This document shows positions 1 through 50,758 of a stretch of DNA of 50,758 nucleotides, piece by piece. The stretch comes from Bacteroidales bacterium (GTDB lineage: Bacteria > Bacteroidota > Bacteroidia > Bacteroidales > UBA932). Position 1 is the first letter of the stretch. Each line of letters begins with the position of its first letter. A program made the translations under genes and the position numbers. The notes beneath the pieces were generated by a model, which worked only from the letters and a program-made list of their open reading frames with translations, made no database searches and was not told the origin of the DNA. Location: NCBI GenBank assembly GCA_028691975.1, contig JAQUYF010000007.1:1720-52477 (forward strand). Direction: 5' to 3'.

Positions 1-2
1 GT

Positions 3-83
3 GGTGAGGGTGCCGGATATGCCGGCGGTATTGTATCCAGTGCAGTCGATGGAATATTAGTGGCAATTGCTGCCGCAAGATGA
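3..83 (+). CDS. FAD-dependent oxidoreductase, C-terminal fragment
   Basis: Only the last 26 codons are in the window; the gene begins before base 1. The frame reads GEGAGYAGGIVSSAVDGI and ends at a TGA. This tail is typical of the large uncharacterised FAD-dependent dehydrogenases (COG2509-like), where GEGAGYAGGI is the last glycine-rich segment contacting FAD. The substrate cannot be told. The stop lies 27 bases inside the convergent slyD-like gene, so the two 3' ends overlap. The family match is good but rests on a short tail. Confidence 0.7.
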   Translation, partial: GEGAGYAGGIVSSAVDGILVAIAAAR

Positions 84-590
84 GCAGTCTCCACCACAGT
101 CGTGAGGAGCTCTTTCACCGTGTAATCCTTCAGTAAGTTCCTTGTCGGTAGCTTCTCTGAGGGCAATGATCTCACCTGTAAAATGGAGATTCTTGCCTGC
201 AAGTTCGTGATTGAAGTCCATTTTTACAGAGTCATCGGTAACTTCCAATACCTTACCGGGGATAACGCCTCCCTGAGAATTCATCATCGGTACTACATTG
301 CCAATCTCTAGCAGACCTTCGTTTATCTTACCGTCGATCTCAAAGATATTTTTGGCAAGATCTACGATAGCTTCTTCGGTATATTCACCATATCCGTCTT
401 TAGCTTCGATGTTGAAATCAAATTTGTCACCAATGGTCATATCTTTGATATTGTCCTCGAAAAGAGGCAGTAAACTGCCTACTCCAAAGATAAATTCGAG
501 AGGGTTTTCTACTGTTGTCTGATCTTTTACTGCTCCTTCAACTTCCAAAGTGTAGATTAGTGAGACTACTTTATTGTCATTAACTGTCAT
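57..590 (-). CDS. slyD: FKBP-type peptidyl-prolyl isomerase, SlyD-like
   Basis: A 177-residue protein of the SlyD branch of FKBP prolyl isomerases, which catalyse cis/trans proline isomerisation and act as chaperones in the cytoplasm. The FKBP part occupies about residues 1-70 and resumes after about 125; the insert-in-flap chaperone domain lies between (about 70-125). The C-terminus is a metal-binding tail rich in Cys and His, with the pattern HDCGGDCSSCGSNCH, as in nickel-binding SlyD proteins. No signal peptide is visible. The ATG is 11 bases after the nhaC stop, so it is probably the last gene of the tldD-tldE-nhaC-slyD run. Its 3' end overlaps the convergent oxidoreductase gene. Confidence 0.9.
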   Translation of the reverse strand: MTVNDNKVVSLIYTLEVEGAVKDQTTVENPLEFIFGVGSLLPLFEDNIKDMTIGDKFDFNIEAKDGYGEYTEEAIVDLAKNIFEIDGKINEGLLEIGNVVPMMNSQGGVIPGKVLEVTDDSVKMDFNHELAGKNLHFTGEIIALREATDKELTEGLHGERAPHDCGGDCSSCGSNCH

Positions 591-601
591 AATTGTTTTT
601 A

Positions 602-2062
602 TTAAATTGTATTTGTAACTGTTTCAAGTGGCTCTTCTGCAGGAATTCTGTTAATTTTATAATTCAGTGCAGCGATAATGATGGCTATCACCGGAGTGAT
701 AAAGCAGAATATGGCGTATGGGAAATAGGTCATGGTCGCTACTCCAAGTACACTGGCCTGTGCAACCGCGCAAGTATTCCATGGCACAAGTACCGAACTG
801 ACGGTGGCCGAATCCTCAAGTGTACGGCTCAGAAGTTCCGGGGCATACCCTTTCTTACGGTAGGTATCTGCAAACATTTTGCCCGGGAGCAGGATTGCCA
901 TATATTGATCTGCAAGTATTATATTGCAGAAGATGCAGGTGCATACTGTTGAGGCTACAAGGCTCGTAGTGCTCTTCATGAAGCGAATCATCTTTTCGGT
1001 AATGACCCTGATCATTCCGCTTGCATTCAAGGCTCCGCCAAATGAGATGACACAGATGATAATCCATACGGTATTGACCATCCCCTCCATGCCTCCGGTA
1101 GAGGTAAGGCTGTTCATAAGAGCATCCCCTGTCTCAATTGATACGGGAGAGGAGAGCATTTTCAGTACTGAAACGGAAAAGAGGTGAAAACTGCTTGCCG
1201 AGTCGGGAGCAATCTGAGATATAATATGAGGCTGTGCCCAAAATGCCACCAAAGCGCCTATCAAAGCAGATATAAATAAAGTCATGAAAGGCGGTACCTT
1301 CTTGATAATCATAAAAATAGTAGCGCATGGAATTAGCAGTAGCCAGATAGAGATATTGAAAGTTCCCTTGAGCGCGGTCATTTGAGTTCCGATCTCAACG
1401 GAAGAGGAGACGGGAATCACAAAGCCTATTATTGTATAAACTATAACGCAGATGGCCAATGCCGGTATTGTCGTAATAGTCATATATTTTACGTGTTTGT
1501 ACAGATTGACACCGGCAACTGAGGCAGAGAGGTTGGTAGTGTCGGAAAGGGGAGAGACTTTGTCACCTAAGTATGCACCTGAAATGATTGCTCCGGCCAG
1601 CCAGCCGACAGGAAGCCCGATAATTGTACCGGCACTCAGCATGGCTACCCCGATGGTTCCGACAGTAGTCCATGAACTGCCGGCGAGAAGCGATACTATT
1701 GCGCAGAGCAGGAATGTGACAAGCAGAAATACCTTGGGATGGATAACCATCAGTCCGTAATATATCATTGTCGGGACGATGCCGGAGAGCATCCATGTAG
1801 ACGTCAGTGACCCGATAAGAAGCAGAATATAGATGGCGGATCCGGTCTTGTTGAGATTTTCTCCGATACTTTCTTCAAATTTTGCCCACGGAATCTTGAG
1901 AATATACACCCCTATAAGACATGTGACCACCGCTGCCGAAACGAGGGCAATCTGAGACGGCCCCGAGGTGACATCTTCACCAAAGACATACACTCCGATC
2001 ACAAGTATAACTATCAGTACCACAACTGGTACAAGAGAGAGGGCAAAACTCGGTTTCTTCAT
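602..2062 (-). CDS. nhaC: Na+/H+ antiporter, NhaC family
   Basis: A 486-residue integral membrane protein with about 11-12 hydrophobic segments and no extra domains, the usual size for NhaC. Family features seen are the conserved core GAIISGAYLGDKVSPLSDTT near residues 156-175 and a second polar helix with the motif ILADQYMAI in the C-terminal half. It should exchange internal Na+ for external H+ at the inner membrane. The start is directly next to the tldE stop (no gap), and slyD follows 11 bases on, so transcription is probably coupled. Together with the Na+-pumping decarboxylase and Na+-type V-ATPase in this window it supports active sodium cycling. Ion preference is inferred from family only. 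Confidence 0.88.
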   Translation of the reverse strand: MKKPSFALSLVPVVVLIVILVIGVYVFGEDVTSGPSQIALVSAAVVTCLIGVYILKIPWAKFEESIGENLNKTGSAIYILLLIGSLTSTWMLSGIVPTMIYYGLMVIHPKVFLLVTFLLCAIVSLLAGSSWTTVGTIGVAMLSAGTIIGLPVGWLAGAIISGAYLGDKVSPLSDTTNLSASVAGVNLYKHVKYMTITTIPALAICVIVYTIIGFVIPVSSSVEIGTQMTALKGTFNISIWLLLIPCATIFMIIKKVPPFMTLFISALIGALVAFWAQPHIISQIAPDSASSFHLFSVSVLKMLSSPVSIETGDALMNSLTSTGGMEGMVNTVWIIICVISFGGALNASGMIRVITEKMIRFMKSTTSLVASTVCTCIFCNIILADQYMAILLPGKMFADTYRKKGYAPELLSRTLEDSATVSSVLVPWNTCAVAQASVLGVATMTYFPYAIFCFITPVIAIIIAALNYKINRIPAEEPLETVTNTI

Positions 2063-3394
2063 CTAAATTCCGTTAAAAACACAATTGCCAAAAGATAGAG
2101 TAGGTATCTGCCACCGCATGCAGTCTCTCGGATCGTCTCCGATAAGGAGCAAATTGCCCCAAAGCTCTATAAGATTACCGGTGATATTCATCTCCCTGAT
2201 AGGATGGACTATCTCACCGTGTTCGAAGTAGAAACCCTGCACACCGTAGGAGAAGTCCCCTGTTGCAGAGTTGCTGTTACCTCCGTTAAATCCCGTAATC
2301 AGTATTCCTCTCTCAGTACTTTTGATAATTGCCGCCAAAGATAGCTCTTTTCCCGAAATATCCCCGTCTTTTGCAAATTTTAAGAGCGAAGGACCCTCAA
2401 TTGTGGGCTTTATTCCCATTTTCTTGCCGTAATACGAATTAATAAAATAAGTATTCACCACTCCACGCTCAATGATGCTCATGTTGCGTGTTGCAACGCC
2501 TTCTCCGTCAAAATATCTTGACCCCATCATACCGGGCAGATGTGGAGTATCGACTAAATTCATCTCTGCCGGAAATATATTTTTGCCAATTGAGTCAATC
2601 AAAAACGAGTTGCGCTGCTGCAGTGCGGCACCGTTGAGCGCGGAGATAATCGGGGCTACCATTTTGGATGCTACACTGTTTTCAATTACCGCGTTGTATT
2701 TTCCACTGCGGAGCTTGACAGGCTTGAGCCTGCGAAGTGCCCTTTCAAGAGCCATTGTGCCGCACCCTGTTTTCTTCAGGCTGTCAAAAAACATGGAACC
2801 TTCATACCACCACTCTTTCGGCTTCTCTTCTCCCTTGCCGATTATCGAGCATTCAGCGCTGATGCTAAAATTTGACAGTATTGATTCACCGACAAATCCC
2901 TGAGTATCAGCCATATATACGTAATCTACAGAGTCTCCGTACTCCGCTTCCACAGAGAGCAGTCGTCTGTCTGTGCCGATAACTTCCCTGCCTATATTCA
3001 TTGCCGTCTCTATGCGGGTTTCGGAGGAGAGTGTTTCAATTGCCGAGTCGTACTGCTTTAGATCCGCACCTCCACCACGATAGTATAATGCTTTATCAGG
3101 CAGAACCATACACTCGTCTATCGTGAGCATCGCTGTAGATTCTGCGGCCTGACGTATAAACTTTCGCAGGACGTCCGGATCCATTATGTTGGTGGAAAAA
3201 GCTCCGTAGCGCTGCTTTACAAGTATCTGTATGTATAAAGAAGAGCTGGACGCCTGATGCAACTTGTCAACCCTGTCATTGTCGACTACTACGGAATTTT
3301 CTATACCGCGAAGCAGGGTGATGCGGGCGTCATCAATACCGCACTCTTTGCAGATACCTAAAGCAACGGCAACTATATCTTTGTCAAAAGTCAT
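2063..3394 (-). CDS. pmbA: TldE/PmbA family, metalloprotease partner subunit
   Basis: A 443-residue protein of the TldD/PmbA family lacking the HExxxH zinc motif, as expected for TldE (PmbA), the non-catalytic half of the TldD/TldE protease. The C-terminal half shows family signatures such as NSATGDFSYGVQGFYFEHGE and GNLIELWGNLLLIGDD. In other bacteria the heterodimer degrades unfolded peptides, and it matures microcin B17 and removes CcdA. It starts only 2 bases after the tldD stop, which fits production in equal amounts. No signal peptide; cytoplasmic. I see no peptide substrate gene next to it. Confidence 0.9.
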   Translation of the reverse strand: MTFDKDIVAVALGICKECGIDDARITLLRGIENSVVVDNDRVDKLHQASSSSLYIQILVKQRYGAFSTNIMDPDVLRKFIRQAAESTAMLTIDECMVLPDKALYYRGGGADLKQYDSAIETLSSETRIETAMNIGREVIGTDRRLLSVEAEYGDSVDYVYMADTQGFVGESILSNFSISAECSIIGKGEEKPKEWWYEGSMFFDSLKKTGCGTMALERALRRLKPVKLRSGKYNAVIENSVASKMVAPIISALNGAALQQRNSFLIDSIGKNIFPAEMNLVDTPHLPGMMGSRYFDGEGVATRNMSIIERGVVNTYFINSYYGKKMGIKPTIEGPSLLKFAKDGDISGKELSLAAIIKSTERGILITGFNGGNSNSATGDFSYGVQGFYFEHGEIVHPIREMNITGNLIELWGNLLLIGDDPRDCMRWQIPTLSFGNCVFNGI

Positions 3395-3396
3395 AA

Positions 3397-4806
3397 CTAA
3401 TTACCTCCTACTACTAATGATTTGATAAGAACCGTAGGCATGCCGCATGATACGCAGCAATATTGCTCTTTGCCGCACAACCATGTGGAATTGTCAATCC
3501 TGTTGTCAGATGCCACTTCAAGTATGTCGGCGAGGGCTTGAGGCCCGTTGCCGATAATATTGATATCCTTTATCGGAGATGTAAGATGCCCCTTTTCAAT
3601 CAAATATCCGCTCTTTACATAAAAAGTGAAGTCTCCTGCACCGATTTCAACCTGACCGTTGAGGAAATTGTCAACATAAACACCCTTTTTGACGCTTTTA
3701 ATAATATCTTCGGCCGTACACTTCCCATTTTCCATATACGTGGCTCTCATTCTCGGAATCGGGTTAAAACGAAACGATTCGCGTCTGCCGTTGCCGGTAG
3801 GAGCGACACCATAATATTTTGCACTTATCCTGTCATGTAAGTAGGAGTTAAGGATACCGTCCTTTACCATGTAGGTCTTTTGTCCCGGAATACCTTCGTC
3901 GTCTATGTTTAGGGCACCTCGGTTGCCCTGCAGTGTGGCATCGTCCACAACATTGATTTTCTCACTGCAAATCTTCTTTCCCATTTTGTTGCAGAAAATA
4001 GAGGTACCTTTTCTATTGTAATCGGCCTCAAAGGCGTGTCCGATCGCCTCGTGGAGCAGAATACCTGAGCCACCGGCTCCCATTACGACTGCCATTTTGC
4101 CGCCTTTAGGCTGACAAGCCTCGAAGGCGATTGGAATACGCTCTGCTATATGGTCGATTACCTCTTTTTTCAGACAGTCGGTAAGCATTTCGCTTCCTGC
4201 TCTGAAACTTCTGGAAAATGAGATAGTTTCAATGCGATCATTTTCAGATACGATACAAGACACTCCGACAGAAGCGAGCGGTCTCTCGTCACAGAAAAAA
4301 TCTCCCGATGAATTGAAAAACAGTACTTTGGTATCTGAGTCGGTGAGTCGTTCAGTTACTTTGACCATTCTCCGGTCCAAAGCGAACAGCTCCGTGTCCA
4401 AATTATTCAGAAATTCGATTTTATCGGATAGCGCGTAATCTTCCCAGGGGGAGATGATCGGGTATCGATTGACAAATTTAATCTCTTTAAAAGCGGGGGC
4501 CAGAAACGATGTTGAGGGGGTGTCAGCTATCTGTGCAGCGGCAAGTGCTGCACGTTCCATATCTTTTACAGCCGTACTTTCAGAATAGGCATAACCTGTC
4601 TGTTCTCCCTTTAAAACCCTGATACCTACTCCGTAATCAGCGTCCTTGCCGATGGCGTTAACTTGATGATCAAGCAGGGAAAGTTCATTGGAGATGCTGT
4701 ACTCAAAGAAAAGATCTGCATAGTCGCCACCTTTTGACATGGCAATCGCAATCAACTTTGAGAGGTACTCTTTTGTAATGTTGAATATCTTAAAATAGTC
4801 GTTCAT
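3397..4806 (-). CDS. tldD: TldD, catalytic subunit of TldD/TldE metalloprotease
   Basis: A 469-residue protein with the TldD zinc-protease motif HEAIGH at residues 252-257 (HExxxH) and a conserved cysteine, Cys454, in the C-terminal segment CCVSCGMPTV that supplies the third metal ligand in the family. The glycine-rich GAGGSGILL just before the motif is also typical. It cuts small unstructured peptides inside a closed heterodimer with TldE. It is the first gene of a leftward run with tldE, nhaC and slyD. The ATG follows a strong terminator-like hairpin (4809-4841) by only a few bases, leaving little room for a usual promoter and leader. Confidence 0.93.
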   Translation of the reverse strand: MNDYFKIFNITKEYLSKLIAIAMSKGGDYADLFFEYSISNELSLLDHQVNAIGKDADYGVGIRVLKGEQTGYAYSESTAVKDMERAALAAAQIADTPSTSFLAPAFKEIKFVNRYPIISPWEDYALSDKIEFLNNLDTELFALDRRMVKVTERLTDSDTKVLFFNSSGDFFCDERPLASVGVSCIVSENDRIETISFSRSFRAGSEMLTDCLKKEVIDHIAERIPIAFEACQPKGGKMAVVMGAGGSGILLHEAIGHAFEADYNRKGTSIFCNKMGKKICSEKINVVDDATLQGNRGALNIDDEGIPGQKTYMVKDGILNSYLHDRISAKYYGVAPTGNGRRESFRFNPIPRMRATYMENGKCTAEDIIKSVKKGVYVDNFLNGQVEIGAGDFTFYVKSGYLIEKGHLTSPIKDINIIGNGPQALADILEVASDNRIDNSTWLCGKEQYCCVSCGMPTVLIKSLVVGGN

Positions 4807-4808
4807 TT

Positions 4809-4841
4809 AAAAAAAAACTACTGCTCTATGTAGGGCAGTAG
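4809..4841 (-). terminator. Rho-independent terminator between the small ORF and tldD
   Basis: A 9-bp stem (CTACTGCTC at 4818-4826 with GGGCAGTAG at 4833-4841, one wobble pair) and a 6-base loop. Read leftward it is followed by a run of nine U. It should end transcripts of the toxin-like/small ORF pair. It lies only 2 bases before the tldD start codon, so it may also attenuate tldD. Confidence 0.8.
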
Positions 4842-4888
4842 CGTTAAAAAATTTTCAAATTTCAGTTTGTTTGCAGAGTACAAACTAA

Positions 4889-5044
4889 TTAAATTTCAAC
4901 AGCTTTAACTTTAATTACTTTCCCTTTTTCGGCAAATGCCAATTCGGAGTTGCTTCGTTTTTTTTCAAGTACGAGCTTTTGAAATGTAATGTTCAAGCCA
5001 ATGAGAATGTTCTCTCTAAGTGCTCTCGTCTCGAGTTCGCTCAT
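4889..5044 (-). CDS. small protein of 51 aa overlapping the zeta-toxin-like gene
   Basis: An ORF of 51 codons beginning ATG AGC GAA at 5044 and ending TAA at 4889. The product starts MSELETRALRENI and ends KGKVIKVKAVEI. It is acidic at the start, basic in the middle (LEKKRSNSELAFA), and has no signal peptide or membrane segment. Its first 29 bases overlap the end of the zeta-toxin-like gene in another frame, which points to translational coupling. A small partner encoded next to a zeta-like kinase suggests an antitoxin or accessory protein, but the position after the toxin is the reverse of classical epsilon-zeta and I recognise no antitoxin fold. Supported by clean overlap and a terminator just after it. 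Confidence 0.65.
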   Translation of the reverse strand: MSELETRALRENILIGLNITFQKLVLEKKRSNSELAFAEKGKVIKVKAVEI

Positions 5045-5606
5045 AATTAATTAGTAGGTTATATTCGGTTTTATTGTGTATTTTAGTTACTATGCTTTTT
5101 CCACCTTCAGCTATCAATTTGCTCGGAGTATTGGAGTTGTCAATCAATATCCAATAGTCGCAAATCGGGATGTAAAGTCTGAATAAATGCTCAATCCCAA
5201 CTGCGTATCTCCTGCGAATCGTAGGCTCGGGTACGTTGTGTCCTCCGGAAGCCACTCTCAGCTTTACTCTCTCAACGGCGAGATCCGGCATTTTCAGCCA
5301 GAAATAGACTAACGATACGACGTAGCCTCTGCTCTGCGCGTCGACTATAAACTTTACAAGCGTTCGCGTCGCAAGAGTCGTCTCAACTCCGAAGTCTTCG
5401 CCCTTGTCAATCAACTCGTAAATCCTGTCCATCATCAGCCTGCTGGCTCTTATGGATGCCATCTCAGGATTAAATGGAGAAAGACCTTTTGCTATCTCAT
5501 CCGCATTTACAAACTCCTCGCAATTAAACATATCCGGCAAGATGGTGTAGGAAGCTGTAGTCTTACCTGCCCCGTTACAACCTGATATTATGAAGAGTTT
5601 AGGCAT
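5016..5606 (-). CDS. zeta-toxin-family P-loop kinase
   Basis: A 196-residue P-loop protein with Walker A GCNGAGKTT (residues 9-17), NADEIAKGLSP (34-44), ETTLA (75-79) and a lid segment GGHNVPEPTIRRRY (121-134). This set marks the chromosomal zeta-like group, found in many Bacteroidota and cyanobacteria. Classical zeta toxins phosphorylate UDP-N-acetylglucosamine and block wall synthesis; whether this member does so is unknown. It is shorter than plasmid zeta (about 270-290 aa). A 51-aa ORF overlaps its 3' end. A TATTTTTG box about 30 bases upstream (5629-5636) could be its promoter. It could equally be a housekeeping nucleotide-sugar or nucleoside kinase. Confidence 0.8.
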   Translation of the reverse strand: MPKLFIISGCNGAGKTTASYTILPDMFNCEEFVNADEIAKGLSPFNPEMASIRASRLMMDRIYELIDKGEDFGVETTLATRTLVKFIVDAQSRGYVVSLVYFWLKMPDLAVERVKLRVASGGHNVPEPTIRRRYAVGIEHLFRLYIPICDYWILIDNSNTPSKLIAEGGKSIVTKIHNKTEYNLLINYERTRDEST

Positions 5607-5628
5607 TAATCAGTTCTCCAAGCGGCTA

Positions 5629-5636
5629 CAAAAATA
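5629..5636 (-). promoter_or_regulatory. possible -7 promoter box of the zeta-like gene
   Basis: Reading leftward the sequence is TATTTTTG, which fits the Bacteroidota -7 consensus TAnnTTTG, 23 bases before the start codon. No clear TTTG is seen at the -33 position, so support is partial. Confidence 0.4.
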
Positions 5637-5679
5637 AAAAAAATATCCTATTCTCCAACTTTATTCTCTCCTTTTTTTA

Positions 5680-6390
5680 TCAACAATCGCTATCCGCATC
5701 CCCTGACACTCCATATCCGAAAAGTGCAAAATCTCCCATACAGGGGTCTTCTGGAAATATTTTTTTAAAATAATCGGTGATCTCCAAAGCTGTTGATAAA
5801 TCCGTACTCTTCCTTGAAGTGATCCCCATTAGAGTAGCAGTACGGTGAACATGCACGTCAAGAGGAATGATCAGATCTTCTGGAGAGCTGTTTTTCCAGA
5901 CTCCGAGGTCAACGATATTATCGTTGCGTATCATCCATCTTCTGAAAAGGTGAATTTTCTTGTTTGCAGCCTTATTGTTGCTTTTCTGACCGTAGATATC
6001 TGTTCTTATCTGATCGGGAGTCAGAAACTCTATCGAAGGAATATTGTCTTCATAATAGATATGTCTCAAATTTTTGCATATTTGAGCAAATTCAGACCAT
6101 TTTACGGTGCGGTGGAGTGATTCTTCACCTGACCTGAAAAGTCCGCTTTCTGTATATTTTGCAGGCTTCCACTCCATCTCGTCGAAAGCTCTGCGGCAGT
6201 CACGTACAATCATGTTTCTTCTGCCCCAGGCAAGGTGTGTGGCAACAATTCCCGCTATCTCTACATCCTGAAGAGATGCTTCTCCCTTCAGGTACTTATT
6301 TGCAAAGTACTTCGGAAATATAATAGGGTCCGTTTCAAAGTAGAGCGGATTGTTATACTTGAGTGCGTATTCTCTTAGAAGCTTTTCCAT
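5680..6390 (-). CDS. TIGR02757 family protein (DUF2400)
   Basis: A 236-residue soluble protein recognised as the TIGR02757/DUF2400 family by segments such as HLAWGRRNMIVRDCRRAF (about residues 52-69), HLFRRWMIRNDNIVDLGVW and LDVHVHRTATLMG, and the C-terminal PCMGDFALFGYGVSG. The RRWMIRNDN and DVHVHR patterns resemble helix-hairpin-helix DNA glycosylase-like proteins, but no activity is established as far as I know. No signal peptide. It is downstream of rpmE2 on the same strand with a weak hairpin between them. Function unknown. Confidence 0.85.
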   Translation of the reverse strand: MEKLLREYALKYNNPLYFETDPIIFPKYFANKYLKGEASLQDVEIAGIVATHLAWGRRNMIVRDCRRAFDEMEWKPAKYTESGLFRSGEESLHRTVKWSEFAQICKNLRHIYYEDNIPSIEFLTPDQIRTDIYGQKSNNKAANKKIHLFRRWMIRNDNIVDLGVWKNSSPEDLIIPLDVHVHRTATLMGITSRKSTDLSTALEITDYFKKIFPEDPCMGDFALFGYGVSGDADSDC

Positions 6391-6404
6391 TTTGTTTTAA
6401 ATAT

Positions 6405-6437
6405 AAAAGCCACCTTTCACACGGAAAAATGGCTTTT
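6405..6437 (-). terminator. hairpin after rpmE2
   Basis: Inverted repeat AAAAGCCA (6405-6412) and TGGCTTTT (6430-6437) between rpmE2 and the TIGR02757 gene. Read leftward the stem ends in UUUU followed by AUAUUU, so it may be a moderate terminator for rpmE2. Confidence 0.55.
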
Positions 6438-6460
6438 GTATCTGAAGCACGCTGTCAGTG

Positions 6461-6706
6461 CTATTTTTTCTTGTATCTGCTATAGTATTTATCAACACGA
6501 CCTGCAGTATCGACAAGCTTCATCTTACCTGTATAGAACGGGTGTGATGTGTTAGAGATCTCGACCTTTACAACGGGGTATTCAACGCCTTCTACTTCAA
6601 TAGTCTCACGGGTGTTAACACATGAGCGGGTAATGAATACGTGGTCATTTGACATATCCTTGAAAGCCACAAGACGGTAGTTTTCGGGATGTATTCCTTG
6701 TTTCAT
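6461..6706 (-). CDS. rpmE2: 50S ribosomal protein L31 type B
   Basis: An 81-residue L31 protein beginning MKQGIHPENYRLVAFKDM and ending KYYSRYKKK. It has the type B insertion and lacks the CxxC zinc motif of type A L31, so it is the zinc-independent form. The motif SNTSHPFYTGK near residues 51-61 is diagnostic. It has its own promoter with well spaced -33 and -7 boxes (6747-6777) and a hairpin after it, so it is probably a single-gene unit. In other bacteria type B L31 replaces type A under zinc limitation; many Bacteroidota carry only this form. Confidence 0.96.
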   Translation of the reverse strand: MKQGIHPENYRLVAFKDMSNDHVFITRSCVNTRETIEVEGVEYPVVKVEISNTSHPFYTGKMKLVDTAGRVDKYYSRYKKK

Positions 6707-6746
6707 GATTGTATTTGTTTTAATTATAAATTCTCAATTCGGGCTG

Positions 6747-6777
6747 CAAAAGTAGAAATAAAAAGCTGAAAGACAAA
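6747..6777 (-). promoter_or_regulatory. rpmE2 promoter
   Basis: Reading leftward: TTTG (6777-6774), 19 bases, then TACTTTTG (6754-6747). This matches the Bacteroidota sigma-ABfr consensus TTTG-N17-23-TAnnTTTG in both boxes and in spacing, about 41 bases before the start codon. Confidence 0.75.
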
Positions 6778-6794
6778 ATTATTTTTAATTTTTA

Positions 6795-6802
6795 TAACTT
6801 TG
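6795..6802 (+). promoter_or_regulatory. glmM operon -7 promoter box
   Basis: TAACTTTG fits TAnnTTTG, 37 bases before the glmM start; an AT-rich stretch precedes it but no exact TTTG is present at -33. It points away from the rpmE2 promoter, so both promoters share the 6707-6839 gap. Confidence 0.6.
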
Positions 6803-6839
6803 CACTTTCATTGAATATGCAAATATAGAGAAAATAAAT

Positions 6840-8225
6840 ATGACACTGATAAAATCCATCTCCGGTATCAGGGGAACTATTGGCGGAGAAGTAGGTAACG
6901 CCCTCACTCCAATTGACATTGTAAAGTTTACATCTGCTTACGCAAAGCAGCTAAAAAAGAAATTTCCCGAAAAGGATGAGTATGAAGTAGTAGTAGGCAG
7001 GGATGCACGTATTTCAGGTGAAATGGTCGATTCCATAGTTTGCGGTACTCTTATGGCCTGTGGAATTAATGTTGTCAATGCAGGACTCGCTTCTACTCCT
7101 ACAACGGAAATGGCTGTTTTGTTTGAACATTCGGACGGCGGTATTATTTTGACGGCGTCTCATAATCCCAAGCAGTGGAATGCCCTCAAGCTCCTGAATG
7201 AGAAGGGAGAATTTCTTAATGCCGAAGAGGGGGATAATCTGCTTAAGATAGCGGAAGATGAGGACTTCGATTATCCCGGTGTGGAAAAGACAGGTAAATT
7301 GAAGAAAAGAGACTTTACCGATGCTCATATCAATGCCGTCATCAATTATCCGCTTGTGGATCTGAAAGCTATTAAAAAGGCCAGATTCAGTGTGGTACTT
7401 GACTCTATCAACTCAGTCGGCGGTATCGTAATGCCTGAACTTTTTAAGGCTTTGGGAGTCAAGTGTTATGTAATCAACGGCGAACCGGACGGCGATTTCG
7501 CCCATAATCCGGAGCCGCTCCCTGCCAATTTAGTTGACCTTTGCGAAGAGGTTAAAAGACAGGATGCAGATCTCGGAGTCTCAGTAGATCCCGATGTGGA
7601 CCGTCTCGCTTTTATCTGTGAGACAGGCGTTCCATTCGGAGAAGAATATACGTTGGTTGCAGTTTCGGATTATGTACTTTCTCAAAAGAAAGGTCCTACC
7701 GTCTCAAATATATCCTCTTCACGCGCCCTCAAGGATGTTACAGAAGCTCACGGATGTGAATATTTCACCTGTAAGGTGGGGGAGGTTAATGCCTCTACCG
7801 AGATGCAACGCGTTGGTGCGGTGATTGGCGGAGAAGGTAACGGTGGCGTCATAGTTCCGGACCTTCACTACGGGCGCGATGCTCTTATCGGAGTTGCTCT
7901 GTTCTTAAGTAATTTGGCTCATAAGAAAATGACCGCCAGTGAACTTCGTGCTACATATCCGGACTATTTTGTCTCTAAAAACAAGATTGAAATCTCCGAT
8001 CCTTCGCAGGTTGACGGGATGCTTACTGCAGTGCAAAAGCATTATGCTGCCGAGAAGATTACTACAATTGACGGTCTCAGGGTTGATTTTGAGGCTGAGA
8101 AAAAGTGGTTTGTACTTCGCAAGTCCAATACCGAGCCTATCATAAGAATATATGCAGAAGCTCCAAAAGAGGAGTCGGCTGAGGCTTTGGCTCAGGAGGT
8201 TATCTCAATTATTAAAGCTCTTTAA
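6840..8225 (+). CDS. glmM: phosphoglucosamine mutase
   Basis: A 461-residue alpha-D-phosphohexomutase. All four active-site loops are visible: phosphoserine loop TASHNP (105-110, Ser107), metal loop DPDVDR (250-255), sugar loop GEGNGG (331-336) and phosphate loop RKSNTEP (427-433). The GEGNGG form and the length favour GlmM, which converts glucosamine-6-phosphate to glucosamine-1-phosphate on the route to UDP-N-acetylglucosamine, over phosphomannomutase (usually GEMSGH). mtgA follows 3 bases after the stop, so it heads a cell-wall operon. Which phosphosugar is preferred cannot be proved from sequence. Confidence 0.87.
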   Translation: MTLIKSISGIRGTIGGEVGNALTPIDIVKFTSAYAKQLKKKFPEKDEYEVVVGRDARISGEMVDSIVCGTLMACGINVVNAGLASTPTTEMAVLFEHSDGGIILTASHNPKQWNALKLLNEKGEFLNAEEGDNLLKIAEDEDFDYPGVEKTGKLKKRDFTDAHINAVINYPLVDLKAIKKARFSVVLDSINSVGGIVMPELFKALGVKCYVINGEPDGDFAHNPEPLPANLVDLCEEVKRQDADLGVSVDPDVDRLAFICETGVPFGEEYTLVAVSDYVLSQKKGPTVSNISSSRALKDVTEAHGCEYFTCKVGEVNASTEMQRVGAVIGGEGNGGVIVPDLHYGRDALIGVALFLSNLAHKKMTASELRATYPDYFVSKNKIEISDPSQVDGMLTAVQKHYAAEKITTIDGLRVDFEAEKKWFVLRKSNTEPIIRIYAEAPKEESAEALAQEVISIIKAL

Positions 8226-8228
8226 TGA

Positions 8229-8924
8229 ATGTGGAAGTTTATTAAGAAGTGGGTTTTGAGGCTGGTGATCTTTTTCTTCGCCTCTACTGTTCTCGCCACT
8301 GTCTGCTATAAATTTCTTCCCGTTTACGTAACCCCCCTGATGTTGATCCGCTGCGTGGGGCAGCTCTCTGACGGAGAGAAGATGGTTCTGCATCATGACT
8401 GGGTGAAGATAGATAATATTGCGCCCGATCTGGTGCAGGCAGTTGTAGCATCTGAAGACAATCGCTTTATGGAGCATAAAGGCTTTGATTATGAGGAGAT
8501 TAGAAAAGCGGTTAAAGAAAATCAGAAGCGTCGGCGTCCGCGTGGAGCAAGCACTATTTCACAGCAGACGGCAAAAAATGTCTTTTTGTGGCCGAAATCG
8601 TCTTTTGTCCGGAAGGGATTTGAAGTCTATTTCACTTTTTTGATTGAGACTTTTTGGAGCAAAAAGCGGATTATGGAGGTTTATCTCAATTCTATTGAGA
8701 TGGGTAAGGGGATATATGGGGCTGAGGCGGTTGCAAGGTATCATTTCAGTACTACCGCCAAAAATCTTTCCAGATCGCAATGCGCTCTGATTGCTGCGAC
8801 CCTGCCCAATCCGGTCAGATTTAATTCTGCCGCTCCTTCGAAATATATTTTAGGCCGACAGGCCAAAATACTGACTGTTATGGGTCAGATCGGTCCTGTC
8901 ATATTTGAAAAAGAGAAGAAATAA
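8229..8924 (+). CDS. mtgA: monofunctional peptidoglycan glycosyltransferase
   Basis: A 231-residue GT51 enzyme with an N-terminal membrane anchor (about residues 8-28) and a periplasmic catalytic domain. Seen motifs are [12 protein letters not shown] (75-86) with catalytic Glu76, [13 protein letters not shown] (105-117) and [10 protein letters not shown] (145-154). It polymerises lipid II into glycan strands. There is no transpeptidase domain, so it is the monofunctional form. It is sandwiched between glmM (3 bases) and the NamZ-like gene (1 base), so the three are almost certainly co-transcribed. Confidence 0.95.
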
Positions 8925-8925
8925 T

Positions 8926-10026
8926 ATGTTTTCATTCAGAACCACACCACTCCTTGAGCAGCCGGATATCATCCTGAAAAATGGATCTCTGGCTCTATTG
9001 TGCAACCAGTCAGCGTGGCGTCCGGAAGATGGGGAATACCTGTTCGAAACCATTGCAAAGCGGGGCAATCTTAAACGTGTCTTTATGCCGGAGCACTCCT
9101 TATTCGGCAAGATATTGCCAAATATCGAAGTAGAAGAGATTACGACTTCAATTCCGGCTGAAAGCCTGAAAGATATAGATGCTCTGATTATTGAGTTGCA
9201 GGATGTGGGCGGCAGGTACGGCAACTTTACTGCGACTCTCTACAACCTGTTTAATACGATTTGTCTCGGCGATATGCAGATATCAGTCTATTTGGTGGAC
9301 AGACCTAATCCATCCGGAAGACAGGTAGAGGGGACAATGGGCTCAAACGGCTTGCCGCACCGACACGGTCTTACTTTCGGAGAGATCGCCAACCTCTTTT
9401 ACAGCGATATGAATGCTCGGTTTCCGCTGCATATCATCTCCGCCAATGCCGAGCAGGTCAATAAGGAGCTTATGCCTTGGACAATACCTCCGTTCACCGA
9501 CTTTGCCGGGCTTTTTACCTCTAATTTTTATACGGGTCAATGCCTGTGGATGGGTACAAATGTAAGCTACGGACACGGGACTACGCGCCCTTTTGAAAGA
9601 TTCGGCGCTCCTTATATGGAGTCACTTTTCGACTACAACTCTACTCATGGCTACGACAATTGGAATGACCCCGACAATCCTCTCTATAGTGAGAGCCTGT
9701 ATGTACGCTGGGACAGATTTGTGCCTGCCTACGGGATCTATAAAGACGAGGTATGCTTCGGTTTTCAGCTTATGTTTATACCTGGAGTGGCTTATCACTC
9801 ACTCAATCATGCCTTGAAGCTGATACGCTTCGTAAAAGACAACTGTTCGGAGTTCAGATTCAATGGTATTGAAAAGATGCTGGATGACAATATGCTGTTA
9901 AGCTATCTCAACGGAGACGTGGAGTGGGATATTACAAAGGATTATATCAAGACTGAGGAACAAAAATGGATTCGTAAAGCAAAGAAATATCTGCTGTACG
10001 ATGAAGCTCTTTGGCGTGTCAAGTAA
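8926..10026 (+). CDS. NamZ/DUF1343 family protein
   Basis: A 366-residue DUF1343 (COG3876) protein. Family signatures are LLCNQSAW, FMPEHSLFG, ELQDVGGRYGNF, VDRPNPSGRQVEGT and NVSYGHGTTRPFERFGAPY. Characterised members (NamZ) are exo-beta-N-acetylmuramidases that release MurNAc from peptidoglycan fragments. Neighbouring glmM and mtgA support a cell-wall role. Unlike secreted homologs it has no signal peptide and is at the short end of the family, so it may act in cytoplasmic recycling. I chose the ATG at 8926, one base after the mtgA stop, rather than an in-frame TTG at 8905 inside mtgA. Confidence 0.85.
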   Translation: MFSFRTTPLLEQPDIILKNGSLALLCNQSAWRPEDGEYLFETIAKRGNLKRVFMPEHSLFGKILPNIEVEEITTSIPAESLKDIDALIIELQDVGGRYGNFTATLYNLFNTICLGDMQISVYLVDRPNPSGRQVEGTMGSNGLPHRHGLTFGEIANLFYSDMNARFPLHIISANAEQVNKELMPWTIPPFTDFAGLFTSNFYTGQCLWMGTNVSYGHGTTRPFERFGAPYMESLFDYNSTHGYDNWNDPDNPLYSESLYVRWDRFVPAYGIYKDEVCFGFQLMFIPGVAYHSLNHALKLIRFVKDNCSEFRFNGIEKMLDDNMLLSYLNGDVEWDITKDYIKTEEQKWIRKAKKYLLYDEALWRVK

Positions 10027-10029
10027 ACA

Positions 10030-10938
10030 CTATTCCTTGACAATAGTGATATGAGGATAAGGGAAGTTGAGTCCGTGCTTTGGCAATTCCTTGTAAAACA
10101 TTTCATTGTAATAATAAAACACGTTCCAGTAATCATTTACGTCAACCCATACTCTCACAAATACATTGATGGAACTCTCAGCAAGTTCTCCCAATAGTAC
10201 TGCCGGTGCATCCGGGCTGTTGAGTACACGTGCGTCTTTGGAGAGCATACTGATAATCACCTCTTTGGCTTTGTCAAAGTCATCTCCGTAAGAGATGGAG
10301 ACTGTCCAGTCAACTCTTCTCAGTCCTGTTGAAGAGTAATTCTTCAAACTGCCGTTTGCAAGGCCTCCGTTTGGGATTATAACCAGTTTATTATCGACTG
10401 TCGTGAGTTTGGTGGATGTGATGGAAATACTGTCAACTGTACCTGTATAGCCCTGAGCTTCAATGTAATCGCCTACTTTGAATGGCTTTGAAGCCAAAAT
10501 CATCACACCTCCTGCCAAATTCTGTAATGTACCGCTGAGAGCCATACCTATAGCCAAACCTCCGGATGCTAAAATTGCGGCAAGTGAAGTCGTGCTTATG
10601 CCCAGTGTGCCGACAACAATTACCACCAGGGTAACTATAAGTATGATATTGACGAGACTGGTTAAAAAGCCGGAAAGAGAAGCCTCAGTGCCTTTTTTAT
10701 CGAAGATACGCTTCATCCGTCTCTTGATGCGCTTGATAATCCAAGCACCGATAAGGTAGATGAGAATGGCGGCGAGAAATTTCAGTCCGAATTTGATAAA
10801 ATCTTCTACTAATGTGGACAGTATCTCAGGACCTGTCATATTTTGAAATGAACTGAGCTTGCCGCTTATATTTTCGACTGAGAGGGTAGTGGTGTCGCGA
10901 AGGAGTGAGTCAATAGGAATTTGCAGAAATCTAATCAT
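10030..10938 (-). CDS. mscS: MscS-family mechanosensitive channel
   Basis: A 302-residue small-conductance mechanosensitive channel. It has an N-terminal region and several membrane helices up to about residue 150, the TM3 glycine/alanine-rich segment with ASGGLAIGMALSG, and the cytoplasmic beta domain with PFKVGDYIEAQGYTG and IPNGGLANGSLKNYS. It opens on membrane tension to release solutes. The ATG at 10938 (MIRFLQIP) is preferred; the longer GTG start at 10986 would read through the ATPase terminator and over the TATCTTTG promoter box. It converges with the NamZ-like gene, 3 bases apart. Confidence 0.9.
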   Translation of the reverse strand: MIRFLQIPIDSLLRDTTTLSVENISGKLSSFQNMTGPEILSTLVEDFIKFGLKFLAAILIYLIGAWIIKRIKRRMKRIFDKKGTEASLSGFLTSLVNIILIVTLVVIVVGTLGISTTSLAAILASGGLAIGMALSGTLQNLAGGVMILASKPFKVGDYIEAQGYTGTVDSISITSTKLTTVDNKLVIIPNGGLANGSLKNYSSTGLRRVDWTVSISYGDDFDKAKEVIISMLSKDARVLNSPDAPAVLLGELAESSINVFVRVWVDVNDYWNVFYYYNEMFYKELPKHGLNFPYPHITIVKE

Positions 10939-10956
10939 GGTGCTTCTTTGTTTCCG

Positions 10957-10964
10957 CAAAGATA
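10957..10964 (-). promoter_or_regulatory. mscS -7 promoter box
   Basis: Leftward sequence TATCTTTG fits TAnnTTTG and lies 18 bases before the mscS ATG at 10938, implying a very short leader. It sits just after the U-tract of the ATPase terminator. Confidence 0.55.
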
Positions 10965-11001
10965 TAAAAAAAAGACGTTGCACCACTGTTGGGCAACGTC
11001 T
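10965..11001 (-). terminator. terminator of the V-ATPase operon
   Basis: A perfect 9-bp stem AGACGTTGC (10973-10981) with GCAACGTCT (10993-11001), with further CCA/TGG pairing inside the loop, followed leftward by eight or more U. A strong intrinsic terminator after the K-subunit gene. Confidence 0.88.
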
Positions 11002-11026
11002 CTTTTGTTTGTGTTAATTTGTCGAT

Positions 11027-11485
11027 TTACGGAAGAGCCAAGAACACAGCAGCAAATGTCAAAATTGCATAAAGCTCAGGGAATACTGCCAAAATCATAG
11101 TTTTTGAGAATACATCTTGACCGTTAGCCATTTCTGAAATACCGTTTGCGCAAACATTGGCCTGTCTTAAAGCTGAGAAATAACCCGTAACACCGAGTGC
11201 GATGGCAGCAGCTGCCATTGCAAGACTCTGACCAAGTGTGATCTCAAAGTTTAAACCTTTGATGGCGTTAAGCATAAAGAAGAATCCGGCAAAACCGTAA
11301 AGACCTTGAGTTGAAGGCAAAGCGCAAAGAATCATTGATTTGCCGTACATATCAGGATTTTTCTTCAAACCACCGATAGTAGTATTACCGGCGATTGTTA
11401 CTCCGATTGCACTACCTACGCAGGCTCCGGCCAGCATGATGGCCATAGCACAATAGGCAATAATTAAAGGTAAAGTAAATGTCAT
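11027..11485 (-). CDS. ntpK: V-type ATPase subunit K (membrane ring)
   Basis: A 152-residue proteolipid made of two fused two-helix hairpins. The first half carries LPSTQGLYG and the second FPELYAI with the ion-binding Glu137. Lined up with Enterococcus hirae NtpK, the Na+ ligands Leu61, Thr64, Gln65, Gln110 and Glu139 correspond to Leu56, Thr59, Gln60, Gln108 and Glu137, and Tyr68 to Tyr63. The ring is therefore probably Na+-selective. It is the last gene of the operon, followed by the terminator at 10965-11001. Only the second hairpin has the carboxylate, as in NtpK. Confidence 0.95.
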   Translation of the reverse strand: MTFTLPLIIAYCAMAIMLAGACVGSAIGVTIAGNTTIGGLKKNPDMYGKSMILCALPSTQGLYGFAGFFFMLNAIKGLNFEITLGQSLAMAAAAIALGVTGYFSALRQANVCANGISEMANGQDVFSKTMILAVFPELYAILTFAAVFLALP

Positions 11486-11509
11486 AATTATTAAATTTTA
11501 AATGTTTAT

Positions 11510-13306
11510 TTATTTCTTAATTTTTTTGAGTGGTTTGTATTCTTTGCCGCCACCAACAAATCCGGCATTTTTATAAAATTCTACAAATGTCAAACGCATC
11601 GGGTGAACAAAAGCTCCCAACGCTGACAAAAGCATCACAAACAAGTGTCCGATAATCAACAGACAGATGCAGAGTACCCAGCCTACACCCGGAATGCCTC
11701 TCATGCTCATTGACATGGAGTTGATAACCATACCGAGGCAGCCTCCTGCTGCTCCAAGTCCGAATAGACGGATGTAAGAGAGCACATCTCCAAATAGGCC
11801 TGTAATGTCGTACAGAGAGGTTATCCCGCCGAATATACGTTTGAATATATTGCCTTTCGTCTTGGAAAATCCAATGATGCAGAGCAGTCCTGCACCTGCC
11901 ATTACATAGCCTACCATTGAAGGAATATACTCTTTACCTGTTTGTGACCCGGCATAAACTGCTGAAATCCAGACAAGTATCAAACACCATCCTATGTCGG
12001 CCAAGCCGTAGATCAGACCTTGACGTTTTATCTTGAAGAAAGCAGTAATCAGCCTTGCTACAATGATTTGGAAGACTCCGAACAGGATGGCGAACCAGAA
12101 CATCTTTATATCAGAGAAGAAGAGGTTTACGATATTGTCCGGCATTGGAATGATATTGTAAATCTTCGCTCCGAAGAAAGTTCCGCTTAGAAGCGGCATA
12201 ATCACAGTACCGATGCCGAGGAATACGACAAGTTTACCTATGTCTTTCATCTTAGGCATCTTCCACATTACGGCGAGACCTGCAATTATCAGTATCAGAC
12301 CGTAGCCCATATCTCCGAGACAGAGTCCGAAGAAGAGCATATAGAACGGTGCGAAGTATGGTGTCAGGTCAAGCTCGTTGTAGGTCGGCAGTACGTACAA
12401 ATTGCCGATAGGCTCAAACAGTCTCGCATACCAATTGTTCTTCAACTTGATAGGAGGGTTGTCTTCTACCTTGGCTGCAGCCGTCAGATAGACAACGTCG
12501 CTCCGGTCCAGGAAATCCTGAACTTCTTTATCCTGATCGGTAGGAGCAAATCCTTCAAGGAGGGACAAAGTATCTTCCGCTTCGGATGTAGAACTCTTCA
12601 GTGCAAAGTACTTGTCCAAATCTTCGGAATAAGTATTTGCAAGAGACTCCATGTCAGGGATATACTCTTTCATGCCAATTATCTGTGCGGTAATTGAGTC
12701 GATCTCTCCGCTCGTGATCTCGATTGTCTTGAGGATCTCGGTAGCGGGCTGCTCCGGAAAGACGGTTTCATTTACAGGAAATGAATACGGCTCATCAGCA
12801 GGGGATACTATTACGAAGTAGAGGTGATCATTAGCGGCACTTAGCTGTTGAATGGGATATTGATCTTCCCACTCGGCTTTGTATCTCTTTTCCGATACCT
12901 TGTAGAAGTGCGTAGCAAATCCCATATTATGGAGACGATCTACATCTTCAGGTTTAAATTCTCCCCATGGAACAGCATCCTGGTGCTCTTTTTTTAGAGT
13001 GGCCAACTTGGCTTTCGCATTTTCGAGATCGTTGAAAAGATTGTTGGTGACGTCACGCTTTTGTTCATCTCCCACAACATTCATATTGACTCCTTCGATC
13101 TCAGGATTGGCCTCTATAAAATTTTTGAGCTTTTTAACTGTATCTTTAGCCTCTTTGACTTCATAGAGTGACAGCTTGGATGTCTCGTCAAATGCTCTAT
13201 TTGAACGGGTAATATCCATAACTCCAAGCTCTTGCAGCTTTTCGAGGAAATCCATCAATTCAGGTTGAAAAGCGATGATGGAATATTTGGTCATTCTTTT
13301 AATCAT
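11510..13306 (-). CDS. ntpI: V-type ATPase subunit I (a-type stator)
   Basis: A 598-residue subunit I. The first half (about 1-310) is a soluble, helix-rich cytoplasmic arm; the second half has about 7-8 membrane helices, with the conserved LFFGLCLGDMGYGL near 328-341 and YIRLFGLGAAGGCLG near the pore. It forms the half-channels next to the K ring and the outer stalk anchor. It overlaps the D gene by 8 bases and precedes K by 24 bases. It is close in length to bacterial NtpI (about 650) with a somewhat shorter arm. Confidence 0.95.
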   Translation of the reverse strand: MIKRMTKYSIIAFQPELMDFLEKLQELGVMDITRSNRAFDETSKLSLYEVKEAKDTVKKLKNFIEANPEIEGVNMNVVGDEQKRDVTNNLFNDLENAKAKLATLKKEHQDAVPWGEFKPEDVDRLHNMGFATHFYKVSEKRYKAEWEDQYPIQQLSAANDHLYFVIVSPADEPYSFPVNETVFPEQPATEILKTIEITSGEIDSITAQIIGMKEYIPDMESLANTYSEDLDKYFALKSSTSEAEDTLSLLEGFAPTDQDKEVQDFLDRSDVVYLTAAAKVEDNPPIKLKNNWYARLFEPIGNLYVLPTYNELDLTPYFAPFYMLFFGLCLGDMGYGLILIIAGLAVMWKMPKMKDIGKLVVFLGIGTVIMPLLSGTFFGAKIYNIIPMPDNIVNLFFSDIKMFWFAILFGVFQIIVARLITAFFKIKRQGLIYGLADIGWCLILVWISAVYAGSQTGKEYIPSMVGYVMAGAGLLCIIGFSKTKGNIFKRIFGGITSLYDITGLFGDVLSYIRLFGLGAAGGCLGMVINSMSMSMRGIPGVGWVLCICLLIIGHLFVMLLSALGAFVHPMRLTFVEFYKNAGFVGGGKEYKPLKKIKK

Positions 13307-13913
13307 TTCGCATTTCCTCCTCTTCTTCTAATTGATGTCTTGTCTTGACGATCTTCTGTGAAGCTTTAGACAGATTTTCTTCATCTTCCATAAATCGTTT
13401 GATCTTTCGGATAGCTTCCTGGTAACCGGGGATTTGAACCTTCTCATACAAATTTACCTTTTGAGTGGTCTTTTTACGCTGAAAATCAAGTAGATGACTC
13501 TTTGCAGTATAGACCTCGGATTCAATCCCAAGTTGCGCAAGTTGCTTGAGTATTTTTACTCCGTCTGAGTACCAAAGAGGTTTTGAGTATTTGTCAAACG
13601 GCTTGACTTCATACAACACCTCTTTCAGTTCGGGAGTACGGACTCCGGCAACTTTCACGGTCTCAAGCTCTACGTCCTTGACGGAAATAAGACCCGGCTC
13701 AAATTCATTCCAAAGAGCCGCGAGATATGCATATTGCTTGAGAGTGCTATCCAATTGTTCCAAAAGCTCTTCCGAACGTTGCTTAGCCTTTTTTACCTCA
13801 AGACGCAGAGCGGACTCTTTGTTTTTGAGCGTAGGCAAAGCCCTTGTACGAATCTTAAGTTGCTTCCCAAGTTCGTTCAGAGAGGTTTTATTAAACTGGA
13901 ATTTAATTGCCAT
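13299..13913 (-). CDS. ntpD: V-type ATPase subunit D (central rotor)
   Basis: A 204-residue subunit D made mostly of long charged helices, as expected for the central shaft that turns inside the A3B3 head. The N-terminus FNKTSLNELGKQLKIRTRAL and the C-terminal coiled coil (about 160-204, ending in a run of Glu) fit the family. It begins 2 bases after subunit B and overlaps subunit I by 8 bases. No separate subunit F gene is present in the operon. Confidence 0.92.
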   Translation of the reverse strand: MAIKFQFNKTSLNELGKQLKIRTRALPTLKNKESALRLEVKKAKQRSEELLEQLDSTLKQYAYLAALWNEFEPGLISVKDVELETVKVAGVRTPELKEVLYEVKPFDKYSKPLWYSDGVKILKQLAQLGIESEVYTAKSHLLDFQRKKTTQKVNLYEKVQIPGYQEAIRKIKRFMEDEENLSKASQKIVKTRHQLEEEEEMRND

Positions 13914-13915
13914 AA

Positions 13916-15241
13916 TTATTTATTATCTTTCCAATATTTTTCAATAAGTGCTTCCTTAATACCTGTCTCCGGCTTCGTGAAATATTTGCCGAAAAGCTCC
14001 CAAGCCGTATCAAGCATCTCGTTGATGGAGATGTTGACATCGATTGCAAGCAATCTGGTAGAATATTCTTTAGCGTAGTCAAGGCATCTGAGGTCATAGT
14101 CGCTCAGGTCAAAGCCGTTTTCGAGTTTGGTCTTGGCATTTGACGCATCGGCGTAAAGACGGACTGCGGTATTCATAACCTGATTGTGGTCTTCGCGAGT
14201 TTGCTTGCCGATAACGAGTTGTTTCAGACGTGACAGTGAACGGAACGGGTCAATAATGACTTTGCCGGTATCTGTATCCTGACGCAGGAACAACTGACCT
14301 TCAGTGATATATCCCGTATTATCAGGGATTGCGTGTGTAATATCGCCTTCATTCAGCGTGGTGACGGCAATAATTGTGATAGATCCGCCGTCAGGAAGCT
14401 GTACTGCCTTTTCGTAAATCTTTGCAAGGTCTGAATAAAGTGAACCTGGCATAGAGTCCTTGGAAGGAATCTGGTCCATACGGTTTGATACGATCGACAA
14501 GGCATCCGCGTATAGAGTCATATCGGTCAGAAGTACAAGTACTTTCTCGTTTTTGTCAACTGCGAAATACTCTGCTGCGGTAAGAGCCATGTCAGGGATC
14601 AGCAGACGCTCTACAGGAGGCTGGTCGGTTGTGTTTACGAAGCTGATAATCTTGTTAAGAGCTCCGGCACTTTCGAAGGCCTGCTTGAAGTAGAGGTAGT
14701 CATCGTTTGAAAGACCCATACCACCGAGGATAATTTTATCTACATCGGCACGAAGGGCTACCTGTGCCATTACCTGATTGTAAGGTTGGTCAGGGTCTGC
14801 AAAGAACGGAATCTTCTGACCGGATACCAGTGTATTGTTCAGATCGATACCTGCAATACCCGTTGGAATCAACTGTGAAGGCTGCTTTCTTTTGTATGGG
14901 TTAACGGAAGGACCTCCGATGTATCTGCGCTCTCCTTCAATGGCGGGACCATTGTCGATAGGGTCTCCATAAGCGTTGAAAAAACGACCTGCAAGTTCGT
15001 CGCTGACATTCAATGCAGGAGGTTCACCGAAAAATTCAACTTCAGCATTGGTAGGGATACCTTCCGTGCCGGAAAATACCTGCAGTGTAACGGTGTCCCC
15101 CTTAATCTTTACAACCTGTGCGAGACGTCCTGCAACTGTAGCAAGCTCGTCATTGCTAACTCCTTGAGCTTTAAGCGAAGTAGTTGCTTTTGTAATAGCT
15201 TCAAGCTGAGTATATGTTCTTTGAAATGCTTTACTTGTCAT
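13916..15241 (-). CDS. ntpB: V-type ATPase subunit B (regulatory)
   Basis: A 441-residue non-catalytic head subunit. Seen are the N-terminal barrel, SGQKIPFFADPDQPYNQVMA at the site where the P-loop is degenerate, ERLLIPDMALTAAEYFAVD, and the DMTLYADALSIVSNRMDQIPSKDSMPG block. Lack of a true Walker A motif separates it from the A subunit. It overlaps the end of subunit A by 11 bases. With A it forms the hexameric head where ATP is used at the cytoplasmic side. Confidence 0.96.
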   Translation of the reverse strand: MTSKAFQRTYTQLEAITKATTSLKAQGVSNDELATVAGRLAQVVKIKGDTVTLQVFSGTEGIPTNAEVEFFGEPPALNVSDELAGRFFNAYGDPIDNGPAIEGERRYIGGPSVNPYKRKQPSQLIPTGIAGIDLNNTLVSGQKIPFFADPDQPYNQVMAQVALRADVDKIILGGMGLSNDDYLYFKQAFESAGALNKIISFVNTTDQPPVERLLIPDMALTAAEYFAVDKNEKVLVLLTDMTLYADALSIVSNRMDQIPSKDSMPGSLYSDLAKIYEKAVQLPDGGSITIIAVTTLNEGDITHAIPDNTGYITEGQLFLRQDTDTGKVIIDPFRSLSRLKQLVIGKQTREDHNQVMNTAVRLYADASNAKTKLENGFDLSDYDLRCLDYAKEYSTRLLAIDVNISINEMLDTAWELFGKYFTKPETGIKEALIEKYWKDNK

Positions 15242-16982
15242 TGCTTAAAATTTTATTTAGTTGCTCAAGGTATTTATTGAACTGTTCACTCTTAAACTCA
15301 GAGTAGTTCATCTGTTTCATGATATTAATCAGCTCTTTATACAATTTGTTGCAATCTTCAAAAGACTCAAATTGGAATTGTGCGTCGCAGACTCTCAATA
15401 CAAGAGTCAGCATATATTCCTGTCTGTCAATAGAAGTCAGAGAGTCTATCTTGTCGAAGGCATCCTGCTGGAGGATAATAAAGTCGATAAGTTCCGACTT
15501 CCAGAATTGCTCGTGATATGAAATAGGAACACCGTCATCACCAAGAATGTTGATCTGCTCGGAGACCTCTTTACCTTTGCGGACAATATTTTTTGCTCTG
15601 TTTACTTTTTCTACCCAGTCTTTATCCACACGCTCTCTCAAGTAATCGATAATCTCGTCATATTCAAGATATTTGGAGTATGAATCGATAGGGTCAACAG
15701 CAGGATATCTTTTCTTGTCGGCACGAATCTGTGCCAAGCCGTAGAAACAGCGTGCTGCTTTCTTTGTTGACTCTGTTACAGGCTCTTTCAAGTTACCGCC
15801 GGCAGGTGATACGGTACCGATTACGGTAACTGAACCGGTTTGGCCGTTTTTCAATTTAACGATGCCTGCTCTTGCATAGAAGTTGGAAATGATTGCAGAC
15901 AGGTCAACAGGGAAGGCATCTGCACCAGGCAACTCTTCCAAACGGTTAGACATCTCTCTAAGTGCCTGAGCCCATCTTGAAGTAGAGTCGGCAAGCAGTA
16001 GAGCTTTCAGACCCATGGCACGGTAATACTCGCAAATGGTCATTGCCGTGTAAACTGAAGCCTCTCGGGCTGCAACAGGCATGTTGGATGTATTACAGAT
16101 AATAGTGGTACGCTCCATCAACTTACGGCCCGTATGCGGGTCAACAAGCTCAGGAAATTCCGTAAATATCTCTACAACCTCATTTGCACGCTCTCCGCAG
16201 GCTGCCATTACAATTACTTCTGCATCGCCCTGCTTTGCAATGGCATGTTGAAGCACTGTCTTACCGCAACCGAACGGACCGGGAATAAAGCCTGTACCTC
16301 CTTCAGCGATAGGGTTGAATGTATCGATACAGCGAACGCCCGTTTCCATGATCTTGTAAGGTCGAGGCTTCTCGACAAAGCCACCGATAGCAACTTTTAC
16401 AGGCCATTTTTGAACCATAGTTACGATATGCTCTTCGCCGGCAGTATCGACGAGTACCGCCATGGTCTCATCAATTTTATATTCACCTTTGGCGGTGATT
16501 GATTTGACAGTATATTCTCCTTTAAATGAGAAAGGTACCATAATTTTGTGAGGAAGCCATCCCTCCTTGACTTCACCGAGCCATTCGGCAGCGGTGACTT
16601 TGTCTCCGACAGCTGCAACAGGAGTGAATTCCCATTTTTTGTCGTGATCAAGCGGAGAAGTGTATTCGCCTCGTTTTAGAAAGACGCCCTCCATGGTTTC
16701 AAGATTATTTTGAAGTCCGTCGTAACTGCTCGAAAGCAAACCCGGGCCCAACATAACTTCAAGCATATGTCCTTCAAACTCCACGGTATGCCCTTTTTTC
16801 AGACCACGTGTGCTTTCATATACTTGTACGAAGGCATTTTTGCCGGTAACCTTAATGACTTCCGCCATCAATTTAGTGCCGTCAAGGTCAATGTAGCATA
16901 TCTCATTTTGTGAAACATGACCTGTTACCTCGACAGTTACAAGGTTGGCAATAATACCTGTTACAACACCTGTACTTTTCAT
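15231..16982 (-). CDS. ntpA: V-type ATPase subunit A (catalytic)
   Basis: A 583-residue catalytic subunit with Walker A GPFGCGKT at residues 235-242, followed by ACGERANEV and LLADSTSRWAQALREMSNRLEELPG. The non-homologous insert (about 110-200) typical of V/A-type A subunits is present, separating it from F-type beta (about 460-480 aa). It hydrolyses ATP to drive the rotor, or makes ATP in reverse. The start is 29 bases after the DUF2764 gene. Confidence 0.97.
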   Translation of the reverse strand: MKSTGVVTGIIANLVTVEVTGHVSQNEICYIDLDGTKLMAEVIKVTGKNAFVQVYESTRGLKKGHTVEFEGHMLEVMLGPGLLSSSYDGLQNNLETMEGVFLKRGEYTSPLDHDKKWEFTPVAAVGDKVTAAEWLGEVKEGWLPHKIMVPFSFKGEYTVKSITAKGEYKIDETMAVLVDTAGEEHIVTMVQKWPVKVAIGGFVEKPRPYKIMETGVRCIDTFNPIAEGGTGFIPGPFGCGKTVLQHAIAKQGDAEVIVMAACGERANEVVEIFTEFPELVDPHTGRKLMERTTIICNTSNMPVAAREASVYTAMTICEYYRAMGLKALLLADSTSRWAQALREMSNRLEELPGADAFPVDLSAIISNFYARAGIVKLKNGQTGSVTVIGTVSPAGGNLKEPVTESTKKAARCFYGLAQIRADKKRYPAVDPIDSYSKYLEYDEIIDYLRERVDKDWVEKVNRAKNIVRKGKEVSEQINILGDDGVPISYHEQFWKSELIDFIILQQDAFDKIDSLTSIDRQEYMLTLVLRVCDAQFQFESFEDCNKLYKELINIMKQMNYSEFKSEQFNKYLEQLNKILSNDK

Positions 16983-17011
16983 ATATTGATAATAAATTAG
17001 ATTTCTTAATG

Positions 17012-17569
17012 CTATTTGTATTCGACTCCCTTAAAAGTCCCCTTAACCTCCTGTACGAGTCTGTTGAAAAGTTCTTTGCCTCTGTCTTGATCCAGGGCAT
17101 TCCACCTCTCTACAATGTGGGCTTTTGCAAGAAAAGCCAATATCACATTGATGTTAAACAACTCGTAGGTAACGATCTCATTAATCTTGTCCCAGGTCAC
17201 ATCGTCCAGCTTTTTCTCTCTTTCAAAAATGTTAGTCATAGTGAAAACAGACTTCAAACGGCTGTACTCTTCAAACTCTCCGCTGAACGGATGTTTGTCG
17301 ACGTAGGCAGCCTTAGCCGTTTTCAGATTTTTGTCATAAGCGAAATATGAACGGATAAACAGATTGCTGTGCTTGAGAGCTTCCCTGTAGAAATGAGGGG
17401 AGAGGCCTTCCTGTTGAAGTCCGAATTCAAACCAATCTATCAATCTGCGATCTTTAGCGGAGCATGATTCAACTATCTGTTGACGAATTTCCTTAAAATT
17501 ATAAGGGTGGGAATCGTGGTCAAGAAGTAAATCGGGTAGTCCGGCTATGATATAGGGATAGTTGTCCAT
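17012..17569 (-). CDS. DUF2764 protein of the V-ATPase operon
   Basis: A 185-residue soluble protein with the DUF2764 N-terminus YPYIIAGLPDLLL and a helix-rich body (FIRSYFAYDKNLKTAKAAYV near 94-113). Its ATG overlaps the E-subunit stop by one base (TAATG), so the two are translationally coupled. DUF2764 occupies this place in V-ATPase operons of Bacteroidota and some other bacteria where the subunit C gene would be expected. It may therefore be a reduced C-like subunit joining rotor shaft and ring. That role is inference from position; no fold was compared. Confidence 0.85.
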   Translation of the reverse strand: MDNYPYIIAGLPDLLLDHDSHPYNFKEIRQQIVESCSAKDRRLIDWFEFGLQQEGLSPHFYREALKHSNLFIRSYFAYDKNLKTAKAAYVDKHPFSGEFEEYSRLKSVFTMTNIFEREKKLDDVTWDKINEIVTYELFNINVILAFLAKAHIVERWNALDQDRGKELFNRLVQEVKGTFKGVEYK

Positions 17570-18183
17570 TACTCTCCGAATAATATTTTTTTGGTAGCAG
17601 GTCTTATATAAGAACCGATCATGCTTTCAAAATCGTCTCCCGTGAAACTCAGCATATAGCCACCATCTTTAGGACCGATCTTAAAACCATTCGGTACGGC
17701 TTTTGAAAATTCCACATTAACACCGGCTGTAAGTTGCTTTGCAATCTCATTTTTAACGAAACTTTCAAGATCTTTCTGCATTGAAGCAGGAAGTATCATT
17801 TCAAGAGAGACGCTGTCGGGATTGTTGGCATTAAATGCTTTTATAATAGTGGTGATTATACTTTTAATAAAGTCGGGATCAGACATTACTGTCTTGGTAG
17901 GATTGTTAATAACTTTGGTAGTGACGACTGTTTCAACTTGTTGTTTGATAGCTGAAATAGTCTGTGTGGAGGCCATTTTTAAATCATTATTGACTTTAGT
18001 TTTTAACTCGACTGCCTCTTTTTCAGCCTTTTCGACTATTTGAGCAGCTTGAGCATTTGCCTGTGAGATAATCTTTTCAGCTTCTTCTTTTGCCTTTGAT
18101 TTAAGCTCTTCAGCCTCTTGTTTTCCTTTCGATAAACCTTCGTTGTACAGCTTATCTGTTAGTTCTTGCAGCTTGTTTTGCAT
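17569..18183 (-). CDS. ntpE: V-type ATPase subunit E (peripheral stalk)
   Basis: A 204-residue protein whose first 90 residues are a long charged coiled coil (GKQEAEELKSKAKEEAEKII), followed by a compact C-terminal domain, the architecture of the stator subunit E. It is the first gene of the seven-gene operon and lies just after a well formed promoter. No subunit G/H partner is encoded nearby, so the peripheral stalk either uses E alone or a partner from elsewhere. Confidence 0.87.
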   Translation of the reverse strand: MQNKLQELTDKLYNEGLSKGKQEAEELKSKAKEEAEKIISQANAQAAQIVEKAEKEAVELKTKVNNDLKMASTQTISAIKQQVETVVTTKVINNPTKTVMSDPDFIKSIITTIIKAFNANNPDSVSLEMILPASMQKDLESFVKNEIAKQLTAGVNVEFSKAVPNGFKIGPKDGGYMLSFTGDDFESMIGSYIRPATKKILFGE

Positions 18184-18211
18184 GTTTTTAAAGTAATTAC
18201 TGTAAAGTTCG

Positions 18212-18240
18212 CAAAGTTACCAAAAAAAATACACTACAAA
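18212..18240 (-). promoter_or_regulatory. V-ATPase operon promoter
   Basis: Leftward TTTG (18240-18237), 17 bases, TAACTTTG (18219-18212), both boxes matching the Bacteroidota consensus, 29 bases before the subunit E start. Predicted start of transcription is near 18205. Confidence 0.75.
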
Positions 18241-18256
18241 GTCATAACTGCATAAA

Positions 18257-18283
18257 AGTTTAAAAATGTTCGCTAAAAAACAT
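18257..18283 (-). terminator. weak hairpin at the metF 3' end
   Basis: Inverted repeat AAAAATGTT / AACATTTTT spanning the last metF codons and the next bases. AT-rich, about 9 bp, with a short U run on the leftward strand; a weak terminator at best. Confidence 0.35.
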
Positions 18284-19226
18284 TTTTCAGTACTTTTTTA
18301 ACATTTTCGCCTTTACCCATAGTGTAATAATGCACTGCAGGGGCATCGTTTGCTATCAACTCTTTACTTTGAGCGGTACACCATGCAATACCCAAATTGT
18401 AAACATCATCTTCGGTACGGCATTTTAATACTTCACTGACAAGTGTTTGAGGCATATCGATAGCAAAGGTTTGAGGTAACATCGTCAGGTGTTTGACGGA
18501 GGAGAGCGGCTTTAATCCCGGAATAATAGGTACCGTAATTCCTTTCTTGCGGCAGAGCGTCACATAATCAAAGAACTTTTGATTGTCAAAAAACATCTGG
18601 GTAATAATATATTCAGCGCCGGCATCCACTTTTTTCTTCAGATTATCGATATCCGACTCCATGTTTGGAGCTTCCAAATGTTTTTCGGGATACCCCGCCA
18701 CACCTATGCAAAAGTTAGTGGGAATGCTCTCTTTCAGTGTGCAGTCCAAATATTTTCCCTCATTAAGGGCTTTGATTTGTGCAACCAGCTCATCGCTGTG
18801 GCTGTATTCATCTTTCTCCGGAGTGTAGTGCTTTTGATAAATGGCCTTTTCCCCCCGCAGTGCCATTACATTCTGGATATCCAAAAAATTAAGGTCTATC
18901 AACTCATTTTCAATCCTGTACTTGTCCGTTCCGCCACAAATGATGTGAGGGACCACTTCAATAGGGAAGCGCTTCATGACGGCAGCGGCAATAGCTACGG
19001 TTCCAGGCCGTTTAGTAAGTGTATGTCTTACGTATGTGCCGTCTGACTGTTCCATGTAAGTTGTCTCATCTCTGTGACATGTCATATTGATAAAAGGGGG
19101 CTTGAATTCCATAAACGGTTCAAGTGCCTTGTAGAGTTTGCTGATGTCACTCCCTTTTAAAGGGGGGACGAATTCAAGTGACGGAAAAGGGGCCACCTTG
19201 CTGTTGATAATGTCAATTACCTTCAT
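18273..19226 (-). CDS. metF: methylenetetrahydrofolate reductase
   Basis: A 317-residue FAD-dependent TIM-barrel enzyme that reduces 5,10-methylene-THF to 5-methyl-THF. Seen are SLEFVPP near residues 17-23 with the conserved Glu, NMTCHRDETT near 47-56, the GGTDKYRIENELIDLNFLDIQNVMALRG block, and AEYIITQMFFDN. The start overlaps the end of metH by 14 bases, so the methyl donor and the methionine synthase that uses it are made together. Somewhat longer than E. coli MetF (296 aa). Confidence 0.95.
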   Translation of the reverse strand: MKVIDIINSKVAPFPSLEFVPPLKGSDISKLYKALEPFMEFKPPFINMTCHRDETTYMEQSDGTYVRHTLTKRPGTVAIAAAVMKRFPIEVVPHIICGGTDKYRIENELIDLNFLDIQNVMALRGEKAIYQKHYTPEKDEYSHSDELVAQIKALNEGKYLDCTLKESIPTNFCIGVAGYPEKHLEAPNMESDIDNLKKKVDAGAEYIITQMFFDNQKFFDYVTLCRKKGITVPIIPGLKPLSSVKHLTMLPQTFAIDMPQTLVSEVLKCRTEDDVYNLGIAWCTAQSKELIANDAPAVHYYTMGKGENVKKVLKNVF

Positions 19227-22200
19227 TTTCTTCTCTGATATGGATATATTTTGCCTGCGGATGAGATATGATCATGCCGCACAGCGATGTAGTCGGTATT
19301 ATTGCGTAAGAGGAGGTAAGTGCAATCCCCAGTTTATTTTCCGCATCAAGGATATTGAAAGCGATGCGCTTAAGTGAATGGTCGGGACATGCAGGGTATC
19401 CGAATGCGGGCCGAATAACATTGGTGCCCTCACTTATCTGTTCCTGCATCCACTCAGCCGCAGCCTCAGTAATCCTTGCGCAGAGACTTGCTCTGAGGAA
19501 ATGATCGTAATCCTTTTTGTCAGAGTCGTTTTCTATTCTGTCCGCCACTTTGATGACGAATAGCCCAATGGTGGACTTTTGACCCGACTCCCTTGGAGGG
19601 AAAAAGTCTGCGAGCGATTCGTATTTGGTTCTGTCAGACGTAGAACGCTCCATCTCGAATCGAAAGCCGTTGTTTAGTACAATTGCTTCATTTTCGCTGC
19701 AGGCGTCGAAGAAACGCACCATCACCGAAAGCTCCACTTCGTTGCCAGAGATCATTTGATTGAGCGTGTAAATTGCAGATTCGTAGCACTTTTCCGCTTC
19801 TTCGTTCTGATAGATTATTTCGGGATACTTCCCTTTAAAGCCCCAAAAGCTGAAAAAGTAGGTCCAGTCTATTTTGTCCACAACCGTCTCAACAGGCAGA
19901 TTGATGGCTGTAAGGTTGTGCTCTCCGAATGCTTCAGCCTGACGAAAACTTTCCAACGGATATTTGACAGCTTTCTTCCTGGCTGCTTCGAGCGAGATAT
20001 AATTTTCGTCCTTATTGAGATACATTTGGCTGATATTCAGCTGGTCTAACTTAATTTTCTCGATAGTACCTTCTCTGTCACGGATGAGATGGTTGACCAG
20101 ATTGGCACAATCTGAGGCACTGCTTGTGTAGCCGACGCAATAGCTATAGAGAGGTGCCAGTTTAACGGCTGTATGCAGAGCGGAAGTGGTTGCTCCGCCA
20201 ATTAGCAGAGGAATCTTCATCTGTTCCTGCTCCATCATTTTGCAGAGATCTTCCATGTAGGAGAGTGAAGGTGTGATCAGTCCACTTATCCCTACAAAGT
20301 CGGGATTGTGTTTATGGATGGCCTCCATGATGGTGTTGTTGTCCACCATTACCCCAAGGTCGATTACTTCGATAGAGTTGCATGAGAGTACGACACTCAG
20401 AATGTTCTTTCCTATATCGTGTACATCTCCCTTGGCTGTCGCCAAAATTATCTTCTTTTGCCCGAAACTGCCTGTGCTGCTGCCTTTTTTCAGCTCCGGC
20501 TGAAGCAGATTGACGGCACTTCGCATAATCTTGGCAGTTTTAATGACTTGAGGCAGAAACATTTTTCCCTCGGAAAAGAGGAAGCCAACCTTCTCCATCC
20601 CCTTCAAGAGAGGACCTTCTATTATCTCCATGGGGGAGAGGTGATTCAATGCTTCCCTTAAATCGACATCGAGAAAGTCCGGAATACCTATTGTAAGGGC
20701 GTAAACGAGCCTTTTTTCGAAGCTCTCATCTCGCCATTCAAGCCCTTTTTGTGCAGCTGATGTATCCTCTCCGGAGAACTTGATCTTTTCCGCAAGAGCC
20801 GTAAGTCTCTCCGTTGCACCTGTGTCCGAGTTAAGCACCACATCTTCTACGCATCTCAGCAGGTCAGGTTCAATCTGATTGTACGGCCGCAACATGGCAG
20901 GGTTGACAATGGCCATATCTAAGCCGGAATTTATCGCGTGATAGAGAAATACCGAGTGCATGGCCTCCCTGATTTTGTTGTTGCCTCTGTATGCAAATGA
21001 AATATTTGAAACGCCACCGGATGTATGACATCCTTCCAAATGTTCTTTTATCCACTTGACGGCACGAATGAAGTCAACGGCGTAGTTGTCATGCTCTTTG
21101 ATACCGGTTCCTATGGTCAGAATATTGACGTCAAATATTATATCGACAGGCTTGTACCCGCCTTTTTCGGTCAGAAGTTTATAAGCTCTTTCGCATATCT
21201 CTATTTTCCTCTCGTATGTTGTGGCCTGTCCTTTTTCGTCAAAAGCCATTACGATCACAGCTGCACCTATCCTTTTTATCTCTTTGGCCTTACGCAAAAA
21301 TTCTTTTTCTCCCTCTTTCAGAGAAATGGAATTTACGATACATTTGCCTGGGGCGTTCTTGAGTCCGGCAAGAATTGTCTCCCAGTCCGACGAGTCTATC
21401 ATAAATGCGGCTTTTGAGATATCCGGATCAGTGCTTATGTAACGTATAAAATGTTCCATCTCGGCAGCACTCTCAATCATAGGGTCATCCATGTTGATAT
21501 CTATGATGGATGCACCGTCTTCTATCTGCTTTCTTGCCACTCCTGCAGCCTCTTCGTATTGCTTTGCTTTAATCAGGTCTGCAAATTTTTTGCTTCCGGC
21601 TACATTGGTGCGCTCCCCGATATTGATGAAGTTTTGCTCTTTGCGATCTATGGCAATACAGTCAAGTCCGGTGACTGTCAGGCTATTACTTTTTATTTGA
21701 GTAATCTTTCTCGGTCTGATATCGGCTAAAGCACTTCTTATCTCTCTGATGTGGTCAGGGGTAGTGCCGCAGCAACCTCCTGCAATATTCAGCAGACCGT
21801 CTTCCGCCATATCTCTAAGATACTGAGCGGTCAGTTTTGGACTTTCATCATACCGGCCCATCTCATTTGGCAGGCCTGCATTTGGGTAAATACTTATGGA
21901 ACAGTCAATTGATGGTGCAAGAGATTCGATGATAGGTTTCATTTCCCGCGCTCCGAATGAACAGTTTAAACCGAAACTCAGAAGAGGGTAGTGGTTTAAA
22001 GTGTGGTAGAGAGCCTCTACGCTTTGTCCGGTCAGGATTCGTCCGCTCTTGTAATTAACGGTAGCCGAAGCCATTACCGGCAGATTGGTGTGCTTTTCCT
22101 GTTGTACTTCGCTGATGGCAAATACGGCTGCCTTAGCATTAAGAGAGTCGAATATGGTTTCAATCAGCAAAAGCCGAACTCCACCGTCGATAAGGCCGCG

Positions 22201-22623
22201 CACCTGTTCTTTATAGGCTTGAGTGAGGTCGTCGAAGGAGATATCCCTGCTTTCAGGGTGATTTACGTCAGAAGAGAGGGAGAGCATCTTTGAAGTCGGC
22301 CCCATACACCCTGCCACATATATTTCCCTTTCGGGAAACAGGGCAGCAGCGTTGCATGCAATCCTGGCGGCAGCATAGTTGATAGAGTATGTCTGATCCG
22401 CACAACCGTACTTGGCAAGCGATATTCCGTTACTGTTGAAGGTATTTGTTTCGATAATGTCAGCCCCTGCCTCTATGTAGGCCTTATGGATTTGGAGAAC
22501 TATTTCCGGACGGGAAATGTTTACAAGGTCATTGATACTTTCGTGTAATTCGTACCTCTGAAGCAGTGTCCCCATGGCTCCATCCAATATCAGGATACGT
22601 TCTGCCAATCTATCGTAGATCAT
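19213..22623 (-). CDS. metH: cobalamin-dependent methionine synthase
   Basis: A 1136-residue four-module enzyme. Order: homocysteine domain (about 1-310) with zinc cysteines in GLNCSFG and [13 protein letters not shown]; folate domain (about 325-600) with [16 protein letters not shown]; cobalamin domain (about 620-870) with DVHDIGKN whose His binds cobalt; and the C-terminal SAM-binding reactivation domain with [15 protein letters not shown]. It transfers methyl from methyl-THF to homocysteine. Slightly shorter than E. coli MetH (1227). No cobalamin riboswitch fits in the 72 bases upstream. metF overlaps its end. Confidence 0.97.
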
Positions 22624-22636
22624 TTAGTAAAAGGTA

Positions 22637-22671
22637 TAAAAAATGGCTGTCGAAAGGGTTCCGGCAGCCAT
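22637..22671 (-). terminator. terminator of the methylmalonyl-CoA decarboxylase operon
   Basis: Stem ATGGCTG(TC) at 22643-22651 with (GG)CAGCCAT at 22663-22671, about 9 bp with one wobble, followed leftward by six U. It closes the mmd operon just before metH. Confidence 0.8.
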
Positions 22672-22695
22672 CATATTTGTATTTAAAATCAAAGA

Positions 22696-23847
22696 TTAAG
22701 CGAGGAACCCCAACAGGATACCGGCTGCGACTGCACTACCGATAACGCCTGCTACGTTCGGACCCATGGCGTGCATCAACAAATAATTTTTGTTGTCGTA
22801 CTTAAGTCCTACCGTATTGGATACTCGTGCAGAGTCCGGTACTGCAGATACGCCTGAGTTACCGATGAGCGGATTGATCTTATTGCCCTCTTTCAGGAAC
22901 AGGTTGAAAAACTTAACAAAGAGAACACCTGCTGCAGTGGCAATTACAAATGAAAGAGCACCAAGCAGGAATATCTTGATGGAATTCCATTGAATGAACT
23001 TATCTGCCTGAGTTGAGCAACCTACTGTGAGTCCGATAAGCATCGTGACGATGTCAACTAAAGGACCACGGGCTGTCTCTGCGAGACGACGCGTTACTCC
23101 GCTCTCTTTAATCAGGTTACCGAAGAACAGCATACCTAAAAGAGGAATACCCGAAGGAACAATAAATGCAGTCAACAAAAAGCCTACTATAGGGAATATC
23201 TTTTTTTCGGTAGGTGAGACTGCTCTTGGCGGTTTCATTCTGATAAGACGCTCTTTATCGGTTGTAAGAAGTCTCATAATCGGCGGCTGGATCACAGGGA
23301 CCAGTGCCATATACGAGTATGCCGATACCGCGATTGCTCCCATTAAATCCGGAGCCAATCTTGAAGAAAGAAAGATAGCTGTAGGACCGTCGGCACCACC
23401 GATAATACCGATAGCACCTGCTTCAGCAGGAGAGAAGCCGATAGCCAATGCAATTGCGTATGCACCGAAGATACCGAACTGACATGCGCCACCGATAAGC
23501 AGAAGCTTTGGGTTGGATATCAATGCGGAGAAGTCGGTCATGGCACCGATACCTAGGAAGATCAACGGAGGATAAAAACCCTGTCTGACACCTTGGTAAA
23601 GGATATTTAACACAGAGCCTTCTTCATATATGCCGACTTGTAATCCCTGGAACAAAGGAATGTTGCCGATGATGATACCAAATCCGATAGGAACCAGCAG
23701 CATAGGTTCCCACTCTTTTGCAATGGCAAGATAGATAAACAAAATACCTATCGCAATCATCAAAAGATATTGGTAATTGCAATTGGCAAAACCTGTGTAT
23801 TGCCAAAATTGCTGTAAATTTTCTATTATCGTGTTCATACTATCCAA
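22696..23847 (-). CDS. oadB: Na+-translocating decarboxylase beta subunit
   Basis: A 383-residue membrane protein of the OadB/MmdB/GcdB family with about 9-10 hydrophobic segments. Diagnostic segments are GAIGIIGGADGPTAIFLSSRLAP (first part near 142-154), FLGIGAMTDFSALISNP and ARVSNTVGLKYDNKNYLLMHAMGPNVAG in the C-terminal part. It decarboxylates carboxybiotin and couples this to Na+ export. The start overlaps the biotin-carrier gene by 8 bases. Last gene of the mce-mmdA-oadG-carrier-oadB operon. The symbol oadB follows common annotation; given the neighbours the complex is methylmalonyl-CoA decarboxylase, so mmdB would be equally valid. Confidence 0.95.
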   Translation of the reverse strand: MDSMNTIIENLQQFWQYTGFANCNYQYLLMIAIGILFIYLAIAKEWEPMLLVPIGFGIIIGNIPLFQGLQVGIYEEGSVLNILYQGVRQGFYPPLIFLGIGAMTDFSALISNPKLLLIGGACQFGIFGAYAIALAIGFSPAEAGAIGIIGGADGPTAIFLSSRLAPDLMGAIAVSAYSYMALVPVIQPPIMRLLTTDKERLIRMKPPRAVSPTEKKIFPIVGFLLTAFIVPSGIPLLGMLFFGNLIKESGVTRRLAETARGPLVDIVTMLIGLTVGCSTQADKFIQWNSIKIFLLGALSFVIATAAGVLFVKFFNLFLKEGNKINPLIGNSGVSAVPDSARVSNTVGLKYDNKNYLLMHAMGPNVAGVIGSAVAAGILLGFLA

Positions 23848-24280
23848 TAATCATTAATTGAGCACCTTCCAGCACCGAATCGCCTTTATGTGCATTAATC
23901 TCCTTAACGATCCCGTCAACAGGAGCCTCAATCGCATTTTCCATCTTCATTGCTTCGAGTACCATAACGGTTTGCCCCTTCTTGACAGAGGCACCCTGGT
24001 TCACTTTCAACTCAAGAATAACACCCGGAAGCGGCGAAGTGATAATCTCATCGCCGGTTGCAACTGTAGGAGCTGTAACATTTGGTTTTGCGGTACTTGG
24101 AGCACTTGGAGAAGGTGCGGCAGCCTTGACAACAGTAATATTTTTAGGTTTTGAAATCGGCTGTTCAAATTCGACTGTATAAGGAGTACCGTTAACTTCA
24201 ACGGCAGCTTTTGTGCCTTCTACTGCATCGATGGTGACATTGTAGTCATTACCGTTTATTTTAATTTTATATTCTTTCAT
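23840..24280 (-). CDS. mmdC: biotin carrier subunit of methylmalonyl-CoA decarboxylase
   Basis: A 146-residue biotinyl protein. The C-terminal biotinyl domain (about 75-146) has VLEAMKMENAIEAP, with Lys112 as the biotin site. It is joined by a flexible Ala/Pro/Ser/Thr-rich linker (about 53-74) to an N-terminal beta-rich piece. The linker lets biotin swing between the MmdA carboxyltransferase and the OadB membrane decarboxylase. Overlaps oadB by 8 bases and starts 12 bases after oadG. Confidence 0.95.
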   Translation of the reverse strand: MKEYKIKINGNDYNVTIDAVEGTKAAVEVNGTPYTVEFEQPISKPKNITVVKAAAPSPSAPSTAKPNVTAPTVATGDEIITSPLPGVILELKVNQGASVKKGQTVMVLEAMKMENAIEAPVDGIVKEINAHKGDSVLEGAQLMIIG

Positions 24281-24292
24281 GATTTGGTCGAA

Positions 24293-25216
24293 TTATTTTT
24301 TGTTTTTATTGACAATAGGAGTCTGACGCAGAGTGTAAATCTTTGAACTCCAAGGAGAATAGGATCTGTCGGTATGAGCCATGGTTACAACAAGACTTTC
24401 CTCGTCATGAGAACTGTTCTGTTCGTTGTAAAGATGCAATGCCATAGCAATTGCGGCATAGGTCTCACCGGCTATATCGGTAGCGTCAATTTGAATTTCC
24501 TTTCCCGTAATGGATACGGTTTTGGCTGTCTTCTTATTTGCATTCTTTATAGAAATCCTGCCGGTTAATTTGAACAGCATGGCAAGGATAATAAGTGCCA
24601 AAAATACTACGGACATTGCCGTAATTGAGAGAATCCAGCCATACGGGTCGGTTTCTCTCATCTTTTCGCTTTTAGACTCTTCATCGACACCGGAATTATT
24701 GGTACTTGGAGAGGTCCAGTTTGTAATATGCCATCCTTGCTGACTGCCATCAATAGCACCTTCTCCATCCTTCAGGCGTCCGAATGATTCGTTTTCGCCC
24801 ATTTCCGGAACAACAATGCGGTCTACAACAGTACGTCCGTCACTGCTGACGAAAAGTATTTCCTGACCGGCTTCAATAGTGAAGTTGGTGTGGAAAGTTC
24901 CATGATACGGGTTGTTATCAGCCCAGAACAGGGTGTGCTGGCGCGGTTTAATCTTTGTTATCACATCTCCTTTCGGAATAATGTACTTTTTAAGATTGTT
25001 AGGGTCATTGGTCAGGTAGCAGCCGCCGATATCCACTGTTCCATACGATTCGTTGAACAGTTCAATCCACGCATTATGCTGTCCGAAATCATCCTGAAAA
25101 TCAGTAGTGTTGTGAAGCAGGATTTCATTCAGACGCATACTACTCTGACTTTGAGCCGTAGCAGTCAATGCAACAAAGAGACAACCGAGGACTAAAATAT
25201 ATTTTAGATTCTTCAT
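24293..25216 (-). CDS. OadG-like gamma subunit fused to a lamin-tail domain
   Basis: A 307-residue protein with a signal peptide (about 1-22), a periplasmic lamin-tail-like beta domain (about 26-165: RLNEILLHNT, AWIELFNESYGTVDIGGCYLTND, FTIEAGQEILFVSSDGRTVVD), one membrane helix (about 193-216) and a cytoplasmic tail. Standard OadG/MmdD subunits are only about 80-130 aa, with one helix and a tail, and they hold the complex together. Here that small part (about 185-307) follows a large external domain. Position between mmdA and the biotin carrier supports the gamma-subunit role. What the outer domain binds is unknown. Confidence 0.83.
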   Translation of the reverse strand: MKNLKYILVLGCLFVALTATAQSQSSMRLNEILLHNTTDFQDDFGQHNAWIELFNESYGTVDIGGCYLTNDPNNLKKYIIPKGDVITKIKPRQHTLFWADNNPYHGTFHTNFTIEAGQEILFVSSDGRTVVDRIVVPEMGENESFGRLKDGEGAIDGSQQGWHITNWTSPSTNNSGVDEESKSEKMRETDPYGWILSITAMSVVFLALIILAMLFKLTGRISIKNANKKTAKTVSITGKEIQIDATDIAGETYAAIAMALHLYNEQNSSHDEESLVVTMAHTDRSYSPWSSKIYTLRQTPIVNKNKK

Positions 25217-25231
25217 TATGTTTCTTTTTAA

Positions 25232-26794
25232 TTACAGAGGTAGATTGTCGTGTTTCTTGGCAGGATTGGTCAATTTTTTGGTTGACAACTGCTCTAAAGC
25301 TCGGATGATACGGAAACGCGTATTGCGCGGTTCGATGACATCGTCTATATAGCCGTAACTTGCGGCCTTGTAAGGGTTGCAGAACAAATCGTTGTATTCT
25401 GTCTTTTTTGCTTCGGCAAGAGCTGCGCGTTTGTCAGGATCTTCCTCAGCCTTAAGTTCTTTGGCATAAAGCACCGCCACAGCACCGTCAGCGCCCATAA
25501 CTGCAATGTTTGCACTTGGCCATGCGTAGTTGATGTCACCGCGAAGTTGTTTGCAGCTCATAACGATGTGTGATCCGCCGTATGATTTTCTCAAAGTTAC
25601 GGTTACTTTTGGAACGGTTGCCTCACCGTATGCATACAGCAGTTTTGCTCCGTGAAGGATAACTCCGCCATACTCCTGTTGAGTACCAGGAAGAAATCCC
25701 GGAACGTCCACTAATGTTACTATAGGAATGTTAAAGGCGTCGCAGAAACGGACAAAGCGTGCCCCTTTTCTTGACGAGTTGATGTCCAAAACACCTGCAA
25801 GAATCTTAGGCTGATTGGCAACGATACCTACCGTAGAGCCGCCCATGCGTGCAAAACCCACGATCAGGTTTTTTGCAAACTCTTTGTGAATCTCAAAAAA
25901 CTTACCGTCATCGACTATGTCGTTGATGATCTCATACATATCGTATGGAGCATTTGGACTGTCAGGAATAATCTCATTAAGAGAATCTTCGGTACGGTCA
26001 ATAGGGTCTTCAGTAGGGCGATAAGGAGGCTCCTCCATGTTGTTTTGAGGAATATAACTCATAAGCTCACGGATAGTATCTATCACTTCGTCTTCATTTT
26101 CGCATGCGAAATGTGCAACTCCGCTCTTTGATGCGTGCACACTTGCCCCACCCAATTGCTCTTGAGTTACATCTTCTCCCAATACCTGCTTAACAACGGC
26201 AGGGCCTGTAAGAAACATATAACTTGTGTTCTTTACCATGATGTTGAAGTCCGTAAGGGCAGGAGAGTATACTGATCCGCCCGCGCAAGGACCGAGAATG
26301 GCTGAAATCTGAGGAATAACGCCTGAAGCAAGGATATTTCTCTGGAAGATCTCTGCATAGCCTGCAAGAGCATTAACGCCCTCCTGGATACGTGCTCCAC
26401 CAGAGTCGTTAAGTCCGATTACAGGGGCACCTACTTTCATAGCTTGATCCATTACTTTGCAGATCTTCTGTGCAAGTGTCTCTGAAAGTGATCCTCCGAA
26501 TACGGTAAAGTCCTGAGCAAAAACATAGACCAAACGGCCTTTAATTGTACCGTAACCAGTTACAACGCCATCCCCCAGGAATGTATTTTTCTCCATCCCG
26601 AAGTTTGTACAGCGGTGAGTTACGAACATATCAAATTCTTCAAAACTGCCTTCATCAAGAAGCAGACTGATTCTTTCACGTGCGGTATATTTACCCTTTT
26701 CGTGTTGAGAGTCTATCCTTTTTTGACCCCCACCCATACGCGCCTTTTCTCTTAGTTCAATAAGCGCTTTAACTTGTTCGAGTTGTTGACTCAT
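25232..26794 (-). CDS. mmdA: methylmalonyl-CoA decarboxylase carboxyltransferase subunit
   Basis: A 520-residue acyl-CoA carboxyltransferase with two crotonase-like halves. Signatures are [20 protein letters not shown] near the start, [35 protein letters not shown] and, in the second half, [19 protein letters not shown]-like and [19 protein letters not shown]. In this operon it should move the carboxyl group from (S)-methylmalonyl-CoA to biotin, giving propionyl-CoA. The same family includes propionyl-CoA carboxylase beta; the presence of oadB/oadG and mce and the absence of a biotin carboxylase favour the decarboxylase. Confidence 0.94.
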
Positions 26795-26816
26795 ATCTTA
26801 TATGTTATTAGTATTG

Positions 26817-27224
26817 TTATTCACTTTTTTGGCAAAGTTCTGTCAGTACACCCATTGTTGATTTTGGGTGCAGAAATGCTATGCTAAGACCTTCGGCTCC
26901 CTTGCGCGGAGCTTTATCTATAAGTCTTACGCCTTTTGACTCGGCATCGGCAAGAGCATCTTTTACGCTTGAAGTAGCAAATGCAATATGATGTATGCCT
27001 TCACCTTTCTTCTCAATGAATTGAGCAATAGTGCCCTCCGGAGAGGTACTTTCAAGTAGCTCGATCTTGGTCTGTCCTATCTTGAAGAAAGCAGTTTTGA
27101 CCTTTTGGTCTGCCACCTCTTCGATAGCGTAGCATTTAAGACCGAGTATGTTTTCATAGTAAGGTATAGCCTCTTCAAGAGATTTAACGGCAATACCCAG
27201 ATGTTCGATGTGTGTTAATTCCAT
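26817..27224 (-). CDS. mce: methylmalonyl-CoA epimerase
   Basis: A 135-residue vicinal-oxygen-chelate protein that interconverts (R)- and (S)-methylmalonyl-CoA. Metal ligands are visible in THIEHLGIAVKSLEEAIPYY (His near residue 8), in EGIHHIAFATSS, and in the C-terminal GVLTELCQ. It leads the decarboxylase operon, 22 bases before mmdA, which links methylmalonyl-CoA mutase product (mutase not in this window) to the decarboxylase. Confidence 0.95.
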   Translation of the reverse strand: MELTHIEHLGIAVKSLEEAIPYYENILGLKCYAIEEVADQKVKTAFFKIGQTKIELLESTSPEGTIAQFIEKKGEGIHHIAFATSSVKDALADAESKGVRLIDKAPRKGAEGLSIAFLHPKSTMGVLTELCQKSE

Positions 27225-27263
27225 TGTTATTTGTCTATTGAATTGTCTGTTTTTTATGCGTAA

Positions 27264-27312
27264 ATCGTTTCGGGTGGGCGAGAGGGACAGCCCCTGACGC
27301 TTCCGAAACGAT
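27264..27312. repeat. long inverted repeat between the YebC-family gene and mce
   Basis: A perfect 10-bp inverted repeat, ATCGTTTCGG (27264-27273) and CCGAAACGAT (27303-27312), encloses a G/C-rich 29-base centre that itself holds an AGGG/CCCT mini-hairpin. No real U-tract follows on either strand. It could be a terminator with poor tail, a processing site or a small mobile repeat. Confidence 0.6.
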
Positions 27313-27332
27313 ATAGTATTGAAGTAGAAAAG

Positions 27333-28058
27333 CTACTCGTCTAAAGCCATGTTGTGATATACATTCTGTACATCTTCATCTTCTTCAAGCTTTTCAATCA
27401 ATTTGTCCAATTCTACTCTATCTTCAGGAGCGACTGTCTTTAAGTCAACATTCGGAAATCTCTCGAAACCGCCGGATACCATCTCGTAGCCCTTCTCCTC
27501 AATATATTTCTGAATATTGTTGAACGATGTATATTCGCCGTAAATGTTGATAACCCCATCTTCATCCTGAAATACCTCATCGACACCGTAGTCAATAAGC
27601 TCCAGTTCCAACTCATCTATATCGACAGGACTGTCACTCTTCATTTTGAAGACGCACTTGTGGTCAAACATAAACTCTACACTTCCCGATGTACCGAGAG
27701 CTCCGCCGAACTTGTTGAAATAACTTCTTACATTGGCAACAGTTCTATTGGTATTGTCCGTCGCTGTCTCTACAAGGAAAGCGATGCCGTGAGGGCCGTA
27801 GCCTTCATATACAACCTCTTTGTAATCGCCCTGGTCCTTATCTACAGCCTTTTTGATAGCTCTTTCAACATTCTCTTTAGGCATATTTTCAGACTTTGCA
27901 GTCTGCATCAATGTCCTTAATCTCGGATTACCGTTAGGGTCAGTACCACCCTGTTTGGCGGCAATTGTAATCTCTTTTCCAAGACGAGTAAAAACGCGGG
28001 CCATGTTGCCCCAACGTTTAAACTTTCTCTCTTTTCTGAATTCGAAAGCTCTTCCCAT
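27333..28058 (-). CDS. YebC/PmpR family regulator
   Basis: A 241-residue member of the YebC/PmpR family. The N-terminus MGRAFEFRKERKFKRWGNMA is the usual Bacteroidota form, and KEITIAAKQGG, NRTVANVRSYFNKFGG and YEGYGPHGIAFLVE are family hallmarks. Proteins of this family bind DNA in some species and in others act on ribosomes stalled at proline runs, so its exact role is open. It begins 9 bases after the TPR gene and is likely co-transcribed with it. Confidence 0.93.
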   Translation of the reverse strand: MGRAFEFRKERKFKRWGNMARVFTRLGKEITIAAKQGGTDPNGNPRLRTLMQTAKSENMPKENVERAIKKAVDKDQGDYKEVVYEGYGPHGIAFLVETATDNTNRTVANVRSYFNKFGGALGTSGSVEFMFDHKCVFKMKSDSPVDIDELELELIDYGVDEVFQDEDGVINIYGEYTSFNNIQKYIEEKGYEMVSGGFERFPNVDLKTVAPEDRVELDKLIEKLEEDEDVQNVYHNMALDE

Positions 28059-28067
28059 AATACCTGA

Positions 28068-28739
28068 CTATTTGTTCTCGATACGAGAAATATATTTGTT
28101 TACCTCATACCCTTCGTATGACTGAGGGTACTTAATCTGAATATCTTTGTAAAGCTTTAAGGCCTCATCGTTTTTACCTAACTCTTCCGCCATAATGGCT
28201 GCCTTCATAAGGTATTGAGCCGCATAGCTGTTCTCGGCAACGGCAGCAGCCTTTTTGTACGTGTCGAAAGACTTTTGAGTCTCGCCGAGGTTGGCGTATG
28301 CATCACCCATGCAGCAGAGAGCTCTTGCCTTGAGAATCTCATCTTTGCCGCTATATTTTTTCAAATAGGAGACAGCCTCTTCGTTCTTTCCCAGTTGGAG
28401 GGCACTTATACCTGCATACATATAAACTGAGGAACCACCTTTCTTTCCGTATTTGTCGATAATTTGAGCAAAGCCCATAATATTGCCGTCTCCGTTGAGA
28501 GCGGTTTCAAAATCATTTGCACGGAAAAGTCTCTCTGCGGTGTACATCTGAGCCTTAGCCTCTGCCTTCTGCGGAGACAGGTACCACCTGTTGATAGCAA
28601 ATATGGCAACGATAATCACTAAAATTGCTAAAATAGCATTTAAGATGTGTTTTTGATACTTTTGCAAGAAAGCTTCAACTCCTGTTACAGCTGTTCCAAC
28701 ATGCTGTTCCTGCTGAGTTTGTTGTTTTTTATTAGACAT
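28068..28739 (-). CDS. membrane-anchored TPR protein
   Basis: A 223-residue protein with a short Gln-rich cytoplasmic start, a membrane helix (about residues 32-48: ILNAILAILVIIVAIFAI) and then tetratricopeptide-like repeats to the end (YMYAGISALQLGKNEEAVSYL, ARALCCMGDAYANLGETQKS, MAEELGKNDEALKLYKDI). The layout resembles YfgM, a SecYEG-associated chaperone factor, but this is only by architecture. I chose the ATG at 28739; the longer reading frame to 28958 crosses into recF and over the promoter. Confidence 0.8.
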   Translation of the reverse strand: MSNKKQQTQQEQHVGTAVTGVEAFLQKYQKHILNAILAILVIIVAIFAINRWYLSPQKAEAKAQMYTAERLFRANDFETALNGDGNIMGFAQIIDKYGKKGGSSVYMYAGISALQLGKNEEAVSYLKKYSGKDEILKARALCCMGDAYANLGETQKSFDTYKKAAAVAENSYAAQYLMKAAIMAEELGKNDEALKLYKDIQIKYPQSYEGYEVNKYISRIENK

Positions 28740-28801
28740 TGTAATTATTATTTTTTTATTTCTTTTTTTATTAAAAATCAGGGCATAATTAATGCGAAGC
28801 G

Positions 28802-28831
28802 CAAATTTACAATAAAAATGGGAATCACAAA
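28802..28831 (-). promoter_or_regulatory. promoter of the TPR-YebC pair
   Basis: Leftward TTTG (28831-28828), 18 bases, TAAATTTG (28809-28802), both boxes consensus, 63 bases before the TPR start. It is divergent from the recF promoter. Confidence 0.7.
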
Positions 28832-28841
28832 CATTATTTTG

Positions 28842-28849
28842 TACTTTTG
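28842..28849 (+). promoter_or_regulatory. recF operon -7 promoter box
   Basis: TACTTTTG fits TAnnTTTG, 17 bases before the recF ATG; the -33 region has no exact TTTG. The short leader would be about 10-12 bases. Confidence 0.5.
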
Positions 28850-28866
28850 TAGAATAAGAAGATGAC

Positions 28867-29967
28867 ATGTATTTAAAAAGAATCATACTCAATAATTTTA
28901 AAAATATAAGAGAGACCTGCCTTGAATTTTCGCCTCGATTAAATTGTATTTCAGGCAATAATGGTGCAGGTAAGACAAATCTTCTGGATGCGGTATATTA
29001 TCTCTCCATGACTAAGAGCTTCTTCTCGGTATCGGACAGGTATGTATATACACACGGTGCACAGGATGCTTCACTCAATGGCTCTTACGTTATGGATGAC
29101 GGTTCTCTGGAGAAGATAGCTATTGCCGTCAGAAGGGAGGGAACTAAGATTGTAAAGCGTAATGACAAGAGTTACAGTAAGTTTTCCGAGCATATAGGGT
29201 TGCTTCCAATAGTCATGGTATCTCCTGCGGACTCCTCTTTGATCAATGATGCCGGAGAGGAGAGGCGCAAGGCCATGAACTTCATTCTTGCCCAGATAGA
29301 TCGGAATTATCTTCCCAATATTCAGAAATTCAATCAGTTGCTTTTAGCACGTAATAAATACCTCAAGAGTGACAACATCCCTCAGGATTTGATTAATGCC
29401 ATCACGGAACAGATGACGGCCCCTGCGACATACGTCTATTCGGCGCGCAGACAGTTGTGCATTGATCTTCTGCCCATTGTCAGAGAGTATTACTCTATTA
29501 TTTCCGGAGGGACGGAAGATGTCTCCATGGAGTACAAAAGTGATCTTCAGACGGCTTCGATGGAAGAGCTGATGCTTGGCAGTCAGAGTCGCGATACTCT
29601 TTTCAGATACACGACAGTCGGACCGCAGAGAGATGATCTTCTCTTCCTTTTGGATGGTCATCCTATTCGTAAATGCGGCTCTCAGGGCCAGCAAAAGTCA
29701 TTTCTGCTTGCAGTAAAATTGGCTCAGTTCGCACTTATGAAGAGGCTCTATGGTGTCTCTCCGATATTGCTGCTTGATGATGTCTTTGACAAGTTGGATA
29801 TCAACAGGGTAAAATACCTTCTAAAGATTGTTTCAAGTGACGAGTTTGGACAAATTTTCGTGACTGACAGCAACAAAATACGGCTATCTTCCCTGACCGA
29901 TGCTTTTTCGGCGGACTGGAGTGCCTTTTATGTGGAGAACGGTGAGTTTATAAAGGAGGATAATTGA
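28867..29967 (+). CDS. recF: DNA repair/replication ATPase RecF
   Basis: A 366-residue SMC-like ATPase with Walker A GNNGAGKT (residues 30-37), the signature-like SQGQQKSFLLAVKLAQF and Walker B PILLLDDVFDKLD. RecF with RecO and RecR loads RecA at gapped DNA. The DUF721 gene overlaps its end by one base (TGATG). The recF-DUF721 pairing is common in Bacteroidota; dnaN and dnaA are not adjacent here. Confidence 0.95.
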   Translation: MYLKRIILNNFKNIRETCLEFSPRLNCISGNNGAGKTNLLDAVYYLSMTKSFFSVSDRYVYTHGAQDASLNGSYVMDDGSLEKIAIAVRREGTKIVKRNDKSYSKFSEHIGLLPIVMVSPADSSLINDAGEERRKAMNFILAQIDRNYLPNIQKFNQLLLARNKYLKSDNIPQDLINAITEQMTAPATYVYSARRQLCIDLLPIVREYYSIISGGTEDVSMEYKSDLQTASMEELMLGSQSRDTLFRYTTVGPQRDDLLFLLDGHPIRKCGSQGQQKSFLLAVKLAQFALMKRLYGVSPILLLDDVFDKLDINRVKYLLKIVSSDEFGQIFVTDSNKIRLSSLTDAFSADWSAFYVENGEFIKEDN

Positions 29968-30284
29968 TGTACAGATCGAATATTAAATCAATCGGAGACG
30001 TCATCTCGGATTATATAAATGAGTCCAAGCTCGATGGCGGGCTTTTGATGGTTCGTGTCTTTGATGCGTGGGAGAGTGTTATGGCCGAGCAGTTTGCTCC
30101 GTTTATGAGCGTAGATGAGGTGAAAAAGCTTACTCTCAACAAGTTTTACAGCAAGGGCACGCTTTCATGCAAGATAGCTTCCTCTGTTGTACGAAACAGG
30201 CTGAGGGTTCATAACGATATGTTAATAAGCAAGTTGAATTCTATCTTGGGCGGTGAGTATGTACATAAATTAGTATTGTCATAA
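29967..30284 (+). CDS. DUF721 (DciA-like) protein
   Basis: A 105-residue DUF721 protein (SIGDVISDYINESKLDGGLL, VFDAWESVMAEQFAPF, GTLSCKIASSVVRNRL). DUF721 proteins of the DciA type are thought to load the replicative helicase in bacteria without DnaC. The ATG at 29967 overlaps the recF stop in a TGATG junction and is preferred over an in-frame TTG one codon earlier. Helicase-loader role is by family only. Confidence 0.85.
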   Translation: MYRSNIKSIGDVISDYINESKLDGGLLMVRVFDAWESVMAEQFAPFMSVDEVKKLTLNKFYSKGTLSCKIASSVVRNRLRVHNDMLISKLNSILGGEYVHKLVLS

Positions 30285-30285
30285 A

Positions 30286-31314
30286 ATGCGAGACAGACAT
30301 AAAATAGTAATAGACAGTGCGATACCATTTATTGAGGGCGTTTTGGAACCTTACTTTGATGTAGAGTACCGAAAGGGAGGGGAGATAGATCGCTCCGAGG
30401 TTAAGGAGGCAGATGCTCTGGTTATAAGAACCCGTACTCATTGCGGGGCATCCCTTCTTGAGGGTTCTGAGGTTGGACTGATAGCTACGGCAACCATCGG
30501 TACCGATCATATTGATACTGAATATTGTAAGGCACATGACATAAAGGTATTCAACGTTCCGGGATGTAATTCGGCTGCCGTAAAGCAGTATGTGTTTACT
30601 GCCCTCTATACCTTGGCCGAAGCCAAAAATATTGATTTGAAAGGGAAGATACTCGGGGTGATCGGAGTCGGGAATGTAGGCGGCAAGGTGGCTTCATTTG
30701 CAGAGGAGTCAGGCTTCACAGTTTTGCGTAATGATCCGCCACGCGAAAGGTCGGAACATTTGCCTGCAGGCTACTTTACCTCATTGGATGAGTTGCTCGA
30801 CGTGTCTGACATAGTTACGGTGCATATTCCGCTTTGGACGGAAAATGAGAATTTTGTAGGTTGCGAGTTTTTGGGGAAGATGAAGGATGGTGCCATATTT
30901 ATCAATGCTTCGCGCGGAGAGATAGTGGATGAGGTGGCACTTCTGCAAAACATGACCCGCTTTAAGGGTACCGTAATTGACGTATGGCAACACGAGCCGT
31001 ACATTAACAGAGATTTGCTCGATAGAGCCGATATTGCTACAGTGCATATTGCCGGCTATTCGCAACAGGGAAAAATTAACGGAACAGTGGCGGTTGTACG
31101 GGAATTGGGAGACTATTTCGGTATTGATGCGTTGAAGCGGTTTGATCTGAAGGGAAGTCGCGTCACTCTTGATCTCTCATCGAAGTCGCAGAGCGAAGTA
31201 TACAGGATGTTGAAGGGCATATATGATATTATGAAAGATGACAAAGCCCTTCGTGCGCAGCCTGAAGAGTTTGAACATCTTAGAGAAAACTACAAATACA
31301 GAATAGAATTTTGA
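30286..31314 (+). CDS. pdxB: erythronate-4-phosphate dehydrogenase
   Basis: A 342-residue D-2-hydroxyacid dehydrogenase of the PdxB type, which oxidises 4-phosphoerythronate for pyridoxal phosphate synthesis. Seen are the NAD site GVIGVGNVGG (about 125-134), INASRGEIVDE with the catalytic Arg region, DVWQHEP, and VHIAGYSQQGKINGT, which is specific to PdxB. It starts 1 base after DUF721. At 342 aa it is a little shorter than E. coli PdxB (378). Confidence 0.93.
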   Translation: MRDRHKIVIDSAIPFIEGVLEPYFDVEYRKGGEIDRSEVKEADALVIRTRTHCGASLLEGSEVGLIATATIGTDHIDTEYCKAHDIKVFNVPGCNSAAVKQYVFTALYTLAEAKNIDLKGKILGVIGVGNVGGKVASFAEESGFTVLRNDPPRERSEHLPAGYFTSLDELLDVSDIVTVHIPLWTENENFVGCEFLGKMKDGAIFINASRGEIVDEVALLQNMTRFKGTVIDVWQHEPYINRDLLDRADIATVHIAGYSQQGKINGTVAVVRELGDYFGIDALKRFDLKGSRVTLDLSSKSQSEVYRMLKGIYDIMKDDKALRAQPEEFEHLRENYKYRIEF

Positions 31315-31315
31315 C

Positions 31316-31322
31316 AAGGAGG
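31316..31322 (+). promoter_or_regulatory. strong Shine-Dalgarno of the DUF4301 gene
   Basis: AAGGAGG, 6 bases before the ATG at 31329. Such strong sites are rare in this window; it decides for the ATG against the TTG at 31311. Confidence 0.7.
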
Positions 31323-31328
31323 CACGTT

Positions 31329-32801
31329 ATGTTCAGTAAAAAGGATTTGGAGAGTATCTCCGCAAGGGGCATTTCCCTTAAAACAGTTGAAAAGCAGTTG
31401 AAATATTACAAAACCGGCTTTCCCGCGCTCAATGTAATCTCGGCCGCGACTCCCAACAGAGGTATAAAAGTATTGTCGGAAAGTGAAAAGAGCAAGGCAT
31501 TGGCCTCTCGTGAGGGTACTTCTTTAAAGATTACCAAATTTGTTCCCGCTTCAGGAGCCGCTTCCCGAATGTTCAAGGATTTGTATCAAGTCCTTAACAG
31601 CGGTTCAATGAATCAAGTCGGAGAGCAGTTTGCCGCTCATATCAGGGAATTTGCTTTTTATACTCCCGAGATGTTTGACGGCTGTGATGCACTGACCGCT
31701 ATCGACAGAGTTCTCACAGATAAGGGACTCAATTACGGGGAGAAGCCCAAGGGAGAGTTGCTGTTTCACAAATATCCGGATGAAAAGCGAACATCTTTTG
31801 AGGAACACCTCGTAGAGGGAGCTCTTTACGCAAAAATGGCAGATAACAGTGTAAATATTGTTGTTTCAGTCTCTCCCGAACATTTGGCCGGATTTAAGGC
31901 CCTTTATGACTCTGTCAAATCAAAATATGAGGCCCGCTTCGGGGTGAGGTACAATGTCTCGTTTACGATACAATCTCCATCCACAGATATTCTTGCAGTA
32001 ACGCAGGATGATGAACCTTTCAGAAAGGAGAATGGAGAGTTGCTTTTCCGTCCGGGAGGGCACGGGGCCTTGATTGAGAATATCAACAGCACGGATACCG
32101 ATATATTGATTATCAAAAATATCGATAACGTTGTAAGAGAAAATTATATAGAGCAGACTGTGCTGTGCAAGAAGATTTTGACCGGAGTGGTAATACAGAG
32201 TCGCGAGAAGAGCTTTGCATATATAAAAGCTCTTGACAAAGCATTGAAGGAGAAGAATTCTGATAACGTAAGTGAGCTCTGCAAAGAGATAGTACGCTTC
32301 CTGAGCAATGAATATTGCATAGATATTCAAGATGTTGCAGAGAAGGATCTGCCGTATTTCCTGCGGACAAAACTCAACCGCCCTATCCGTGCCTGCGGTA
32401 TGGTGCGCAACCTTGGTGAACCTGGTGGAGGTCCGTTCATTGTCAAAGATAATGATGGTGCCACCTCTTTACAGATCCTTGAAAGTGTTCAGCTTGATCC
32501 GACCAATCCTCATACTGCCGGACTGTTTGCCGGAGGCACACACTTTAACCCTGTAGATCTGGTCTGCTCGATTACTGACTATAAGGGAGAGAAGTTTGAT
32601 CTGAAGCATTTTGTAGATGAAGAGAGCGGCTTTATTGCTTCCAAGAGCTATGAGGGGCGCAAACTCAAGGCTCAGGAGTTGCCGGGGCTGTGGAATGGTG
32701 CCATGAGTAACTGGAATACAATATTTGTAGAGGTGCCGTTGATTACATTCAATCCCGTGAAGACAGTCATGGATCTTCTCAGAAAAGAACATTTGGGCTG
32801 A
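31329..32801 (+). CDS. DUF4301 protein, nucleotidyltransferase-like
   Basis: A 490-residue cytoplasmic protein of the DUF4301 family. It shows FVPASGAASRMFKDL (residues 71-85), KRTSFEEHLVEGALYAK (153-169), RPGGHGALIENI (241-252) and IIKNIDNV (261-268). Their order resembles the UDP-sugar pyrophosphorylase fold: a glycine-rich nucleotide loop before an Arg, a Lys-Thr-Phe-like segment, a GHG loop and an (N)DN motif. A nucleotide-sugar or nucleotidyl transfer role is therefore likely, but this is inference. It starts 14 bases after pdxB and ends 5 bases before the radical SAM gene, so it belongs to that operon. Confidence 0.82.
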   Translation: MFSKKDLESISARGISLKTVEKQLKYYKTGFPALNVISAATPNRGIKVLSESEKSKALASREGTSLKITKFVPASGAASRMFKDLYQVLNSGSMNQVGEQFAAHIREFAFYTPEMFDGCDALTAIDRVLTDKGLNYGEKPKGELLFHKYPDEKRTSFEEHLVEGALYAKMADNSVNIVVSVSPEHLAGFKALYDSVKSKYEARFGVRYNVSFTIQSPSTDILAVTQDDEPFRKENGELLFRPGGHGALIENINSTDTDILIIKNIDNVVRENYIEQTVLCKKILTGVVIQSREKSFAYIKALDKALKEKNSDNVSELCKEIVRFLSNEYCIDIQDVAEKDLPYFLRTKLNRPIRACGMVRNLGEPGGGPFIVKDNDGATSLQILESVQLDPTNPHTAGLFAGGTHFNPVDLVCSITDYKGEKFDLKHFVDEESGFIASKSYEGRKLKAQELPGLWNGAMSNWNTIFVEVPLITFNPVKTVMDLLRKEHLG

Positions 32802-32806
32802 GAATT

Positions 32807-33880
32807 ATGGGGAAGAAAATAGGCTTTAAAAAGAGATTGCAACTTGAGTTGTTCAGACGATATCAAGACACAAAGATTGTAGAACATCAGCTTTCTACAC
32901 TCTTTTGGGAGTGCACCTTAAGATGCAATGCCGCATGTCTGCACTGTGGCAGCGACTGCAAGGCCTCTCCCGAGATGAAAGATATGCCTGTTCGGGATTT
33001 TCTCACGGTGGTGGACAGTATCGCTCCGCATGTAGATTCTCACAAGACATTTATCATATTTACAGGAGGGGAATGTTTAGTGCGCAAAGATCTTGAGCAG
33101 GCCGGAATGGAACTCCATAAACGCGAATTTCCATGGGGAATTGTGACAAATGGAATAGGTCTGGACAAAAGACGGTTCGAGTCTCTCCTTAGCAGTGGCA
33201 TGCATACAGCAACAGTTAGCTTGGACGGGTTTAAAGATGAGCACAACTGGCTCCGCGGCAATCCGATCTGCTTCGATAAGGCGGTAAATGCCATTGAACT
33301 GATGGCAGCTGAAAAGGATTTTATTTTTGATGTGGTGACTTGTGTCAATCAGAAAAACTTCTCAAGACTGGAGGAGTTTAAGGAGTTCCTGATCTCTATA
33401 GGTGTAAAAGATTGGAGAATATTCACAATTTTTCCTGTAGGCAGAGCAGCGAATGTGCCTGAACTTCAACTCTCCAATGAGCAGTTTACGGATGTACTGC
33501 GCTTTATCAAGAGGACAAGAGAGGAGGGACGAATTAAACTTAATTTTGCCTGTGAAGGCTTTCTCGGAGGATATGAGATGGAAGTCAGAGATACGCTTTT
33601 TCAATGCAGTGCCGGTATTTCCATTGCCTCGGTTCTCTCTGACGGTGCCATTTCGGCCTGTCCGAGCATAAGAGCCAATTATCATCAGGGTAACATCTAT
33701 AAGGATGATTTCTGGAAAGTATGGAACGAAGGTTTTGGAGAATACAGGGACAGGTCGTGGGCAAAGCAGGGGATATGTGCTGATTGTAAAGTCTTTAAGT
33801 ATTGCAGAGGGAACGGAATGCATCTTCATGATGATAACGGACGCTTATTGGTATGTCACTACAACAGGATTACGGAGTGA
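32807..33880 (+). CDS. radical SAM/SPASM protein of the rSAM-lipoprotein type
   Basis: A 357-residue radical SAM enzyme. The 4Fe-4S/SAM site is Cys40-x3-Cys44-x2-Cys47, preceded by LFWECTLR; the SAM-binding TGGE is at 86-89. The SPASM part has Cys267-x12-Gly280-x4-Cys285, then Cys324-x2-Cys327-x5-Cys333, and Cys350, with an extra Cys249. The usual Cys four residues after Cys333 is replaced by Gly337. The N-terminus KKRLQLELFRRYQ...EHQLSTLFWEC fits the family I recall as TIGR04133, paired with small lipoproteins. It probably modifies a peptide. Two candidate lipoprotein substrates follow. No signal peptide; cytoplasmic. Confidence 0.88.
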   Translation: MGKKIGFKKRLQLELFRRYQDTKIVEHQLSTLFWECTLRCNAACLHCGSDCKASPEMKDMPVRDFLTVVDSIAPHVDSHKTFIIFTGGECLVRKDLEQAGMELHKREFPWGIVTNGIGLDKRRFESLLSSGMHTATVSLDGFKDEHNWLRGNPICFDKAVNAIELMAAEKDFIFDVVTCVNQKNFSRLEEFKEFLISIGVKDWRIFTIFPVGRAANVPELQLSNEQFTDVLRFIKRTREEGRIKLNFACEGFLGGYEMEVRDTLFQCSAGISIASVLSDGAISACPSIRANYHQGNIYKDDFWKVWNEGFGEYRDRSWAKQGICADCKVFKYCRGNGMHLHDDNGRLLVCHYNRITE

Positions 33881-33905
33881 CAAATATATCTGCAGACTAT
33901 ATTAG

Positions 33906-33935
33906 TTGTTATTCAAAAAAATATTATTAACTTTG
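33906..33935 (+). promoter_or_regulatory. promoter of the first small lipoprotein
   Basis: TTG (33906-33908), 19 bases, TAACTTTG (33928-33935). Both boxes and spacing fit the Bacteroidota consensus. It lets the lipoprotein be made apart from the enzyme operon, with a leader of about 30 bases. Confidence 0.75.
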
Positions 33936-33970
33936 TGATCGGATTTTAAATTTTATCAACTTAATGGATT

Positions 33971-34183
33971 ATGAAGAAGATTATCTTATTGGTAGCTGCA
34001 GCAGGCATTTTAATGTGCTCAAGCTGTTCAAAGACTTGCAATTGCAAAGCGAAAATTAATGACGAAGTTATTAGCGAAACTACCGTTGAACTTAGTGACG
34101 GCGAGAAATGTAGCGATTATAACACATCAGTTACAATATTAGGTCAGACTGCAGCATATAAATGTACTGCTCAGCTTTTCTAA
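33971..34183 (+). CDS. small Cys-rich lipoprotein 1
   Basis: A 70-residue predicted lipoprotein. A hydrophobic signal (about 4-15) leads to the likely lipid-bearing Cys19 (CSSC). The mature part of 52 residues has exactly four other cysteines: Cys23 and Cys25 (C-x-C) and Cys47 and Cys65 (17 residues apart). Conserved with the next small gene are the patterns TCxC near the start, (N/D)(D/G)EVI, and C-x2-Y-x-T-x-VT-x-LG-x-T. It has its own promoter and a very strong terminator. Candidate substrate or partner of the radical SAM enzyme and the thioredoxin-like membrane protein. Function unknown. Confidence 0.85.
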   Translation: MKKIILLVAAAGILMCSSCSKTCNCKAKINDEVISETTVELSDGEKCSDYNTSVTILGQTAAYKCTAQLF

Positions 34184-34200
34184 ATCATTGTATTCAATAA

Positions 34201-34247
34201 AAAAATCTGGCATAAAATGCAACTGCGTTTTATGCCAGATTTTTTTT
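34201..34247 (+). terminator. very strong terminator after lipoprotein 1
   Basis: A perfect 17-bp stem (34201-34217 with 34228-34244), which can be extended to about 20 bp with a tetraloop by pairing inside TGCAACTGCG, followed by a U-tract (34240-34247). The A-rich left arm could also serve transcription from the right. Confidence 0.93.
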
Positions 34248-34331
34248 GTATTTGATAATAAAATATTAACTTTACGACGTAGTTACGCCTCAGGCCGTAT
34301 CGTATGACACACCTAAATAAATTATAGACGT

Positions 34332-34589
34332 ATGAAAAATTTACTTTTATTACTGACTGTCATTCTTGCCGGAATGTTTTTCGCAAGTTGTGATCAGACA
34401 TGTGTTTGTACCGTTGAAGTTGACGGGGAAGTTATTTACCGTCAAGAGTATGATATAGATGTTCTTGAGTCCGTCAAGGAAGAGGATATCTCTTTTTGCA
34501 AAAAATATGAGACTAATGTTACCGTCCTTGGTGAAACGTACGGTACGGAGTGTCAATTTGCGGATTTCGATTTTGGAGGCTATTTGTAG
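34332..34589 (+). CDS. small Cys-rich lipoprotein 2
   Basis: An 85-residue paralog of the preceding lipoprotein. Signal about 3-18, likely lipid Cys20 (ASC), then Cys24 and Cys26 (C-x-C), Cys56 and Cys74, again 17 residues apart. Shared motifs are QTCxC, DGEVI and YETNVTVLGETYGTEC. It differs by an acidic insertion of about 8 residues (near 43-53) and a longer aromatic/acidic tail. It is separated from lipoprotein 1 by a terminator and may be transcribed from the 34249-34331 region, where TAACTTTA is a near-consensus box. The TTG of the membrane redox gene follows 12 bases after its stop. Confidence 0.85.
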   Translation: MKNLLLLLTVILAGMFFASCDQTCVCTVEVDGEVIYRQEYDIDVLESVKEEDISFCKKYETNVTVLGETYGTECQFADFDFGGYL

Positions 34590-34592
34590 GAG
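34588..34592 (+). promoter_or_regulatory. Shine-Dalgarno supporting a TTG start
   Basis: AGGAG overlapping the stop of lipoprotein 2, 9 bases before the TTG at 34602. No ATG is suitably placed, so TTG is the most likely start of the membrane redox gene. Confidence 0.55.
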
Positions 34593-34601
34593 TTTTTATC
34601 G

Positions 34602-35507
34602 TTGCGACAACCTGTTAAATATATTTTTCGTATTCTTGTCGGAGTCATCTTTCTGATCTCTTCAATTGCAAAGATTGTATCAATTGACTCTTTCGAACTC
34701 TATATCTTCAGTTTTGAGATATTGGGTTTAAGTGTGTCTTTCCTCTTCGCAAGGCTTGTCATTGCTTTTGAGCTTGCCTTGGGAGTCTATCTGATCGTCA
34801 ATCTGGATGCGAAAGTGGCTTATGCCCTGACATGCCTATTCCTTGCAGGGATGTCGGTGTTTTTGATTGTCCTTATTATAATGGGCAACAACGGCAATTG
34901 CAATTGCTTTGGAGAGCTTATTGCGATGAATCCATGGCAGTCGCTGATAAAGAATGTTATAATCTTTGCTATCTTGTTGCTATCTGTTAAACTGCAATCT
35001 TTCAATATACGGTACAAGCCGCTTTGGCGGGTTATGATCATAGTTGCGGCAATTGCAACAGTCTTTATTCTCCGCCCTCCCGACAACTGGTATTATGAGA
35101 GTTACGGCAAGTCCACTACTTTCAACAGGGAGGCTTTCGATCAGAGAGTGGAAAGCAATGTTCTTCCTTCTGAAATAATGGAAGGTGACAAGGTTATCTG
35201 TTTTTACAGTCTTTCATGCGAGTTCTGCAAAATGTCCGCTCATAAGATAGGAACCATGCGTCGCCTCGGCACATTTCCGCAGTCGGAAATAGTAGCATTT
35301 ATTGGGTTGAATGATATTTCCGGAAGGAAAGAAGAGGCAACTCAAAAGGCGATAACTTTCTTTGAAGAGACCAAGTTGGATTGCGAAAAGTTTTACTTTA
35401 TCGAGCCTAAGGATTTTTTGCGCATCACGAACGGCTCCATGCCTCTGATCCTTGTCATGAAAGATGGAGAGGTAATTGCCAAATACAGTTACAGGGATAT
35501 CAGATAG
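34602..35507 (+). CDS. MauE/DoxX-like membrane protein fused to a thioredoxin-like domain
   Basis: A 301-residue protein. Residues 1-160 hold about five membrane helices of the MauE/DoxX type, with [17 protein letters not shown] and the MauE hallmark CNCFGE (Cys100, Cys102). After the last helix (about 141-157) comes a domain of about 140 residues with CEFC (Cys206, Cys209) and a cis-Pro-like GSMPLIL (Pro281), i.e. a thioredoxin fold, expected outside the membrane. This joins a membrane CxC pair to a CxxC pair, as in VKOR/DsbB-thioredoxin fusions. It follows the lipoproteins closely and is the natural candidate to set their disulfide state. Start is TTG. Its 3' end overlaps folD by 8 bases. 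Confidence 0.85.
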
Positions 35508-36375
35508 CGTGATGCGACGCTGCCTGCAACGTGTTTTTCAATAGTGAAATAATTGTCATTGGGCCTACACCTCCGGGTACGGGGGTGATGTAGGAGCATT
35601 TTGGGGCAACCCTGTCAAAATCCACATCTCCTGCGAGCTTAAAACCACTCTTCGTGTCGGCGGGAACACGGGTGATACCGACATCTATGACTACCGCACC
35701 CTCTGTTACCATGTCTTCCTTGAGAAACTGCGGCACACCGATGGCGGCGATGATAATGTCGGCCTGAAGAGTGTAGCTTGCTATATCTACGGTGCGACTG
35801 TGGCAGACAGTGACTGTGCAGTCACCCACATTCCCCTTTTGGGACAGTAGATTGGCAATAGGGCGACCTACGATATTGCTTCTACCCAATACCACACAAT
35901 GCTTGCCTTTTGTTTCGATATTATAGTGCTCCAGAAGAGCCATAATGCCGTAAGGAGTAGCAGATACAAAACTCGGCAGTCCGAGCACCATCTTACCGAC
36001 ATTGATCGGATGAAATCCGTCAACATCCTTATCCGGAGAGATGGCATTGATGATATTTTGCTCATTGATATGCTTTGGAAGAGGCAGTTGTACGATAAAC
36101 CCGTCAACATCGTCATCGTGGTTGAGGTAGTCGATTTTGCCTAACAGAAAATCCTCTGCCGTATCTGACGGAAAGCGAAATACGGTTGATTTGAAGCCTA
36201 CTTGAGCGCAGGCCTTCTCTTTATTGGCGACGTAAGTTTGGCTTGCTCCATCATCACCGACCAATATGGCTGCAAGATGCGGGCGTTTACCGCCATTTGC
36301 CACAATCGATTCCACTTGTGCGGCTATCTCCCTTTTGATATGGTCAGCCGTCTGTTTTCCGTCGAGCAGTATCAT
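35500..36375 (-). CDS. folD: methylene-THF dehydrogenase / cyclohydrolase
   Basis: A 291-residue FolD, the bifunctional enzyme linking 5,10-methylene-THF and 10-formyl-THF. Signatures are [12 protein letters not shown] with catalytic Lys, [26 protein letters not shown] for NADP binding and [15 protein letters not shown] at the end. It starts 1 base after ffh and is the last gene of the lysA-ffh-folD run. With metH/metF elsewhere in the window it belongs to one-carbon metabolism. Confidence 0.97.
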
Positions 36376-36376
36376 G

Positions 36377-37702
36377 TTATTTGCGTTTTTTCTTCATCAT
36401 TTTAGAGGCGGCACCTGCCCCGGACATATTCTTCATCACCTTCTTGGTGCCTTCAAACTGCTTGAGAAGTCTGTTAACCTCTACGATGGATGTTCCACTG
36501 CCTGCAGCTATCCTTTTACGGCGACTGCCGTTGATGGCTGAGGGATTTTCTCTTTCGTATAAGGTCATGGACTGGATGATAGCTTCAATGCTCTTGAATG
36601 AGGCGTTGTCCATATCCACGTCTTTTATTGCCTTACCTACTCCGGGGATCATGGAAGCCAGTTCCTTAATGTTGCCCATCTTCTTGATCTGCTGAATTTG
36701 AGAGTAAAAGTCCGTAAGGGTAAACTGGTCCTTTGCAATCTTTTTGTGGAGTTTGCGGGCCTCTTCTTCATCATACTGCTCTTGAGCCTTTTCTACGAGA
36801 GAGACAACGTCACCCATACCAAGGATACGGTCAGCAATACGCTTAGGGTAGAAGATGTCAAGTGCCTCCATTTTCTCTCCGGAGCTGATAAACTTGATGG
36901 GCTTGTTTACAACAGCTTTGATAGAGAGAGCGGCACCACCGCGTGTATCACCATCCATCTTTGTAAGTACGACTCCGTCAAAATCCAGCCTGTCGTTGAA
37001 AGCTTTTGCTGTCTCGACGGCATCCTGACCGGTCATTGCATCCACTACAAAAAGTATTTCAGTCGGATTGACAGCCTTTTTGATTGCCGCAATCTCGTTC
37101 ATCATCTCCTCGTCAACCGCAAGACGTCCGGCCGTATCTATGATAACTAAAGAGTATCCTGCCTGCTTTGCCTTTGCAATGGCATTTTTTGATATTTTAA
37201 CCGGATCCTTAACATCATCTTCAGAATACACATCGACACCGATCTGCTCCCCCAACACCTTTAATTGCTCGATAGCTGCCGGACGGTATACGTCACCTGC
37301 AACCAACAAGACTCTCTGGCTCCTTTTAGACTTGCAGTTCAAGGCAAGTTTACCTGAGAAGGTGGTTTTACCGGAACCTTGAAGGCCGGCTACCAGGACG
37401 ATGCCCGGATTACCCTTTATATTGATTTCGGAAGCTTCACTGCCCATGAGGTCGGCCAGTTCGTCGTGGACAATCTTAATCATCATCTGTTCGGGACGTA
37501 CCGCTTTGAGTACATCCTGACCCAGTGCCTTCTGCTTCACGTCATCGCAAAACGACTTTGCAATTTTGTAGCTTACGTCGGCATCCAAAAGAGCCTTTCT
37601 GATATCTTTAAGTGTCTCCGAGATATTGATCTCGGTAATTCTTCCCTGTCCCTTGATGAGCTTGAACGAGCTCTCCAATCTGTCTATTAAACTTTCAAAC
37701 AT
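36377..37702 (-). CDS. ffh: signal recognition particle protein Ffh
   Basis: A 441-residue SRP54 GTPase. N domain about 1-90, G domain with [15 protein letters not shown] (P-loop, near 108-115), DTAGRL and [13 protein letters not shown], and a C-terminal M domain from about 300 with the RNA-binding [18 protein letters not shown]. It binds signal sequences on ribosomes and delivers them to FtsY. The tail ends in a Met/Lys-rich run. It starts 10 bases after lysA. Confidence 0.98.
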
Positions 37703-37712
37703 ATAGTGTATA

Positions 37713-38867
37713 TTACATTTGGTCAGAGTAGTAAGCTTTCGCGAGATCTCTCTGATTGTATTTCATTGCCATTACCTGGCCGTAGGCTCCTGCAGTATGG
37801 AGGGCGACGATATCTCCGCGCTCAGCCTTGTTGAGCATGATATTGTTGCCCCAGCGGTCACTTGATTCGCATACCGGTCCTACGACGTCGTAGCGCATCT
37901 TTCTTCCATCTGAAGTGAGATTTTCAATATCATGGTGAGCCTGATAGAGAGCCGGACGGATCAGGTCATTCATGCCTGCATCCAGGATGGCAAACTTTTT
38001 TTTCTGACCCACCTTTACGTAGAGTACCCTCGATATAAGATGACCGCATTGAGCGACTATGGCTCTTCCGGGTTCAAAATGTATCTTTTGTCCTGGGCGG
38101 ACGATTAGATTTTTATTTATTACTGAAAAATACTCTTCAAATTGTGCTATCGGATGTTCATTAGGTTCATTGTAATCAACGCCCAAGCCTCCTCCGAGGT
38201 TGATGTTGCGTACATTCATACCCCTTTCAATGAACCACTTCTGGAGCTCTTCGACTCTTCTGCAGGTCAACTCAAATACGGAAAGATCGGTAATTTGCGA
38301 TCCAACGTGAAAATGCAGGCCTAAGAATTCAAGATTGTGGCACTCTATCAAGATGTCAGCCACATCATTAAACATCCATGGGCTGATGCCGAATTTGTCT
38401 TCTTTTCTGCCTGTGCTAATATATTTGTGAGTATGTGCGTCAATATCAGGATTGATTCTCAGTGATATTTTGGCCTTTTTGCCCAATTGACCTGCAAAGT
38501 CGTTGATTACTTTGATTTCAGGTATGGACTCACAGTTGAAACTGAAAATGCCGGCATTCAGTGCAGCTTTTATCTCTTTATCTGACTTCCCCACCCCGGC
38601 ATAGACTATTTTTTCAGGAGCAAAACCTGACTTTACTGCAAGCTTGACTTCGTTTCCGCTTACGCAGTCAGCTCCGAGTCCATAACTCTTGATAATTTCA
38701 AGAATTCGGTCATTGGCGTTGGCTTTCATTGCATAGTGTGCATTGTAGCCGTATTTGTCGATTTGGAATTTATAAATATCGAGAGTCTGCTTAAGTAGCT
38801 CTACATCATAAAAATAAAATGGGGTTTCGATTGTTTTGAAAACCTCGACATTTTCTTTTGTAATCAT
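37713..38867 (-). CDS. lysA: diaminopimelate decarboxylase
   Basis: A 384-residue fold-III PLP enzyme that makes lysine from meso-diaminopimelate. Seen are HYAMKANAND (Lys48 binds PLP), GLHFHVGSQI, NLGGGLGVDY, EPGRAIVAQCG and GPVCESSDRWG with the catalytic Cys. The proteins immediately downstream are ffh and folD, an unrelated pair sharing transcription. A TACTTTTG box lies about 30 bases upstream. Confidence 0.95.
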   Translation of the reverse strand: MITKENVEVFKTIETPFYFYDVELLKQTLDIYKFQIDKYGYNAHYAMKANANDRILEIIKSYGLGADCVSGNEVKLAVKSGFAPEKIVYAGVGKSDKEIKAALNAGIFSFNCESIPEIKVINDFAGQLGKKAKISLRINPDIDAHTHKYISTGRKEDKFGISPWMFNDVADILIECHNLEFLGLHFHVGSQITDLSVFELTCRRVEELQKWFIERGMNVRNINLGGGLGVDYNEPNEHPIAQFEEYFSVINKNLIVRPGQKIHFEPGRAIVAQCGHLISRVLYVKVGQKKKFAILDAGMNDLIRPALYQAHHDIENLTSDGRKMRYDVVGPVCESSDRWGNNIMLNKAERGDIVALHTAGAYGQVMAMKYNQRDLAKAYYSDQM

Positions 38868-38895
38868 TTTGGATCTGTTTCAATTAAATTTCGTG

Positions 38896-38930
38896 CAAAA
38901 GTATGAAATAAGGAGCAAAATCACTGCAAA
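38896..38930 (-). promoter_or_regulatory. lysA-ffh-folD promoter
   Basis: Leftward TTTG (38930-38927), 23 bases, TACTTTTG (38903-38896). Spacing is at the long end of the consensus; an alternative TTTG at 38919-38916 is too close. Confidence 0.5.
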
Positions 38931-38932
38931 TA

Positions 38933-39550
38933 TTAAGAAATAATTGAGACGGGTGCCTTACTGAAACGATAGATCTCGTTGCCCAGCAGATGTGCCTCGC
39001 TTTCATCGTGCGTTACGAATAGGACAGTAGGCTTATCCCGCTTCCAGATATCTGAAAACCATTGCATAAGAGTGTGTTTGAGTTCTGTGTCGAGGCCGGC
39101 TAAAGGTTCATCCATCAGAATGATGTCCGAGTCGGTCGCAAAAGCACGTGCAATCGCTACTCTTCTCGACATTCCACCACTGAGCTGAGACGGATAATAT
39201 GAGGCAAACCGTTCCAGTTCAACGCGTTCAATCAATTCCTTCGCTTTTGCCGTACGCTCGCTCCTGGAGAGAGAGTCACTTAACACAAATTCTATATTGC
39301 CCGTTACGGTCTTCCATGGCAGTAGTCTCGGTTCCTGAAAGACGTAGGAATAAGATTTACCCTCAAATCCCTCGAAACTTCCGGAATCTGGTTCGGTGAT
39401 ACCGCCGATAATATTGAGCAGTGTGGTTTTTCCGCATCCGGAAGGTCCGAGAATGCAGGTCCTTTCACCCTCCCTGAATGAGATGTTAAAGTCTCTGAAG
39501 ATGATGTTTTCGCCGAACTGCTTGTTTAAATTTTTGATAATCAGACTCAT
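38933..39550 (-). CDS. ABC transporter ATPase, SsuB/TauB-like
   Basis: A 205-residue ATPase with Walker A GPSGCGKTT (about 32-40), Q-loop YVFQEPRLLPW, signature LSGGMSRRVAIARAF and Walker B IILMDEPLAGLD. It is of the nitrate/sulfonate/taurine importer type. The ATG at 39550 overlaps the permease stop (ATGA), so it is preferred over an ATG six codons upstream. At about 205 aa it is compact for the group. The cargo is not known. Confidence 0.9.
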   Translation of the reverse strand: MSLIIKNLNKQFGENIIFRDFNISFREGERTCILGPSGCGKTTLLNIIGGITEPDSGSFEGFEGKSYSYVFQEPRLLPWKTVTGNIEFVLSDSLSRSERTAKAKELIERVELERFASYYPSQLSGGMSRRVAIARAFATDSDIILMDEPLAGLDTELKHTLMQWFSDIWKRDKPTVLFVTHDESEAHLLGNEIYRFSKAPVSIIS

Positions 39551-40311
39551 GATCGTACTCTTGTCCATTTTAGAGCATGACGCTCAATATTCTTAATCAA
39601 TATTTCAAAAAAGTAACTTAGCAGTACCGCAATACAGGTCCATGCAATCAGTACATCTACATTGAGAAATATTTGTGCCGTCTGCATGTTCGTACCTATA
39701 CCGTATTTTGGCTGACCGAGTACCTCTCCCACAATGATTGCCCTCCATCCGATGCCGAAGGCGTTGGAAATACCGCTGAAGATGAACGGCGCAATAGCGG
39801 GGATATATAGCTCTTTGATGATCCTTTTCTTTCCTACCTTGTAAAATTCGGCCATCTGCACAAGGCTCTTGTCAACACTGTTCATGCCGCTGATTACATT
39901 CGTGCAGACCATCGGGAACATGGTCAGAATGCCGATAAAGACGGGTACGCTGTAAGGGTTGAACCATATCAGTGCAAGCAGAGTGATTGCGATCACCGGA
40001 ATGGATCGTATAGTGACAAGAATAGGGGTGATGTAGGCATTGAAGCCTGAATAGAGCCCTGCAATGATGCCTGCCGCTATGCCGAATATTGCAGCTACTG
40101 CAAAGCCGATGACCCCGCGGAGCACCGTGGTCCCTACCACTGACAAAAATCCTTTTTCAACAAAGAGGTGGCAGAGAGCTTTGAATGTCTTTTCCGGAGA
40201 AGGCACTATAAATTCAGAATGGAAATGCAGTGAGAGCAACTTCCACAACACAAGAAATATCACTACCGAAGCAATGCTTATCCAGTTATTTCGTGTAATA
40301 GAAATTTTCAT
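39547..40311 (-). CDS. ABC transporter permease, SsuC/TauC-like
   Basis: A 254-residue inner-membrane permease with about six helices and the coupling motif EFYKVGKKRIIKELYIPAIAPF-like (EAA loop, about residues 157-175; the final Gly of the EAA motif is replaced). It forms the channel with the ATPase and the lipoprotein below. Overlaps the substrate-binding gene by 26 bases and the ATPase gene by 4. Importer of the SsuABC class. Confidence 0.9.
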   Translation of the reverse strand: MKISITRNNWISIASVVIFLVLWKLLSLHFHSEFIVPSPEKTFKALCHLFVEKGFLSVVGTTVLRGVIGFAVAAIFGIAAGIIAGLYSGFNAYITPILVTIRSIPVIAITLLALIWFNPYSVPVFIGILTMFPMVCTNVISGMNSVDKSLVQMAEFYKVGKKRIIKELYIPAIAPFIFSGISNAFGIGWRAIIVGEVLGQPKYGIGTNMQTAQIFLNVDVLIAWTCIAVLLSYFFEILIKNIERHALKWTRVRS

Positions 40312-41260
40312 TCGGCAGTGTGTCTCCTATAAATTCCGGATTAAAATTATAAAAAATATTTAGATAATTATCTATTTCATCAATGATTTCGCGTGCACTT
40401 ACATATTTGAGGTTGGCACGTGGAATGGAGCTTTTAGCTGTCAGGGTGTCTTGCATAAGGCCGTATTTAACCATCAGTATGGCCGCACTGTCCATATTGT
40501 TCACTACCCATTCGGTGCTGTACCTGTACTCCCGTTCGACTCTCTCTATAAGTTGCGGATTGCTCTTTATCAGTGAGGTTTTACCTAAAAAGGCAGTTTG
40601 TGCGATTGGGAAGCCTTCTATCTTCTCCCATTCGCTGTTAAGGTCGATGATTATCTCTATATCGGGATTGTTGTGCATGGCAAGGCTTATGTAAGGCTCC
40701 GAGATTACTCCGAGTGTGGCCCTGCCCGCCGCTACGGCATTTGCAAGATCTATGTGTGAAGGAAAGCTGTAGTCCAATATTACATCTTTGTCCGGATCGA
40801 GTCCGTTTTGCTCAAGCAGGTAGCGAAACATGGCGTCCGGTGTCATTCCTTTAGCCATCACGTTGATACGCTTTCCCCTAAGGTCTTCCCAACTGTGTAC
40901 GCCCGTGTCGCTTCCGAAAAGATAGAGAGTCCCCCATACGGGAACGGATATCAGTTTATAATCCAAGCCTTTGTTGTAGAGTACCGCTGCCATGGTCATT
41001 GGAAGGATGGCAAAGTCTGCAGTCCCGTCAATCATCATTTTGCGTACCTGTACCGGTTCGTTGAGGATCTCGAACTTCAGATCGCTGTTCTGTGCGGTAC
41101 GCACACTGTCAATATACTGCAACATTCCAACCGCCGACGGCCCCTTTAGAGTGGCGACAGTATATGTTTGTGGACTCTGTTTACCGGCCTGACTGTTACA
41201 TGATGCGGTCGCCATAATCAGGATAAGTGAGCAGAGGGTTATGATTGATTGTTTAGACAT
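40286..41260 (-). CDS. ABC transporter substrate-binding lipoprotein, SsuA/NMT1-like
   Basis: A 324-residue lipoprotein: signal peptide with lipid Cys near residue 21 (MATASCNSQ), then a periplasmic binding fold of the NMT1/SsuA type (YTVATLKGPSAVGML, GTADFAILPMTMAAVLYNKG, LRGKRINVMAKGMTPDAMFRY). The start at 41260 (MSKQSI) is preferred to 41299 because it gives a proper signal peptide. Members bind sulfonates, nitrate, thiamine precursors or other small molecules; I cannot assign one. Divergent from the TM1266-type regulator. Confidence 0.88.
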   Translation of the reverse strand: MSKQSIITLCSLILIMATASCNSQAGKQSPQTYTVATLKGPSAVGMLQYIDSVRTAQNSDLKFEILNEPVQVRKMMIDGTADFAILPMTMAAVLYNKGLDYKLISVPVWGTLYLFGSDTGVHSWEDLRGKRINVMAKGMTPDAMFRYLLEQNGLDPDKDVILDYSFPSHIDLANAVAAGRATLGVISEPYISLAMHNNPDIEIIIDLNSEWEKIEGFPIAQTAFLGKTSLIKSNPQLIERVEREYRYSTEWVVNNMDSAAILMVKYGLMQDTLTAKSSIPRANLKYVSAREIIDEIDNYLNIFYNFNPEFIGDTLPNENFYYTK

Positions 41261-41277
41261 CTTGGCTTGTTTGTCTG

Positions 41278-41285
41278 CAAAGTTA
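41278..41285 (-). promoter_or_regulatory. -7 promoter box of the ABC transporter operon
   Basis: Leftward TAACTTTG, 17 bases before the ATG at 41260; the nearest TTTG (41300-41297) is only 11 bases away, so the -33 element is unclear. Confidence 0.5.
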
Positions 41286-41314
41286 TACACTCTCGACAAA
41301 TTGTCATCATTTTG

Positions 41315-41346
41315 TTTGGAGGAAATTACTTTTTACACTACATTTG
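41315..41346 (+). promoter_or_regulatory. promoter of the TM1266-type regulator and TonB receptor
   Basis: TTTG (41315-41318), 20 bases, TACATTTG (41339-41346), both consensus. Transcription should start near 41353, giving a leader of about 86 bases. Confidence 0.75.
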
Positions 41347-41352
41347 CACCGA

Positions 41353-41438
41353 TAATTACACCGCACATTTCTGAGGTTTCGGTTAGAGCCGATACCAAGG
41401 TCGGACGGAGATACAATAACTAATCCAAAGGCTATCTG
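41353..41438 (+). promoter_or_regulatory. possibly structured 5' leader
   Basis: The leader contains GGTTTCGG (41374-41381) facing CCGATACC (41389-41396), giving a 7-bp interrupted hairpin, followed by AAGGTCGGACGGAG, whose GGTCGG could compete for the CCGATACC arm. This looks like a switchable RNA, but it matches no riboswitch class that I can name. Confidence 0.4.
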
Positions 41439-41699
41439 ATGGAGAAGAGAATAGGTTCAGTTCTGATTCTGATCAAAAATCATGAGAGCGTTCAGCAAAT
41501 GAACGACATCATTTCACAGCACGCATCCATTATTATCGGGCGACAGGGTCTGTCCCGTCTTAACGGTACCAGCGTTATGTCTCTTATCCTTGAAGGCACT
41601 ACAGATGAAATTGGGTCTCTTTCCGGCAAATTGGGAAGGCTCACCGGCATTGAAGTTAAGTCGGTGGTCTTAAAAAACAAGGATAATGAAAATCAATAA
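41439..41699 (+). CDS. TM1266-type iron-only hydrogenase system regulator
   Basis: An 86-residue protein with a small ferredoxin-like/ACT-like pattern: MEKRIGSVLILIKNHESVQQMNDIISQH, IIIGRQGLSRLNGTSVMSLILEGTTDEIGSLSGKLGRLTGIEVKSVV in order. This matches the TM1266 family, usually beside [FeFe]-hydrogenase maturation genes and called a putative regulator. No DNA-binding motif is seen. No hydrogenase gene is in the window. Its end overlaps the TonB receptor start by 14 bases. Confidence 0.82.
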   Translation: MEKRIGSVLILIKNHESVQQMNDIISQHASIIIGRQGLSRLNGTSVMSLILEGTTDEIGSLSGKLGRLTGIEVKSVVLKNKDNENQ

Positions 41700-43899
41700 A
41701 ACTTTATTTGCGATTGCAATTGCAACCGCTCTAACTTTGAGTGCACAGGCTCAGACAGGCGTACAGCCTTCTCCTGATGTGCCGCAAACAGCTGATAGTG
41801 ATACGCTTACTGCTTTTGGCAGGCCTATCCGGCTCGGGGAATCCGTTGTAAGCAGTTTTCGTGTCAGTCGTAAAGTGATGGAAATGCCTGCTTCAATGAT
41901 TGTTTCAGGTAAATTTGACATTCAAAAACAATCTGCTTTTACCATTTCAAATGTAATTGGAAATGAGCCTGGTGTCTATATGGGACGCGATGGTATCTGG
42001 GCTACGAGTGTAAATGTTCGCGGTCTTGGAGAGGATCGCCTGGTCTCCCTGATTGACGGTAACAGGATTGAAACCGCTACGGACCTTACAGCCTCTCTTT
42101 CAATGATTGATGTTAATGACATTGAGAGAGTTGAGATTATCAAAGGGGCGCAGTCTTCTCTGTATGGCACAGGCGCCATGGGCGGTATTATCAATGTGAT
42201 TACAAAGGATGGCCATTTTGCCGACAAGACATACGTAGATGGCAATCTGATCTCAGGTTATGCAACAGCCAACAAGTATCTATCCAACAACCTCTCAGTA
42301 AATGTGGGTGGAAAGAAACTCTATTTGCGCGTAAGCGGGACGTATGGTAAAGCCGACGATATGCGTACTCCTCAGGGAATTTTGGAGAACAGTCAGTTCA
42401 ATACAAGTAATATTTCCGCTAAGGCCGGATATCAGCCTGCAAAAAATCACCTGATAAAGGTGCAATTCCAGCGTAACAACTCTTGGGATGTGGGCATTCC
42501 GGGTGGAAGTACTTTTCCTACAAAGGCAGAGGCCAGGTATACAGACATTAAGAGGACATTAGTCGATGCAAGTTACCAGATCAGCAACTTGACTGACAAT
42601 TTCAAGTCATTGAAATTAAGTTATTTTCATCAGGCAATTGACCGTAATGTGCTGATGTATCCTCACAGTGTGACCGAGACGAAATTGCCAAACGGCAATA
42701 TTCAGCGTCAGATGCCTGATTCTATCGCTCCGCTTGCAAGTCATATTACCAATGGTGTACAACTGCAGGGAACGTTTGAGTTTGCCGACAATAATACTTT
42801 GATTGTCGGAACGGATCTTTGGAGACGTGATATCTCTGCAGACAGGACCAAGTATGTGACAATGCAGGTGATCAAACCTGACGGAGTTGTGGCTGCTACA
42901 AATAAAATCATCCGTGGAGAGACTCCACTGCCTACCGCTTATTCCGCCAATGCCGGCATTTATGCTCAGGATGAGGCTAACTTTATGGATGGACGTCTGA
43001 AATTGCTGACCGGCATCCGTATTGATGCCAATATGATTAAGAATGACACTGTGTACAATGTGGATTATACGATAGTCAATGGTGTCTTGAATAACAATCC
43101 TGCAGGAAAGGCGATTACTTTCGATGCAGGCAAGTTCAATACTCTATCGTGGAGTGCCAATGTCGGGATGCTCTACAAAGTGGCAAAGGATGTGGATCTC
43201 ACTGCTAATATTGCACGTTCTTTCAGGGCACCATCTCTTGAGGAGCGGTTTAAGTATATCGATTTGGGTGCGATGTTGAGACTCGGTAATCCTGAGTTGA
43301 AGCCGGAGAGTGGTTATTCAGGAGAGATTGGAGTACGTGTTTGGAGACCGCGTTTCAATTTAGAGGCTTCGGCATACGTCAACAGGATTGAAAATATGAT
43401 TGTGGAAGCTCACGGCGAAAGCATAGGATCAGTCGCTACAATGGTAAATCAAAATATTGGTAAAGCTTTGCTTTATGGCTTTGAACTGAAGACAGAGTAT
43501 AATGTGGTTGACAACCTGGTGGCATTTTTGTCCGGCTCATACGTCCGCGGTATTAATATCGAGGACAGTTCAAATCTTCCATCCATACCTCCTATGAACG
43601 GCAGGTTGGGATTGAGGTATACCTATCCGACAGTCGGTTCTGTTGATTTCACTGTTGTAGGGGCTACCGCCCAAAATAAGATAGCTTCGGGTGAAGTTGC
43701 TACCGATGGCTATTTGCGCTACGACATGTCACTTTGTACCCGCCGCTTTGACTTTGCTAAAGTGCTCAGTATTCAACTCTTTGCCGGTATCGACAATATT
43801 ACTGATGTGGCGTATGCCAATCATCTTTCCACCAACCGCGGAGATATCAGCGTAGAACCGGGGCGTAACATATTCTTTAGAATCAACTTCGGATTTTAA
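41686..43899 (+). CDS. TonB-dependent outer-membrane receptor
   Basis: A 737-residue receptor with a signal peptide (about 1-22), a plug domain (about 60-175: IGNEPGVYMGRDGIWATSVN, GLGEDRLVSLIDGNRIE, VEIIKGAQSSLYGTGAMGGI) and a 22-strand type barrel ending in the aromatic C-terminus NFGF. It lacks the N-terminal carboxypeptidase-like domain and SusD partner of glycan receptors, so it is more like metal/cofactor receptors (BtuB/CirA/FecA). Translationally coupled to the TM1266-type gene and divergent from an ABC importer, so the three may handle one nutrient. Ligand unknown. Confidence 0.93.
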   Translation: MKINKTLFAIAIATALTLSAQAQTGVQPSPDVPQTADSDTLTAFGRPIRLGESVVSSFRVSRKVMEMPASMIVSGKFDIQKQSAFTISNVIGNEPGVYMGRDGIWATSVNVRGLGEDRLVSLIDGNRIETATDLTASLSMIDVNDIERVEIIKGAQSSLYGTGAMGGIINVITKDGHFADKTYVDGNLISGYATANKYLSNNLSVNVGGKKLYLRVSGTYGKADDMRTPQGILENSQFNTSNISAKAGYQPAKNHLIKVQFQRNNSWDVGIPGGSTFPTKAEARYTDIKRTLVDASYQISNLTDNFKSLKLSYFHQAIDRNVLMYPHSVTETKLPNGNIQRQMPDSIAPLASHITNGVQLQGTFEFADNNTLIVGTDLWRRDISADRTKYVTMQVIKPDGVVAATNKIIRGETPLPTAYSANAGIYAQDEANFMDGRLKLLTGIRIDANMIKNDTVYNVDYTIVNGVLNNNPAGKAITFDAGKFNTLSWSANVGMLYKVAKDVDLTANIARSFRAPSLEERFKYIDLGAMLRLGNPELKPESGYSGEIGVRVWRPRFNLEASAYVNRIENMIVEAHGESIGSVATMVNQNIGKALLYGFELKTEYNVVDNLVAFLSGSYVRGINIEDSSNLPSIPPMNGRLGLRYTYPTVGSVDFTVVGATAQNKIASGEVATDGYLRYDMSLCTRRFDFAKVLSIQLFAGIDNITDVAYANHLSTNRGDISVEPGRNIFFRINFGF

Positions 43900-43911
43900 T
43901 CTTTCTTTGTC

Positions 43912-44034
43912 ATGACTGTCAACCGGTGTGCTCTATCTTCAAACGGCACAGATGTTGCAGCCATTATCGGACTGCTTAATTTTGATCTGATATACGATAC
44001 TGTATCTCAGTCGCTGATTAAGCAGTCTGAATAA
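43912..44034 (+). other. possible 40-aa ORF with an internal inverted repeat
   Basis: Between the TonB receptor and the alcohol dehydrogenase an ATG frame of 40 codons (MTVNRCALSSNGTDVAAIIG... to QSLIKQSE) ends at TAA. The same stretch holds an 11-bp inverted repeat GACTGCTTAAT (43970-43980) / ATTAAGCAGTC (44017-44027). The codons could be by chance; a structured RNA or terminator is as likely. No family recognised. Confidence 0.25.
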
Positions 44035-44070
44035 TGATAAAGAAATATTTGGAAAATAAACTGACAGTAG

Positions 44071-45243
44071 ATGAACAATTTTATTTATGACATTCCCACC
44101 AAAGTCTATTTTGGTGAAAATCAGCTTGGTAACTTAGGCCCTGAACTTGCCAAGTTTGGAAAGAGGGTTCTTTTGACCTATGGGGGCGGCTCTATCAAAA
44201 AGATGGGACTTTACGACAAGGTTGTTGCCGAGATTAAGAAGGCCGGACTACAGCTCTTTGAGTTGTCGGGTATTGAACCTAACCCGCGTATAGATTCCGT
44301 TCGCGCCGGTGCCGAGATATGCAAGAAAGAGCATATTGATGTCCTGCTTGCAGTGGGAGGAGGCTCGACTATTGATGCTACCAAATTTATGGCGGCAGGA
44401 GCGTTGGTTGACTTTGATCCATGGGACTTTTTCAGCGAAAAATGGGCGCCCCTGACGGATGCCCTTCCTATAGTTTCAATACTTACGCTGGCCGCTACCG
44501 GCTCGGAAATGGATGCCGGAGGCGTTATTTCCAATCCGAAAACTAAAGACAAGATTGGAAGGGTTGAAAGGCCAATGCTTCCTAGGGTATCTTTTCTCGA
44601 TCCGACTAACACTTATACCGTATCACCTTACCAAACCGCCTGTGGAGCGTCCGATATGTTGAGCCATATCTGTGAGGTTTACTTTAATATGAGTACGGAT
44701 CTATATATGCTTGATACTGTGATGGAAGGTTTGATGAAGAGTATAATCAAATATGCTCCGGTTGCAATGAAGGAGCCTGACAATTATGAGGCTCGTGCCA
44801 ACTTGATGTGGGCATCATCGTGGGCTATCAACGGCTTTATCGACGGCGGAAAGCGTCAGGCTTGGAGTTGCCATCCGATAGAGCACGAGTTGTCGGCTAT
44901 TTATGATATTACCCACGGTCTCGGACTTGCAATCATTACTCCGCGCTGGATGAAGTATTGTCTGAGTGAGGCTACAGTATCAAAGTATGTTCAATTTGGC
45001 GTAAATGTATTCGATATAGACAAGAGTCTGCCTGCAATGGAGATAGCCACGAAAGCAATTGATATGTTTGCGGATTTTCTCTTCAAGACTTTGGGTCTCA
45101 AAAGCACTCTCTCAGCTGTAGGTATAGATGATACTCACTTTGAGGTGATGGCTGAAAAGGCTGCCGGGATAGGAGGGACCAAGTATGGTTTCGTTCCACT
45201 CGCGCCGAAGGATATATCCGAAATATTAAAAATGAGTTTATAG
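44071..45243 (+). CDS. iron-containing alcohol dehydrogenase (BDH/YqhD type)
   Basis: A 390-residue group III alcohol dehydrogenase. NAD(P)-binding motifs GGGSIKKMG and VGGGSTIDATKFMA, LTLAATGSEMDAGGVISNPKTKDKIG, and the metal-site segments HICEVYF and SCHPIEHELSAIYDITHGLGLA are visible. It likely reduces aldehydes to alcohols, with NADPH (BDH/YqhD). Substrate not determinable. No partner genes nearby. A strong stem-loop follows at 45258-45287. Confidence 0.93.
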   Translation: MNNFIYDIPTKVYFGENQLGNLGPELAKFGKRVLLTYGGGSIKKMGLYDKVVAEIKKAGLQLFELSGIEPNPRIDSVRAGAEICKKEHIDVLLAVGGGSTIDATKFMAAGALVDFDPWDFFSEKWAPLTDALPIVSILTLAATGSEMDAGGVISNPKTKDKIGRVERPMLPRVSFLDPTNTYTVSPYQTACGASDMLSHICEVYFNMSTDLYMLDTVMEGLMKSIIKYAPVAMKEPDNYEARANLMWASSWAINGFIDGGKRQAWSCHPIEHELSAIYDITHGLGLAIITPRWMKYCLSEATVSKYVQFGVNVFDIDKSLPAMEIATKAIDMFADFLFKTLGLKSTLSAVGIDDTHFEVMAEKAAGIGGTKYGFVPLAPKDISEILKMSL

Positions 45244-45257
45244 CTGCAAACAGCAAA

Positions 45258-45287
45258 CAGTCGGTACTTTTTGAAGAGTACCGACTG
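45258..45287. terminator. stem-loop between convergent genes
   Basis: A perfect 11-bp stem CAGTCGGTACT (45258-45268) / AGTACCGACTG (45277-45287) with an 8-base loop. There is no good U-tract on either side. By position it probably ends both convergent transcripts. Confidence 0.65.
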
Positions 45288-45317
45288 CTCGCCGTCATAT
45301 GACGCGATCCGAAGAGT

Positions 45318-46784
45318 TTAAATTGTTCGATGGACCTCTGTACCTTCAACGTAAATCGCACTGAACGGTCTTGCAGGACAGAGGTTTTCGCATGTTCCGC
45401 AGCCGATACATCTCTCAGCATTCACTGCAGGTACTCTCAGAGAGCTTTTGTCGTTCGGATCGGAAGGCACCAGTTTAATAGCTCCTGCAGGGCAGTGACG
45501 GGCACAGTTGCCGCATGATACGCCGTCGCGAAGAGGGATGCAGTTTTCACTGATCCATACAGCCGTACCTATCTTTGTAGAAGACTTCTCTTCTCTTGTA
45601 ATCCCGGTAATAGCTCCGGCAGGGCATACCTCCGAACATTTTGTGCACTCAGGACGACAATAGCCTCTTTCGTATGACATCTCCGGCTGCATCAGACTTA
45701 ATATAGAGTCGGAAGGACGAAGCACACTGTTGGGACAGACTGATACACAAAGTTGGCAGCCTGTACAATGATCCTCAAAGTGTTTGATGCTCTGAGCTCC
45801 GGCAGGTACTATTTTAGTTTTGCGTACAGGAACTTTTTTCTGCTGGATGGCAGCGAGTCCGCCATCTACCTTTTCCTGAGCCTTCAGGGCTGAGGTTGCA
45901 AGTATTACACCTGCAACTGTAAGTGCCTTGCGGCGTGACTGGTCAACCTTCCTGTCCGATTTGCCGCAGGCGGTAAATGAGATAGCTCCCTGATTGCAGT
46001 TGCCGATACAGTCGAAGCAGGCTACACAGCGGCTGTAGTCAATCTTGTGCTCTTTCGGGTTGATGCAGGAGGCTTTGCAGTTGCGTGCACAAAGCGTACA
46101 TCCTGTGCACTTATCCGTATTGATCTTTATCTTGAAGATTGAAAAATTAGAAATCAGGCCGAGAAATGAACCTACCGGACAAATATTGTTGCAATAGCTA
46201 CGTCCGCCCTTCCATGCAAGAATGAAGATGGCAACGAAAGTGACGGCAGCTATGATGAAAGTAGGTAAACTCTTAAGCCAAACCTCCTTAGAATAGAAAG
46301 CATAACTGTTGGCCCTTTCAGCAATAAGGGCGAAAAGGTTGTTGCCCCACTGGTAAATCGGAGCAAATAGATTTGATACTATTCTGCCGTAAGAACTGTA
46401 TGGCGAAAGCAGGGCTACAAATGAACCGATATTTGTGAAAATAGCTATGACAAACAGGACTAAAATACTATAACGCAGCAAATTGTTGGCCTTTGTATAT
46501 TTGAATTTGTTCTTAGCCTTTTTACGTTTGCAGCTAAACCAGGAGATAATGTCCTGAAATACGCCCATAGGGCATATTATCGAGCAGTAAACACGACCGA
46601 AAAGAATGGTCAGCAGGATAAGAACAACGATGACGCCAACATTTAGAGCCATAATTGCAGGCATAAACTGAATTTTTGCCATCCAGCCGAACCACGCATG
46701 GATGGTTCCCGTGAAGTCGAGAAATAGCAAAGTGATGATTATAAAGCAAATAGCGGCTAAAATAGTTCTTACTTTCTTAAGCAT
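45318..46784 (-). CDS. NapH/NapG-like fused membrane Fe-S protein
   Basis: A 488-residue protein. N-terminal NapH-like part with four helices (about 6-28, 43-63, 104-126, 174-192) and two CxxxCP motifs (Cys67/Cys71, Cys198/Cys202). Then two 4Fe-4S sites (Cys226-236 and Cys253-263). A twin-arginine sequence SRRKAL (283-288) with a hydrophobic stretch to about 302 follows, then four more 4Fe-4S motifs (starting at Cys340, 376, 415, 459) as in NapG. In total six clusters are likely. It should carry electrons from quinol or a cytoplasmic donor across the membrane. No nitrate reductase gene is here. Confidence 0.85.
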   Translation of the reverse strand: MLKKVRTILAAICFIIITLLFLDFTGTIHAWFGWMAKIQFMPAIMALNVGVIVVLILLTILFGRVYCSIICPMGVFQDIISWFSCKRKKAKNKFKYTKANNLLRYSILVLFVIAIFTNIGSFVALLSPYSSYGRIVSNLFAPIYQWGNNLFALIAERANSYAFYSKEVWLKSLPTFIIAAVTFVAIFILAWKGGRSYCNNICPVGSFLGLISNFSIFKIKINTDKCTGCTLCARNCKASCINPKEHKIDYSRCVACFDCIGNCNQGAISFTACGKSDRKVDQSRRKALTVAGVILATSALKAQEKVDGGLAAIQQKKVPVRKTKIVPAGAQSIKHFEDHCTGCQLCVSVCPNSVLRPSDSILSLMQPEMSYERGYCRPECTKCSEVCPAGAITGITREEKSSTKIGTAVWISENCIPLRDGVSCGNCARHCPAGAIKLVPSDPNDKSSLRVPAVNAERCIGCGTCENLCPARPFSAIYVEGTEVHRTI

Positions 46785-46801
46785 AAGTTATTATTTTAAA
46801 T

Positions 46802-47491
46802 TTAGTTGTCAATGTGTTTTTCGAGTAACTCCGGACGCAGTGCTTTGGTGCGCTCAATAGACTGAGTATCTTGCCACTCCTTTATAAGGACAGGGTTGCC
46901 GCTCAGCAAAACTTCAGGCACCTTCCAACCGTTGAATTCGGCAGGTCTGGTATAGATCGGAGGAGCAAGCAGACCATCCTGAAATGAGTCTGAAAGTGCT
47001 GAGGTCTCATCACCGATAGCACCGGGAATCAGTCTGACAAGTGCGTCGCAAATGATTGCAGCAGGTATCTCTCCTCCGCTGAGAACATAGTTTCCTACCG
47101 ATATTTCTCTGGTAATCAGATGTTCCCTGATGCGGTGGTCGATGCCCTTGTAGTGCCCGCAGAGGATTATGATATTGTCCATACAGGAAAGAGTATTGGC
47201 AATCCCCTGATTAAGGATCTCTCCGTCAGGAGATGTATAGATAATCTCGTCGTAGTGACGCTCGCTCTTGAGCTTATCAATCAGGGTAAAGACCGGCTCA
47301 ATCATCATGATCATTCCGGCATCTCCTCCGTAGCCGTAATCATCAACCTGGTGGTAGAAACCTTTGCCATATTCACGAATATTGTGAATAACAATCTCCA
47401 CAAGCCCCTTATCCCTTGCTCTCTTTATGATGGAGTAGTTCAGAGGACTGTCAAGCAACTCGGGAACAACTGTCAAAATGTCGATTCTCAT
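46802..47491 (-). CDS. trmD: tRNA (guanine-N1)-methyltransferase
   Basis: A 229-residue TrmD, the SPOUT enzyme that methylates G37 of tRNA. Signatures are [40 protein letters not shown] and the trefoil-knot SAM site [11 protein letters not shown]. It is 17 bases downstream of the Fe-S gene's start on the same strand but upstream of it in transcription, so the two may share a message. A TATTTTTG box lies at 47513-47520. Confidence 0.97.
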
Positions 47492-47512
47492 TGCGCATCC
47501 TTAATTATGGCA

Positions 47513-47520
47513 CAAAAATA
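47513..47520 (-). promoter_or_regulatory. trmD -7 promoter box
   Basis: Leftward TATTTTTG, 21 bases before the trmD start; no TTTG with normal spacing (the nearest is 12 bases away). Confidence 0.4.
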
Positions 47521-47542
47521 GTATTTATTCCCCAAAATATTT

Positions 47543-47550
47543 TACATTTG
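47543..47550 (+). promoter_or_regulatory. -7 promoter box of the DUF349 gene
   Basis: TACATTTG fits TAnnTTTG, 28 bases before the ATG at 47579. No exact TTTG is seen at -33. It is divergent from the trmD box. Confidence 0.55.
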
Positions 47551-47578
47551 CGGGTTATAAATTTTATTTACCACATTT

Positions 47579-49570
47579 ATGAGTGAAGATCTTAAACCAA
47601 TTGCTCAACAAGAAGAGCAATCTGCTACAGTTAGCGAAACAGTCGTTGATAAAGTTAACAGCGATGAAACTATTGAACAACCTTTAACAGAAACAAAAAC
47701 AGACGAAGAACCTGTTGTCGAGCAAAGTGCTGAGACAGAGGCCGAGACCGGGGAGACCGAGGTCAAGACCGAGAGCGAGAGCGAGACTCCTGCTGCCGAC
47801 GAAGTTCCGGACTACTCAAATGTCGGTCTGAAGGAGATAATCGATATCTTCCAGGGCTTGATAGACGGTAGTGACATGCAACTTCTGAACAAGCATGCGG
47901 AGGGGCTGAAGGCAGCTTTTTACAAGACTCTCAAGCGCGAGAAGATTGCCATGGGCTTTCAGGTACCTGCCGAGGGCAGCGTTGAGGCTGCGGCTGAAGG
48001 AGAGGCTCCAGAGCAGACAGTTTCCGTTAATCCTTTCGCCGAACTTGAGCGTGGCTTTAAGGAGTTGTACAATAAATACAGGGCTGAAAGGGCTGTTTTC
48101 ATGCAGGAGCAGGATAGTAAAAAGGAAGAGAATCTGAAACTCAGACTTGAGGTAATTGAAGAGTTGAAAGCCCTTCTTGAAAAACAGGAAGATCCGAATA
48201 AGACATACCCCGAGTTTAGAAATATTCAGCAGAAATGGAGAACCATAGGACCAGTCCCTCAGAAAGAGGTAAAGAACGTATATGAGACTTACCAGCATAA
48301 TGTCGAATTGTTTTATGACCTTCTCAAGATAAACCGCGAGCTTCGCGACCTTGATTTTAAGAAAAATCTTGAAGCAAAAGAGGAACTTTGCCGACAGGCT
48401 GAAGAGCTGATTAACGAGGAGAATGTAGTCTCTTCATTCCGCACACTGCAGAAGCTTCATGAAGAGTGGAAAGAGTACGGCCCCGTTGACAAGGAGCACA
48501 GGGATGCTATTTGGGAGAGATTTAAGGTTGCCACGGCTGCCATAAACAAGAAACATCAGACTTTCTTTGAATCACAAAAGGGCAATCAGAAAGAAAATCT
48601 GAGCGCAAAGGTTGTTCTTTGCGAAAAGGTTGAGGCAATTGCTGCCACAGAGGTGAAAGATTCAAACAGTTGGAATGCACTTTCCAAAGAGATTGAGAAT
48701 ATTCAGAAAGAGTGGAAGAGCATAGGATTTGCTTCAAAGAAAGATAATCAGAAGGTTTACGACCGTTTCCGCGCAGCGTGCGATGCATTCTACTCAAAAA
48801 AGAGAGAGTTCTACGCTGATTTCAAAGATCAGATGCAGGATAATATGGATAAGAAAATTGCTCTTTGCGAGCAGGCTGAGGCTCTTAAGGAGAGCGAGGA
48901 CTGGAAGAAAACCTCCGAACTTTTGGTTGAACTTCAGAAGAAGTGGAAAGAGATAGGACCTGTTTCACGTAAGAAATCTGAGCAGATTTGGAAAAGGTTC
49001 CGTGCTGCCTGTGACGAATTTTTCGATAATAGAGACAAGCATTTCGGAGATCAGGACTCTCAATTCGGTGACAACTTGAAGAAGAAACGTTCTATTATTG
49101 ACGAAATTAATGAGTACGTTCAGCCTGATGACCGAAATGAAGTACTTGAGAAGCTCAGAGAGTTCCAGAGCAGATGGAATGAGATAGGCTTTGTTCCTTT
49201 CAGAGAGAAATCAAAAATCCAGGAAGCCTTTAAGAAGGCTTTGGATACACAGTATGACGCTCTAAGGGCAGCCGGAGGAGAGGTAGAGAGCCGTATTACC
49301 AAGTTTAACAAACGCTTTGGCGATACAGCCTCAAAAGCAGGACGTGCCGTGCGCTCTGAAAGAGATCGTCTCGTACAGAAATTCAATAAGAAAGAACAGG
49401 ATATTGCTACTTGGGAAAATAATATGGGATTTTTCTCAAAATCCAAGAATGCAGATGCTTTGCTCGAAGAGCTTAACAAGAAGATTGAGATAGCCAAAGA
49501 AGAGTTGGCTCAATTGGAAGACAAGATTAAAGAGATTGACAATCAGCACAATCCAAATAACGAAGAATAA
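47579..49570 (+). CDS. DUF349 repeat protein
   Basis: A 663-residue soluble protein. The first 75 residues are acidic, Glu/Thr-rich and probably disordered. The rest is a series of helical DUF349 repeats of about 70 residues with the pattern (W-x-x-I/Y-G-P/F)(V/A)(P/D/S)xK(E/D), seen as WRTIGPVPQKEVKNVYETY, WKEYGPVDKEHRDAIWERF, WKSIGFASKKDNQKVYDRF, WKEIGPVSRKKSEQIWKRF and WNEIGFVPFREKSKIQEAF, so at least five repeats. A coiled coil ends the protein. Function unknown. yidC starts 5 bases later. Confidence 0.9.
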   Translation: MSEDLKPIAQQEEQSATVSETVVDKVNSDETIEQPLTETKTDEEPVVEQSAETEAETGETEVKTESESETPAADEVPDYSNVGLKEIIDIFQGLIDGSDMQLLNKHAEGLKAAFYKTLKREKIAMGFQVPAEGSVEAAAEGEAPEQTVSVNPFAELERGFKELYNKYRAERAVFMQEQDSKKEENLKLRLEVIEELKALLEKQEDPNKTYPEFRNIQQKWRTIGPVPQKEVKNVYETYQHNVELFYDLLKINRELRDLDFKKNLEAKEELCRQAEELINEENVVSSFRTLQKLHEEWKEYGPVDKEHRDAIWERFKVATAAINKKHQTFFESQKGNQKENLSAKVVLCEKVEAIAATEVKDSNSWNALSKEIENIQKEWKSIGFASKKDNQKVYDRFRAACDAFYSKKREFYADFKDQMQDNMDKKIALCEQAEALKESEDWKKTSELLVELQKKWKEIGPVSRKKSEQIWKRFRAACDEFFDNRDKHFGDQDSQFGDNLKKKRSIIDEINEYVQPDDRNEVLEKLREFQSRWNEIGFVPFREKSKIQEAFKKALDTQYDALRAAGGEVESRITKFNKRFGDTASKAGRAVRSERDRLVQKFNKKEQDIATWENNMGFFSKSKNADALLEELNKKIEIAKEELAQLEDKIKEIDNQHNPNNEE

Positions 49571-49575
49571 CAGGA

Positions 49576-50758
49576 ATGAAGAAAAACAGTGTTATAGGTT
49601 TTGCCCTGATCGGGATTATCCTTTTACTTTTCAGTTGGTATAACACAAAGCAGGCTAAAAAGGCGCAGCAGGAGCGATTCAGACTCGATTCTCTGGCTAC
49701 CGTTGCGGCTATGGAGAATGCTTTGCGCGATACGGCTTTGGCTCTTGATTATCAGGCGGATACTAATGCCTTAATGGCAGAAGGTGATGATTCTCCGATG
49801 TATCAAAGCGAGATGCTCAATGTCGCAAGTGCTGCTGAAGTTGAATATTATACCCTTGAAAATGATAAAATCAAAGTATCCATTACTTCTAAAGGTGCAC
49901 AACCTTACGAAGTATTGATTAAGGACTACTATACATACGACAGCTCGGCTCTTTATCTGGTGCGTCCAAATAAGAGTTTGTTTGATTTGGAAATTAATGC
50001 AAATCAGTGGATTAATACTTCAGAATTAAATTATCAGACAGTTTCCTCTACCGATTCGTCTCTGACTATGAGGCTCTATTTCAGTGAAAATGCATACATG
50101 GAGAGTGTCTATGCTCTTGCGCAGGGAAGCTATATGGTGGATTATAGTGTGCGATTTGTAGGGATGAATGAGGTCCTTGACAGGAGAACATCTCAATATA
50201 CCGTAAACTGGAACATGGACGTTCCACGTCTTGAGAAGGGATACTCCAATGAGAAGAATTATTCTAAAATTGCTTACAATTATCCCGGAAGTAAAGATGC
50301 TAAGTCAATAGGACAAAGAAAAGACTCTGCAAGTGAAAATTTTGCAGCCAATGTGCATTGGTTCGCATTTCAGCAGCAGTTTTTCTCGGCAATTCTGGTT
50401 GCTGACAACAACTTTGCAGGAGGCTCGCTTACCAATAAGTTTTATCCGGAAGGAGATACTTCCAACAGTCTGATGCACTCTCAGGCCAGTATGGCCGTTG
50501 CGATTGACAATCGAAGCACGGATTTTACCTCTAACTTTAAATTCTATTTCGGTCCTAATCACTATCCGACACTGAAGAGTTACGGTGAGCATTTTGAAAA
50601 GATAATTCCACTCGGAGGTAATATTATCGGAATAATAAGTAGATACGTTATTATTCCTTGCTTTAACTGGCTCAGCAAATATATAGCAAGTTACGGCTTG
50701 ATAATCCTGCTCCTGACTTTGATTCTCAAATTAGTACTATCTCCTCTTACTATGAAGT
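49576..50758 (+). CDS. yidC: membrane protein insertase YidC, 5' part
   Basis: The first 394 codons of YidC; the gene runs past the end of the window. It begins MKKNSVIGFALIGIILL with the first membrane helix, followed by the large periplasmic domain (about 60-350: EVEYYTLENDKIKVSITSKG, FGPNHYPTLKSYG) and the start of the conserved insertase region (IIPCFNWLSKYIASYGL, then LKLVLSPLTMK at the edge). It inserts inner-membrane proteins with or without SecYEG. The start is 5 bases after the DUF349 gene. Confidence 0.95.
   Translation, partial: MKKNSVIGFALIGIILLLFSWYNTKQAKKAQQERFRLDSLATVAAMENALRDTALALDYQADTNALMAEGDDSPMYQSEMLNVASAAEVEYYTLENDKIKVSITSKGAQPYEVLIKDYYTYDSSALYLVRPNKSLFDLEINANQWINTSELNYQTVSSTDSSLTMRLYFSENAYMESVYALAQGSYMVDYSVRFVGMNEVLDRRTSQYTVNWNMDVPRLEKGYSNEKNYSKIAYNYPGSKDAKSIGQRKDSASENFAANVHWFAFQQQFFSAILVADNNFAGGSLTNKFYPEGDTSNSLMHSQASMAVAIDNRSTDFTSNFKFYFGPNHYPTLKSYGEHFEKIIPLGGNIIGIISRYVIIPCFNWLSKYIASYGLIILLLTLILKLVLSPLTMK

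Follow-up and report, generated by a model that had tools for sequence, protein, structure and literature searches.

The closest described counterpart of the locus analyzed here is the MauE/MauD pair of Paracoccus, which acts in the maturation of methylamine dehydrogenase (MADH). There, as here, a MauE membrane protein (PF07291) is accompanied by a thioredoxin-like partner, and a small, Cys-rich exported client (the MADH small subunit) is proposed to receive disulfides, as we propose below for a set of small lipoproteins. A speculative role of MauE in disulfide formation within the MADH beta subunit has been put forward (PMC7794033). A second parallel is found in the RiPP families delineated by decRiPPter in Streptomyces, where MauE genes adjoin candidate precursors with at least 8 Cys (PMC7794033). 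Compared by description, these families likewise place MauE beside a short Cys-rich gene; however, they are actinobacterial, their precursors carry that higher number of Cys, a MauD homolog is encoded in one of three, and they are not described as lipoproteins (PMC7794033). In the TIGR04133/TIGR04134 system, too, an enzyme gene is paired with small lipoproteins of Bacteroidales, and in one clade this system adjoins the module reported here, but TIGR04134 proteins are about 150 amino acids long and are without the five-Cys code described below. Finally, the BT_3928 family (NF045576) shares a MauE/DoxX-type domain in Bacteroidales and forms a separate paralog group, which is also represented on contig C63 of the genome studied here.

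Here, we analyzed a 50,758-nucleotide stretch of DNA from a Bacteroidales bacterium (referred to below as the window), which belongs to a 2.0-Mb genome assembly that is 87% complete. Relatives of this genome found by name were mostly uncultured Bacteroidales. Unlike in the MauE/MauD pair, the MauE and thioredoxin-like parts are fused in one polypeptide in the window, and the neighboring gene encodes a five-Cys lipoprotein rather than an MADH subunit; PF02975 (MADH small subunit) had no match in this genome, but as it had none in the controls either, this negative carries no information. No description of this Bacteroidia enzyme-lipoprotein pair was found in the literature searched, a coverage that left most subscription journals outside and in which PMC7794033 was the one relevant paper on MauE. 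The chemistry of MauE-type proteins has been speculative since the methylamine dehydrogenase work, and the locus offers a candidate pair of such an enzyme and its client. In addition, the signature of a lipid Cys, C-x-C, C, and C beside a MauE-thioredoxin gene can aid the annotation of many small lipoproteins now listed as hypothetical.

Two paralogous lipoproteins in the window

Two small open reading frames precede the fusion gene (Table 1). Their lipoboxes read SSC and ASC, and both products are predicted lipoproteins that would be processed by Lgt and signal peptidase II. Mature lipoprotein 1 reads CSKTCNC...KCSDYNTSVTILGQTAAYKC and mature lipoprotein 2 reads CDQTCVC...FCKKYETNVTVLGETYGTEC. 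An earlier, sequence-only reading of this locus had pointed out that both proteins carry a lipid Cys followed by x3-C-x-C and then C-x17-C despite differing mature lengths (52 versus 66 residues), and that they share the stretches NDEVI/DGEVI and VTILGQT/VTVLGET; all of this proved correct. Overall identity between the two is 39%, and each one retrieves the other when the whole genome is searched (E = 4.6e-6), which identifies them as paralogs rather than a chance resemblance. The nearest relative locus (L187/L097) has a single lipoprotein copy, with lipoprotein 2 missing; as far as such comparison can tell, lipoprotein 2 is a tandem paralog specific to the lineage. The signal peptide of lipoprotein 1 holds an additional Cys. 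An acidic surface-export signal was not found (0 to 2 acidic residues at positions +2 to +6), and neither protein matched a Pfam or NCBIfam family above the cutoff.

Table 1. Features at the lipoprotein locus (positions are those of the window).
Feature	Position	Strand	Remarks
TIGR04133 radical SAM/SPASM enzyme (rSAM_w_lipo)	32807..33880	+	E 4.2e-176; 585 bits, above the cutoff of 425
Promoter-like site, Bacteroidales-type, TTG-N19-TAACTTTG	33906..33935	+	5' of lipoprotein 1; pattern script
Five-Cys lipoprotein 1 (predicted)	33971..34183	+	70 aa; mature 52 aa; lipid Cys codon 34025-34027
Intrinsic terminator hairpin (predicted), between lipoprotein genes	34199..34246	+	-29.1 kcal/mol, z -9.6; terminator scan
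Five-Cys lipoprotein 2 (predicted)	34332..34589	+	85 aa; mature 66 aa; lipid Cys codon 34389-34391
MauE/DoxX-like membrane domain fused to TlpA/ResA-like thioredoxin domain	34602..35507	+	301 residues; TTG start
C-x-C of MauE domain (CNC, then FG), loop predicted periplasmic	34899..34907	+	invariant, 79 homologs
C-x-x-C active-site motif of thioredoxin-like domain (CEFC)	35217..35228	+	invariant, 79 homologs

With a promoter-like site upstream of it and a strong terminator hairpin downstream, lipoprotein 1 probably forms its own transcription unit. The promoter-like pattern has 8 matches on the + strand across the whole window and is weak evidence when taken alone. The TTG start of the enzyme gene lies 12 bp past lipoprotein 2, and these two genes are probably cotranscribed.

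A MauE-thioredoxin fusion adjoins the lipoproteins

The MauE-thioredoxin partner, which the sequence-only reading did not mention, is the most informative part of the locus. The protein is predicted to have five transmembrane helices in total, and residues 6 to 128 match the MauE family PF07291 (72.3 bits versus a gathering score of 27; E = 5.9e-20), as do its homologs. The match to NF045576, the BT_3928 family, is partial and scores 71.7 bits against a cutoff of 250, which places the window enzyme outside that family. Across 79 homologs, the only invariant Cys are C100, C102, C206, and C209, that is, those of the C-x-C and the C-x-x-C. From the distribution of charges, the N terminus and loop 4 are predicted to be cytoplasmic, with the thioredoxin domain and the loop bearing the C-x-C facing outward.

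The AlphaFold model (AF2) of the enzyme had a pLDDT of 91 and a pTM of 0.84. Its thioredoxin part (residues 176 to 301) aligned with 1lu4, a secreted mycobacterial disulfide oxidoreductase, and with ResA and CcmG (VIA Z of 9.6 to 9.7; rmsd of 2.9 to 3.5 over 110 to 113 residues). By its modeled structure, then, the C-terminal part of the enzyme is a thioredoxin domain of the TlpA/ResA/CcmG type, with the C-x-x-C present. No VKOR-like fold appeared in the structure-match lists of the enzyme, a comparison that effectively covered residues 171 to 301 rather than the MauE part. The dipeptides within the C-x-x-C varied among homologs and were mostly not oxidase-like (CEYC, CEFC, CNFC, CGYC, and others); the redox direction is therefore unreadable from the motif. 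The nearest structures to the thioredoxin part include reductases (ResA and CcmG).

Enzyme genes lead to five-Cys lipoproteins

Relatives of the lipoproteins were first collected by sequence, and most of the loci so obtained had an adjoining MauE-thioredoxin gene. In the reverse search, 80 named GTDB loci were fetched by enzyme alignments (A2 and A3) alone, with the Cys pattern kept outside the selection. One to three adjacent, same-strand five-Cys lipoproteins were present at 76 of these 80 loci (103 proteins). This count was reached by allowing Pro in the signal peptide; a strict lipobox filter yielded 65/80. The other four enzyme loci were without a recognizable lipoprotein. In the strict set (n = 88 near the enzyme), 84 lipoproteins lay upstream and 4 downstream, on the same strand throughout. 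The control flanks, which lay more than 1.5 kb away from the enzyme and totaled 333 kb, gave a single match, a third copy (paralog) within locus L240. A Cys-blind set was also drawn up from lipobox open reading frames at most 500 bp upstream of the enzyme, in which the only Cys required was that of the lipobox; the five-Cys code was carried by 90 of 91 of these. Together, the flank control and the Cys-blind set rule out a chance or low-complexity likeness of the lipoproteins. At L293, a class-level relative, four small lipoproteins surround one enzyme gene; two of them have C-C instead of C-x-C and still keep four non-lipid Cys.

The earlier reading had held that the four Cys are strictly kept while the remaining sequence is free, and the alignment of homologs agrees. 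Exactly five mature Cys were found in every one of the 103 enzyme-linked lipoproteins, at a median pairwise identity of 27%, and the five Cys columns were 100% conserved in an alignment of 105 sequences. Outside the Cys, Lys at mature position 3 reached 95% and one Gly 77%, with all remaining columns at or below 66%. When the set was widened to 138 distinct proteins, 136 had four non-lipid Cys; one had six and one had five. Variants with altered spacing (ECCY, CRKCANC, and CKKCINC, in which C-C or C-x2-C-x2-C stands for C-x-C) keep four non-lipid Cys as well.

The spacings themselves fared differently. The proposed lipid Cys-x3-C-x-C and C-x17-C hold for both window proteins but not for the family, in which the lipid Cys is separated from the C-x-C by 3, 5, or 6 residues, the C-x-C from the fourth Cys by 14 to 30, and the fourth Cys from the fifth by 10 to 24; the last of these ranges contradicts C-x17-C as a fixed family code. 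Length ranges from 40 to 89 residues. Among the proteins aligned, therefore, the number and order of Cys are constant and the spacing is not, and Cys pairing looks like the likely constraint on the lipoprotein sequence. Close relatives within one subgroup (L228, L234, L238, L239, L241, and L257) have Asn-run tails of varying length at the lipoprotein C terminus.

AlphaFold predicted a beta-beta-alpha-beta-beta arrangement for lipoprotein 1 (pLDDT of 91). The model places C5 and C7 on strand 1, C29 at the start of the helix, and C47 on strand 4. Among solved structures, there was no usable match to this model (Foldseek best E of 0.59; VIA best Z of 4.0), which does not establish a new fold.

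Distribution and co-occurrence

In the Bacteroidales sample, a true ortholog of the enzyme was present in 36 of 295 genomes at a threshold of E < 1e-54; weaker matches, near 1e-21, were those of the BT_3928 group. By visual count, an adjacent five-Cys lipoprotein was present in about 21 of these genomes, six more had an unlinked copy, and in roughly nine the lipoprotein was not recognized. Conversely, the enzyme was present in 13 of 13 lipoprotein-positive genomes from 8 families, unlinked cases included (hypergeometric p = 1.5e-13 against the background of 36/295, a naive value uncorrected for kinship). That a 50-row lipoprotein profile recovers just these 13 genomes means that sequence alone underestimates the family and that gene context is needed. 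Tandem arrays of five-Cys lipoproteins were observed at L114, L115, and L126 (genomes G332, G081, and G420, respectively), with the enzyme elsewhere in the same genomes.

The module extends to further orders of Bacteroidia. In a class-level sample (one locus of which came from the phylum sample), 22 of 30 loci had adjacent lipoproteins that bore the code and were otherwise unrecognizable in sequence. A comparison of 50 family members with Pfam and NCBIfam gave scattered chance-level matches only, none above a curated cutoff. The lipoproteins thus form a family that is uncatalogued in Pfam and NCBIfam and is found in various orders of Bacteroidia. Beside more distant MauE-thioredoxin fusions of other Bacteroidota, the lipoprotein was not found; therefore, the enzyme can have other partners.

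A natural variant was observed in G261, a genome of the same genus as the window genome. At L106 (G261:C8, 5455-6251), a one-helix thioredoxin with CPHC adjoins the lipoprotein, and a full-length MauE-thioredoxin fusion was not found in this genome; a separate MauE-type paralog sits on a different contig. In the L106 lipoprotein, the lipid Cys is replaced by Tyr, and the remaining four Cys are kept. This one case suggests that function may center on the four Cys and that anchoring by lipid may accompany the MauE part.

Proposed function of the module

That the enzyme and the lipoproteins form a module is well supported by their gene linkage, their genome-level co-occurrence, the invariant Cys, and the predicted folds. 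As to its function, we consider thiol-disulfide chemistry in the envelope somewhat probable: the MauE-thioredoxin enzyme would set two disulfides in lipoproteins that serve as its dedicated clients. The fusion enzyme would be embedded in the inner membrane and would expose both its C-x-C loop and its TlpA/ResA-like domain to the periplasm. The first Cys of each lipoprotein would be lipidated, tethering the protein to the membrane, and the C-x-C and the C...C pair would form two disulfides within a 50-residue beta-beta-alpha-beta-beta domain. The enzyme would exchange disulfides with the lipoproteins and thereby set the thiol state of their four non-lipid Cys. We infer thiol-disulfide exchange between the two partners, with oxidation preferred over reduction, and we read the lipoproteins as clients rather than carriers because each enzyme is matched with one to three divergent copies.

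The lipoprotein might instead be a lipid-anchored thiol shuttle that receives oxidizing or reducing equivalents from the enzyme and hands them on to further proteins of the envelope; exchange would then take place at its membrane-close C-x-C, which would face that of MauE. The placement of the lipoprotein C-x-C just 3 to 6 residues past the lipid Cys in every member, mirroring the MauE C-x-C, is consistent with such a role, as is the very tight co-occurrence even of unlinked genes. However, a carrier should keep a docking surface, and little beyond the Cys is strongly kept apart from the Lys and the Gly noted above, in proteins of 40 to 89 residues; the divergent copies at single loci also suit clients better. 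We therefore regard a shuttle as rather unlikely. A class-wide envelope redox relay, in which the enzyme's C-x-C loop would pass disulfides to the five-Cys lipoproteins as membrane-tethered thiol carriers, replacing Dsb/VKOR or working beside them, seems to us doubtful.

The sequence-only reading had offered two disulfides, a metal site, or a set of modified Cys as explanations of the four Cys. A C-x-C plus two further Cys could make a four-thiol site, for instance for Cu(I) or Zn, and the enzyme would then keep the Cys reduced for loading. ResA, CcmG, and TlpA, which the thioredoxin part resembles, act as reductases: TlpA keeps Sco reduced, and CcmG and ResA do likewise for apocytochrome c. 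Nevertheless, the spacing varies widely, and the replacement of C-x-C by CC or C-x2-C-x2-C with all four Cys retained is unusual for metal binding. No His, Met, Asp, or Glu is conserved to a comparable level alongside the Cys. The retention of four non-lipid Cys despite changed spacing thus argues for disulfides over a spacing-sensitive metal site, as does the predicted thiol-disulfide oxidoreductase partner, and a metal site appears quite improbable.

Radical SAM neighbor and surroundings

A genuine TIGR04133 gene lies directly upstream of the lipoproteins (Table 1), and a DUF4301 gene is also found upstream. The window lipoproteins had no match to TIGR04134 (lipo_with_rSAM) up to an E of 1 and are not members of that family. 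The real TIGR04134 of this genome (L001; C73:7256-7681) is located far from the TIGR04133 enzyme and has a further putative lipoprotein gene as its neighbor. At 13 of the 80 loci, the module is followed, at a distance of up to about 2.5 kb, by a TIGR04133 gene and TIGR04134-like lipoproteins. These 13 (L190 to L193, L199, L201, L202, L204, L206, L208, L209, L213, and L214) belong to one clade, in which two enzyme-lipoprotein systems stand side by side. L116, from another family, has a five-Cys lipoprotein but no MauE; this lipoprotein adjoins TIGR04133 and a weak match to TIGR04134. The first-fetched TIGR04133 loci of other genomes had no five-Cys lipoprotein within 1.5 kb.

That the lipoproteins are substrates of the radical SAM enzyme, their Cys being crosslinked before export, is very improbable: the gene is adjacent here, lies within 2.4 kb in the 13 loci, and stands beside the unlinked lipoprotein of L116, but it is missing from the majority of module loci, TIGR04134, its named partner, is encoded at another place in this genome and borders the radical SAM gene in the 13 loci, and TIGR04133 loci elsewhere, as fetched, were without the five-Cys lipoprotein. 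We rejected the radical SAM-lipoprotein system as an explanation, given that the lipoproteins fall outside TIGR04134 and are linked to the radical SAM gene in some clades only; the radical SAM gene is not a general partner of the module and is not needed to explain it. Elsewhere in the window, the genes at positions 11027 to 18183 on the - strand resemble a V/A-type ATPase operon, as read from their translations.
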